From IMG/VR virus record IMGVR_UViG_3300035698_005395, positions 1 through 39,439 of that record: DNA of 39,439 bases. One strand, 5' to 3'. A program made the position numbers and the translations under genes. The notes beneath the pieces are model-generated. The model had not been told where the DNA came from, made no database searches, and worked only from the letters and a program-made list of their open reading frames with translations. The DNA is from a virus. Below are positions 1 to 39,439 of this stretch, piece by piece. Within the stretch, counting starts at the first letter, position 1. The number at the start of each line of letters is the position of its first letter.

Positions 1-25
1 GATCGGTATAAGAGACGGTGAGAAA

Positions 26-241
26 ATGGATGAAGAACTTGTGTCAGAGCATGAGTCCAAGAGGACTTACGTATATAATGACGACTATTATGTTATAATG
101 CCAGATGTACATATAGACAGGGATTATAGATACGTTGAGCACCTTAACAAAGTAGACTTTAAGAGGTTTTCCTCTTCTGATAACGTTAAAGATGTTGAGT
201 ACTTAACAGAGTTACTTAACAAGGGAGGATTTTTAATATGA
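26..241 (+). CDS. hypothetical protein, 71 aa
   Basis: Small acidic, tyrosine-rich protein that I do not recognise. It begins with ATG at 26 behind a weak purine-rich stretch (gacggtgag). Its TGA overlaps the ATG of the next gene (ATGA at 238-241), so the two are probably translationally coupled. That makes a role linked to the downstream sugar-nucleotide reductase plausible, but this is inference only. The 25 bases upstream are probably the end of a preceding gene outside the window. Confidence 0.6.
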   Translation: MDEELVSEHESKRTYVYNDDYYVIMPDVHIDRDYRYVEHLNKVDFKRFSSSDNVKDVEYLTELLNKGGFLI

Positions 242-1056
242 AAGTTTTAGTATTAGGTAAGAATGGGATGCTTGGTAGATACGTTCATAATTATTTAATA
301 GACAAATATGAGGTGACTGGTACTACAAGAGCTCAGTTGGATGCTGTGACTGCTGATAAAGCTTTTATAGCTAGTAACATAAAGCCTGGTGACGTGGTTA
401 TAAACTGTGTAGGAGTTATAAAACAAAGACAAGGAGCAAGCAGACTGGATTTTGTAGCTGCCAACACGATGTTTCCTTTATTGTTACAAGAGGCTTGTAG
501 AGAAAAGGATGCCCATCTTATTCACATAACTACAGATTGTGTTTATGACGGGTCACAGGGGAGGTATTCTGAGGACTCGTCACATACCGCTAAAGATTTG
601 TACGGAGTATCTAAATCTTTAGGAGAGCCTGAAGGAGCCTCGGTCATAAGGACCTCTATAATTGGAGAAGAATTAACAGGCAAGCTGTCATTGTTGGAGT
701 GGGTTAAAGCCCAAGCAGGTAAGGAAGTCAATGGGTACACCAATCATTATTGGAACGGTATAACTTGTTTACAATTTGCCAAGTTATGCGATCATATTAT
801 ATACAGTAGGCTGTTTTGGAAAGGGGTCAAACATGTATACGCTCCCCATACAGTTTCTAAATATCAATTATTGAAAATGATCTCATCTGCTTATGATTTA
901 AATGTAACGGTGAATGCTCATGAAACTTTTGATCCTTGTGATCGAAGTCTGTTTACTAATAGATATGATGTGGAGTTCCCAATGCCTGAATTGGAAGTTC
1001 AGTTGAGACAGTTGAGTCATTATGAGTTAATAGATATAGGTGATAAATATGCTTAA
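238..1056 (+). CDS. RmlD-like dTDP-4-dehydrorhamnose reductase (SDR family)
   Basis: A 272-residue extended short-chain dehydrogenase of the RmlD substrate-binding family. Visible are an N-terminal Rossmann glycine motif (GKNGMLG, residues 7-13), NCVGVI near 56-61, the TTDCVYDG segment near 98-105 and the catalytic YGVSK (Tyr-x-x-x-Lys) near 122-126 followed by GE. RmlD enzymes reduce dTDP-4-keto-L-rhamnose with NAD(P)H in the cytoplasm. In a phage this fits surface-glycan or nucleotide-sugar modification. It overlaps the next gene by 8 nt, and that gene is also a sugar-pathway homologue, which supports a small sugar operon. The exact substrate is not deducible. Confidence 0.82.
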   Translation: MKVLVLGKNGMLGRYVHNYLIDKYEVTGTTRAQLDAVTADKAFIASNIKPGDVVINCVGVIKQRQGASRLDFVAANTMFPLLLQEACREKDAHLIHITTDCVYDGSQGRYSEDSSHTAKDLYGVSKSLGEPEGASVIRTSIIGEELTGKLSLLEWVKAQAGKEVNGYTNHYWNGITCLQFAKLCDHIIYSRLFWKGVKHVYAPHTVSKYQLLKMISSAYDLNVTVNAHETFDPCDRSLFTNRYDVEFPMPELEVQLRQLSHYELIDIGDKYA

Positions 1057-1555
1057 TGAGATGTGTTCGAAAGTAAAATTAATAGTTAGCGAGGTCGACG
1101 GTATTATCACTGAAGGCCTCTCTCCCATCGATAACATGGGGAATACATTATTTAAACTTTACTATATGAGGGACTTCGAAGTTATAAATTTGCTCAAAAA
1201 GGACTATATTTTCGTGTTTTTGTCCTCGGATAATAATGTATCCTATAACTATATGAGATCCAAGAATTTGCCATTCTTCTGGGCCAAGGACGATAAGAAG
1301 CATGCTTTGATGGACATTATGAAACGTTATAGGGTGTCACCAGAGGAAGTTATATACATAGGTAGTCTGTTTTCTGACATAGAATGTATGAACATGGTGC
1401 CGCTGTCCTTTTGTCCTAATGATAGTGCTCCACCACTACAAAGAATAATAAGTTCCAGGAAAGAATTGTATGACGGTGTGCTCAATGTGTTTGGTGGCGG
1501 CGGGGTCATAGGTGAGATTTATGATGTGTTGTCACGTTTAAGATTTAACAAATAG
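1049..1555 (+). CDS. KdsC-like HAD protein, catalytic Asp replaced
   Basis: A 168-residue protein aligning over its whole length with KdsC-type HAD phosphatases (Kdo-8-phosphate phosphatase, or the C-terminal domain of NeuA-like cytidylyltransferases). Family features are the DVDG-like motif near residue 14, MRDFEVI after the first strand, FLSS as motif II, a Lys-Lys-x-AL motif, YIGSLFSD as the GDDxxD equivalent and a Gly-rich tail GGGGVIGE. The nucleophile position reads Glu (SEVDG instead of DVDG) and the metal-binding Asp of GDD reads Ser. Phosphatase activity is therefore doubtful and a binding or regulatory role is possible. ATG 1049 is preferred over an upstream GTG at 1040. It overlaps the RmlD-like gene. 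Confidence 0.7.
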   Translation: MLNEMCSKVKLIVSEVDGIITEGLSPIDNMGNTLFKLYYMRDFEVINLLKKDYIFVFLSSDNNVSYNYMRSKNLPFFWAKDDKKHALMDIMKRYRVSPEEVIYIGSLFSDIECMNMVPLSFCPNDSAPPLQRIISSRKELYDGVLNVFGGGGVIGEIYDVLSRLRFNK

Positions 1556-1578
1556 AAAAGGATAAGGAGGGAATAATT

Positions 1579-1998
1579 ATGAGTAGAGAAACTGTTATTG
1601 CAGAGAACAATGAGAGTAAGGCCCTTAACTTGGCTTACCAAAAACTTTGTAGTCGAATAAATGAACAACTTTTGGCCACAAATAGAAAGTGTGGGGTAAA
1701 GTCCCCTAAGATTCTGGTCCTAGGCACTAAGGATTTTGCTTTGTGTATGGAGCTGGTAGATAGGGGTAGTGTAAACTGTGATATAAAGGTAGGGAGTCCT
1801 CCAGACGGTCTTAAATTGTGGAACATACCTATCTATGTTAACCCTGAAGCAGAGAGGTTTGTTATGATAGTGATAGCAAGCGGAGATCTTATTGATAACA
1901 TATTTAATTTCGCAGATTCATTAAGTTATAGGCTTTCCTTTAATGAGTTAGATGATTTAATAAATGATAATCTTACAGAAGACAACAAATTGGTTTAA
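1579..1998 (+). CDS. hypothetical protein, 139 aa
   Basis: A 139-residue soluble protein with no family I recognise. ATG 1579 follows a strong ribosome-binding site (aaggaggg). The middle contains a strand-rich segment (PKILVLGTKDFAL) that could be the start of a Rossmann-like or PEP-phosphonomutase-like fold, but no diagnostic motif is present. The C-terminus is acidic. It ends just before the TTGACA promoter at 2004, so it is probably the last gene of the sugar operon. Confidence 0.6.
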   Translation: MSRETVIAENNESKALNLAYQKLCSRINEQLLATNRKCGVKSPKILVLGTKDFALCMELVDRGSVNCDIKVGSPPDGLKLWNIPIYVNPEAERFVMIVIASGDLIDNIFNFADSLSYRLSFNELDDLINDNLTEDNKLV

Positions 1999-2003
1999 AG
2001 GAC

Positions 2004-2031
2004 TTGACAAATAGAAATTGATGCTTAAGTT
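2004..2031 (+). promoter_or_regulatory. sigma70-like promoter (family 1)
   Basis: TTGACA (2004-2009), 16-nt spacer ending TGCT, then TAAGTT (2026-2031). The -10 is poor but the arrangement matches nine other copies in the window. It would drive the clamp-loader/polymerase operon. Confidence 0.55.
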
Positions 2032-2055
2032 AGGGACTGAGAAAAGGAGAGTTTT

Positions 2056-3123
2056 ATGCTTATTAGACGTGACACACGGTCAGGAGCCAATGATATTACG
2101 ACTGTTTATAGACCCTGTAAGATTGACGAGATGCTTGGTAACGCTACAAACAAAAGAATCATAAAGAGTGGGTTAGACAAGAAGAACACTCCACATATTA
2201 TGTTCTTTACAGGTCCTGCTGGTTGTGGTAAGACTACCGCCGCCAGAATTATAGCCTTGGGTTTGAATTGTCAGGAGGGTATAGGCTCAGAGCCCTGCCT
2301 CAAGTGTGATTGTTGTAAAGAGATTCTTAACTACAACAGTATGGATGTGGCTGAGATAAACGTAGCCAGTACTGGTACAAAGGGAGACGTTAAAGATATA
2401 GTAAGTAGCCTTGCCTCGGCACCCTTCAGTTCTAAATTCAAAGTGCTAATCTTCGATGAAGCCCATGCCCTTACTACCGCCAGCGTTAATTTGTTGTTGA
2501 AAGTTGTAGAGGATGGCTACCATCATGTGTACTTTATTTTTTGTACAGACCAACCTGACTTAATTAAAGAAAAAGCTTTTCACAGCAGAACAAAACAGTC
2601 CCGTTTAAATTTTGGACGATTACCAAATGAGCTTATAGAAGGGCTCCTTATAAATGTCTGTGAGTTTGAGGGTATGAACTATACCCGCCCAATTGTCAGC
2701 TTCATAACTGAGACCGCAGAGGGTGTGTCAAGAGACGCTCTTGGCTGGCTAAAGATGGTTGAGGACGAGGGCTCGTGGGATCTTGATATTGCTAAAGAGG
2801 TTATAACTGGATCAATTCTTGATGAACAAAACCCACAGATTATAGAGTTAAGTCGGGCGTTGATAAAACAAGAGTGGGCTACCTCTCTGGCCTTGTTTAA
2901 AGAGTTGAAGACAGTTAAGGGATTTAATATCGAATCAACAAGGATGGCAGTAGCTGGCTACTTTGCCGGATGTTTGAGAAAGGAGAGGAATTTATCTAAA
3001 GCTAAGAGGTACTCTAACATTCTTGACGTATTAACGGTACCTATCTATGACCAAGGAAAAAATGCCGATAACAAGTTTGTTAATTACCTATTCAAAATAA
3101 TAGAAATAATGGTTGTGAAATAA
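2056..3123 (+). CDS. DNA polymerase III gamma/tau-like clamp-loader AAA+ subunit
   Basis: A 355-residue AAA+ ATPase resembling DnaX/RfcS clamp-loader subunits. Visible are Walker A GPAGCGKTT (near residues 53-61), the zinc-binding cysteine cluster typical of DnaX between Walker A and B (C-x8-C-x2-C-x2-C near 73-88) and Walker B LIFDEAH (near 131-137). An SRT-like sensor region with HSRTKQSRLNF is near 175-186. The length fits a gamma-like protein with no tau extension. It would load the sliding clamp, presumably for the family A polymerase encoded just downstream. ATG 2056 follows aaggaga. No second clamp-loader or clamp gene is seen in the window. Confidence 0.85.
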   Translation: MLIRRDTRSGANDITTVYRPCKIDEMLGNATNKRIIKSGLDKKNTPHIMFFTGPAGCGKTTAARIIALGLNCQEGIGSEPCLKCDCCKEILNYNSMDVAEINVASTGTKGDVKDIVSSLASAPFSSKFKVLIFDEAHALTTASVNLLLKVVEDGYHHVYFIFCTDQPDLIKEKAFHSRTKQSRLNFGRLPNELIEGLLINVCEFEGMNYTRPIVSFITETAEGVSRDALGWLKMVEDEGSWDLDIAKEVITGSILDEQNPQIIELSRALIKQEWATSLALFKELKTVKGFNIESTRMAVAGYFAGCLRKERNLSKAKRYSNILDVLTVPIYDQGKNADNKFVNYLFKIIEIMVVK

Positions 3124-3142
3124 AGAATTGGAGGCAAGAAAT

Positions 3143-5047
3143 ATGTCAATGCTCGCTACAGCAGGTGTACCGTTACCTAAACCTAACTATAAGTATATAA
3201 CCAGGGAAGAGGACGTCGGTCCAGCTTTAGAAGACATACTTAGATATCCACGTTTACCTATAGATACAGAAGCAACAAGTTTAGATCCTTATGAGGCCAA
3301 AATAACTTTGGTCCAAGTCGGTCTTCAAAACATGGCTTATGTTTTTGATGTAAGGCACGACACAGAACACAGCAATGTCCATTTGAGTATGCTAGATCCT
3401 GTATTAAATAATCCTAACATATTAAAGGTTCTACAGAACGCAGTTTTCGATATGAAGTTGATAAAGTTGTCAAGAGGTTACTATCTAAAAAACATATATG
3501 ATACCATGCTTGCGGAACAGCTCTTTAATCTAGGTATATCAATGAAGGGTGCCGACTTGGCATCTCTTGTTCTTAAGTACCTTGGATTGACTATAGATAA
3601 AGAACCATCTAATACTTTTTCGGATTATAACAGGGAGTTTGAACGGTATCAACTGGAGTACGCAGCCAATGATGTACTTATACTCAATGAGATCATGGAT
3701 GCACAGCTTAACCTTATAAGGAGTCACGGATTTGAAGATGTAAGCCGTTTAGAATTTGAGTTTACGGTCCCTATGTGTGAAATGGAGTTGAACGGTATTA
3801 CGATCGACCAAGTGGCTTGGCAAGAAATGATGATCGATATTGCTGATGAACGAGATGATTTGGAGCGGAGGCTTTCAGCTGCTCTTTCTGAAAAGGAGGA
3901 CCAGGTAACGTTGTTTGGTACGTCATTGATCAACTTGAATAGCCCTATACAGCTTAAGAAGGTATTATTCAAATATGGGATTAAGCTGGAGAATACCAGT
4001 GTAGATAGTTTAGGCAAACATAGAGGTATACCTATTATAGATCAGCTTCTTGACTATAGGAAAGCACAAAAATTAGTTTCCACTTACGGTCAAGCTCTGT
4101 TAGATAGGATAAATCCAGTAACTGGTAGACTTCATACTACCTTCAGACAGATGGTTTCGACTGGGCGTATGTCAAGTGCCAGACCTAATCTACAGAACAT
4201 TCCAAAGAAGCAGAAGTATAGGAGTGGTTTTACAGCAAAGAACGATGATTACGTGTTGATAACAGCTGATATGTCAGGGGCCGAGTTGAGAATACTTGGT
4301 AACGTTTCAGAGGACGAGATCTTTATAGATTGTTATGCTAACGGTATCGATTTACATACCAGAACTGCTAAAGAAGTTTTTGGTGACCCCCATCGTAGGG
4401 GAGATGCCAAGGCTATCAATTTCGGTCTTTGTTATGGATTGACAAAGTTTGGTTTGGCCAGACGTTTGGGTATAACTGACAAAGAAGCCGACAAAATGAT
4501 CACTATATATTTTGAACGTTACAGCGGAGTCAAGAAATATCTTGATAAAGCTGGCAGAGATGGGGTTAGAAATAGATTCAGTAAAACTGTAAGTGGGCGT
4601 AAGAGATTTTATAGTTTGCCTCCTTACTCACATCCTGACTATAAGAGACAGTCTGCTTCTGTTGAGAGACAGTCAAAGAACGCTGGTATTCAAGGAGCTA
4701 ACGCTGACACTATTAAACAGTCTATGATTTATTTGGTGGATCGTCTAGAGAAGGGTGGTTATGATGCTAAACTGGTACTTACAGTTCATGATGAAGTAGT
4801 GGTTGAGTGCCATAAAGATCAGCAGTATGAAGTATCAGAGTTGGTAGCCAAGTCTCTAGAAGATGGATTTGGTTACTACTTTAGTCTAATTCCAATGGAG
4901 ACTGATGCTCTTATAGGGCCGTGTTGGCTAAAGAGTTGTTGTGAGGATGAAGCATCAGGTAAAGAATGTGGCGGATCAGAAATGACATTTGTTGAAGAGA
5001 ATGGTAAAAAGAAACTTATATGTAAAAAATGTGGAGCGGAGCAATAA
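3143..5047 (+). CDS. DNA polymerase, family A, with 3'-5' exonuclease and C-terminal zinc ribbon
   Basis: A 634-residue replicative-type family A (Pol I-like) DNA polymerase. The N-terminal DEDDy exonuclease shows IDTEATSL (D41/E43), NAVFDMKL and YAANDV. The polymerase domain has motif A ITADMSGAELRIL, motif B RRGDAKAINFGLCYG (a Phe at the E. coli F762 position) and motif C VLTVHDEVVVE. No 5'-3' exonuclease domain is present. After the usual C-terminus there is an extra tail with paired cysteines ending ICKKCGAEQ that looks like a zinc ribbon, which is unusual for this family. ATG 3143 has a GGAG 9 nt upstream and is preferred to the in-frame TTG at 3128. The stop overlaps the dUTPase start (TAATG). 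Confidence 0.95.
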   Translation: MSMLATAGVPLPKPNYKYITREEDVGPALEDILRYPRLPIDTEATSLDPYEAKITLVQVGLQNMAYVFDVRHDTEHSNVHLSMLDPVLNNPNILKVLQNAVFDMKLIKLSRGYYLKNIYDTMLAEQLFNLGISMKGADLASLVLKYLGLTIDKEPSNTFSDYNREFERYQLEYAANDVLILNEIMDAQLNLIRSHGFEDVSRLEFEFTVPMCEMELNGITIDQVAWQEMMIDIADERDDLERRLSAALSEKEDQVTLFGTSLINLNSPIQLKKVLFKYGIKLENTSVDSLGKHRGIPIIDQLLDYRKAQKLVSTYGQALLDRINPVTGRLHTTFRQMVSTGRMSSARPNLQNIPKKQKYRSGFTAKNDDYVLITADMSGAELRILGNVSEDEIFIDCYANGIDLHTRTAKEVFGDPHRRGDAKAINFGLCYGLTKFGLARRLGITDKEADKMITIYFERYSGVKKYLDKAGRDGVRNRFSKTVSGRKRFYSLPPYSHPDYKRQSASVERQSKNAGIQGANADTIKQSMIYLVDRLEKGGYDAKLVLTVHDEVVVECHKDQQYEVSELVAKSLEDGFGYYFSLIPMETDALIGPCWLKSCCEDEASGKECGGSEMTFVEENGKKKLICKKCGAEQ

Positions 5048-5490
5048 TGAATGATATAAAAGTGTATTATAAGAAGTTACATGAGAAGGCTAAGATTCCG
5101 ATTTATGCGAGACCAGGTGATGTGGCGTGTGATTTATACGCCGTCGAGGATTGTGCTATTCCAGTAGGAGAGAGAAGATTAATACCATTTGGTTTTGCCA
5201 TGGAAATTCCAGAAGGATTCGAAGCCCAGATTAGGCCACGCAGTGGTCTTGCTGTTGAGTATGGGGTTACCGTACTTAATTCACCCGGAACTATAGATGC
5301 TGGATACAGGGGGGAGATTAAGACCCCGTTAATAAATCACGGAGAGGGTACTTTTTATGTTAATGTAGGGGACAGAGTAGCACAGATGAAATTTGCTCCG
5401 GTATTTACTGGGCATTTTTTGGACGTGGGCTATAACGAATTAAGTGTCACAGCAAGAGGTGTTGGTGGCATGGGTCACTCAGGAAGATAA
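5047..5490 (+). CDS. dut: dUTP diphosphatase (dUTPase), trimeric type
   Basis: A 147-residue trimeric dUTPase that hydrolyses dUTP to dUMP and PPi, keeping uracil out of DNA and feeding dTMP synthesis. The motifs appear in order: GDVACDLYA (motif 1), RPRSGLA (motif 2), NSPGTIDAGYRGE (motif 3, with the catalytic Asp), GDRVAQM (motif 4) and a C-terminal ARGVGGMGHSGR arm (motif 5, slightly variant). ATG 5047 overlaps the polymerase TAA by one base, showing translational coupling. It sits between DNA polymerase and ribonucleotide reductase, a typical phage nucleotide-metabolism arrangement. Confidence 0.95.
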   Translation: MNDIKVYYKKLHEKAKIPIYARPGDVACDLYAVEDCAIPVGERRLIPFGFAMEIPEGFEAQIRPRSGLAVEYGVTVLNSPGTIDAGYRGEIKTPLINHGEGTFYVNVGDRVAQMKFAPVFTGHFLDVGYNELSVTARGVGGMGHSGR

Positions 5491-5508
5491 TAGGAGGTAG
5501 TAATATAT

Positions 5509-7242
5509 ATGGGAAATTCAAAGTTGTCTGATAATGCCTTACAAATTGCGGAATCGAGGTACTTTATGCCCGGCGAGACCTGGCAAGACTGTGCCGCGAG
5601 AGTGGGTTCCGAAGCAGCTGTAGTTGAGAACGGTCACATGAAGAAGTTTGCCGATGAGTTTTCAGAGATAATTTATAATATGGATTTTCTTCCAGGCGGA
5701 AGAATTTTAAGAAATAGTAGAAGAGCAAGCGGGTCGTTGTTCAATTGCTATGTGTTGCCCCTTGGGGATTCAATAGAAGAGATTGGCTCTTATCTAAAAG
5801 ACTCACTGATCCTGTGGAGTGAGGGTGGTGGTGTTGGTTGTAACTTGTCGTTCTTGCGACCAAGAGGGGCGATCATTAAGAGAAAGGGAGGTAGCTCTTC
5901 AGGTCCAGTTAGTTTTTTGGAGGCCGCTGATGCTGTTGCTGGCACCATTGAAAGTGGTGGACAACGTCGTGCTGCTGCTATTGCTTGTATGAATGCTACG
6001 CATCCTGATATTATGGAGTTTATAGATGCTAAATTAGTACATGGTAAGCTTTCGCACTTCAATATATCTGTGGCAGTTACCGAGGATTTTCTTGAAACTG
6101 TGGAGGCTAATAAAGAATGGCAGTTTAAATTTGCTCAACAGAACTATGGCACCATTAGAGCGAGAGATATTTGGGACAAAGTAATAAAGAATATGGTAGA
6201 GTGTGCTGAGCCTGGACTAATCAATTGGGACAATTTGAGAAGTAACAACTCTTACTATTTCGATCCAATTCTTTCCACCAATCCATGTGGTGAAGTTCCT
6301 TTGGCATCTTATGGAGTTTGTAACTTAGGCTCCTTGGTTCTGCCTCACTTCATTACGGGTAATGTAAACACCAACTGGAAGAAATTGGAGAGAGTAATAA
6401 GAACCGCTGTTAGATTTCTCGACAACATTATAGACACCAATAAGTATGTGTTGAGAGAGATCGATATTAAGGCCCACAATGGACGTAGAATCGGTCTTGG
6501 GGTAATGGGTATGGCCGAGTATCTATTTGCCAAGAAAGTCCGATATGGGTCAGATAAGGCTGTGGCAGAGGTGGAGAAATTGATGAGGTTCATCAGAGAC
6601 ACTGCTTATCAGGCCTCCATAGAGCTTGCTGCGGAGAAAGGGGCATTTCCTAAGTTCGATCCTATCGAGTATGGTAAAGCCCACTTTGTTAGAACGTTGC
6701 CAGCAGCTATACGTATGGATATAAAAGCTAAAGGTATACGTAATGTTACTACTATGGCTATGGCTCCTACAGGTACTATTAGTTTACTGCCTGAAGTTAG
6801 TTCTGGTATTGAGCCTCTATTTAGAAAAGCTTATATGAGACGGGATCGTGTTAGTGAAAGAATGTATGTTCATCCTGTGTATAGGGAGCTACTTACATCC
6901 GACAATCCTGATGTTGCTCACGAAGATTGGTACGTTGATACGGATGATCTAACGCCCGCTGACCATTTTGAAACTCAGGTAGCAGTTCAGAAGTTTACTG
7001 ATGGTGCCGTGTCAAAGACCATCAATATGCCCAAGGGAACAACACCAGAGGAGTTAAGTAAGCTTACACTTGAGTATATCTATGATCTCAAGGGAGCTAC
7101 AGTTTATGTAGATGGGAGTAGAGAAGGTCAAATTCTTAATAAGGTAACTGAAGAGGAAGTTTTGGAGTATTTAGTGACAGACTTACTCGCCGGGGCTGAT
7201 GTGGCGTCCGTTCAATGTGCCAATGGAAAATGTGATATTTAA
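5509..7242 (+). CDS. nrdJ: adenosylcobalamin-dependent (class II) ribonucleotide reductase
   Basis: A 577-residue class II ribonucleotide reductase, converting ribonucleotides to deoxyribonucleotides with a B12-derived radical. Visible are LPGGRILRN, FNCYV (N-terminal redox cysteine), SEGGGVGCNLSFLRPRG, the active-site NPCGEVPL and CNLGSL segments, MAPTGTISL (phosphate-binding PTGT) and a C-terminal CANGKC cysteine pair used for re-reduction. The length fits monomeric or dimeric phage NrdJ with no ATP cone, so overall activity regulation is probably absent. No NrdB, NrdG or thioredoxin gene is seen nearby. It needs host cobalamin. ATG 5509 follows taggaggtag. Confidence 0.95.
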   Translation: MGNSKLSDNALQIAESRYFMPGETWQDCAARVGSEAAVVENGHMKKFADEFSEIIYNMDFLPGGRILRNSRRASGSLFNCYVLPLGDSIEEIGSYLKDSLILWSEGGGVGCNLSFLRPRGAIIKRKGGSSSGPVSFLEAADAVAGTIESGGQRRAAAIACMNATHPDIMEFIDAKLVHGKLSHFNISVAVTEDFLETVEANKEWQFKFAQQNYGTIRARDIWDKVIKNMVECAEPGLINWDNLRSNNSYYFDPILSTNPCGEVPLASYGVCNLGSLVLPHFITGNVNTNWKKLERVIRTAVRFLDNIIDTNKYVLREIDIKAHNGRRIGLGVMGMAEYLFAKKVRYGSDKAVAEVEKLMRFIRDTAYQASIELAAEKGAFPKFDPIEYGKAHFVRTLPAAIRMDIKAKGIRNVTTMAMAPTGTISLLPEVSSGIEPLFRKAYMRRDRVSERMYVHPVYRELLTSDNPDVAHEDWYVDTDDLTPADHFETQVAVQKFTDGAVSKTINMPKGTTPEELSKLTLEYIYDLKGATVYVDGSREGQILNKVTEEEVLEYLVTDLLAGADVASVQCANGKCDI

Positions 7243-7251
7243 GGAGGCATT

Positions 7252-7875
7252 GTGAAGATTTATTTATGTGCTAGAGAAGCTGATTTATTTAAAGCATGGC
7301 AATTTTATTGCGACCATCATGATTTTGTTGAGGTCACTAAACAAGATATTATGTCTATAAAAGCTGACGCCATAGTTAGTCCAGCAAATTCGTTTGGTTA
7401 TATGACAGGTGGAATAGACCTTTTATATAAGAATTACCTTGGCCAGAAGATGGAAGACGACCTTAGGCAAATACTTGCTGATAAATATAATTATGAGTTA
7501 CCTGTAGGTATAGCTGTGTCTGTGCCATTGACTAACACTCCACCTACAGTTGCTTATAAATATATGATCTCTGCCCCAACTATGAGAGTGCCTGTGGTTG
7601 TTAAACACACCATCAATGCTTTTTTGGCAGCTAAGGCAGCCCTCATAGAGGCGGAAAAACTAGGGGTGGAAAGTGTAGTCTTTCCTGGCTTGGGAACTGG
7701 TACTGGTACATTATCGGCCCGTGATTGTGCTACACAAGTCAACGCTGCTATAAATTATGTGTTGTTAGAGAGGAGACATATCACTGGCCCGAAATCGTTT
7801 TACGAGGAACATGATTATATGATAAGAAATATAGTAACTAAATCCTGGCTGGCCGTTCAAAGGGGGAGGGTATAG
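7252..7875 (+). CDS. macro-domain (ADP-ribose-binding) protein
   Basis: A 207-residue stand-alone macro domain. SPANSFGYMTGGID (residues about 43-56) matches the Asn/Gly ADP-ribose-binding loop, and PGLGTGTGTL (about 143-152) matches the phosphate-binding loop. Macro domains bind or hydrolyse ADP-ribose, ADP-ribose-1''-phosphate or ADP-ribosyl modifications. In phages they may process tRNA-splicing by-products or counter NAD-based defence, which is inference here. The start is GTG at 7252 behind aaggagg. It ends in TAG, and the next gene's ATG lies 3 nt later in the same frame. Confidence 0.85.
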   Translation: MKIYLCAREADLFKAWQFYCDHHDFVEVTKQDIMSIKADAIVSPANSFGYMTGGIDLLYKNYLGQKMEDDLRQILADKYNYELPVGIAVSVPLTNTPPTVAYKYMISAPTMRVPVVVKHTINAFLAAKAALIEAEKLGVESVVFPGLGTGTGTLSARDCATQVNAAINYVLLERRHITGPKSFYEEHDYMIRNIVTKSWLAVQRGRV

Positions 7876-7878
7876 AAT

Positions 7879-8472
7879 ATGAGATTAGGTTTTGATATTG
7901 ATGAAGTAGTAGTAAATCTTGCAGACGAGTTTGAAAGTTATCTTCTAGGTACTTACGGGATAAAATGGCCTATAGATTGCTTCACTTACTTTAAGTTTAG
8001 TAAATGTAACTTTCATAAAGACCCAGAGATGAATAGAAAAATTATTGATGATATGACTATTACCGCCAATGACCCAGACTTTCAGTTTACTGCTAAGCCT
8101 TACAAAGAAGCGGCTGCAATGTTAAGAAAGTTTAGAAAGAGTGGTCATTCTCTTCACTTTATTACTAGTAGACCTGTAGTAAATAGAGGTAAAACCATTG
8201 AATGGTTTAGAGTTAATAAGATCCCATTTGACACAGTTGATGTGATAGGTAAAGCGGAGAAAGGTATGGTGGGTAGAGTTCTTAATCTTGATTTTTTTAT
8301 GGATGATTTGGAGGTTCATTTAGAATCTATGTATAAGCACAAGAACCGTTGGTTTAAGGGACTTGGTCTTTTCACTAGACCTTGGAATAAAGATTCCATC
8401 GACGGCAGTAAGTTTATACGTTTTGATAATTGGAAAGAGGTCGAAAGACATCTTGGTATCCATAACAGGTAG
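7879..8472 (+). CDS. HAD-family 5'(3')-deoxyribonucleotidase-like protein
   Basis: A 197-residue HAD phosphatase resembling the NT5C family. The N-terminal FDIDEVVVNL supplies the catalytic DxD, FITSRP is motif II, the Lys of GKAEKG is motif III and FFMDDLEVHL is motif IV. Such enzymes dephosphorylate deoxynucleoside monophosphates, fitting its place beside ribonucleotide reductase and dUTPase. It lies in the same reading frame as the macro-domain gene, separated by one TAG and one Asn codon. Substrate is not deducible. Confidence 0.78.
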   Translation: MRLGFDIDEVVVNLADEFESYLLGTYGIKWPIDCFTYFKFSKCNFHKDPEMNRKIIDDMTITANDPDFQFTAKPYKEAAAMLRKFRKSGHSLHFITSRPVVNRGKTIEWFRVNKIPFDTVDVIGKAEKGMVGRVLNLDFFMDDLEVHLESMYKHKNRWFKGLGLFTRPWNKDSIDGSKFIRFDNWKEVERHLGIHNR

Positions 8473-8480
8473 GAGGTATC

Positions 8481-8672
8481 ATGAAGGTAATCGATGGTAA
8501 ATATTGTTTTAGTCTTAAAGAAATGAACGCTTTGAATGAGGTTTTATTTAGTGCTAGAACCATATTAATGGCTGTAGACAGTTTTGGTGAGGAGGGAGCT
8601 ATAATGGACTTAAGAAGGGGCGTTGCTACGTTAGATGAAGTTACAAAGGAGGATAAATATGGCGGCAGATAA
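8481..8672 (+). CDS. hypothetical protein, 63 aa
   Basis: Small unrecognised protein behind a strong ribosome-binding site (aggaggtatc before ATG 8481). The sequence is mixed and charged with no Cys pairs, signal peptide or membrane segment. Its end overlaps the start of the next gene by 14 nt. Confidence 0.6.
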   Translation: MKVIDGKYCFSLKEMNALNEVLFSARTILMAVDSFGEEGAIMDLRRGVATLDEVTKEDKYGGR

Positions 8673-9033
8673 GGTGAGGTGTGCTGTATGTAAGTATCAG
8701 GTCAACGCATTTTGTGGTATTAAAAAAAGTAAGGTGGCTCTGAATAAACGTAGGAATTGTGATAAGTTTAAGATTGAGCCTGGCAGGGTACGTCTAAAAG
8801 AGCAGTTGCCCACTACCAGAGGGATACACCACAGCTTACGAAAGGATGCTAAAGCTGATTTTAAGAGGCGTATAAAAGAGGATAGATTAAGAAAGCAGTT
8901 TAGAGATTCTAATGTTTCTGTTTCTACCCCTCATATTGGACCTAGTTACTCTGAGATCCTTAATGCAGACGATGAAAAATATCCGAAAACTGGAGACTTA
9001 AGCAGGTTCACTTCTTCGGCAGAAAAGGAATAG
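8659..9033 (+). CDS. small Cys-containing basic protein, 124 aa
   Basis: The N-terminus carries CAVCKYQ...FCG...NCDKF, a four-cysteine pattern suggesting a small zinc knuckle. A long Lys/Arg-rich helix-like middle (residues about 45-85) and an acidic tail follow. Nucleic-acid binding is plausible but not shown. ATG 8659 has an ideal aaaggagg 8 nt upstream and is preferred over the ATG at 8635. Confidence 0.62.
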   Translation: MAADKVRCAVCKYQVNAFCGIKKSKVALNKRRNCDKFKIEPGRVRLKEQLPTTRGIHHSLRKDAKADFKRRIKEDRLRKQFRDSNVSVSTPHIGPSYSEILNADDEKYPKTGDLSRFTSSAEKE

Positions 9034-9037
9034 GTAT

Positions 9038-9316
9038 ATGAAAAGTATTGAGGTAAGATGCCCATCTTGTAAAGGTCGTTATGAGACCAATGAATTCAAT
9101 ACTAAATTCTATGGGCCTTACATGCGAAGCGATTGCCCTAATTGTGAGGCAACTTACAAGGGTAAGTTTCTAACCTTTGTAGTACGACAATATTATAATG
9201 AGCGTGTAGATGAGAGGGACCGCTTTAATACTTGTAAAAGTATTATTTCTTTGGCACAGGAGATGGATAGCCAATTGAACCCTGAACCTATGAAAGTAAA
9301 GGCTCCAAGCAAATGA
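9038..9316 (+). CDS. zinc-ribbon protein, 92 aa
   Basis: It contains two CxxC pairs (RCPSCKG near residues 7-13 and DCPNCEA near 32-38), the classical zinc-ribbon layout, then a charged tail. No catalytic motif is seen. It overlaps the RNase HII start by 4 nt (ATGA), so the pair is probably co-translated. Confidence 0.65.
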   Translation: MKSIEVRCPSCKGRYETNEFNTKFYGPYMRSDCPNCEATYKGKFLTFVVRQYYNERVDERDRFNTCKSIISLAQEMDSQLNPEPMKVKAPSK

Positions 9317-9930
9317 AATTCGCCACGTATGAATACGAAGATGCTGTAAAGGAAGCTGGTTATAATTATATAGCAGGTGTGGATGAGGTAGGTCGTGGAT
9401 GCTTGGCAGGTCCTGTAGTAGCAGCGGCTGTGGTGGTGCCTGGCAAGTACATGACCAATCTTATAGGCAAGGTTAAGGATTCTAAAGTAATGACGGCTAG
9501 TGCCAGGGATAGAGCTTATGACCTTATAAAAAGTTTTTGTGACGTAGGCTTCGCTATACTGGATAATAACTATATAGATACCTACAATATACTAAAGGCT
9601 TCTAAGGTAGCTATGGAGTTTTCTTTAGAGCAGATCAATTACGATTTTGTTCTGGTCGACGGCAATTTTCTTTTAGATAATATTGATAAGGGGATACAAC
9701 AACCCATAATTAAGGGTGACTCTTTATCAATTTCCATTGCAGCTGCCAGTGTTATTGCTAAGGTTACAAGGGATCGCCTTATGATAGGGCTTCATAAGGA
9801 GTATCCTGAGTTCGGATGGGAGAGAAACAAGGGCTATGGTACTAAAGAACATATAGATGCTTTAAGGAAGTATGGGCATACAGAGTACCACAGAGTAAGT
9901 TTTAAGAAGGTATTACCAGAAAGTTCTTAA
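9313..9930 (+). CDS. rnhB: ribonuclease HII
   Basis: A 205-residue RNase HII that cleaves the RNA strand of RNA-DNA hybrids and single ribonucleotides in DNA, useful for primer removal. GVDEVGRGCLAGPVVAA (residues about 22-38) holds the first Asp-Glu pair and the GRG substrate loop. VKDSK, LVDGN (third Asp) and SISIAAASVIAKVTRD (fourth acidic residue and Lys) follow in the family order, then the C-terminal GYGTKEH and GHTEYHR segments. Full length for the family. It replaces the separate RNase H/exonuclease missing from the neighbouring polymerase. Confidence 0.95.
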   Translation: MKFATYEYEDAVKEAGYNYIAGVDEVGRGCLAGPVVAAAVVVPGKYMTNLIGKVKDSKVMTASARDRAYDLIKSFCDVGFAILDNNYIDTYNILKASKVAMEFSLEQINYDFVLVDGNFLLDNIDKGIQQPIIKGDSLSISIAAASVIAKVTRDRLMIGLHKEYPEFGWERNKGYGTKEHIDALRKYGHTEYHRVSFKKVLPESS

Positions 9931-9932
9931 TA

Positions 9933-9955
9933 AATCTGATTAATGTACTATAATG
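9933..9955 (+). promoter_or_regulatory. promoter of the ATGTACTATA class (family 2, weaker upstream box)
   Basis: ATGTACTATAATG (9943-9955) carries a TATAAT-like hexamer and matches three other copies at 11591, 28182 and 29013. The upstream TTTAATG box of those copies is only loosely represented by TTAAT near 9928-9932. It sits in the 69-nt gap after rnhB. Confidence 0.55.
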
Positions 9956-9960
9956 TATAT

Positions 9961-9974
9961 AGAGGGTAACCTCT
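9961..9974 (+). other. 5'-leader hairpin
   Basis: AGAGG-GTAA-CCTCT forms a perfect 5-bp stem with a GNRA tetraloop (GTAA), right at the expected 5' end of RNA from the promoter at 9943. The same arrangement occurs downstream of the promoter at 11591, suggesting a 5' stabilising element. Confidence 0.55.
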
Positions 9975-9999
9975 AATTCACTTTAGGATGGTAACGGAA

Positions 10000-10266
10000 A
10001 TGGTCAGAATTGAAGGGAACGAAGGTAATACAATATTTTATTCGTGTAGTTGTGGTACTGAAGGCAAGTGTATGGTTAAGCCTATTGGGAGGAGTAAAGC
10101 TATATTAGTAGACATAGGATGTCCCGTCTGTTACTCTAGGGAACGCGTAGTTCTCTTACAGTATGATACCGATGAGGAAAGAGACAGTCTTTTAAACAAT
10201 TTAAATGAGGAAGAGTTATCATGGTCTTTGATATTGTCGAACGAAATCCTAATACAAGGGGGATGA
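10000..10266 (+). CDS. hypothetical Cys-containing protein, about 88 aa
   Basis: Small protein with FYSCSCG and DIGCPVCYS cysteine pairs, again compatible with a zinc ribbon. Function is unknown. ATG 10000 has AGGA at suitable distance, and an in-frame ATG at 9988 is also possible. It is the first gene after the family 2 promoter and leader hairpin. Its stop overlaps an ATG of the next gene (ATGA at 10263). Confidence 0.6.
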   Translation: MVRIEGNEGNTIFYSCSCGTEGKCMVKPIGRSKAILVDIGCPVCYSRERVVLLQYDTDEERDSLLNNLNEEELSWSLILSNEILIQGG

Positions 10267-10268
10267 CC

Positions 10269-10553
10269 ATGGCCAGCAGAAAGCTCTACGATGAACGGGA
10301 GCTTTTTGAAGAGATTAAGTGGTCGATCGAAGAAGTTGGCGGGGAGATAGAAATTATTGACAGATTTCATAATCTTTTCAGAATAATTATAGCTCCAGAA
10401 CTAAAAGAACATGCGAACTTGCTGATACAAGACACGATAGATAAGTACACCGTCAGGAGAGCTAGACTTCATGCGAAGGACCCGTTCACTGGAGTAAAGA
10501 TTTTCATAAAGGACATACAAGGATATAAACAACATGACTATAGTATTAGATGA
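10269..10553 (+). CDS. hypothetical protein, 94 aa
   Basis: An unrecognised, highly charged alpha/beta protein. ATG 10269 lies 6 nt after a run of five G (aaggggg); ATG 10263 overlapping the previous stop is an alternative. The 3' end overlaps the deaminase gene by 20 nt. Confidence 0.58.
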   Translation: MASRKLYDERELFEEIKWSIEEVGGEIEIIDRFHNLFRIIIAPELKEHANLLIQDTIDKYTVRRARLHAKDPFTGVKIFIKDIQGYKQHDYSIR

Positions 10554-11556
10554 TTTCTTTAAGTTTACTTACGAGAAAAGTGGTTTAAATAGAGGTAATG
10601 CTTATTTATATTGTACCAAGGCTTTAGAAAGGTACGATAGGGGCACTCTGAATGATGTGTTTAACGTTTTAAAGGTGGGAAACATGATCAATACCACTTA
10701 TTCGGACGTTAATAATAGGGTTTTTGATGTTATGCCTAGCGTTGATGGAAACAAAGACTACTCTGCTTTAGAACAGAAGCGGGAGGATGTCCTGGCTTTG
10801 TCTTTAGTTTATTTTCAGGAGACACAGCATCCAGATATAGAGCAGTATGTAAGAGCTAAAAGAAATATAGATTTTGAGGTGGCCGCAAATTTATATGGTG
10901 ATGATGTCAGTACTTATTATAGATATAATCATACACTACAAGATGCCAATGTGCAGCATAAGGTCGCCGAGATGAAGAAGGCTGGACTTAAGGATTATAA
11001 TGTTGAGGAAGAACCTAACGTAAGTTGGGACGAGCATTATTTCAATATAGCATTACAAGTTTCCAGAAATTCTAAATGTTTTTCTAGAAAAATTGGAGCC
11101 ATTCTTGTAAGAGATAAGCGTGTGATAAGTACAGGGTATAATGGACCTCCTGAAGGCGTACCCACCTGTGATCACAGATGGTTATTGGATGTTAATTTTT
11201 CCAAGAAGTTCGGCTTCGCGGATCAGTTTGGATGGGATCATGCCGAAGGTAAGTGCCCAAGACAGACCATAGGGTTTAAGTCAGGTAAAGGTATAGAATG
11301 GTGTCCTGCCGTACATGCTGAGGAGAATACTATTTTGAACTGTGCTCGTATGGGTATTGCTTCAAAAAATACTATTATGTATATGACCTGTGGTGTTCCC
11401 TGCTCCAAATGTATGGTTAAAATAATTAATGCTGGGGTCAGCGAGCTCGTAGTTACCAAATTTTCTTACTATGATGAGACCTCACAGTATTTGTTAGAGA
11501 ACAGTGATGTTAAAGTAAGACTGTATGATTTCACATCTATACCAATAGATTTATAA
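10534..11556 (+). CDS. dCMP deaminase with long N-terminal extension
   Basis: A 340-residue protein. The C-terminal 190 residues form a zinc-dependent deoxycytidylate deaminase: SRKIGAILVRD, STGYNGPPEG, the zinc ligand and proton-shuttle motif VHAEEN, and CGVPCSKC with the two remaining zinc cysteines. It converts dCMP to dUMP, complementing the dUTPase and RNR encoded upstream. The first about 150 residues are not part of the usual enzyme of about 150-190 residues and have no motif I recognise. They are helical and charged and could be a regulatory or partner-binding domain. Confidence 0.9.
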   Translation: MTIVLDDFFKFTYEKSGLNRGNAYLYCTKALERYDRGTLNDVFNVLKVGNMINTTYSDVNNRVFDVMPSVDGNKDYSALEQKREDVLALSLVYFQETQHPDIEQYVRAKRNIDFEVAANLYGDDVSTYYRYNHTLQDANVQHKVAEMKKAGLKDYNVEEEPNVSWDEHYFNIALQVSRNSKCFSRKIGAILVRDKRVISTGYNGPPEGVPTCDHRWLLDVNFSKKFGFADQFGWDHAEGKCPRQTIGFKSGKGIEWCPAVHAEENTILNCARMGIASKNTIMYMTCGVPCSKCMVKIINAGVSELVVTKFSYYDETSQYLLENSDVKVRLYDFTSIPIDL

Positions 11557-11572
11557 CTTTTTTAAAAAAATA

Positions 11573-11600
11573 TTTAATGGAATTGGTTTTATGTACTATA
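11573..11600 (+). promoter_or_regulatory. promoter, family 2 (TTTAATG-N11-ATGTACTATA)
   Basis: TTTAATG (11573-11579), exactly 11 nt, then ATGTACTATA (11591-11600), followed by GTGTAAGTAA. Spacing and both boxes match the copies at 28164 and 28995. It drives the isolated, strongly RBS-equipped gene at 11652. Confidence 0.65.
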
Positions 11601-11610
11601 GTGTAAGTAA

Positions 11611-11626
11611 CGGGGTTAATGCCCCG
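11611..11626 (+). other. 5'-leader hairpin
   Basis: CGGGG-TTAATG-CCCCG is a perfect 5-bp GC stem about 10 nt after the -10 box. It has no U run, so it is not a terminator. It probably sits at the RNA 5' end and protects a highly expressed message. Confidence 0.55.
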
Positions 11627-11651
11627 ACAAAAAATTTAGGAGGAGACAACA

Positions 11652-12152
11652 ATGGCATACAATTGGGATTTTTTTCAGGTTCCAGCGACAGGCGTTCCGG
11701 AGCCAGACATTGATGGGGAATACGCGAGGGATACATTAGGTACTCATATTCGTAGAGAATTTGGTACTAGGATTTCGAATTTTGGGGCACAAGTAACCAC
11801 AATCAGAATGAGCGGTGACTATACTAAAACACAGCTCGGTTTCAAAGATAAGGGTGAACTTGAGAATCCAAAGGTTACTTATGGTCTTGGTCTTAACAAC
11901 GATCCAACAGCCAACCATAATCCTTACGTCTGGGGCTCTACTGTTAAATTGACCAGAGATGATGAGATGTTCAAAATGGATATGGATAGTAGACGTGAAA
12001 GAGGTCCTGTTAAACCGGCTTATGATGTAATGGATACCAAAGTGGTTCAGCCAGATACAATGGTAGCACCAGTGAAATATCCTACAGAGGGCTGGCGTTC
12101 ATTTGGTCAGAAATATGATGGTTATGCTGCTTACAATGGTGTATTGAAATAA
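11652..12152 (+). CDS. hypothetical protein, 166 aa, probably highly expressed
   Basis: An acidic-neutral soluble protein rich in Gly, Asp and Tyr. It has its own family 2 promoter, a leader hairpin and a near-perfect ribosome-binding site (aggaggagacaacaATG), so it is probably abundant, for example a structural or DNA-associated protein (inference). A segment GDYTKTQLG...ENP near residues 56-76 resembles GDYTRPTLG...ENP in the protein at 29443. It ends in tandem stops (TAATAA) directly before the next ATG. Confidence 0.65.
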   Translation: MAYNWDFFQVPATGVPEPDIDGEYARDTLGTHIRREFGTRISNFGAQVTTIRMSGDYTKTQLGFKDKGELENPKVTYGLGLNNDPTANHNPYVWGSTVKLTRDDEMFKMDMDSRRERGPVKPAYDVMDTKVVQPDTMVAPVKYPTEGWRSFGQKYDGYAAYNGVLK

Positions 12153-12155
12153 TAA

Positions 12156-12350
12156 ATGGACTTCTGTGCTTGTGAAGATTGGAACATACTAAAGGGTCAG
12201 AATAGGACTCTTTTCGTATGGGACAATAGATACGGATGGATTATAAGATGGGTTGAATTAACAAAGGAAAAGGGCTACTCACAAGCACATGCGTATGGGA
12301 TAAATATCAAGTTCTGTCCCATGTGTGGTAAGATGTTAAAAGGAGTCTAG
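12156..12350 (+). CDS. small zinc-binding protein, 64 aa
   Basis: It begins MDFCACEDW and ends with FCPMCGKML, giving a CxC...CxxC zinc-knuckle pattern found in many small phage proteins. ATG 12156 immediately follows the tandem stops of the previous gene with no clear ribosome-binding site, so re-initiation is likely. Confidence 0.62.
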   Translation: MDFCACEDWNILKGQNRTLFVWDNRYGWIIRWVELTKEKGYSQAHAYGINIKFCPMCGKMLKGV

Positions 12351-12354
12351 TGAT

Positions 12355-12597
12355 ATGCCCCCTGTAGATGAATACGATGGCAATGGTGGGTGGAAAGAGT
12401 GGAGTCAATATGTAAAGTTAGGTATAAGGGATTTACAAACGAAACTTACTATAGTTGAGAAAGATCTGACTAGCATAAAGATTGAACTCGGTGTGTTGAA
12501 AACTAAAATGGCCATGTGGGGTGCTTTAGGGGCTACGGTAGCTACCATAGTTCTTCAACTCCTTTTTGCTTATTTAAGGGTAAAGGGAGGCCTTTAA
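12355..12597 (+). CDS. XhlA-like coiled-coil/membrane protein, possible holin accessory
   Basis: An 80-residue protein. The N-terminal half is polar (DEYDGNGGWKEW), then a heptad-like helix (residues about 25-50) leads into one C-terminal hydrophobic segment (WGALGATVATIVLQLLFAY, about 55-73). This layout matches the haemolysin XhlA family that cooperates with phage holins. No endolysin lies next to it, so assignment to lysis is tentative. Its stop TAA shares a base with the next ATG. Confidence 0.55.
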   Translation: MPPVDEYDGNGGWKEWSQYVKLGIRDLQTKLTIVEKDLTSIKIELGVLKTKMAMWGALGATVATIVLQLLFAYLRVKGGL

Positions 12598-13715
12598 TGA
12601 TAAAGATGATGAATAGGTTCATCGAGAGGTCTGTTTCAATATACTACAAACTCGGAGAAGTGCCTCAAAAACTATTAGGATATTTAGGATTTTCTTTGTT
12701 GCTGTTCTTTAGCTGGCAGTCTTTTGTTGTGTTGGCTCTAGACCCTCTTACAGTAGAAGCTTTACAGAAGGCCCTGTATAATTTTCTAGAATTCTCATTC
12801 TTCATGTCTACTGGAACGGTAGTGTTCTTCATAAGAAGATGGTGGGAAAATAAAACACAGATTGACAAACTCATGCAAGATGACCCTTTTACCAAGATAG
12901 ATGAGTTGGCTAGTATGCTTACGGAAAGAGATGAAGCATTAAGAGAAAGCGAAGCTTTACTCAAGGCAGCAATGGATCAGAGTCAAGCCGGTATAGCTAT
13001 AGCGGATGCACCAGATGGTAGACTGCGTTACGTTAATAAAGCAGGACTAGATATACGAGGGGCACCGGCAGAGGTAGCTTTTGATGACGTAAATAAGGAA
13101 ACATATGTCTCAGCTTGGGATCTTAGATATCTTGACGGCACTCTTTGCGAGAATACTGACGTTCCTTTAACCATAGCTATAAACAAGGGTGAGGTCTGTC
13201 GCAAAGAATTCATTGTAAGAAGACCTAGCGGTGAAGATAGATATATTTTAGCCCACGCGGCTCCGATATTTAATTCTGATGGCCTTGTGACGGCTGGTAT
13301 TGTTGTGTTTTTGGATGTAACAGACCGTAGGGATGCCGAAAGGGCGTTAGAAAGAAGTGAAGAAAAATTTAGAAAAGCTATAGAATACAACACAGACGCT
13401 GTTGTCTTGGTTGACACAAAGGGTGAAGTTCAGTACATTAATAATGCCATGATGACTTTAACAGGACTTGATGAATTAGCCTTGTTAAGTACACAGTTTG
13501 GCTTCCCACTTACTACTGGTGATATAACAAGTGTAGATATTGTAGACAGTTACGGTGTGCCACGTTGTGCTGAAATGCGTGTATCTGAAATAGATTTAGA
13601 AGGTGAGCACTTATATATAGTTTCTTTAAGAGATTTTACAGAGGTACCTGAGCCTTGCGATGGAGAATTAGTTTGTCCAGTAAAGGATTACAGTTATGAA
13701 GATTCTAGTGGTTGA
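12597..13715 (+). CDS. membrane-anchored double-PAS sensor-like protein without kinase domain
   Basis: A 372-residue protein with two N-terminal membrane segments (about 25-47 and 60-78), a charged helical linker (about 84-118) and two PAS domains (about 118-240 and 250-350). Sequences such as AAMDQSQAGIAIADAPDGRLRYVN, FLDVTDRRDAE and IEYNTDAVVLVDTKGEVQYIN are typical PAS and PAC segments. There is no histidine-kinase, GGDEF or HTH domain. It would sit in the inner membrane and sense a ligand or redox state. It overlaps a receiver-domain gene by 20 nt, so the pair is probably a split signalling module. ATG 12597 has a perfect aaagggagg before it. Confidence 0.82.
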   Translation: MIKMMNRFIERSVSIYYKLGEVPQKLLGYLGFSLLLFFSWQSFVVLALDPLTVEALQKALYNFLEFSFFMSTGTVVFFIRRWWENKTQIDKLMQDDPFTKIDELASMLTERDEALRESEALLKAAMDQSQAGIAIADAPDGRLRYVNKAGLDIRGAPAEVAFDDVNKETYVSAWDLRYLDGTLCENTDVPLTIAINKGEVCRKEFIVRRPSGEDRYILAHAAPIFNSDGLVTAGIVVFLDVTDRRDAERALERSEEKFRKAIEYNTDAVVLVDTKGEVQYINNAMMTLTGLDELALLSTQFGFPLTTGDITSVDIVDSYGVPRCAEMRVSEIDLEGEHLYIVSLRDFTEVPEPCDGELVCPVKDYSYEDSSG

Positions 13716-14061
13716 GGATAACCTAGAGCGGATAAAATATTTTATAGAAGTTCTTGGTAAATATAAACTCAAAGTAGTTGACAAAGCTGAAGAGGCTATA
13801 GAATTGTTAAGTACACAAGTTTTTGATATGATTTTTTTGGATAACGATCTAAGGGATGGTGGCTTCGGTGCTGACGTTGCTGCCTACCTCAGCATCGAGT
13901 CGGATAATCCAAACAATAGAGCTAACATTATAATTCATTGTTGGGACGACAGGGCTATAGAGGAAATGAGAAAAAAGTTAGATCCAGTATGTCCTAATGT
14001 AATGAATATAAAATACAGCGAAGCACTTTCTGGTTATTTAGGCTTGACAAATGACAAATAG
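13696..14061 (+). CDS. response-regulator receiver (REC) domain protein, partly degenerate
   Basis: A 121-residue single CheY-like receiver. Visible are ILVVEDN (acidic pocket, E7/D8), the likely phospho-acceptor FLDND (D49) and a final-strand Lys in NIKYSEAL. The conserved Thr/Ser after strand 4 is replaced (IIIHCWDD), so phosphorylation-driven switching may be altered. No output domain is present. It overlaps and is probably co-translated with the PAS protein. The C-terminal GLTNDK codons run into the next promoter. Confidence 0.75.
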   Translation: MKILVVEDNLERIKYFIEVLGKYKLKVVDKAEEAIELLSTQVFDMIFLDNDLRDGGFGADVAAYLSIESDNPNNRANIIIHCWDDRAIEEMRKKLDPVCPNVMNIKYSEALSGYLGLTNDK

Positions 14062-14071
14062 TGCTTATAAT
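14044..14071 (+). promoter_or_regulatory. sigma70-like promoter (family 1)
   Basis: TTGACA (14044-14049), 16 nt ending TGCT, then a perfect TATAAT (14066-14071). It is the best match in the family. It overlaps the end of the receiver gene and drives the operon starting at 14116. Confidence 0.75.
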
Positions 14072-14115
14072 AGAGTATGGGCAGCAGCTGCTCAAACAAT
14101 TTAAGGAGAGAAATA

Positions 14116-14376
14116 ATGCCGAAAGAATTTACAAAGTGTGTGAGAAACGGCGGGAAAGTTAAGACAAAAGATTTGGGCAAGGGTAAGTATATGCATATAT
14201 GTTACGATAAGAAGGGTAACGCATTTGCTGGAGAGGTTTTGACAAAGAAGAAACCAAAGGAACAGTCTATAGAGGTCGCATCGAAAGATAAAAGAACCAC
14301 AGCACAAATGGTTATTACTGCAAAAGCTACTCTCGAAGACGTACAGAGGCTGAAAGAGCATTTTGCTAACCGTTAA
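14116..14376 (+). CDS. hypothetical basic protein, 86 aa
   Basis: Unrecognised Lys-rich protein beginning MPKEFTKCVRNGGKV. ATG 14116 is preferred because taaggagaga lies 7 nt upstream and the transcript from the promoter at 14044 would begin near 14078. The small compact N-terminal part (residues 1-45) may be an SH3-like fold, but that is speculation. Confidence 0.6.
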   Translation: MPKEFTKCVRNGGKVKTKDLGKGKYMHICYDKKGNAFAGEVLTKKKPKEQSIEVASKDKRTTAQMVITAKATLEDVQRLKEHFANR

Positions 14377-14398
14377 CGAGCATTAAAGGAAAAGGAAG

Positions 14399-14584
14399 AT
14401 GATTAAAGTTGAGATTCAATTACATGAAACTTCCCAGCCTGTAGTGTATGCCAGTGTTCTTAACACTTATCAGAAGGGAAGTTTTTTTGTTGTCTATACA
14501 AAGAATGAGAAATCATTCAAGCACCCTATTGACACCATATGGCGTGTAGTAGAGACTTATGGTTATCATGGAGAAGGAGAATAA
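14399..14584 (+). CDS. hypothetical protein, 61 aa
   Basis: A small, probably beta-rich protein (MIKVEIQLHE...) behind aaaggaaaagg. No motif is recognised. The next gene starts with GTG 2 nt after its stop. Confidence 0.55.
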   Translation: MIKVEIQLHETSQPVVYASVLNTYQKGSFFVVYTKNEKSFKHPIDTIWRVVETYGYHGEGE

Positions 14585-14586
14585 TA

Positions 14587-15081
14587 GTGAGTAGATATAT
14601 TGAAGCAGATGATGCGTTGGTCGAGATGTTTTTGAAAGTGCTGGGAAAAAACTTTCCTATGTACCAAAACCTGAATTTCAAACTGATTTATGACACAAAG
14701 AAAAGAATGCGTAGTGGTAAGATAACCTTTGCGACTATGGAATTGGCAAGTGAGAAATTAAAATTTTTCTCAAAGGATAACGTAGCTGTAGAAGGTTATG
14801 ATTATATTTTGACTATGGACCAGAAAGCCTGGGACCTGGGTAACGACGAGACAAGAGAACGTTTAGTACGTCATGAATGTCGTCATGTGTTCGTTGACGA
14901 GGCTGGTAAGTTGAAACTTATAGGCCACGATGTAGAGGACTTTAGAGAAGAGATTAAGCTTAATGCGGATGATCCTGACTGGTCTTTTAAATTAGCCATT
15001 ATTGTTAATGACGTTTACGAACAGGAAAAAGAAATGTCCAAAACGGATAAGGCCTTTAAAAAAGGTATTAAGGGGGAATAA
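14587..15081 (+). CDS. putative phage metallopeptidase (HExxH)
   Basis: A 164-residue protein containing RHECRHVFVDE near residues 97-107, an HExxH zinc-binding motif, with an acidic helix after it. It resembles the putative phage metallopeptidase family of small single-domain proteins whose substrates are unknown. The start is GTG 14587, chosen because the GA-rich ggagaaggaga ribosome-binding site lies just upstream. An upstream ATG at 14539 would overlap the previous gene deeply. Confidence 0.7.
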   Translation: MSRYIEADDALVEMFLKVLGKNFPMYQNLNFKLIYDTKKRMRSGKITFATMELASEKLKFFSKDNVAVEGYDYILTMDQKAWDLGNDETRERLVRHECRHVFVDEAGKLKLIGHDVEDFREEIKLNADDPDWSFKLAIIVNDVYEQEKEMSKTDKAFKKGIKGE

Positions 15082-15083
15082 AA

Positions 15084-15377
15084 ATGGCAGATGAAACTAC
15101 GGCTCCAGAAAAGACTGAAGAGGAACTCCGACAGGAGGTCGCCGAAGCTTGGAGGGGTTATGTAAGAAAAGAAATTAATTCGTATCTAGATTCTTTTTTG
15201 GAAATAGCTGATAAAGGTACTATAGGGGTTAAGTACGCTTTCCGTGAAACTGGTCATAATGAAGATGGAAGTGTCGCAGCGGTTGATATCAAAGAAGCTA
15301 AGGGTGTCCAACTTTTAATAAACTTTGAATTTGAGACACCATTATATTTCACAAATGAAGAGGGCCTTGTAGAGTAA
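15084..15377 (+). CDS. hypothetical acidic protein, 97 aa
   Basis: An acidic protein with an N-terminal helical segment rich in Glu (residues 8-35) and a beta-rich C-terminal half. It directly follows the metallopeptidase-like gene (2-nt gap; RBS aaaggtattaaggggg inside that gene), suggesting a shared function. Family not recognised. Confidence 0.58.
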   Translation: MADETTAPEKTEEELRQEVAEAWRGYVRKEINSYLDSFLEIADKGTIGVKYAFRETGHNEDGSVAAVDIKEAKGVQLLINFEFETPLYFTNEEGLVE

Positions 15378-15405
15378 CTGACCTTTTTGTTTATAGGAGA
15401 CTGTT

Positions 15406-16041
15406 ATGGGTGATGAGAAGGATGGCCTGATATACTTCAGAGATGGTGAGCTTATAGCCGAGAGTGGTGTTGATACCAAGAGTGCTGCTGCTAGAGTATA
15501 CAGCATGGTCATTGACGGCACTAAGGAACTATTTCTTGAGTTAGGACAGGGACATACTCTTTGGGCTCATTCAATGGAATGGGAAGACTATGTATACCAG
15601 CTGTCAGGCCGACCACGTGGCGAATGCTTGGAGATAGGATTAGGTCTAGGCGTTGCCTCAAAATATATATTGTCTTGTCCTAAGGTGGAAAGATTAACCA
15701 CCGTTGAATTGAATAATAATGTTATAGACGTACATAAACAAACTAACCCGATCGATGATAAATGGGGCCTTATATCTTTTAATGACAGACATACCATATT
15801 AAATTCTGAAGGACTTAGTTTTATGTGGGGCATACACGCTAAAAAGAAGTATGATTTCATATTCATTGATTGTTACGACAGAATTGACGAAGAAACTATG
15901 CCATTGATTGCAGATATGGCATTCGCTGCTAAAAGACTTTTAAAAGAAGACGGCGAGGTCGTAGGATGGTTTGACAATGGTACGCCAGAGGAGTTTATTG
16001 CTCCGTTTTTTGGTGTGTTCAAAGATAATTTTGTAGTGTAG
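15406..16041 (+). CDS. spermidine-synthase-like class I methyltransferase-fold protein
   Basis: A 211-residue Rossmann-fold protein with CLEIGLGLGVASKYIL (motif I, residues about 75-90), TTVELNNNVIDVH (acidic residue after strand 2) and YDFIFIDCYD (motif IV). The arrangement is that of polyamine-synthase-like and SAM methyltransferase-like enzymes, although the aminopropyl-acceptor signature is not evident. The substrate is unknown; polyamine or small-molecule modification is possible. ATG 15406 follows ataggagactgtt. Confidence 0.72.
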   Translation: MGDEKDGLIYFRDGELIAESGVDTKSAAARVYSMVIDGTKELFLELGQGHTLWAHSMEWEDYVYQLSGRPRGECLEIGLGLGVASKYILSCPKVERLTTVELNNNVIDVHKQTNPIDDKWGLISFNDRHTILNSEGLSFMWGIHAKKKYDFIFIDCYDRIDEETMPLIADMAFAAKRLLKEDGEVVGWFDNGTPEEFIAPFFGVFKDNFVV

Positions 16042-16051
16042 GAGGGTTAAA

Positions 16052-16465
16052 ATGGAAAATACGTGTTGTAGTAAGGAGATGGACTCCCTTATAGAACGGG
16101 CTTATGCCGCTATGGGTAAGCCTTATGACAAAGGGGCGAAACTCACTACTAAACAGAGAAAGGGGCTTAATAAGGGTACGTTCTGTGGCCCTGGTAGAAG
16201 TTTCCCTGTACCAGACTGTGCCCACTACACCGCAGCTCTTAGGTTACTGAATAGATCTAAATTCTCTTCCTCTACTAAAGCTAAAATTCGTTCTTGTGTT
16301 GTGGCAAAAGGTAAAAAATTAGGCTGTGATGGTACAAAGAAGGAGAAAAGTTCTTTTTTGACTAAAGATATGAAAGAATTGTTTTTACAAGACGGTTGGA
16401 AAGAGACTATGCTTATTGTAGAAGTTGCGGATAAAAACCCTGGAATGGACTTGGAGTTTAACTGA
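16052..16465 (+). CDS. conserved phage protein with FCGPGRSFPV-type domain, 137 aa
   Basis: The centre carries FCGPGRSFPVPDCAHYTAA (about 49-67) followed by a helix and a SCVVAKGKKLGC segment. This Cys-rich signature recurs in phage and bacterial proteins, often as a C-terminal extra domain of larger phage proteins; its function is unknown to me. Here it is nearly stand-alone. ATG 16052 follows aggaggg. The stop overlaps the next ATG (TGATG). Confidence 0.65.
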   Translation: MENTCCSKEMDSLIERAYAAMGKPYDKGAKLTTKQRKGLNKGTFCGPGRSFPVPDCAHYTAALRLLNRSKFSSSTKAKIRSCVVAKGKKLGCDGTKKEKSSFLTKDMKELFLQDGWKETMLIVEVADKNPGMDLEFN

Positions 16466-17064
16466 TGAATTTAGATGAAGTAAGGGACAGGTCAGCAAGA
16501 TGTAAGTTGTGTGACCTACATAAGGGAAGAATAAACCCAGTGTTTGCCAAAGGCGATCCAAAGACTAAGTTTATGATCTGCGGTATGGTTCCTGCTCATG
16601 ATGAGAATGCTCAAGGTGTACCGTTTGTCGGTAGAGCAGGGCAGTTACTAGATAAGATAATGGCTAATGTTCGTATACATAATGCTTATATAACTAATCT
16701 AGTGAAGTGTTTTCTAGCACCAGGTAAGAAATTGGACCCGGACTGGGTCGGGGCTTGTGAACATTTTCTAGCCGAGCAAATATATTTGATACAGCCTTAT
16801 GTAATTATAACCTTGGGAGCGGATGCTACTAATGCCATGTTAGCTATGCCTATGGATACCCCCATTGGGCGATTGAGGGGAGCTTACCACACCATTAATG
16901 ATTATATTAAGGTGGTTCCTACCTATCACCCATCCTATCTTTTAAGAAAGGGCGGAGAGTTTAGTGACGATTTTGGTAAAGTTATAGAAGATTTTACGTT
17001 AGCTAGAGAGCTTCATTCCAGTATATTAATGGATTGCTCATATAATGAAAGACTGCCCTTTTGA
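16465..17064 (+). CDS. uracil-DNA glycosylase, family 4-like
   Basis: A 199-residue protein. The four-Cys Fe-S ligand set of family 4 UDGs is visible (C-x2-C near 13-16, then one Cys near 75 and one near 92). GMVPAHDENAQGVPFVGRAGQLLD takes the place of the GExPGxxEDxxG motif, YITNLVKC is motif-like, and TYHPSYLLR is the C-terminal HPS motif. It removes uracil from DNA, working with dUTPase to limit uracil or acting in repair. The Met-Val variant in motif 1 is unusual. It is coupled to the preceding gene. Confidence 0.85.
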   Translation: MNLDEVRDRSARCKLCDLHKGRINPVFAKGDPKTKFMICGMVPAHDENAQGVPFVGRAGQLLDKIMANVRIHNAYITNLVKCFLAPGKKLDPDWVGACEHFLAEQIYLIQPYVIITLGADATNAMLAMPMDTPIGRLRGAYHTINDYIKVVPTYHPSYLLRKGGEFSDDFGKVIEDFTLARELHSSILMDCSYNERLPF

Positions 17065-17113
17065 GTAGCAATAAACTAACCTCTTGTAACTATACAGATT
17101 TAAAATAAAACAC

Positions 17114-17141
17114 TTGACAAATCTAAAATAATGATTACATT
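17114..17141 (+). promoter_or_regulatory. sigma70-like promoter (family 1)
   Basis: TTGACA (17114-17119), 16 nt ending TGAT, then TACATT (17136-17141), in the 100-nt gap before the HNH gene at 17166. Confidence 0.6.
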
Positions 17142-17165
17142 ATATGCCAGAAAGGAAAAAAGGTG

Positions 17166-17678
17166 ATGGGACGGCAAAACGTTATCGTGTTGAACTACGA
17201 CTACAGTTACTTGAACACTGTAAGCTGGCAGAAAGCCATCAGCTATATTGTTACACAGAAAGCTGAGATTGTTAAAGCAGCCGAAGAAGCTATTAAGACT
17301 GTCGATCAATATTTGACCAAGCCTATCATTGTAAGGTTGCTTAAGATGGTTCGTAGTGTTTACAAAAAGAAAGTACCTTTTTCTTTTAAGAATGTTATGA
17401 AGAGGGACAAGTACATCTGTCAGTACTGCGGTGGCACCGACGGTATCACCATTGATCATGTACTACCAAAATCTAAAGGTGGTAGAAATTATTTCATTAA
17501 CTGTGTAGCAGCTTGTAAGGCCTGTAACAATAAGAAAGGTCGCAGATTACTACATGAGACCGGCATGAAGCTGAGAAAGCAACCATACGCACCCACATTG
17601 ATGCAGTTCTTGGAGTTAAGACTGGAAGTGTCTGGTGTAGCTGATGCCCTTAAGGACTATTGGGAGAGTATGAGGTAG
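17166..17678 (+). CDS. HNH endonuclease
   Basis: A 170-residue HNH nuclease. The motif is complete: CQYCGG, then IDHVLPKSKGGRN (catalytic His and Asn) and ACKACNNKKG, giving zinc cysteines and the ββα-metal active site at residues about 80-120. It resembles free-standing 5-methylcytosine/HNH-type nucleases and homing-like phage nucleases. It lies at the left border of the tRNA region, where mobile HNH genes are common. ATG 17166 follows a GTG that could also serve as start at 17163. Confidence 0.88.
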   Translation: MGRQNVIVLNYDYSYLNTVSWQKAISYIVTQKAEIVKAAEEAIKTVDQYLTKPIIVRLLKMVRSVYKKKVPFSFKNVMKRDKYICQYCGGTDGITIDHVLPKSKGGRNYFINCVAACKACNNKKGRRLLHETGMKLRKQPYAPTLMQFLELRLEVSGVADALKDYWESMR

Positions 17679-17679
17679 T

Positions 17680-17898
17680 ATGAATTTAAGAATTCCGGAA
17701 GACACTTGGGTACCGATGCATAACAGTGTTAACGTCTGTTATTCAGTAGTCGTTATAAACACCGAAGGGTTGATACACTTTGTAAAGGAACCAGGTTTTA
17801 ATTATCTTAAGGATGCTGTAGATCGTGCTAGTAGACATGATTGTGAAACAAGAATAATAAAGCAAACAACGACTTACACGGAAGAAGTTATAGTTTAA
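17680..17898 (+). CDS. hypothetical protein, 72 aa
   Basis: Unrecognised small protein starting 1 nt after the HNH stop (GGTAGTATG). It is co-transcribed with the nuclease and ends 2 nt before a tRNA. No motif. Confidence 0.5.
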   Translation: MNLRIPEDTWVPMHNSVNVCYSVVVINTEGLIHFVKEPGFNYLKDAVDRASRHDCETRIIKQTTTYTEEVIV

Positions 17899-17900
17899 TT

Positions 17901-17986
17901 GGAGAGATCCCATAATGGTATCGGAGCGGTTTGCTAAACCGTCGCTGGTAAAACAGTTCAGGGTTCGAATCCCTGTCTCTCCGCCA
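17901..17986 (+). tRNA. tRNA-Ser(GCT)
   Basis: Acceptor GGAGAGA pairs with TCTCTCC; anticodon loop TTGCTAA gives GCU; a long class II variable arm is present; T loop TTCGAAT; G73 and encoded CCA (17984-17986). First tRNA of the cluster. Confidence 0.95.
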
Positions 17987-18009
17987 TAAAATATTAAGGA
18001 GAAAGAGAA

Positions 18010-18057
18010 ATGGAATCTGACTTTAGTGACTTTAAAAATGGAGAGGTAGCTCAGTAG
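18010..18057 (+). CDS. 15-codon mini-ORF running into tRNA-Phe
   Basis: ATG 18010 follows aaggagaaagagaa, a good ribosome-binding site, but the frame closes with a TAG inside the D arm of tRNA-Phe. It may be a gene remnant truncated by tRNA insertion or a spurious start. See the pattern with 22891, 25707 and 26309. Confidence 0.25.
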   Translation: MESDFSDFKNGEVAQ

Positions 18058-18113
18058 GTAGAGCAGGGGACTGAAAATCTTCGTGTCGCCAGGTTCAATT
18101 CCGGCTCTCTCCA
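18040..18113 (+). tRNA. tRNA-Phe(GAA)
   Basis: Acceptor GGAGAGG/TCTCTCC; anticodon arm GGGGA-CTGAAAA-TCTTC gives GAA. The T stem is imperfect (CCAGG opposite CCGGC, two mismatches), so activity is slightly doubtful. CCA is not fully encoded. Confidence 0.85.
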
Positions 18114-18208
18114 CAAGCCTAACGCCACTACCAATGAATGTTATTGTTGTGGTAAAGGGTCAGTAAATTGACAGTGTACGCAAACAAAAATGCCAAAAGG
18201 AGAACAAA

Positions 18209-18352
18209 ATGACAGCAGATCTAAAAGGAATGGCCAGACTTATAGAATCATTAATAAATGTTATAGTTAGTACCAGAGATGATGAAGACGCAACTGTATC
18301 GAATGTTGCTAGAGAAAAGCTCAAAGAAGTGATTAACAGTATAGGTTTTTAA
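18209..18352 (+). CDS. small protein, 47 aa
   Basis: ATG 18209 lies 7 nt behind aaaaggag. The predicted product is helical and amphipathic (MTADLKGMARLIESLINVIV...) with an acidic middle. No family recognised. The strong ribosome-binding site is the main argument that it is real. Confidence 0.5.
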   Translation: MTADLKGMARLIESLINVIVSTRDDEDATVSNVAREKLKEVINSIGF

Positions 18353-18356
18353 CCAA

Positions 18357-18500
18357 CAGTAGTAACGTTTAAGTGGTAAGAACAACGCCGCCACCAGCGG
18401 TGTCTAACTACCCAAAAACACTATCGTTATGGTAGATGGTTAGTATAAAAAACTGTACTCGGGATGGTACACAGTCGTCTGTATGGTTTGGGACGATAAA
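18357..18500 (+). other. non-coding stretch with several inverted repeats
   Basis: No convincing ORF. Complementary pairs include CGCCGC/GCGGTG around 18388-18404, CTACC/GGTAG, TATCG/CGATA enclosing most of the second half, GTAC/GTAC and ACAG/CTGT. The compact set of nested stems suggests a structured RNA or decayed tRNAs. One D-arm-like AGTGGTA occurs near 18371. Confidence 0.35.
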
Positions 18501-18504
18501 AAGA

Positions 18505-18589
18505 GCCCCAGTAGCTCAGCGGAGACCGAAAGGCGTAGAGCAACAGCCTTCTAAGCTGTGGGTCGTAGGTTCGAACCCTACCTGGGGTG
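18505..18589 (+). tRNA. tRNA-Arg(TCT) with enlarged D loop
   Basis: Acceptor GCCCCAG/CTGGGGT; anticodon arm CAGCC-TTCTAAG-CTGTG gives UCU; T loop TTCGAAC. The D arm GCTC...GAGC encloses about 20 nt, longer than normal, including a possible GACC-type mini stem. CCA not encoded. Confidence 0.85.
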
Positions 18590-18663
18590 CAAGAAAGGAG
18601 TTAACATGGTCATATTTTGTGAACCTTTTTATTGAGTTGTAAATAACTTAATAGGAGGGAAAT

Positions 18664-18978
18664 ATGAAACAAGGTACAACGCTTTACAGGTATTCTTTTC
18701 GTAAGATTGACAGTAAGTTTAAATTGATAGCCATCCCATTCAGATATAGATTTGATCCAGTACCAGGTACTGGTGGATGGCGGAATCATCTTCCAGTGAG
18801 ACCTAGTTACAGGAGGATGCGGGTCACTCAAGAAAGAAGATGGACATTTGCTCATAGAGAATACGTAAGAGGTAAGAGGAGTTTTAGAGTCTTACCAGAT
18901 CCTTGGGACGAGCGTAGAATAGCTGATGACTATAACAGAGGTTGGAAAAGAACCAAGAAAAAACGACAATGGATGTGA
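18664..18978 (+). CDS. hypothetical very basic protein, 104 aa
   Basis: Strongly Arg/Lys-rich protein (RRMRVTQERRW, WKRTKKKRQW), so nucleic-acid binding or interaction with acidic partners is plausible. ATG 18664 follows aataggaggg. No recognised domain. Confidence 0.6.
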   Translation: MKQGTTLYRYSFRKIDSKFKLIAIPFRYRFDPVPGTGGWRNHLPVRPSYRRMRVTQERRWTFAHREYVRGKRSFRVLPDPWDERRIADDYNRGWKRTKKKRQWM

Positions 18979-19163
18979 CTATGAACATATGGCTTACAAA
19001 AGAGTGGTATAAATATTTATTTGAGAAGAAAGATTTGAATACATCTTGGTTTAGAGTTATACTATGTAGAATTAAAGGCCACCCACATGATGTCGTATGG
19101 TATAATCCAGATAGTTTAGAGCCTAATATGCATTGTAGAAATTGTCGCGATGATTTAGGTTAG
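18969..19163 (+). CDS. small zinc-knuckle protein, about 64 aa
   Basis: Overlaps the end of the basic protein. HCRNCRDDLG at the C-terminus and an upstream Cys-x5-His pattern (CRIKGHPH) suggest one zinc site. ATG 18969 or 18981 could be the start; neither has a strong ribosome-binding site, so coupling is likely. Confidence 0.5.
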   Translation: MDVTMNIWLTKEWYKYLFEKKDLNTSWFRVILCRIKGHPHDVVWYNPDSLEPNMHCRNCRDDLG

Positions 19164-19177
19164 ACATAGGAGGAATT

Positions 19178-19393
19178 ATGATTGAAATAGATGCCATGGT
19201 GGGCGGCGGCAAAGCTCACTTTAAGTTTGAATCCAATGCCGGTTGTTGTATAACACTAAATAAACTCGATAGCTATTTGGATTTACTTAACAGAAAAGGT
19301 TGTCCAGAGGACTGCAATTTATGTGATTTTGTTCAATACGACAATATTATTAAAGAAATAAGTGAGGCAGACGCCTTGACAAACAGAATTTAG
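19178..19393 (+). CDS. small Cys-rich protein, 71 aa
   Basis: ATG 19178 follows ataggagg. Four to five cysteines (GCC, GCPEDCNLC) point to metal binding. The last codons contain the TTGACA of the next promoter. Function unknown. Confidence 0.58.
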   Translation: MIEIDAMVGGGKAHFKFESNAGCCITLNKLDSYLDLLNRKGCPEDCNLCDFVQYDNIIKEISEADALTNRI

Positions 19394-19403
19394 TGCTTAT
19401 CTT
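19376..19403 (+). promoter_or_regulatory. sigma70-like promoter (family 1)
   Basis: TTGACA (19376-19381), 16 nt ending TGCT, TATCTT (19398-19403). It precedes the two small genes at 19422 and 19555. Confidence 0.6.
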
Positions 19404-19421
19404 GTATATAAGAGAGGGAAA

Positions 19422-19553
19422 ATGAATCATTGTGCATTTTGTAAACATAGAAAAGAGTGTCCACTTAGTGAGACTAAACAGTGGTGTGAGAGTTATTATG
19501 AGGATAGGGAAGCAGTAAAGGAATGTTTAGAACAATTAACCAAGGAGAATTAA
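19422..19553 (+). CDS. small Cys-rich protein, 43 aa
   Basis: MNHCAFCKHRKECPLSET begins with a CxxC...C...C pattern typical of tiny phage zinc proteins. ATG 19422 follows agagaggga directly downstream of a family 1 promoter. It ends 1 nt before the next ATG. Confidence 0.6.
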   Translation: MNHCAFCKHRKECPLSETKQWCESYYEDREAVKECLEQLTKEN

Positions 19554-19554
19554 A

Positions 19555-19791
19555 ATGGCAGACCATTCAATTATGGCAGGTAAGAGTAAGATCGACAACC
19601 TCATTGTGACCAACGATAAGATGGTAACTTTGACAATCGACAAGGGTCAAGACCTCACGGATCTAATCCAGAATCTTGAGGCTGCTCGAAGAGACAACCG
19701 CACCACTACCAAAGCCCGTCTATGGATCAAGAACGGTAAAATTTTTGTATCCAATAGATTCAAGGCTGGTTACAGTCGAGTGTCTATCTAA
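19555..19791 (+). CDS. hypothetical protein, 78 aa
   Basis: ATG 19555 follows aaggagaattaaa. A well-balanced alpha/beta protein (TLTIDKGQDLTDLIQNLEAAR) with no recognised motif. Base composition is richer in GC than its neighbours. It is followed at once by a strong hairpin, so it closes the transcription unit. Confidence 0.6.
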   Translation: MADHSIMAGKSKIDNLIVTNDKMVTLTIDKGQDLTDLIQNLEAARRDNRTTTKARLWIKNGKIFVSNRFKAGYSRVSI

Positions 19792-19797
19792 AACAAC

Positions 19798-19813
19798 GGG
19801 GGCTTAGGCCCCC
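19798..19813 (+). terminator. probable terminator or processing hairpin
   Basis: GGGGGC-TTAG-GCCCCC, a perfect 6-bp GC stem just after the stop at 19791 and 6 nt before tRNA-Thr. The following ATTTC is a poor U tract, so it may instead mark RNA processing of the tRNA precursor. Confidence 0.5.
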
Positions 19814-19819
19814 ATTTCA

Positions 19820-19895
19820 GCCGGTATAGCTAAGCAGGCTTAGCAGCTCCCTTGTAAGGAGAAGTACGCGGGTTCAACTCCTGTTACCGGCTCCA
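19820..19895 (+). tRNA. tRNA-Thr(TGT)
   Basis: Acceptor GCCGGTA/TACCGGC; anticodon arm CTCC-CTTGTAA-GGAG gives UGU; T73 and encoded CCA. Six bases from tRNA-Cys. Confidence 0.95.
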
Positions 19896-19900
19896 TGTAT

Positions 19901-19975
19901 GGCGACGTAGCCAAGTCTGGCCCAAGGCTACAGGTTGCAACCCTGTGATCAGAAGTTCAAATCTTCTCGTCGCCT
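19901..19975 (+). tRNA. tRNA-Cys(GCA)
   Basis: Acceptor GGCGACG/CGTCGCC; anticodon arm ACAGG-TTGCAAC-CCTGT gives GCA; D stem GCC/GGC; T73; CCA not encoded. A tRNA-Cys suits the unusually Cys-rich small proteins around it. Confidence 0.93.
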
Positions 19976-19995
19976 CAAATTGTGTAAGGATTAAC

Positions 19996-20520
19996 ATGAA
20001 GAAAAGACCTGAACTTTTGTTACACCCTATAGTTCCACCACCTCTACATGGCTTAGCACCAAGGGTTGTACTTGGTAGTCCTTGGTGGAATAAGCATCGC
20101 AAAGAAGCTTATGCTAAGGGTGGTTACACCTGTTGTGCGTGTGGTGTCCTTAAAACAGAAGCCAAGTACCATCGGTGGCTTGAGGCTCATGAGTGTTACA
20201 GATTTGATTACGCAGCAGGGACAGCCAAGATGATAGAGATAGTAGCTTTGTGCCATAGTTGCCATAGTTTTATTCATTCTGCCCGACTTGAAATAGAGTA
20301 CCAGAGAGGTAATATCTCTAAAGATAGGCATGATGACATACTTAATCATGGTAGAAAGCTTTTGAAGAGAGTTAAACTTGATAAGAACCCCTTTATAGTA
20401 GATGAGAATGCTAAACTGGCTGATTGGGGTCAGTGGCGAATGATAATTGAGGGGAAAGAGTACAAGTCTAGATTTAAGAATGAAGATGAATGGAAGAAAT
20501 TTTATGGTGTAAGGGGTTGA
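19996..20520 (+). CDS. HNH-like (Cys/His) nuclease domain protein
   Basis: A 174-residue protein with YTCCACG, EAHECYRFDY and ALCHSCHSFIHSAR, a CxxC...H...CxxC/H arrangement of a ββα-metal (HNH-like) fold at residues about 46-100. The HECY His is a plausible catalytic residue. Such proteins are common in large phages beside tRNAs. ATG 19996 follows taagga. Its stop lies inside the TTGACA of the next promoter. Confidence 0.7.
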   Translation: MKKRPELLLHPIVPPPLHGLAPRVVLGSPWWNKHRKEAYAKGGYTCCACGVLKTEAKYHRWLEAHECYRFDYAAGTAKMIEIVALCHSCHSFIHSARLEIEYQRGNISKDRHDDILNHGRKLLKRVKLDKNPFIVDENAKLADWGQWRMIIEGKEYKSRFKNEDEWKKFYGVRG

Positions 20521-20544
20521 CAAACAGTAAAAGGTGTTTATCTT
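20517..20544 (+). promoter_or_regulatory. sigma70-like promoter (family 1)
   Basis: TTGACA (20517-20522), 16 nt ending TGTT, TATCTT (20539-20544). It drives the genes at 20565 and 21192 and tRNA-Ala. Confidence 0.6.
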
Positions 20545-20564
20545 ACAATTAACAAAGGAGGGGT

Positions 20565-21191
20565 ATGGGACACATCACGGAAGACATGAGTTTTGCTCAA
20601 AGAAAGAAAGCTAACATCCAGTATTTCAATGAGTATATCGCACCATTTAGAGATGGTTGGTACAAGATAGATGTAGTATCTTTGGAAGCTATCCAGGCAG
20701 CTAAAGAATTGGAGGAGGGTTTCCTTAAAGCGAAACCTAAAGAGGCAAACCACGTGGCTGACTCTTATGGTCAAGCAAGGCGTTTTAAATACGGACCAAG
20801 ATGTGAAGCCCTATGTAAAGATACATATAATGTATTAAGCTCGTTCGATAAAACAATTGGCGACTCTAGAGATTACGGAGACGCTGACTTCAAAAAGATT
20901 GGCATAGGTATAAAGACAGCACAGTTTGGTAGTTGTGCTATGGTATATAAAGAACCAAAAAATCCTGAAATTGTAATGTCCTATACAGATGAGGGTGACT
21001 ACTATATATGCGGCTTGGCTACTCTGGATGTTATTAGGCAATATTCATCCGAAGATTTTCTTAACGATACACGGCCAGCACATAAGTTATACGCACAGAA
21101 AGTAGGTTTCTATGGCTATAACAAATTGATCCCTTTACATAATTATCTGACTATGCCTAAATTGATTAACCTTTTAGCGGAGACAAAATAG
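20565..21191 (+). CDS. hypothetical protein, 208 aa
   Basis: A soluble alpha/beta protein without a motif I recognise. ATG 20565 follows aaaggaggggt at short spacing; the in-frame ATG at 20586 is an alternative. It ends with TAG and the next codon is the ATG of the following gene, so both genes share one reading frame separated by a single amber codon. Confidence 0.62.
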   Translation: MGHITEDMSFAQRKKANIQYFNEYIAPFRDGWYKIDVVSLEAIQAAKELEEGFLKAKPKEANHVADSYGQARRFKYGPRCEALCKDTYNVLSSFDKTIGDSRDYGDADFKKIGIGIKTAQFGSCAMVYKEPKNPEIVMSYTDEGDYYICGLATLDVIRQYSSEDFLNDTRPAHKLYAQKVGFYGYNKLIPLHNYLTMPKLINLLAETK

Positions 21192-21575
21192 ATGTGGTAT
21201 CATATTAATAGTTATCCCGAGAAGGGGTCCTGTGCGTTTAGTACTCGGTATTGTGTTAGTTCTTGGGTCGAGGCCCAGCTTTTAAAAATAAAGTGTCAAC
21301 GTAATGAGCCTGATGACTATATAGAGATTAGGAAAGACACTAAACATGCTGATAGAGACTTCTTACAATATGAGTGTCCAGAGTGTAAGAACTTAATGAG
21401 TGATAGGGAGTTAGATGCCACGTGGGACTGGGCAGGGCCTCACTGTAACGAGTGCGGCTGTACAGGCATGGCAATGTTCGCTTCAGTTCAGAAAGACCAG
21501 CCAGTTAGATCTGGGAAAGGGGAACTGGATAGACTTGAAAAACAGGTGAAAGATAGTTTAAAAGAATTAACTTAA
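21192..21575 (+). CDS. zinc-ribbon protein, 127 aa
   Basis: YECPECKNLM (about 60-69) and HCNECGCTG (about 86-94) form a classical two-CxxC zinc ribbon, and the C-terminus is a charged helix. There is no independent ribosome-binding site between the TAG of the upstream gene and this ATG, so it depends on re-initiation or amber readthrough. Confidence 0.62.
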   Translation: MWYHINSYPEKGSCAFSTRYCVSSWVEAQLLKIKCQRNEPDDYIEIRKDTKHADRDFLQYECPECKNLMSDRELDATWDWAGPHCNECGCTGMAMFASVQKDQPVRSGKGELDRLEKQVKDSLKELT

Positions 21576-21576
21576 G

Positions 21577-21648
21577 GGGGCCATAGCCAAATGGGAAGGC
21601 GTCTGCTTTGCAAGCAGGTAATTGAAGGTTCGAGTCCTTCTGGTTCCA
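21577..21648 (+). tRNA. tRNA-Ala(TGC)
   Basis: Acceptor GGGGCCA/TGGTTCC (with G-U pairs); anticodon arm TCTGC-TTTGCAA-GCAGG gives UGC; T stem GAAGG/CCTTC; A73. Confidence 0.93.
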
Positions 21649-21660
21649 CAAACAAGAGCC

Positions 21661-21694
21661 GCGAGCTACCGTAGCCGCTTTGGGTTGGTTTTTT
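21661..21694 (+). terminator. possible Rho-independent terminator
   Basis: An imperfect stem (GCG-A-GCT / AGC-CGC, 21661-21678) followed by TTTGGGTTGG and six T. The stem is short and the U run begins 10 nt later, so this is tentative. Confidence 0.35.
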
Positions 21695-21709
21695 AGTTAG
21701 GGGGATATC

Positions 21710-21886
21710 ATGGGTATGGTAAAATGTTTGGAATGCGGTGCTATACTAGAGTCTAAGCACAGACATGACTTTGTAGCATGTGACTGTCCACAGCACACTT
21801 TCGTCGATGGTGGTAACGATTACTTAAGATGTGGTGGTAAGGATCTCAACAAGATAGAGGTGTTAGATGAATCTATTAAAGCTTGA
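21710..21886 (+). CDS. conserved small phage zinc protein, 58 aa
   Basis: MGMVKCLECGAILESKHRHD followed by a CDC and a late Cys (RCGGKD) segment. This closely fits a small conserved family widespread in phages (KCxxCG...SKHRHDFV...CDC...VDGGNDYLRCGG). It probably binds zinc; function unknown. It overlaps the Smr gene by 20 nt. Confidence 0.72.
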   Translation: MGMVKCLECGAILESKHRHDFVACDCPQHTFVDGGNDYLRCGGKDLNKIEVLDESIKA

Positions 21887-22100
21887 TCTACATGGTCTTA
21901 GGCATGAGGAAGTTAAACGTGAGGTTATAAGACATATAGAAGCCAACTGGGGGAGTGGTGATGAACTTGAGATCATAACTGGCCGCAGTATAAAAATGAA
22001 AGGTCTGGTGCTTAATGTACTGGATGAATATAAGTTGATGTATACTATTGGTAGGATGTTCGATCCAAACGGTCCAAGGATTATAACTTGGTTAGAATGA
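21867..22100 (+). CDS. Smr-domain protein, 77 aa
   Basis: A single minimal Smr (MutS-related) domain. LDLHGLRHEEV (residues 6-16) matches the LDLHG signature and IITGRS..MKG (about 37-46) the (T/H)GxG-type second motif. Smr domains act as endonucleases or nucleic-acid-binding modules, including ribosome or mRNA cleavage at stalled ribosomes. Here it is stand-alone. That association with translation rescue would fit a neighbourhood full of tRNAs and a tmRNA, but it is inference. Confidence 0.78.
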   Translation: MNLLKLDLHGLRHEEVKREVIRHIEANWGSGDELEIITGRSIKMKGLVLNVLDEYKLMYTIGRMFDPNGPRIITWLE

Positions 22101-22105
22101 ATAAA

Positions 22106-22178
22106 GGCCCCATAACTCAGTGGTGAGAGTGCCTCTCTTACAAGGAGGAAGTCCTAAGTTCGACTCTTAGTGGGGCCA
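22106..22178 (+). tRNA. tRNA-Val(TAC)
   Basis: Acceptor GGCCCCA/TGGGGCC; anticodon arm CCTCT-CTTACAA-GGAGG gives UAC; T loop TTCGACT; A73. Confidence 0.94.
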
Positions 22179-22224
22179 CATGGAGCTTTAATGCTCTAAT
22201 TAAATGGTATAAAGGAGAAGTATT

Positions 22225-22602
22225 ATGGAAGCAGGATTAAGAGGATTAAGCAGTGTACGAGTTGATAAGGATTTTTTACTGGCCAAATTGAAGGTGAATC
22301 TTGAGGCCCACAAGAAAACCTACAAAGAGGCGATGGTGGCTTGGAATGAACAGGTTGTAGACATACTTAAGAAAGAGCTTAAGAAAGTGAAATCTGACAA
22401 TGAGTATAGTCCGAACTGTTTTGTGGCAAAGCCAGAGAGTCATTCTAAGGACTATGTTAGTACTATTGATCTTCTGGAAGCAAGTCTAGACAAAGAGTTT
22501 GTCTTGTCTAAACAAGAGTTTGGTCAGTATGTTAGAGACGAGTGGGCCTGGAAAGAAGGTTTCACGACTACCGTTTCCGGTTGTATGAACTACAACAAAT
22601 AG
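22225..22602 (+). CDS. conserved phage-type hypothetical protein, 125 aa
   Basis: A helical, Lys-rich protein. The N-terminal half has VDKDFLLAKLKVNLEAHKKTYKEA, with a central conserved-looking KPESHSKDYVSTIDLLEAS and a C-terminal DEWAWKEGF. This layout recurs in orphan phage proteins of similar size. ATG 22225 follows aaaggagaagt. Function unknown. Confidence 0.65.
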   Translation: MEAGLRGLSSVRVDKDFLLAKLKVNLEAHKKTYKEAMVAWNEQVVDILKKELKKVKSDNEYSPNCFVAKPESHSKDYVSTIDLLEASLDKEFVLSKQEFGQYVRDEWAWKEGFTTTVSGCMNYNK

Positions 22603-22610
22603 ATAAACGC

Positions 22611-22698
22611 GGAGAGATGGCCGAGTGGCTTAAGGCACTGTCCTGGAAAGGCAGCAACTGTAAAAGGTTCGCAGGTTCAAATCCTGCTCTCTCCGCCA
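22611..22698 (+). tRNA. tRNA-Ser(GGA)
   Basis: Acceptor GGAGAGA/TCTCTCC; anticodon arm CTGTC-CTGGAAA-GGCAG gives GGA; long variable arm; G73 and encoded CCA. It begins 8 nt after the preceding stop. Confidence 0.95.
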
Positions 22699-22712
22699 CA
22701 ATTAAAAGACCT

Positions 22713-22795
22713 GGAAGAGTGGCCGAGAGGCTTAAGGCATCTGTTTTGAAAACAGAAGGGTGAAAGCTCCGTGGGTTCAAATCCTACCTCTTCCG
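22713..22795 (+). tRNA. tRNA-Ser(TGA)
   Basis: Acceptor GGAAGAG/CTCTTCC; anticodon arm TCTGT-TTTGAAA-ACAGA gives UGA; long variable arm; G73. With GCT and GGA, most Ser codons are covered. Confidence 0.95.
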
Positions 22796-22808
22796 CAAGA
22801 AAGTTATC

Positions 22809-22878
22809 GCGGGGAGGGTGTTGGTTCCCAACTAGGACTCATAATTCTGGAGACGCTGGTTCGATTCCGGTCCCCGCA
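22809..22878 (+). tRNA. tRNA-Met(CAT), short D arm
   Basis: Acceptor GCGGGGA/TCCCCGC; anticodon loop CTCATAA gives CAU on a 5-bp stem (TAGGA/TTCTG); T loop TTCGATT. At 70 nt it is short, with only a 3-bp D stem (GTT/AAC). It could be Met or lysidine-type Ile. Confidence 0.82.
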
Positions 22879-22890
22879 TAAAGGAAAATT

Positions 22891-22974
22891 ATGCTTGATT
22901 TAATAAAAGGATGCCCTAATTGTGGAAAGATGTTTAGGCAAGTCGCCAACATAGTTCAGCGGCAGAACGCCTGA
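22891..22974 (+). CDS. 27-codon mini-ORF ending in a tRNA gene
   Basis: ATG 22891 behind aaaggaaaatt encodes MLDLIKGCPNCGKMF, the start of a zinc-ribbon-like protein, but the frame runs into the tRNA at 22945 and stops there. Probably the remnant of a zinc protein truncated by a tRNA insertion. Confidence 0.35.
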   Translation: MLDLIKGCPNCGKMFRQVANIVQRQNA

Positions 22975-23016
22975 CTCATATTCAGGAAGTCACTGGTTCA
23001 AACCCAGTTGTTGGCA
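22945..23016 (+). tRNA. tRNA with CAT anticodon (Met or Ile2)
   Basis: Acceptor GCCAACA/TGTTGGC; anticodon arm CCTGA-CTCATAT-TCAGG gives CAU; normal D arm GTTC/GAAC; A73. Because another CAT tRNA lies 67 nt upstream, one of the two probably reads AUA after lysidine modification. Confidence 0.92.
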
Positions 23017-23021
23017 CACTC

Positions 23022-23096
23022 GCTAGCGTAGCTCAGTTTGGTTAGAGCGTGGTCCCTATAAGGCCAGGGTCGTTGGTTCGAATCCACCCGCTAGCA
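23022..23096 (+). tRNA. tRNA-Ile(TAT) with C33
   Basis: Acceptor GCTAGCG/CGCTAGC; anticodon arm TGGTC-CCTATAA-GGCCA gives UAU. Position 33 is C instead of the near-universal U, as also in the Ile(GAT) tRNA at 25798. Confidence 0.88.
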
Positions 23097-23113
23097 CAAG
23101 GAAAGGAATTATT

Positions 23114-23395
23114 ATGGTAAGGTTTGATTTTTTTGGACACGATGCTCAAGGAGGCCCTGGTAATTGTGTTTACAGTGATAACCATGAGCCGGTAGATTTT
23201 TTTAACCCTAGGCCATGCCCTTGTTGCGGGGAAGTAATGACAGCAAAAGGACATGATCCTTGTATTGCTAATTTACCTGGTGTCAAGGCGGCATGTTGTG
23301 GTCATGGAAGGGTAGATGGGTACGTTTTATTTGAGAATAATGTTATAGTAAGAGGTAAGTTCTCGACATTAGATAGTAGACAGATAGACAGTTAG
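23114..23395 (+). CDS. conserved phage zinc protein, 93 aa
   Basis: The centre reads PCPCCGEVMTAKGHDPCIANL, then AACCGHG and GYVLFENNVIVRG. This is a recurrent small-phage-protein family with four or more Cys and a His, probably binding zinc; role unknown. ATG 23114 follows aaggaaaggaatt. Confidence 0.72.
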   Translation: MVRFDFFGHDAQGGPGNCVYSDNHEPVDFFNPRPCPCCGEVMTAKGHDPCIANLPGVKAACCGHGRVDGYVLFENNVIVRGKFSTLDSRQIDS

Positions 23396-23412
23396 CCAAC
23401 TAGGAGGAAGAT

Positions 23413-23772
23413 ATGATAATTAAGATAATGAGATATAATGGAGATCAGCAGTACTGGTTGTACGACAACGTAGCAAAAGTAAGTGTTTCAAATAGAAGGT
23501 ATCACAGTAATGTACCAAGATCCAACGATGTAAATGTAAATCTTTTTGATGTAGATTCTCGTTGTGACTGCGATGACGACGTAACAGCTTGTAGCAATTG
23601 TGTTGCGTACTATTTGTTGGTTTGTAGATTTAACAACGATGTTGAGTATTCTATAGCTTTTGACACCGTTGCTTATATTTTAAACGATGAAGGTAAGACT
23701 GTAGAGAGAGTAGTAGCAAATAATTATCCAGAGGAAGAGATAAGTTCTGGTAAGTGGGGTTTTTACAAATAA
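23413..23772 (+). CDS. hypothetical protein, 119 aa
   Basis: A beta-rich protein with a cysteine cluster CDCDDDVTACSNC (about 56-68), possibly one metal site. ATG 23413 follows aggaggaag. Not recognised. The following 27 nt lead into tRNA-Tyr. Confidence 0.6.
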   Translation: MIIKIMRYNGDQQYWLYDNVAKVSVSNRRYHSNVPRSNDVNVNLFDVDSRCDCDDDVTACSNCVAYYLLVCRFNNDVEYSIAFDTVAYILNDEGKTVERVVANNYPEEEISSGKWGFYK

Positions 23773-23799
23773 TAAATAGTCTGTCTACTATTTAATTGT

Positions 23800-23883
23800 G
23801 GGGGAATAATTCCGTAGGGGTAGCGGGCGTGGCTGTAGACCACGTGTCTTCGGACTCGGGTGGTTCGACTCCATCTTCCCCCA
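23800..23883 (+). tRNA. tRNA-Tyr(GTA)
   Basis: Acceptor GGGGGAA/TTCCCCC; anticodon arm GTGG-CTGTAGA-CCAC gives GUA; bacterial class II variable arm containing TCTTCGGA; A73. Confidence 0.95.
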
Positions 23884-23918
23884 CACCATAAAAATTTTCT
23901 ATTAATAGGAGCCCATCA

Positions 23919-24056
23919 ATGTGTAACTGCGGTTGTGGTGCGAAACTGTTTCAAGAAAATGGGATATTTACTTGCTCAAAATGTGGAAAAGTAGTATTAG
24001 ATTGTAAATGTAGCAAGAAAAGATTAGAAAAGGCCTTGACAAAAGCTAAAAAGTGA
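23919..24056 (+). CDS. small Cys-rich zinc protein, 45 aa
   Basis: MCNCGCGAKLFQENGIFTC then SKCGK and DCKCSKK: eight cysteines in 45 residues, probably one or two zinc sites, and a Lys-rich tail. ATG 23919 follows taggagcccatca. Its 3' end contains the next family 1 promoter. Confidence 0.62.
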   Translation: MCNCGCGAKLFQENGIFTCSKCGKVVLDCKCSKKRLEKALTKAKK

Positions 24057-24063
24057 TTATATT
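24036..24063 (+). promoter_or_regulatory. sigma70-like promoter (family 1)
   Basis: TTGACA (24036-24041), 16 nt ending TGAT, TATATT (24058-24063). Drives the gene at 24101 and probably tRNA-Asn and the structured RNA. Confidence 0.62.
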
Positions 24064-24100
24064 ATTATTTAACTAACCAGTATATAAGTGAGGACAACGA

Positions 24101-24325
24101 ATGAAAAGACAGTACAAGGCTTACCTGTCTACATCGGGAGACTACTCATACTATCTAAATGAGTATAATAAATTAGGAATGGATGAAGACTCAAAGATTT
24201 TCCATGAAAAGTTTAGTAATAGTCTTCGAGAGGTTGTCCTTAACATGGAAGTAGAAACAGATACAGGTGAAACGTGGATTCTTGGTGTGTTCGAGGTTCC
24301 ATTAGAGACGCCTGTTAAAGAGTAG
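24101..24325 (+). CDS. hypothetical protein, 74 aa
   Basis: A small, charged, beta-rich protein beginning MKRQYKAYLSTSGDYSYYL, behind gaggacaacga. No known motif. It ends TAG-TGA (tandem stops) 7 nt before tRNA-Asn. Confidence 0.55.
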   Translation: MKRQYKAYLSTSGDYSYYLNEYNKLGMDEDSKIFHEKFSNSLREVVLNMEVETDTGETWILGVFEVPLETPVKE

Positions 24326-24332
24326 TGAATAT

Positions 24333-24406
24333 TCCGGTATAGCTCAGTCAGGTAGAGCAGGACGCTGTTAACGTCTTGGTCGCAGGTTCGAATCCTGCTT
24401 CCGGAG
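24333..24406 (+). tRNA. tRNA-Asn(GTT)
   Basis: Acceptor TCCGGTA/TTCCGGA (one internal mismatch); anticodon arm GGACG-CTGTTAA-CGTCT gives GUU; T stem GCAGG/CCTGC; G73. Confidence 0.93.
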
Positions 24407-24410
24407 CAAG

Positions 24411-24522
24411 TGGTTTGGGTAAATCGTAATAATCTTGAGCGGTGCCCGGGGAACTACCAAGGTGGCCTCTGGACAAAAGGCAAGTCGAGAAGGTGAGTAT
24501 TGATCCGGACACACCCAAACCA
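24411..24522 (+). ncRNA. candidate structured RNA closed by a 10-bp perfect stem
   Basis: TGGTTTGGGT (24411-24420) is exactly complementary to ACCCAAACCA (24513-24522). Inside are further pairings (CTTGA/TCGAG, GGT/ACC, GGCC/GGC) around a purine-rich core including GGACAAAAGGC. It lies between tRNA-Asn and tRNA-Trp with 4 and 6 nt gaps, so it would be released by tRNA processing. It is not a tRNA: no T loop or anticodon arm. No RNA family that I can name matches. Confidence 0.55.
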
Positions 24523-24528
24523 TATTTT

Positions 24529-24603
24529 AGGTCGTTAGCTCAGTTTGGCCAGAGCACTCGGCTCCAATCCGAGGTGTCAGGGGTTCAAATCCTCTACGGC
24601 CTG
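24529..24603 (+). tRNA. tRNA-Trp(CCA)
   Basis: Acceptor AGGTCGT/ACGGCCT; anticodon arm CTCGG-CTCCAAT-CCGAG gives CCA; D arm GCTC/GAGC; T loop TTCAAAT; G73. Confidence 0.94.
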
Positions 24604-24616
24604 CAAGGAGAATTAA

Positions 24617-25096
24617 ATGGGTAGGAATAAAGATCCTTTAAGGGTAAAAGTAGTTAAGATGGATGACGGGTATCATTGCTACTTGATACAACGTGGTAAG
24701 GTACACGATGAACTTATCTGTACAAGGCCAAAGGATGTTAGAGCTTGTTACTACCTTATGTGTAAGAATTACCTTGACACAAGTATAGAAAAATCACAGC
24801 TTGCCCAAACACTGACTACACATAAGACGCAAGCTAAACTAAATGAGGTTGTATCTGTGACTATCGGGGAGCACAGCAAAACTACTGTGAGTTGTAAAGG
24901 AGAAAAAAAAATGAGGACACCTACAAATCCATGGGCAAATAACAATAATCCAGTATTTGAATTTATTTTAATTTTGCTCTGTGTTCCATTTGAAATTTTA
25001 GATCTTTTACTAACCCCATTTGAGATTATGAGACACAAACGCCGTGGAGTTGTAAATGAAAGACAACCACATACCAAGGGCAGAAAGAATTCGTAA
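24617..25096 (+). CDS. hypothetical protein, 159 aa, with internal start and membrane segment
   Basis: ATG 24617 follows aaggagaatta. Residues 1-98 are soluble with a Lys-rich start. Residues 99-159 look like a second protein beginning at the in-frame ATG 24911, which has its own strong aaaggag 8 nt upstream. That part has one hydrophobic segment (FEFILILLCVPFEILDLLL) and a basic tail. It is either a fusion or a nested two-product gene. Families not recognised. Confidence 0.55.
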   Translation: MGRNKDPLRVKVVKMDDGYHCYLIQRGKVHDELICTRPKDVRACYYLMCKNYLDTSIEKSQLAQTLTTHKTQAKLNEVVSVTIGEHSKTTVSCKGEKKMRTPTNPWANNNNPVFEFILILLCVPFEILDLLLTPFEIMRHKRRGVVNERQPHTKGRKNS

Positions 25097-25280
25097 TAGA
25101 ATTCGTAAATTTGAGAGTAAGTTAGGTTATCCTTGGGAACCGATAGGCGGTGGCAACCCTTACATGATGTGTGTAGGTTGTGGCCAGTCTATGCCAGCAA
25201 CATCTTATGAAGGACATTATAAAGGTTGTTGGGTTCAAGGTGTAAAGAAACAGATTAAGTACTATGAGGAGTTATTATAG
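25056..25280 (+). CDS. small zinc-finger-like protein, 74 aa
   Basis: Overlaps the preceding gene by 41 nt in another frame. MCVGCGQSM then HYKGCW gives CxxC...H...C, a zinc-finger-like set at residues about 38-58. A basic N-terminus (RIRNRIRKFESK) may contact nucleic acid. It ends at the base before tRNA-Glu. Confidence 0.6.
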   Translation: MKDNHIPRAERIRNRIRKFESKLGYPWEPIGGGNPYMMCVGCGQSMPATSYEGHYKGCWVQGVKKQIKYYEELL

Positions 25281-25352
25281 GGTCCCATCGTCTAATGGTA
25301 GGACAACAGGTTTTCGCCCTGTAAACCGTGGGTTCAATTCCCCGTGGGATCA
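25281..25352 (+). tRNA. tRNA-Glu(TTC)
   Basis: Acceptor GGTCCCA/TGGGATC; anticodon arm ACAGG-TTTTCGC-CCTGT gives UUC; T loop TTCAATT; A73. Confidence 0.94.
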
Positions 25353-25353
25353 C

Positions 25354-25610
25354 AAACATTGGGTGGGTGACACGACACCTTTCCCTCCATGTGATAGTCG
25401 TGTTGAGCATGGTAAAATATAAACGAACAGTCTCTCATAGGGTATTATTGGCTGTTCACAAGAAGAAGAAGTAAATACGGTTGAGAACATCGAGGACACC
25501 TCGTCTTATAAGACGTATGTTGTGACAAGCCCAATGTCCCCGGGCCATGCCTTAAGTGGTAAATATAAGGGAGTCGGTAACAACAGGGTGAGCGACCTGG
25601 ATTCTTAACC
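25354..25610 (+). ncRNA. candidate structured non-coding RNA between tRNA-Glu and tRNA-Pro
   Basis: About 260 nt without a supported gene. Clear stems include ACACGAC/GTCGTGT, GAACAG/CTGTTC, CGAGG-ACA-CCTCG, the palindromic hairpin CGTCTTATAAGACG and CCTTA/TAAGG. Near 25596 CTGG-ATTCTTAA-CCAG looks like an anticodon arm of a decayed tRNA. A 21-codon ORF (MVKYKRTVSHRVLLAV...) without a good ribosome-binding site is also present. It is either one structured RNA or remnants of several. Confidence 0.45.
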
Positions 25611-25615
25611 AGTAA

Positions 25616-25690
25616 CGGACGGTGGAGGAGTCTGGAATCCTCGGGGGCGTTGGAAGCCTCAGAACGCTGGTTCAAATCCAGCTCGTCCGA
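25616..25690 (+). tRNA. tRNA-Pro(TGG)
   Basis: Acceptor CGGACGG/TCGTCCG; D arm GAGG/CCTC; anticodon arm GGGGC-GTTGGAA-GCCTC gives UGG; T stem GCTGG/CCAGC; A73. Confidence 0.92.
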
Positions 25691-25706
25691 CAAAGGAGAT
25701 TTAAAG

Positions 25707-25841
25707 ATGAAAAGTGAAACATTTGTTTGTTACAGGCCCAGAAAAAATATCAGACATGGGATTCCGGATATTCTTAATGATGCAAGAAAAATGTTCAGCC
25801 AGTTTAGCTCAGAGGGAGAGCAATCGGCCGATAACCGATAG
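25707..25841 (+). CDS. 44-codon ORF whose 3' end overlaps tRNA-Ile
   Basis: ATG 25707 behind aaaggagatttaaag. The first about 30 residues look like a normal small basic protein (MKSETFVCYRPRKNIRHG), but the last 15 codons are tRNA sequence and the frame stops in the tRNA. Probably truncated by acquisition of the tRNA; may still be translated. Confidence 0.4.
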   Translation: MKSETFVCYRPRKNIRHGIPDILNDARKMFSQFSSEGEQSADNR

Positions 25842-25869
25842 GCCCCTAGTTCGATCCTAGGAACTGGCA
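25798..25869 (+). tRNA. tRNA-Ile(GAT) with C33
   Basis: Acceptor GCCAGTT/AACTGGC; anticodon arm ATCGG-CCGATAA-CCGAT gives GAU with C at position 33; T stem CCTAG/CTAGG; A73. Shares the odd C33 with Ile(TAT). Confidence 0.9.
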
Positions 25870-26016
25870 CACGGCGTGATCCAGATGCGTCAATATAAAT
25901 CCGGTGAGTTCTGGATTACCCGGAAAACGAACCAGAGAGTGGTTGGGAGAGACCCAATGCCTTCAGTAATGAAGATTCGAAGCGACACCTGGTACAAGAA
26001 ATTAAGGAGAAGGAAA

Positions 26017-26307
26017 ATGATTGAAGTTAACGAATTAGAACAGACATGTGGGGCATGTCCATCTCAATGGGAATTTAGAACATTTAAAAACAGACCGGTG
26101 TACGTTAGATATAGATGGGGTTATCTGTCTGTACGTATTGGCCCCCCTGATGGGGACATCTACGATGCTGTAAGTGGTTATGAGTTTGTAGGCACACGTC
26201 TTGGTGAGGATATGGACGGTGTACTTGATTGGGAAGAAGTTTACACCAGTCTTTATAGACTTGATCAGGGGCTACTTGAAGACACATTACTTATGAAAGG
26301 TTTTTAA
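26017..26307 (+). CDS. conserved phage protein with CGACPSQWE motif, 96 aa
   Basis: LEQTCGACPSQWEFR near the N-terminus followed by RPVYVRYRWGYLSVRIG is a recurrent signature of a small phage protein family of unknown role. ATG 26017 has aaggagaagg 5 nt upstream. The frame is open for another 47 codons upstream (to 25876), but that part looks unlike the family and is probably non-coding leader. Confidence 0.7.
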   Translation: MIEVNELEQTCGACPSQWEFRTFKNRPVYVRYRWGYLSVRIGPPDGDIYDAVSGYEFVGTRLGEDMDGVLDWEEVYTSLYRLDQGLLEDTLLMKGF

Positions 26308-26308
26308 C

Positions 26309-26416
26309 ATGGCACGTAAAGCACCGAATCCACCACCACCACCAGGATCGAAGCCACCACCGCCGCCACCACCCCCATCAAAGAAGGGGACAACAGTATA
26401 CATTAAGCGGGTGTAA
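26309..26416 (+). CDS. proline-rich mini-protein, 35 aa
   Basis: ATG 26309 follows gaaaggttttta. The product is MARKAP then two runs of five and eight prolines separated by GSK, then a basic tail ending IKRV. The last 10 bases overlap tRNA-Gly. Polyproline tracts normally stall ribosomes and need EF-P. Function unknown; possibly an SH3/WW-like ligand or decoy. Confidence 0.5.
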   Translation: MARKAPNPPPPPGSKPPPPPPPPSKKGTTVYIKRV

Positions 26417-26478
26417 TTCAGTGGTAGAATGTAACGTTGCCAACGTTATCGCCGTCGGTTCGAACCCGACCATCCGCT
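26407..26478 (+). tRNA. tRNA-Gly(GCC)
   Basis: Acceptor GCGGGTG/CATCCGC; anticodon arm TAACG-TTGCCAA-CGTTA gives GCC; T stem GTCGG/CCGAC; T73. Confidence 0.94.
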
Positions 26479-26501
26479 CAAGAAGGTTGTAATTTAGAAA
26501 T

Positions 26502-26574
26502 GCGGGCGTAGCTCAGTTGGCAGAGCACTTCGCTTCCCGCGAGGATGTAGTAGGTTCAAATCCTTCCGCCCGCT
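26502..26574 (+). tRNA. tRNA-Gly(TCC), unusual anticodon loop
   Basis: Acceptor GCGGGCG/CGCCCGC; anticodon arm CTTCG-CTTCCCG-CGAGG gives UCC but positions 37-38 read CG instead of the usual purine-A. Body resembles Gly(GCC)-type tRNAs. T73. Confidence 0.82.
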
Positions 26575-26617
26575 CAACAACTATACTGACTAATAGGCCG
26601 TTTTAATATTTATATGA

Positions 26618-26698
26618 GCGGGCGTTGGGTAATGGTATCCCATCTGCCTTCCAAGCAGACGCTTCGGCATGCGAGTTCGAGCCTCGCCGCCCGCTCCA
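26618..26698 (+). tRNA. tRNA-Gly(TCC)
   Basis: Acceptor GCGGGCG/CGCCCGC; anticodon arm TCTGC-CTTCCAA-GCAGA gives UCC; D arm TGGG/CCCA; variable region enlarged with a GC-TTCG-GC mini hairpin; T73 and encoded CCA. Same identity as the tRNA at 26502. Confidence 0.9.
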
Positions 26699-26710
26699 TA
26701 GGAGAACCGA

Positions 26711-27088
26711 ATGGTGCATAAAATTTTAGTCATAGACGACGATGCGGCAATAAGAAGTTTGTTTGCCGAGGTGTTGGAAAGAGAAGGTTATTTAGTTTTT
26801 ACAGTAGCGTCAGGTGAAGCAGCCTTAGCGGAATTAAATACAGGAGCATATGGATTAGTTTTTCTGGACTTAAGAATGCCTGGATGGGGAGGCGTTGAAA
26901 CTTTAAAGCGGATCAGGGCTGAGCATAAAGAGATCGCTGTCTATATTAGTACCGGGTTTTATTCAGACTACTTGAGTCCCTTGAGGGCAGTAGCCGCAGA
27001 AGGTGTGGATTTTGAGGTTATAGAGAAGCCAATAGGTAGAAGCCAGCTAACATCTGTGGTCAGAGGGGTTTTCCAAAACGGAGACTAA
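26711..27088 (+). CDS. response-regulator receiver (CheY-like) protein
   Basis: A 125-residue stand-alone REC domain with all canonical residues: ILVIDDD (D9/D10 acidic pocket), LVFLDLRMPG (phospho-acceptor D53), YISTG (S/T switch, about 80-81) and IEKP (K106-P107). It should be phosphorylatable by a host histidine kinase. No output domain. The stop is 1 nt before the next start, a KaiB-like gene, so the two are co-translated. ATG 26711 follows ataggagaacc. Confidence 0.9.
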   Translation: MVHKILVIDDDAAIRSLFAEVLEREGYLVFTVASGEAALAELNTGAYGLVFLDLRMPGWGGVETLKRIRAEHKEIAVYISTGFYSDYLSPLRAVAAEGVDFEVIEKPIGRSQLTSVVRGVFQNGD

Positions 27089-27089
27089 A

Positions 27090-27362
27090 ATGTATAAATT
27101 TGAGCTGTTTGTGGCGGGCTCATCCTATAAAATGGTTGATCGCGTCAATGAGTTTTTGGAAATACACCTACACGGTCTTTACTCACTATCTATTGTCGAT
27201 GTTGTAAATGATTCCAAGTATGCTAGGGAGCAGTGCATATTTGCTACGCCAGTTCTTGTAAAGCGTAGTCCTGGATCAGAGCGTAGGGTGTTTGGCAATT
27301 TGACAAATCCAGAAGATGTATTAAAAAGTTTAGGTATAGTCTTGACAATTGTCAAAAGATGA
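27090..27362 (+). CDS. KaiB-like protein (thioredoxin-like fold)
   Basis: A 90-residue protein matching KaiB along its length: YKFELFVAGSS at the N-terminus (KaiB YxLxLYVAGxxP), a helix, LHGLYSLSIVDVV (GxYxLxVIDV), then ATPVLVKR and RRVFGNL (ATPTLxK...RRIIGDLS), and the final EDVLKSLG helix. KaiB binds KaiC in the cyanobacterial clock by fold-switching; in other bacteria KaiB-like proteins pair with KaiC, kinases and receivers. The start TGTATG is ATG 27090 after the receiver stop. The last codons overlap a promoter. No KaiC is in this window. Confidence 0.85.
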   Translation: MYKFELFVAGSSYKMVDRVNEFLEIHLHGLYSLSIVDVVNDSKYAREQCIFATPVLVKRSPGSERRVFGNLTNPEDVLKSLGIVLTIVKR

Positions 27363-27369
27363 TTATAGT
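27342..27369 (+). promoter_or_regulatory. sigma70-like promoter with palindromic -35 region
   Basis: TTGACA (27342-27347), 16 nt ending TGAT, TATAGT (27364-27369). TTGACAATTGTCAA (27342-27355) is a perfect 14-bp palindrome covering the -35, a possible operator. It overlaps the end of the KaiB-like gene. Confidence 0.65.
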
Positions 27370-27402
<33 letters not shown>

Positions 27403-27414
27403 AAGGAATTAAAG

Positions 27415-27615
27415 ATGTGCGACGGAACTAACCACCCTTTAATAGTAATTGGTAGAGTGACTGAAGTTGATTGGAAAACCGATTTTGTAGTAAGATGGTG
27501 CCCAGATTGTGGAGCGGTTGTTATAGATGCGGAAAACGATGGCCGCACCTTAGCAGGTCATTTTTCCAAGATGCGATTTCCCAAAACAGCATACAGAAGT
27601 GAGGAATCAAAATGA
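27415..27615 (+). CDS. small zinc protein, 66 aa
   Basis: WCPDCGAVVIDAENDGR near the middle is a CxxCG knuckle followed by a D-x4-DGR element seen in several phage mini-proteins, plus one Cys near the N-terminus. ATG 27415 follows gaaaggaattaaag. It is the first gene after the TAGA-repeat leader. Confidence 0.65.
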   Translation: MCDGTNHPLIVIGRVTEVDWKTDFVVRWCPDCGAVVIDAENDGRTLAGHFSKMRFPKTAYRSEESK

Positions 27616-27773
27616 CTGAACAAGAAATGTTAGAGTTAACTATAGTGACGTCTAAAAGGGCAGCCGATGCTGCTATGGTCCAAGCATTAGCAAAACTAGT
27701 AGAGGTTGTAGATATAGACCAGCCAGTACATAGTTTGGCTCTAGACCGTATTTATAAAATGTTAAACGAGTAA
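27612..27773 (+). CDS. small helical protein, 53 aa
   Basis: ATG overlaps the previous stop (ATGA). Predicted all-helical (MTEQEMLELTIVTSKRAADA...). Too short to assign. It ends 6 nt before the tmRNA. Confidence 0.55.
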   Translation: MTEQEMLELTIVTSKRAADAAMVQALAKLVEVVDIDQPVHSLALDRIYKMLNE

Positions 27774-27779
27774 ATGCAC

Positions 27780-28154
27780 GGGCCTGAAATGGTATCGACG
27801 TGGCGGATGAGGATAAAGATTCGATGCGTAGACGTTCACAACACTACGTTAAAATTGTGGAAAAAAACTAACTGGCGAATCTATGTTAGACTATGCTCTT
27901 AGACAGCTTGAAGGAGTTATTGAACTTAAGGGCAACACTATGACCGCTTCAGTGTAATTAATGTAAGCGGCTCATGGGGCTTATCGGGAGCCTATCAACA
28001 GAATCCCGTGGTGGTAATGACGCAAGTCAGCCGTGGCAGGTGAGGAACCTACGCCCATAAGTTAAAATCCTCAAAGTACTACTGTAATAAACCTATCATC
28101 GTCAACCCTTTATGCAAAGTGTTGCGGACCCGAGTTCGACTCTCGGCAGGTCCA
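27780..28154 (+). ncRNA. ssrA: transfer-messenger RNA (tmRNA)
   Basis: One-piece tmRNA of about 375 nt. The 5' end GGGCCUG pairs fully with CAGGUCC at 28147-28153. GGUAUCGACGU near the 5' end is the tmRNA equivalent of GGAUUCGACGG, and the 3' end carries the T arm CCGAG-TTCGACT-CTCGG. Resume signal CUAACU precedes GGC (27874). From there the open frame reads GESMLDYAL and continues 18 codons to a TAA at 27955-27957. The expected tag would end at YALAA. Ribosome rescue is the usual function. Confidence 0.93.
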
Positions 28155-28156
28155 CA
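28103..28156 (+). repeat. direct repeat copy 1 (tmRNA 3' end)
   Basis: 54 nt including the T arm and 3' acceptor strand of the tmRNA. 48 of 54 positions are identical to 28580-28633. Confidence 0.9.
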
Positions 28157-28163
28157 AAAAAGA

Positions 28164-28191
28164 TTTAATGATACAGTAATTATGTACTATA
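28164..28191 (+). promoter_or_regulatory. promoter, family 2
   Basis: TTTAATG (28164-28170), 11 nt, ATGTACTATA (28182-28191). Nearly identical to the copy at 28995. It drives the gene at 28250. Confidence 0.65.
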
Positions 28192-28249
28192 AGAAGAATA
28201 GAGATCCGGTCCCACTTAGGTGTTAAATCTAAAAAAGTAGGTGATATAA

Positions 28250-28579
28250 ATGCTACCGGTGATAATTAAATACGAAACAAGAGAAGATATGAAAGCAAGA
28301 TTTGGAGCAAATACTATTGAAGCAAACACAGTATTCGTTCAAAAAGATTTGCCAGGACTTATTACTAATTTTGTAATTGTTCACGAAACATTCCACATTA
28401 CAGACAAATCAACTAATTGGCTGTGGCGAGAAATTAAAGCTAATGCCTATGCTGCATATAGAAAACCTTTAGGTTTTATTTTAACCTGTATGTGGAGTAT
28501 GGCTCCTTATCGACTCATGTTCTATATTGATCTATTCAAGAAAAATGGAATTTGGACAAGACTTAAACTGAAGAAATAA
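28250..28579 (+). CDS. small HExxH metalloprotease-like protein, 109 aa
   Basis: VIVHETFHITDKS (about residues 43-55) contains HExxH, followed by WLWREIKANAYAAY, where the Glu could be the third zinc ligand. The C-terminal part is hydrophobic (KPLGFILTCMWSM) and may associate with membranes. It has its own family 2 promoter and a 58-nt leader. It is exactly bracketed by the two copies of the tmRNA 3' end, so it may ride on a small inserted element. Confidence 0.62.
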   Translation: MLPVIIKYETREDMKARFGANTIEANTVFVQKDLPGLITNFVIVHETFHITDKSTNWLWREIKANAYAAYRKPLGFILTCMWSMAPYRLMFYIDLFKKNGIWTRLKLKK

Positions 28580-28633
28580 CAACCATTTATGCCAAGTGTT
28601 GCGGACTCGAGTTCGGCTCTCGGAAGGCCCACA
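28580..28633 (+). repeat. direct repeat copy 2 (tmRNA 3'-end duplicate)
   Basis: A second copy of the tmRNA 3' end with 6 substitutions. The T arm is nearly intact (CGAG-TTCGGCT-CTCG), and the final AAGGCCC could still pair with the tmRNA 5' GGGCCU. It starts directly after the TAA of the gene at 28250. Confidence 0.88.
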
Positions 28634-28648
28634 GGAGAATTTTGAATT

Positions 28649-28990
28649 ATGGCTAGATTTTGGTACGAAAACGCTATAGAGTATCCTATACGAAAGATAG
28701 TTAGGAACTTAAGAAATATGGGTGTCAATACCACATCGTCGTGTGGTCATGTACTCAGTATTCAATGCGAGTTCTACGACTATGATGATCTGAATGCGGT
28801 ATACAATACTTTGGTAGAGCTAGATGTCAAGAATTACAGAGTTATAGTCTTTGACGACATTATAGACGGGCATAGAAGAACTTATATGGAGGTCCAGTTA
28901 CCACATAATGGTGTATATTATTGTGAAGTTATGGATAATAAAGATTTCGACTATTTTGACATTAACGTTGCTTATTTAGATAATAAGTAA
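28649..28990 (+). CDS. hypothetical protein, 113 aa
   Basis: An alpha/beta protein starting MARFWYENAIEYPIRKIVRN with a central SCGHVLSIQCEF. Not recognised. ATG 28649 follows aggagaatttt, the AGGAG lying directly after the duplicated tmRNA end. Confidence 0.62.
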   Translation: MARFWYENAIEYPIRKIVRNLRNMGVNTTSSCGHVLSIQCEFYDYDDLNAVYNTLVELDVKNYRVIVFDDIIDGHRRTYMEVQLPHNGVYYCEVMDNKDFDYFDINVAYLDNK

Positions 28991-28994
28991 ACGA

Positions 28995-29022
28995 TTTAAT
29001 GAAACAGTAGTTATGTACTATA
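28995..29022 (+). promoter_or_regulatory. promoter, family 2
   Basis: TTTAATG (28995-29001), 11 nt, ATGTACTATA (29013-29022). Drives tRNA-Asp and the following genes. Confidence 0.65.
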
Positions 29023-29036
29023 AAGAGGATAAGAAT

Positions 29037-29303
29037 ATGAAAGAGGGTGTAGTTAGAGCTAGACTCATTGGTTGTTTAAAAAGCATTGAACTACTTCATA
29101 CTGGTTACCCTGGAAGCATAGGCGGTGTTGTACAGGTATTTACGACATCTTCTTCAGGTCACACAGAAATAAATGGTTCCGTAGTGAAGCCAGGCCTATC
29201 ACGTCCCCCTGTCACGGGGAAGATCGCCGGTTCAAATCCGGTCGGGACCGCCACAAAAAAGGATTACGGATATGAGTACTTGGGAGCATGCATCAAAGCT
29301 TAA
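29037..29303 (+). CDS. doubtful ORF spanning tRNA-Asp, 88 aa
   Basis: ATG 29037 opens a frame that reads through the whole tRNA-Asp and into the next gene. The first about 40 residues (MKEGVVRARLIGCLKSIELLH) could be a genuine short gene interrupted by the tRNA; the rest is fortuitous. There is little room for a ribosome-binding site if transcription starts from the promoter at 29013. Confidence 0.25.
   Translation: MKEGVVRARLIGCLKSIELLHTGYPGSIGGVVQVFTTSSSGHTEINGSVVKPGLSRPPVTGKIAGSNPVGTATKKDYGYEYLGACIKA
29175..29253 (+). tRNA. tRNA-Asp(GTC)
   Basis: Acceptor GGTTCCG/CGGGACC; anticodon arm TCCCC-CTGTCAC-GGGGA gives GUC; T stem GCCGG/CCGGT; G73 and encoded CCA. Confidence 0.93.
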
Positions 29304-29442
29304 GAAGCTAGAGGGTGAAATTACAGAGCAATTTATGCTTGAGAATGACGCCCTTGTTGATGGAGAATATAGTGTAGCTCGATTCCACTACGACATTCGC
29401 TTTAATCTTTACACGGAGTGGACGAGATTAAAGGAGGAATAG
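29272..29442 (+). CDS. small helical protein, 56 aa
   Basis: MSTWEHASKLKKLEGEITEQ..., helical and charged. ATG 29272 follows aaggattacgga. It ends in TAG immediately followed in frame by the ATG of the next gene, the second TAG-ATG junction of this kind in the window. Confidence 0.55.
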   Translation: MSTWEHASKLKKLEGEITEQFMLENDALVDGEYSVARFHYDIRFNLYTEWTRLKEE

Positions 29443-29940
29443 ATGTTCATACTTGGACCTAACGATAACGGAAATACAACAGATTTAGGCAGTGCTTCAG
29501 TAGATAGAAAAACAACTGTAGATTCACGCTTCGATTCGAAGCAGGGAGATTTTGGTGGTAATAGAGCAGTCTCCAGTACCCCAGTTTTAGAAGGTGACTA
29601 TACACGACCAACCTTAGGTGCCCCCAATACGAAAGAAAATCCAGTAGATGAAACTGAAAGAGACATTGATGATTTAGCTGGAACTATAGACACTAAATAT
29701 AGAGGCGATAGTACGTTTGATCGACAACGAAATAACTCTGATCTTGAGTTCAGGAAAGATCTTGAATATGCCTACTCTGACCCAGACAATCAGCCACCTG
29801 AGGACACTGATGCGTTCACACCTGATCCTAGTGACCCTGATTTCCTTATTAAGAAGAGAAGATCAAAGGTCAAAGGGCAGTATGGTGATGGACAGTATGA
29901 TAATATGCCAAACAGAGGGTATGAGGGGGAAATAAGTTAA
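29443..29940 (+). CDS. hypothetical acidic, low-complexity protein, 165 aa
   Basis: Rich in Asp, Asn, Pro and Thr, with DPDNQPPEDTDAF and TPDPSDPDF segments, so largely disordered. A GDYTRPTLG...ENP segment (about 51-68) resembles one in the protein at 11652. Probably a structural or scaffolding-like accessory, but unproven. aaaggaggaat before ATG 29443 is a good ribosome-binding site. Ends TAA directly before the next ATG. Confidence 0.62.
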   Translation: MFILGPNDNGNTTDLGSASVDRKTTVDSRFDSKQGDFGGNRAVSSTPVLEGDYTRPTLGAPNTKENPVDETERDIDDLAGTIDTKYRGDSTFDRQRNNSDLEFRKDLEYAYSDPDNQPPEDTDAFTPDPSDPDFLIKKRRSKVKGQYGDGQYDNMPNRGYEGEIS

Positions 29941-30159
29941 ATGAAATCTGAAGAATTCAATACTATTTTAGAGGAGTTGATGGTTAAATTTGATATACGT
30001 AAACAAAAATACGTTACTCCTTCTGGTCTTGTTGAAGGTCGTAATGAGTCTAGGTATTGGAGGCTGGATGGTATTTCAGAGGGACTCCAGATGGCCTGGC
30101 ATGTCTTCAATGAAACAAAAAATCAGAAAGATATTATAGGAGAACAAGATGAACGATAA
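29941..30159 (+). CDS. hypothetical protein, 72 aa
   Basis: A small charged protein starting immediately after the preceding TAA. It contains GRNESRYWRLDGISEGLQMAWHVF. No family recognised. aggggg upstream serves as ribosome-binding site. Confidence 0.58.
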   Translation: MKSEEFNTILEELMVKFDIRKQKYVTPSGLVEGRNESRYWRLDGISEGLQMAWHVFNETKNQKDIIGEQDER

Positions 30160-30162
30160 GAA

Positions 30163-30284
30163 GAAATTTCCGTAGGGATTTCCATAGGTTAGAGGCCCGC
30201 CAAGCCCTCCTCGTTATCATATAAAGACGGCGGCATATAAAACATTGATAACATAGAATTATAAATTCATAGGAGGGCTTACAA
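30163..30284 (+). promoter_or_regulatory. structured leader that sequesters the Shine-Dalgarno of the next gene
   Basis: AAGCCCTCCT (30202-30211) is a perfect 10-bp complement of AGGAGGGCTT (30271-30280), which contains the ribosome-binding site of ATG 30285. A nested 7-bp stem GTTATCA/TGATAAC (30213-30219/30246-30252) shares the same axis. An independent 8-bp hairpin with loop CGTA lies at 30163-30182. The layout is that of a translational switch (riboswitch, thermosensor or protein-binding leader). No known riboswitch consensus is recognised. Confidence 0.65.
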
Positions 30285-30593
30285 ATGAAGTATACAAAGT
30301 ATCCACAATTGAAAGAAGAATTAAAAGTACTGGCTAAAGCATTAAGGTATTGGAAAAGTAGACGTAAAGAAAACCAAAGACAGGGTTTGTCACTCTGGAA
30401 AATAGAACGAGAGATTGACGGGAAAAGGCGAGAGTTTAGACACAAGCACATTGCATATTGTCAACTTAGGGGGCGTGAGAGACATCAAATTGAGTGCCCT
30501 GCTGCTAATAATCTCCCCAATGAAAAAATTATTGAAGGGATCATGACAGAATATGCAGAAGATGTATGTGTTAGTGCGGAAAGATCTGCCTAA
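30285..30593 (+). CDS. hypothetical basic helical protein, 102 aa
   Basis: Lys/Arg-rich, mostly helical (YPQLKEELKVLAKALRYWKSRRKENQ), with a single Cys pair further on. Its AGGAGG is locked in the leader stem at 30202-30280, so translation is probably conditional. It overlaps the Pth2-like gene by 41 nt, so that gene may share the control. Confidence 0.6.
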   Translation: MKYTKYPQLKEELKVLAKALRYWKSRRKENQRQGLSLWKIEREIDGKRREFRHKHIAYCQLRGRERHQIECPAANNLPNEKIIEGIMTEYAEDVCVSAERSA

Positions 30594-30846
30594 AACCTAT
30601 CAGGCTGTTCAAGCCGGTCATGCTCTTGCTGAGTACCTGCTTGGACAGCCTTTGTTGTCTTGGGGAAACGGTACACTTATTTATCTAGGCGTCAAAAACG
30701 AAAACGAACTTCTCCAATGGGGAGAGAAGCTTGATGCTATGGACAAAGTGTGGTCCGGTTTTCGAGAGCCAGACATTGATAATGAGATGACTGCCATTGC
30801 TACTGTAGATAATGGTGAAACTTTTAAACGAATGAGGTTGTTATGA
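30553..30846 (+). CDS. peptidyl-tRNA hydrolase Pth2-like protein
   Basis: A 97-residue protein. KMYVLVRKDLPKTYQAVQAGHALAEYLL resembles the Pth2 N-terminus (K-x-GK...QxxHA), with YLGVKNENELLQWGEKL and ending FKRMRLL. Pth2 enzymes release peptides from peptidyl-tRNA dropped by ribosomes, which suits a phage carrying many tRNAs and a tmRNA. It is shorter than cellular Pth2 (about 120 residues) and the catalytic Asp is not certain. ATG 30553 or 30562. Confidence 0.7.
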   Translation: MQKMYVLVRKDLPKTYQAVQAGHALAEYLLGQPLLSWGNGTLIYLGVKNENELLQWGEKLDAMDKVWSGFREPDIDNEMTAIATVDNGETFKRMRLL

Positions 30847-31034
30847 CTTACGATGTTGACAGTGAGTATAAGACAGACAGAACTAAATTAACGATGTCAA
30901 TCCATTGTGAAAATAAGGACTGTATCCATCATTATGAAGAAGACAATACATGCCATCAAGTAATGAATTGGTACATCTTTAGGATAACAGCCTCAGGAAT
31001 GTGTGAATCTTTCAAGGAGAAGAAACATGATTGA
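30843..31034 (+). CDS. small Cys/His-rich protein, 63 aa
   Basis: Start overlaps the Pth2-like stop (ATGA). CENKDCIHHYEEDNTCH then a final MCESF give four Cys and two His, probably a zinc site. Overlaps the glycosylase gene by 8 nt. Confidence 0.6.
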   Translation: MTYDVDSEYKTDRTKLTMSIHCENKDCIHHYEEDNTCHQVMNWYIFRITASGMCESFKEKKHD

Positions 31035-31617
31035 CCCAGAGAACATCACAAATTATACTCTGACTGATGCTCAGTTGGAGGAGCAAATGTTATTCTGGGT
31101 CTGTGCAGCGGGTAAGACAGCTAAGACTGCTGCCAAAGGACTTGACCTGGTTCTTAGAACTATGGACGGTTATATAGATGGGCCATTTGCTGCCATAAGA
31201 CAGTACGTGGCCCGTGCCACTTTAGGTATGGAAGAGCCTTTAGCAGGTCTTTTGAAGTCGTGTGGTATAGGATGCTATAACGATAAGACGGAGACATTTC
31301 GTCAGATTGCTTACAGTGGTTATAGTTTAAGACTCTGTACAACAGATGATCTTGAACTGATCAGAGGTATAGGACCTAAGACATCAAGATGCTTTATACT
31401 ACATACTAGGCGAAACGCACGAGTGGCGGGGCTTGACACACACATACTCAAGTTCCTTCGGAGTAAAGGGCATGATGAAGTGCCTGTGGCCACACCCAGT
31501 AACAGAAAACTTTATGCTAAGTTCGAACAGCTATTTCTAAAGTATGCAGATGAGGCTGGGCTCACACCCGCCGTATGCGATCTTAATATTTGGAAAAGTT
31601 ATGCTGTTAAGCCTTGA
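31027..31617 (+). CDS. HhH-GPD-type DNA glycosylase/AP lyase-like protein
   Basis: A 196-residue helical protein. LELIRGIGPKTSRCFILHTRRNARVAGLDTHILKFL (about 105-140) contains the helix-hairpin-helix (IRGIGPKTS) and the downstream catalytic Asp (LDTHILK) of the HhH-GPD superfamily. The arrangement without a C-terminal Fe-S cluster resembles minimal Ogg/AGOG-like enzymes. It probably excises damaged bases, joining the uracil glycosylase at 16465. ATG 31027 follows aaggagaagaa. Confidence 0.75.
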   Translation: MIDPENITNYTLTDAQLEEQMLFWVCAAGKTAKTAAKGLDLVLRTMDGYIDGPFAAIRQYVARATLGMEEPLAGLLKSCGIGCYNDKTETFRQIAYSGYSLRLCTTDDLELIRGIGPKTSRCFILHTRRNARVAGLDTHILKFLRSKGHDEVPVATPSNRKLYAKFEQLFLKYADEAGLTPAVCDLNIWKSYAVKP

Positions 31618-31641
31618 CAAATACAATTTATGTATTACCTT
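31614..31641 (+). promoter_or_regulatory. sigma70-like promoter (family 1)
   Basis: TTGACA (31614-31619), 16 nt ending GTAT, TACCTT (31636-31641). It overlaps the end of the glycosylase gene. Confidence 0.5.
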
Positions 31642-31672
31642 AGGTTAAACCTCAAAGGGGAAGGAGAAAAGA

Positions 31673-32365
31673 ATGAATAATGAAGTATATTATTCTAAGG
31701 AAGGCATCGAAGGTTACATAGCAATAAGAGAAAGTGTCGATATTGATAGGATTGCGGCTCTGCCAGAGCCCGAGAGAAGTATGGCTTTATACGCGTATGT
31801 AGAAGGCAATGCCCGAGGAACAAAATGGCAAAGTATTGTACTCCACGAGAATCCTTTTCTTGTGGATGTACCTTCTACTGAAAGCTGCGGTGATTTTAGG
31901 AATTTAAATTTAGCACATGTTGAATTTAAAGTATCGTACTCTGACAAGACAGATAACTACAGTTTTTTACAGTGTAGGCCCTGGGAGAATGTTAGGGGGT
32001 ATTTTTTTAAATGTATTAACAAAAATGAGAGTTGGCTCAACAATGATTACTTCTTAACAAAAGACGAATTTCTTTATGAGTTATCTATATATGGCAATTT
32101 AGAACTAACGCACGGAAGTAAGAAGGATCTACCAGGCCTCTTAACTTTAGATAATGCTATAGAATGGCAGAAAGAGCTGACATACAGACTAAAAACCAAT
32201 AAACGAAGTAAAGCGTACGAACGAATTGCAAGATGGAACAAGCTCTACTTAAAGCCAGACATAAATACTGTATTGGAGAACTTAACTGCTAATGAAAAAA
32301 TCAATCACATTAGAGAACCATATATTGTTCAACGGCGACTGTTTGAAAGTGCTGCCGGAGCTTGA
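31673..32365 (+). CDS. hypothetical protein, 230 aa
   Basis: A mixed alpha/beta soluble protein with no motif I recognise. ATG 31673 follows gaaggagaaaag downstream of a family 1 promoter. Its last 74 nt overlap the start of the methyltransferase gene, implying co-expression; it might be an accessory to that enzyme. Confidence 0.62.
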   Translation: MNNEVYYSKEGIEGYIAIRESVDIDRIAALPEPERSMALYAYVEGNARGTKWQSIVLHENPFLVDVPSTESCGDFRNLNLAHVEFKVSYSDKTDNYSFLQCRPWENVRGYFFKCINKNESWLNNDYFLTKDEFLYELSIYGNLELTHGSKKDLPGLLTLDNAIEWQKELTYRLKTNKRSKAYERIARWNKLYLKPDINTVLENLTANEKINHIREPYIVQRRLFESAAGA

Positions 32366-33047
32366 AAAAAATTCCGTGGATTTAATAGTAACAGATCTAC
32401 CATACGGAACTACCCAGAATAAATGGGATGTTATAATCCCGTTTGAGGAATTGTGGGTAGGTATAGAGCATGTACTTAAGGACCGAGGAGCCGCAGTATT
32501 CACTGCTGCTCAACCATTTACCAGTCAGTTAGTTATGAGTAATCCTAAATGGTTTAAGTACGAAACTGTATGGCAGAAGACTTTGGGCTCCGGCCAGTTA
32601 AGTATTAACTATAGGCCTTTAGTTGTTCACGAGTCTATTTTAGTCTTTTATAATAAATTTGGTACGTATAATGAGCAACTAACCAGCGGGGAACCTTACA
32701 AAATAAAGCGTAAGGCCGAAAGTTTTAAAGGTGGGTACGGTAAACAAAAAGATCATGAGTCTATAAATGATGGGTTTCGACGTGCTCGTAGTGTTATCAT
32801 TGTGCCGAATCCCAGAATAAAGGGTGGCCATAAAACTCAGAAGCCAGTTAAGCTTATGGAGCATATTGTAAGCACTTATTCAAATGAGGGTGGTACTGTG
32901 TTAGATTGCTGTATGGGTTCTTGTACTACTGGAGAGGCCTGTTTCAATCTTAAAAGAAATTTCATTGGTATGGAATTGTCAGATGAATGGTTCGATAAAT
33001 CTGTTTTAAGAATCGAGCAGTTGGTTAACCAGAAGAGGTTATTTTAA
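32292..33047 (+). CDS. DNA methyltransferase (N4-cytosine/N6-adenine type)
   Basis: A 251-residue amino-methyltransferase. The catalytic motif IV is TDLPYGTTQNKWD (about 33-45; a DPPY variant) at the N-terminus, and the SAM-binding motif I is VLDCCMGSCTTGEAC near the C-terminus (about 203-217). TQKPVKLMEH precedes it, so the order is the beta (N4/N6) type. It would protect phage DNA from host restriction or regulate it. No cognate endonuclease is adjacent. Confidence 0.9.
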   Translation: MKKSITLENHILFNGDCLKVLPELEKNSVDLIVTDLPYGTTQNKWDVIIPFEELWVGIEHVLKDRGAAVFTAAQPFTSQLVMSNPKWFKYETVWQKTLGSGQLSINYRPLVVHESILVFYNKFGTYNEQLTSGEPYKIKRKAESFKGGYGKQKDHESINDGFRRARSVIIVPNPRIKGGHKTQKPVKLMEHIVSTYSNEGGTVLDCCMGSCTTGEACFNLKRNFIGMELSDEWFDKSVLRIEQLVNQKRLF

Positions 33048-33053
33048 CTAATA

Positions 33054-33129
33054 GGCCCGGTAGCTCAGTGTGTAGAGCGGGACTCTCTAAAAGTCCGTGT
33101 CATGGGTTCGATCCCCATCTGGGCCACCA
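33054..33129 (+). tRNA. tRNA with CTA anticodon (amber suppressor)
   Basis: Acceptor GGCCCGG/CTGGGCC; D arm GCTC/GAGC; perfect anticodon stem GGACT/AGTCC around loop CTCTAAA, so U33 is followed by CUA, which reads UAG; T stem ATGGG/CCCAT; A73 and encoded CCA. All four arms are sound. The charged amino acid cannot be told from sequence. It lies 6 nt after the methyltransferase stop. Confidence 0.9.
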
Positions 33130-33139
33130 ACTTTTTTAC

Positions 33140-33167
33140 TTGACAAATAGAATTTGATGCTTATATT
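33140..33167 (+). promoter_or_regulatory. sigma70-like promoter (family 1)
   Basis: TTGACA (33140-33145), 16 nt ending TGCT, TATATT (33162-33167). Drives the Rad52-like gene. Confidence 0.68.
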
Positions 33168-33197
33168 ATAGATAAGCAAACAGAAAAGGAGAAAAAA

Positions 33198-34064
33198 ATG
33201 GAACAAGTAATAATGGACAAACTCTACGCACCTTTCGAGTTGCGTGAGCGTAAAGGCCTGGGCGGAATGACTTTTAAATACATTCCAAGTGATGCTATTA
33301 CAGATCGTATGAACAAAACTTTTGGTGGTAATTGGTCAACAGAGGTTCAATCTCAAGAAATAATTGAAGATTCGGTTCTGTTAAGAGTAAATGTGCGTGT
33401 GTGGGACGATGGGAATTGGTATAGTCATGAAGGTTATGGTGCCAGTTCTTTTAAGAGATTCAAGGATGGTTTCAATGCTGGCAAGATTGTGGACGTAGGT
33501 AACGCTTACAAGGCAGCCCTATCCATGTCTATTAGAAACGCTTGTACAAGATTCGGTTGTGGTCTGTATCTTGAAGGGGATTCGGAAATCGCTGATGCGA
33601 CTCCAAATAACCCACAGAATACACCACCGCCTATGCCACAGCATAATACTCAAGCACCACCTCCAGTCAGTCCTCCAGGACCAACTGGCGGTCCATCAGC
33701 ACCGCCACCTATGCCTTCACCATCTTTTAAACAGCAGGAATTCAAGCCATCGTTGCCTTCAATTCCACCGCCTATGACTGGCAATGCTCCGCTATCAGCA
33801 CAGCCTTCTATGCCACCATCGCCACATAGGACCCCAAGTCCACAGTCTTTTCCAGAGCCAGATGTTACAGACACCATGTCTGGAGTACAAGAAGCCGCTC
33901 TGGATGCTTTAGTGAGTATTAAAGGTCTTGATTACGACACCTTGGTAAGTGAGGCTTTTACGGCAGCCAGTATAGCTTTTGAAACTGTACCAACAAAGGA
34001 CAAGCTCAAAGGCAGTCAAGCAACAGTAGTTATTAAATATGGTAATGATAAAGCACGACGTTAA
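33198..34064 (+). CDS. Rad52-like single-strand annealing protein with proline-rich linker
   Basis: A 288-residue protein. The N-terminal about 125 residues match the Rad52/Sak-type annealing core: LYAPFELRERKGLGGMTFKYIPSDAITDRMNKTFGGNWS, then an RVWDDGNWYSHEGYG strand set and KAALSMSIRNACTRFGCGLYL. A long Pro/Ser/Gln-rich disordered linker (about 135-220) leads to a helical tail (225-288). It promotes annealing during recombination-dependent replication. ATG 33198 follows aaaaggagaaaaaa. The tail may bind partner proteins such as SSB. Confidence 0.85.
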   Translation: MEQVIMDKLYAPFELRERKGLGGMTFKYIPSDAITDRMNKTFGGNWSTEVQSQEIIEDSVLLRVNVRVWDDGNWYSHEGYGASSFKRFKDGFNAGKIVDVGNAYKAALSMSIRNACTRFGCGLYLEGDSEIADATPNNPQNTPPPMPQHNTQAPPPVSPPGPTGGPSAPPPMPSPSFKQQEFKPSLPSIPPPMTGNAPLSAQPSMPPSPHRTPSPQSFPEPDVTDTMSGVQEAALDALVSIKGLDYDTLVSEAFTAASIAFETVPTKDKLKGSQATVVIKYGNDKARR

Positions 34065-34092
34065 AAAATGTCAAATTTCAAGGAGATTATAA

Positions 34093-36084
34093 ATGTCCGA
34101 TAATGATTATTCAGTTCATCCTAAATACCTTGAAGAAGCTGATTATCGCGTTCTCATTTTAAACATCCCCGAGGATGATGTTGAGGACAAGCTGGCCTAT
34201 CTTGCGAGAGAGAAGGGTAAGATCACCAAAAGTCTTTACGAGGACTTTCTTATAGCTACATGTATAGCTAACATTAACCAACTGCTTTTTCACATCAACA
34301 GCACTACTGGTGGCCAGCAGGTTGACATGAAGAAGATCAGAGATGAGTTGGTTAGTGCCATTCTCGAAGTGAATACTGTGTTGGAGCCTTCCAACCTGTA
34401 CGTCAATAGAAATTATGTGCTAAAACTCATACCGAAGGATAAGAAGTTGGACGACACCGACAAACCTTTGGATCAAGTTAAAACTTGGAACATGAGTCCC
34501 CAAAATGTAGTGGCTGATGCGGTAGATAAGATTAACACTAAGACCTCGGCTGGTAAACCTGATGACAAAATAGAGAATAAGGACAAACCAACGTCTTCTG
34601 GAATCAAGCGTACCAAGAAGAACTTAAAGAACATCACCGAGTTAGAATACACTACGTTGGAAAGATGGTGGAAGAGGCTTGGCCGGTATGTCACGGTTAA
34701 GAAATTCGCCAAGGAAGATGCGGAACATCTACTTGCTGACAGATTTTTTCACAATAGAACAAGCTTCCAGACTTTTGTTGTGACTGTTTGTGTGGATGAG
34801 TTTGAAGATCTGTTCGGCATGCTTGACGAGATGGGTATCCCAGGCCGAGTGGCACCACCGATCCTTATCAATGAATTGTATGAGCTATGCTTGTACTGTA
34901 ATGATTTCCTAACTTTTGAGAACGCCCAAGAGTTAGCAGAAGAGCCTCTTGAAGAAGAGACCGACAAACCAAAAGACCCAAGGCGTAGGGCGTCGGCATC
35001 TTCAATGAGTCAGTATGTTAAGAAGGCCCCTAAGCGAAAGTTTAAGGACGTTCCTAAAGAGGATCTGTTAAAGCTTGCCGACAATATGAAAGTGTTTTTG
35101 GTTGGGCAGGATGAGGCTATTGATGGGCTGACCGAGGCTATCCAGAGAGCAAGTGTGGGCCTTAAAGACCCAGCAAGACCTATTGGCTCGTTCCTTTTTG
35201 CTGGCCGAACCGGTGTAGGTAAAACCCTGGCTACCAAAGTTCTTGCTAACGAGCTTATCAAGGGTAGAGATAACATTATAACCATTGATTGTTCTGAATA
35301 CTCCGCTGATCATGAGTATTCTAAATTGATTGGTGCCCCATCAGGCTATGTAGGTCATGAGGCTGGTGGTATTCTAACCAACGCTATGCAGAAGAACCCC
35401 TTCTGTGTTGTAGTGTTCGATGAGATTGAGAAAGCTTCTCATAAAGTACATGAGTTGCTTCTACAGATCCTTGAAGAAGGGCGTTTAACCGACGGTAAGG
35501 GTAAGCAGTCTAACTTCAGTGACGCTGTAGTTGTTATGACCTCCAACATCGGAGTTAGAGAAGTAGATAGTATTACTAAAACTATAGGGTTCGGTGATGT
35601 TGCGACGATTACTGACGATAAAAAAGACAAAGCATTGTCAGATGCCCTTAAGAAAAAGTTCAAGCCAGAGTTTCTTAATCGTATTGACACTGTAGTTAAC
35701 TTCAAAACGCTTAGGAGAGACGACTATATGCGTATCATTGATATAGAACTTTATAAACTCAATGATAACTTGAAGAACAATGACACTGAGTATAAGGACA
35801 CTACTATCGAGTTTCATAAGAGTGTTATGAAGAAGATTTATTCTGAAGGCATCAATGAAGAGTATGGAGCAAGACCTCTTAAGCGTTGTATTGAGACGGA
35901 AGTAGCAACACCTCTTGCTAAATTTCTTTTAGGTCAAGAAGAAGACGGGGATTCAACCGTTAACGTATCGTTCAAACGTGGCAAGGTTATATTCAAAACT
36001 GAGAAGAGGGTCGATGAACCACCACTATATTTGAATAAAGAATATCAGGATGCGGTTAATGAATCTCCGGAGGGGGCTAACTAA
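34093..36084 (+). CDS. ClpA-like AAA+ unfoldase with unusual N-terminal region
   Basis: A 663-residue protein. Residues about 1-330 match nothing I recognise and include a Lys/Asp-rich linker. The rest is one ClpA/ClpB D2-type AAA+ module: Walker A GRTGVGKT (about 371-378), an SEYSADHEYSKLIGAPSGYVG pore-loop region (Tyr-Val-Gly), Walker B VVVFDEIEK (about 438-446), LLQILEEGRLTDGKG, sensor 1 TSNIG, and arginine-finger segment PEFLNRID. Between the last two is TKTIGFGD (I498-G499-F500), at the place of the ClpP-docking IGL/IGF loop of ClpA and ClpX. It therefore probably works with host ClpP. Overlaps the next start. Confidence 0.85.
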   Translation: MSDNDYSVHPKYLEEADYRVLILNIPEDDVEDKLAYLAREKGKITKSLYEDFLIATCIANINQLLFHINSTTGGQQVDMKKIRDELVSAILEVNTVLEPSNLYVNRNYVLKLIPKDKKLDDTDKPLDQVKTWNMSPQNVVADAVDKINTKTSAGKPDDKIENKDKPTSSGIKRTKKNLKNITELEYTTLERWWKRLGRYVTVKKFAKEDAEHLLADRFFHNRTSFQTFVVTVCVDEFEDLFGMLDEMGIPGRVAPPILINELYELCLYCNDFLTFENAQELAEEPLEEETDKPKDPRRRASASSMSQYVKKAPKRKFKDVPKEDLLKLADNMKVFLVGQDEAIDGLTEAIQRASVGLKDPARPIGSFLFAGRTGVGKTLATKVLANELIKGRDNIITIDCSEYSADHEYSKLIGAPSGYVGHEAGGILTNAMQKNPFCVVVFDEIEKASHKVHELLLQILEEGRLTDGKGKQSNFSDAVVVMTSNIGVREVDSITKTIGFGDVATITDDKKDKALSDALKKKFKPEFLNRIDTVVNFKTLRRDDYMRIIDIELYKLNDNLKNNDTEYKDTTIEFHKSVMKKIYSEGINEEYGARPLKRCIETEVATPLAKFLLGQEEDGDSTVNVSFKRGKVIFKTEKRVDEPPLYLNKEYQDAVNESPEGAN

Positions 36085-36569
36085 TGAAGATGGAAGAACT
36101 TGAGCAAGGAATCGATCAAATGGTTCATGCTCTTAAACTTAAACATAAGAAAACCATACTGGGCCGTGATAGCATGGTCCAGTATGTAGTAGAGGATTTC
36201 GGAGTTGTAATTTGTGGTATAGAGAGATTAGATTACAAAGATATCGATGAAATTATGGCACTCAAACATCCTGGGTATCGTCTGATATACATAACTACTG
36301 AGGATGAACTGCGTGTAAAAAAAGATGAAGTGATTTGGGACCTGATGCGTTCAGGTTATATGAAATGGATTAGGCTTAACTTTCCACGTGACTTCACTCA
36401 TCTTATGAGCATGCAAGGGTTCGGTAATAAGATAATAAATGAACGATTAAAAATTTGGGCTAACCAACCCAAGTATAGATTCACTATTGAAGATAATACA
36501 AGTGCGAAGAAGTTCCCTGCCAATTATATATTGTCTACGGAACCAGCATTCTTTGACTATATGCCATAG
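36084..36569 (+). CDS. hypothetical protein, 161 aa
   Basis: Start overlaps the ClpA-like stop (TAATG), so it is probably its partner, for example an adaptor or substrate (inference). Soluble alpha/beta protein, rich in Met, with no recognised motif. Confidence 0.6.
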   Translation: MKMEELEQGIDQMVHALKLKHKKTILGRDSMVQYVVEDFGVVICGIERLDYKDIDEIMALKHPGYRLIYITTEDELRVKKDEVIWDLMRSGYMKWIRLNFPRDFTHLMSMQGFGNKIINERLKIWANQPKYRFTIEDNTSAKKFPANYILSTEPAFFDYMP

Positions 36570-36580
36570 GGGGTGATTAA

Positions 36581-36754
36581 ATGAAAGAGAACGGACGTCT
36601 TGAGCCAACAGAAAATGAAGAACAAAGCACTTTAAAATCTAAATTGTTTAAATGTGATAAGTGTGGTACTGAAATACCTATTAGAAATCCAGAGTTTGGT
36701 GAGCGAAAGGTATGTCCTAACTGTGATATAGGAATTTTAGAGGAAGTTGTATGA
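36581..36754 (+). CDS. zinc-ribbon protein, 57 aa
   Basis: FKCDKCGTEIPI and KVCPNCDIG give two CxxC pairs 18 residues apart, a minimal zinc ribbon, after an acidic N-terminus. ATG 36581 follows gggggtgatta. Its stop overlaps the next ATG (ATGA). Confidence 0.65.
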   Translation: MKENGRLEPTENEEQSTLKSKLFKCDKCGTEIPIRNPEFGERKVCPNCDIGILEEVV

Positions 36755-37098
36755 ATCTAGTATTAAGATGGACGATTTATGTGTCGATGCTAGTGGTACT
36801 TGTGCCTTTAGCTGACGCTGGTAGCGATGCTTGGTCCAAAAGGGGCCATTTTGTATCGGTTTCCTATCACGAAGAGGTCAAGCGTGGTAGAGTGTATAAA
36901 GTGTTTGACTATACTATGAAGTTGCCCTGTTTTTTTACAGCCCCAGGTAATTCACCATGTAATAGGGGGGCCATGAGAAAGAAAGGTAAAGGCAGAGTAA
37001 TTCCTATAACCAATCCAGAACAATTAGAAAATGTTATACCTAAACAGGATCCTATTTATGATTCATCTGGTAGATTTCTACAGCAAGTAGGTTCTTAG
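36751..37098 (+). CDS. secreted/periplasmic protein, 115 aa
   Basis: Clear Sec-type signal peptide: short basic n-region (MNLVLR), hydrophobic core (WTIYVSMLVVLVPLA) and likely cleavage after ADA near residue 24. The mature part is basic with two Cys (LPCFF...SPCN) that could form a disulphide. Exported phage proteins often modify the envelope, but function is unknown. Confidence 0.68.
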   Translation: MNLVLRWTIYVSMLVVLVPLADAGSDAWSKRGHFVSVSYHEEVKRGRVYKVFDYTMKLPCFFTAPGNSPCNRGAMRKKGKGRVIPITNPEQLENVIPKQDPIYDSSGRFLQQVGS

Positions 37099-37108
37099 GA
37101 GGTCTAAA

Positions 37109-37867
37109 ATGAATGATGAAAATGGTAGTAAGGAGGTTGCGACAAAGGAGGGGTTTCCCCTACTGCTTGATAGTTCATACCCATTACTTCAGGAGTTAAG
37201 AGAGAAATGTCCAGGTACATATAAACATTCGCAAGGCCTGGCTTCGATGATTGAGGCTATAAGTTTGGCCCTAGGGCTAGATGTACATCGTATGAAAGTA
37301 GTAGCAACGTACCATGATATAGGTAAGACGGTTAACCCTAAATACTTCACGGAGAATCAACTTCAAGATGAGGATACCCATCGAGAGTTAGACCCGTGGA
37401 TTAGCTATCAGATCATATCCAGACATCCATCTGATAGCGTTAATATACTTGTAAATGACCGTAACTTTCCAAGGGAAGTCATAGAGATTATTAGCCAGCA
37501 TCATGGTACTAATGTAGTACGTTACTTTTATACTAAATCTGGAAGTAGTGACGAAGAGAAGTACAGATATAAAGGAAGCAAACCAAATAGTGTTGAGTCA
37601 GCAGTTCTCATGATTGCTGATCATGTAGAAGCAACAGCCCGTTCTAAAGTACAGTCTGGTAACTTTGATCCCTATGATGTTATAGAGTCTACTATTAATA
37701 CTTTACTAGATGACGGCCAGTTAGATGAAGTCACTATGAGGCTTGGTGATTTAAAAAAAATAAAGACCGCATTGGCTAATGAATTAGAGGGCTTGTATCA
37801 GAAGCGAGTCAACTACGACAAAGCCAAGGAGGAAGAAAAGAAGGAGAAAAAGACAATTGATAGTTAA
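37109..37867 (+). CDS. PgpH-like HD-domain phosphohydrolase (cyclic-dinucleotide phosphodiesterase candidate)
   Basis: A 252-residue soluble HD protein matching the cytoplasmic catalytic domain of PgpH (7TM-HD) c-di-AMP phosphodiesterases: LLQELREKCPGTYKHS (H40), ATYHDIGK (H69-D70), NPKYFTENQ, a later SRHPSD and SQHHGT metal-binding set, YFYTK, and YRYKGSKPNSVESAVLMIADHVEA corresponding to FRYPGPKPxSxExAIxMxADxVEA. Cellular PgpH has an extracellular and seven-TM N-terminal half that is absent here. It probably hydrolyses c-di-AMP or a related nucleotide in the cytoplasm. ATG 37109 follows taggaggtcta. Confidence 0.85.
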   Translation: MNDENGSKEVATKEGFPLLLDSSYPLLQELREKCPGTYKHSQGLASMIEAISLALGLDVHRMKVVATYHDIGKTVNPKYFTENQLQDEDTHRELDPWISYQIISRHPSDSVNILVNDRNFPREVIEIISQHHGTNVVRYFYTKSGSSDEEKYRYKGSKPNSVESAVLMIADHVEATARSKVQSGNFDPYDVIESTINTLLDDGQLDEVTMRLGDLKKIKTALANELEGLYQKRVNYDKAKEEEKKEKKTIDS

Positions 37868-38300
37868 TATTATATTGGTATACACTTTGGGTATATCGGC
37901 CATTGGTGCCATACTTGTACTTGGTACACTGTTAATGAAGGAAAGAGCAAAGGTTAAGGATTCAAGCGAGGAATATGGAAAGCTAATGTACCTCAAAAAA
38001 TCTTCCGAAACAAGGATGGGATTGGTAGGAGAACAATTAGCACCTTATTTAGAAGAGTGGCCGTTTCCTGATGCCAGACAGTTCAGACTCATATCGTCCC
38101 CAATTGATGGGGTAAACTTTGGAGATGATGAGGTATCTTTGGTAGAGATAAAGACCGGTAAGAGTAGGTTGAGTAAGAACCAGAAGAGAATAAAGGAGTT
38201 AATCAGACAGGGTAAGGTGAGCTATATTGAGTTCAGAGTAGGCGAGAAGGGCTGTGAGGTTAAACGGACAGTTCCAAATTGGTCACCAGCAGGGAGATAA
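37857..38300 (+). CDS. Holliday-junction-resolvase-like nuclease with N-terminal membrane segment
   Basis: A 147-residue protein starting at TTG 37857 (ribosome-binding site aaggag), overlapping the HD gene. An N-terminal hydrophobic helix (residues about 3-25) is followed by GLVGEQLAPYL, ARQFRLISSPIDGVNF, SLVEIKTGKSRLS and IRQGKVSYIEF. This is the restriction-endonuclease-like Hjr/endonuclease-related family: Glu of GEQ, Asp of PID and ExK of VEIK. It may cleave branched DNA; the membrane helix is a feature of a bacterial subfamily. Confidence 0.78.
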   Translation: MIVNIILVYTLGISAIGAILVLGTLLMKERAKVKDSSEEYGKLMYLKKSSETRMGLVGEQLAPYLEEWPFPDARQFRLISSPIDGVNFGDDEVSLVEIKTGKSRLSKNQKRIKELIRQGKVSYIEFRVGEKGCEVKRTVPNWSPAGR

Positions 38301-38302
38301 AC

Positions 38303-38410
38303 ATGGAGTATTTAGATGACGAGTGGTGGAAGACAGTAGAGAGTGAGCGAGTGAAAGGCCTGATAGTTGGCATCATTGTCGGCATCCTTTTAGCTTTGGC
38401 TTTTGTGTAA
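38303..38410 (+). CDS. small single-pass membrane protein, 35 aa
   Basis: An acidic N-terminal half (MEYLDDEWWKTVESER) and a C-terminal membrane segment (GLIVGIIVGILLALAFV) of Gly-zipper character. ATG 38303 follows agggagataaac. The topology resembles small phage membrane modulators or toxins; no homologue recognised. Confidence 0.55.
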   Translation: MEYLDDEWWKTVESERVKGLIVGIIVGILLALAFV

Positions 38411-38418
38411 TAATTTAT

Positions 38419-38508
38419 GCCGGGGGAGTTGGCTGTATGTACGACAGTCTGACGAGGCCGCATGGTAGCGGAGTACAACTCCATAGGTTCGAATCCTGGC
38501 CTCCGGCC
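38419..38508 (+). ncRNA. anomalous tRNA-like element
   Basis: Acceptor GCCGGGG/CTCCGGC and a T-arm-like TAGG-TTCGAAT-CCTG are present, with C73 (typical of tRNA-His). No canonical anticodon arm sits between D and T arms. Instead GGAGTTG pairs perfectly with CAACTCC, enclosing GCTGT-ATGTACG-ACAGT and CCGC-ATGGTA-GCGG hairpins. About 90 nt. It may be a decayed, rearranged or intron-bearing tRNA, or a tRNA mimic. Confidence 0.55.
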
Positions 38509-38510
38509 AC

Positions 38511-38627
38511 GGGTATAAATAGGAATGCGGTTCATTAAGCAGCCGCCGCCGCAAAAATAAAAAAGTTGCTAGACCACTTTATTAATCAGTTCATTAGAGT
38601 CCAAAAGCGGGGCAAAAAATTTTAAAC
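38511..38627 (+). other. intergenic stretch before the methionine aminopeptidase gene
   Basis: 117 nt without an ORF. It contains an imperfect GCGGTTCATT...CCGCCGC inverted repeat near 38527-38555 and A-rich tracts. No copy of either promoter family and no clear ribosome-binding site is seen before ATG 38628 (only ggggcaaaaaa). Confidence 0.4.
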
Positions 38628-39377
38628 ATGGATACTGTAATAATAAAGAGCATTGATCAGATAAAGCTTATCAGGAAGGCAGCCTCTATAGTAGCAGCTA
38701 CACATAGGCTACTTAAAGAACATATACAGGTAGGAGTGTCTACTAATGAACTGGACGCTATCGCGGGGGGCTTTATTAGGGGCCAGGACGCTAGTCCTGC
38801 CTTTCTGGGCTATAAGGGGTATCCCTACACTATTTGTGCTTCAGTTAACTACGAGGTAATACACGGCTTTCCCTCTGAAAGAAAATTAAAAGAAGGAGAC
38901 CTATTAAGTATTGACGTAGGTGTTGAGTACAAAGGATATTGCGGTGATGCCGCTTTTAGTGTCCAGGTAGGTAAGAAGACCGATAAAGTACAGGACATGT
39001 TAGGTGTAGTACAAGGGGCTTTAATTGATGGGATTAGACAAGCAAGGAATGGAAAAAAGGTAGGGGACATATCAAGTGCTGTACAGAACTATGTCGAAGG
39101 GGCTGGATACGGTGTGGTGAGAGAGTACTGTGGGCATGGGATTGGTAAGGACATACATGAGCAACCTATGATACTGAACCATGGTTATCCTAACAGGGGA
39201 GTAAAGCTAAAGGCGGGTATGACAATTTGTATTGAACCGATGATTACTGAGAAGGGATATAAGGTGGGTATAGATCCGAATGGTTGGACGGTGCGTACAT
39301 TAGATGGGGGATTATCTGCCCATTATGAACACACCGTCCTGATTACTGATAGTATGCCAGAGATACTATCTAATTAG
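38628..39377 (+). CDS. map: methionine aminopeptidase, type I
   Basis: A 249-residue complete type I MetAP, which removes the initiator Met from nascent proteins. Metal ligands and active-site residues are all in order: VIHGFPS (His), LLSIDVGVEYKGYCGDAAF (two Asp), GHGIGKDIHE (His), ICIEPMI (Glu) and HYEHTVLIT (Glu). There is no N-terminal zinc-finger extension. MetAP is uncommon in phages. With tRNAs, tmRNA and Pth2 it extends the set of phage translation and protein-maturation functions. Confidence 0.95.
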   Translation: MDTVIIKSIDQIKLIRKAASIVAATHRLLKEHIQVGVSTNELDAIAGGFIRGQDASPAFLGYKGYPYTICASVNYEVIHGFPSERKLKEGDLLSIDVGVEYKGYCGDAAFSVQVGKKTDKVQDMLGVVQGALIDGIRQARNGKKVGDISSAVQNYVEGAGYGVVREYCGHGIGKDIHEQPMILNHGYPNRGVKLKAGMTICIEPMITEKGYKVGIDPNGWTVRTLDGGLSAHYEHTVLITDSMPEILSN

Positions 39378-39439
39378 AACTTTTGGTACGATTACATCGG
39401 AGACATAACATCTGGCAGTTTTCGGGCAAAGTTTTGCCA
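39378..39439. other. window tail
   Basis: 62 nt after the MetAP stop. No start codon with ribosome-binding site, tRNA or promoter box of either family is recognised before the window ends. Confidence 0.4.

Follow-up and report, generated by a model that had tools for sequence, protein, structure and literature searches.

A viral DNA stretch of 39,439 nt (record IMGVR_UViG_3300035698_005395, analysed at its full length and called the window below) carries a gene for a stand-alone receiver that is immediately followed by a gene for a real, divergent KaiB. Both KaiB and receivers are known families; no earlier description was found of a phage KaiB beside a receiver, and of one that modelling predicts to stay fixed in its active fold. 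Phages reshape host metabolism and two-component signalling. KaiB serves as a model of metamorphic proteins, and the timing of the clock is set by its slow change of fold. A phage with this pair may tamper with a timing or stress circuit of its host. The records and papers searched include no virus with a KaiB detectable by sequence homology. In particular, no description of a phage KaiB was found in the open-licence papers searched, and a survey of 224 jumbo phages makes no mention of Kai. A sequence-only reading of this DNA had already named no well-described phage system of this kind, and the searched records and papers agree with it.

The window covers a fragment of the genome of a large phage rich in tRNA genes. 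It includes more than 20 tRNAs plus a tmRNA, replication genes (family A DNA polymerase, clamp loader, RNase HII, and a Rad52-like protein), nucleotide genes (ribonucleotide reductase, dUTPase, dCMP deaminase, and uracil-DNA glycosylase), a DNA methyltransferase, and a Clp-type ATPase. Huge phages of 480-640 kb are among the named records nearest to the Clp ATPase. One tRNA (33054-33129) has a CTA (amber) anticodon, as does a tRNA of the relative L097 (5525-5601); the amber recoding suggested by this tRNA was rejected, TAG being the stop of 10 of the 44 window genes. A macro-domain gene lies at 7252-7875. At 12516-14061 a membrane-anchored tandem-PAS protein without a kinase core is encoded, followed by an overlapping gene for a cREC (PF20274) protein, and this PAS-cREC unit is kept in two relatives (L210, 2010-3168, and L211, 9265-10859). 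The cREC domain was described as tied to NAD/ADP-ribose systems (PMC7824862).

The pair and its immediate surroundings include the following features:

26618..26698, plus strand: tRNA-Gly, the end of a tRNA array, immediately upstream of the receiver gene (ARAGORN, Rfam)
26700..26704, plus strand: AGGAG, Shine-Dalgarno-like site of the receiver gene, directly after the tRNA-Gly (sequence)
26711..27088, plus strand: stand-alone CheY-like receiver, 125 aa, phospho-acceptor D53, without an output domain (PF00072, PDB match, residues)
27080..27083, plus strand: GGAG site of kaiB, within the 3' end of the receiver gene (sequence)
27090..27362, plus strand: KaiB-family protein, 90 aa, predicted fold-switched (thioredoxin-like) state (PF07689, PDB, AlphaFold, Foldseek)
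27365..27402, plus strand: (ATAG)9 microsatellite between kaiB and the next gene (TRF)
27780-28157: tmRNA downstream of the pair (Rfam, 88 bits)

The two open reading frames were confirmed exactly as first reported, with a single base between them. Because of this one-base gap and the ribosome site of kaiB inside the receiver gene, translation of the two genes is likely to be coupled. A TTGACA/TATAGT promoter-like sequence lies beside the (ATAG)9 repeat, which is a possible slippage site. The tmRNA is also called in the relatives L096 and L098, and the predicted tag peptides are unusual.

The pair could in principle be bacterial DNA misassembled into a viral contig, and it is indeed a singleton. 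However, it sits between the tRNA-Gly (which ends at 26698) and the tmRNA (which starts at 27780), with the phage tRNA array within a few bases and no bacterial flank, and the receiver and kaiB genes match the other genes of the phage in GC and GC3. With such flanks and composition, an artefact of this kind is extremely improbable.

The first protein of the pair matches PF00072 with an E-value of 3.5e-22 (Pfam; 79 bits, profile positions 1-110 of 111) and has a PDB sequence match at 2.4e-16. The domain occupies residues 5-117 of 125, and nothing follows it. The acidic pair D9/D10, the phospho-Asp D53, T81, K106, and P107 are all kept, so the protein is a canonical stand-alone receiver, as was claimed from the sequence. 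Its kin in sequence searches are general FixJ and hybrid-kinase receivers of about 39% identity. The phage collection yields weak matches to it, many of them from records of bacterial appearance. A specific donor was rejected: the top plasmid matches are generic alphaproteobacterial receivers with the same low identity (~39%).

The second protein matches PF07689 at 36.3 bits against a cut-off of 27 (E-value 4.5e-9, positions 2-80 of 82), and KaiB models are its only matches in NCBIfam (9.4e-13 and 1.8e-12). It scores below the cut-offs of the circadian KaiB equivalogs TIGR02654 and NF006798 (47.2 of 145.3 and 48.1 of 110 bits, respectively). KaiB chains of the PDB match it at 1.1e-11, and the matches are KaiB chains throughout, down to 8e-5; the N-domain of SasA, a sensor domain, comes at 0.38 in the same search and was rejected as the closest kin. 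The E-values of the profile and PDB matches exclude chance for both the receiver and KaiB. All of the KaiB motifs quoted in the sequence-only reading are present, and its assignment of the 90-aa protein to the KaiB family and not to generic thioredoxins holds by PF07689, the PDB KaiB chains, and Foldseek. The best Foldseek match in the PDB is a fold-switch-stabilised KaiB bound to KaiC, and the second is the Legionella KaiB. A generic thioredoxin or glutaredoxin was rejected, as KaiB and the Legionella KaiB outrank all thioredoxins in both sequence and fold, and the protein has no CXXC motif.

Cellular KaiBs are 38-42% identical to the phage KaiB, and none of them is clearly the closest. The phage protein is the longest branch, without a supported position, in a tree built from 35 KaiBs; donor tracing by this tree was rejected, since the phage KaiB joined another long branch without support. 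The length of this branch and the low identity of the receiver to generic receivers suggest that both genes have long been separated from any sampled donor.

Modelled by AlphaFold on 18 sequences taken from the window and retrieved loci, the phage KaiB is predicted with pLDDT 87.5 and the order E-H-E-H-E-E-H, i.e., in the fold-switched state; this is a single prediction, since the top model alone is this confident, the other four of five having 63-77. A cyanobacterial KaiB of the fold-switching type modelled on the same 18 sequences gives pLDDT 49, so it is the phage sequence, and not just the alignment, that yields the confident fold. The phage KaiB is thus predicted to be permanently in the fold-switched, KaiC-binding state. 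In S. elongatus KaiB, K57, G88, and D90 are reported to regulate the fold switch (PMC5520375), and in the alignment the phage KaiB has C49, S80, and G82 at these positions. The α2 helix of KaiB contacts the B-loop of KaiC (PMC6769508); part of the contacting segment is kept in the phage KaiB (A45, E47, and I50). The substitution D90G impairs the rhythm in S. elongatus, which was ascribed to the KaiB-KaiB ring surface (PMC6769508). Since G82 stands at the D90 position, the phage KaiB may by analogy bind the KaiC ring less cooperatively than the host KaiB.

Bacterial KaiB was found only where full-length KaiC exists (PMC5520375), and fold-switched KaiB is the form that binds KaiC (PMC11551320). 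From these two statements we infer that the phage KaiB would act on the KaiC of the host, provided that the host has one. KaiC (PF06745) has no match within the window, itself a fragment of the phage genome, and histidine kinases (PF02518) have none in the window or in its three close relatives, all of them fragments; any partners must therefore come from the host. Needing no switch, such a KaiB would occupy KaiC early and keep it in the KaiB-bound state. The phage protein would bind the CI ring of host KaiC with no delay from the slow change of fold and compete with host KaiB and SasA-type readers, and the Kai timer or stress switch of the host would be fixed in its KaiB-bound output. The receiver would take phosphate from a host kinase and serve as a phosphate sink or, alternatively, as an input by which the action of KaiB is tuned; in the latter role it would be like the receiver half of KaiA3, which is encoded upstream of kaiB3. 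Our preferred reading, a constitutively "on" phage KaiB that acts on host KaiC together with a receiver that takes host phosphate, is tentative, with a little less than an even chance of being right. The stronger version, in which the fold-switched phage KaiB seizes host KaiC and arrests or resets the clock or a KaiC stress timer, with the co-translated receiver as the phospho-input, is on the unlikely side. That the phage redirects a Kai pathway of the host, as was proposed from the sequence, is plausible.

Several points stand against action on KaiC. The phage KaiB, being the longest branch of its family tree, may have lost KaiC binding. No other virus among those searched keeps kaiB. The receiver is not a KaiA3 orthologue, having 22 bits of similarity to the KaiA3-like protein of a Desulfobacterota locus (L183). 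Besides, the fold alone is no proof of a clock role, as there are fold-switched KaiBs such as Legionella Lpp1115.

The phage KaiB could instead be independent of KaiC. It would then be a small adaptor with a thioredoxin fold, bound to a histidine kinase of the host or to another partner, and the receiver would serve as its phospho-partner in a response of the stress type. Such a mode of action may apply to SasA, through its KaiB-like sensor domain, or to stand-alone KaiB2-type proteins. The divergent sequence, scoring under the circadian equivalog cut-off, and the Legionella KaiB as the second-best fold match are consistent with an adaptor; so are kaiB genes without an adjacent kaiC (e.g., on plasmid L002) and the kinase-less PAS proteins in the phage lineage. 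Nevertheless, the phage protein is far nearer to KaiB than to the SasA N-domain, and we consider such an adaptor, with its supposed kinase binding, unlikely.

Close relatives of the phage were found with the Clp ATPase as an IMG/VR query (63-68% identity); with a polymerase as the query, no near kin among phages came up. The relatives are L096 (45.8 kb), L097 (228 kb), and L098 (72 kb), and many of their genes are syntenic with the window. The Clp ATPase gene of L098 (9119-11611) has an intein-like insert (which begins with CFVPGTKV and ends with VHN) in the ATPase region. Together with 63 further virus records that have a related Clp protein, the relatives make up 66 records, all of them fragments, and none, including the three syntenic relatives, has a KaiB over the family cut-off; there is one sub-threshold partial match of 31 positions. 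The expectation that related phages keep the pair together thus failed, which weakens the conservation of the pair and is not fatal to it, because all of the records are fragments. A tblastn search with two KaiBs as queries found no KaiB in 50,697 phage records. Four KaiB-directed scans of IMG/VR gave no confirmed match, but such short-peptide-pattern scans could miss another divergent KaiB, and IMG/VR queries with the phage KaiB, the receiver, and three KaiB alignments gave no confirmed match for the pair. A KaiC-family match in the 228-kb relative was rejected, as it reads as RecA. One siphophage protein with a "KaiB domain" in BFVD is not counted as sequence-level prior art (TM 0.45, 15% identity; the tblastn search of the phage records with two KaiBs was empty). 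Given the absence of KaiB from the relatives, the phage records, and the IMG/VR scans, the pair counts as accessory cargo, rare in this lineage and not a conserved phage operon.

The relative L098 encodes a stand-alone receiver in the same inter-tRNA interval (30 bits of similarity to that of the window), followed by a 70-aa membrane protein and not by KaiB. This different occupant of the same place, as well as the lack of KaiB in all 66 records, would be expected if the two genes were passengers picked up at a tRNA-array hot spot, without any selected function during infection or with a transient one at most. On the other hand, both frames are intact, the key residues are kept despite the long branch, the base composition fits the phage, and the start sites are coupled, which together point to long residence under selection. 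We find passenger cargo quite unlikely.

The locus in L098 also demonstrates that the receiver can exist without KaiB. The two genes may accordingly be functionally unrelated neighbours, the receiver working with the phage PAS proteins or as a phosphate sink for host kinases and KaiB working alone, an arrangement compatible with any model of KaiB. The one-base gap with the ribosome site of kaiB inside the receiver gene argues against this, as does the recurrence of REC-kaiB adjacency in bacteria, and we consider unrelated neighbours somewhat unlikely.

The phage KaiB, with its predicted permanent active fold, would provide a natural experiment with a KaiB that needs no wait, and phage manipulation of host timing would become directly testable with purified Kai proteins. 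If it is true that this KaiB seizes KaiC, this would be the first case of a virus attacking a prokaryotic clock at the level of proteins. The phage also offers a minimal receiver-KaiB unit to set beside the recently found KaiA3-KaiB3 systems.

The gene for KaiA3, a protein made up of a receiver and a KaiA domain, directly precedes kaiB3, and KaiA3 promotes phosphorylation of KaiC3 (PMC11372060). The KaiA3-KaiB3(-KaiC3) systems of Synechocystis and others are like the phage pair in that kaiB shares a transcription unit with a receiver-bearing gene directly before it; the phage protein differs in that it stops after the receiver, without the KaiA C-terminal domain, and no kaiC follows. Two Desulfobacterota loci, L183 and L184, have KaiA3-like genes (1474-2642 and 34-1204, respectively) directly upstream of kaiB with gaps of 33 and 23 nt. 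They encode a receiver with a KaiA-like C-terminus, the KaiA likeness being judged by eye and Pfam detecting the receiver alone. Desulfobacterota are absent from the non-cyanobacterial holders of KaiA3 given in PMC11372060. On the Aquisphaera plasmid L004 a PAS-kinase-REC gene overlaps kaiB by 4 nt and kaiC follows, so the receiver module precedes kaiB in the identical order. The Pararhizobium plasmid L003 has the order kaiC-kaiB-kaiB-kinase-receiver, and its hybrid-kinase receiver is the nearest kai-linked receiver to that of the phage found here (44.5 bits). Unlike both plasmid operons, the phage has neither the kinase core nor KaiC.

As for KaiB itself, KaiBTV-4 (8UBH, PMC10808063) and Legionella Lpp1115 (4KUN) share with the phage protein, as predicted, a fold-switched thioredoxin-like free state, whereas the phage KaiB is phage-borne, about 30% identical to them, and adjoins a receiver. 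Circadian cyanobacterial KaiBs belong to the same family (33-41% identity); compared with them, the phage KaiB lacks three residues somewhere around helix 1, has K58/G89/D91 (T. elongatus numbering) replaced, and scores far under the equivalog cut-off. Among phage proteins, PIT4 of Pseudomonas phage LSL4 is similar in that it interferes with host phospho-signalling; in the available text of PMC10714779 it is described as binding histidine kinase domains and is not presented as a KaiB or a receiver. The receiver-then-kaiB pairing noticed in the sequence thus has bacterial precedents for its order (three loci in this analysis, and KaiA3-KaiB3 of PMC11372060). Since bacteria also put receiver genes directly upstream of kaiB, the phage pair resembles, by analogy, a clock unit stripped of the KaiA or kinase domain and of KaiC.
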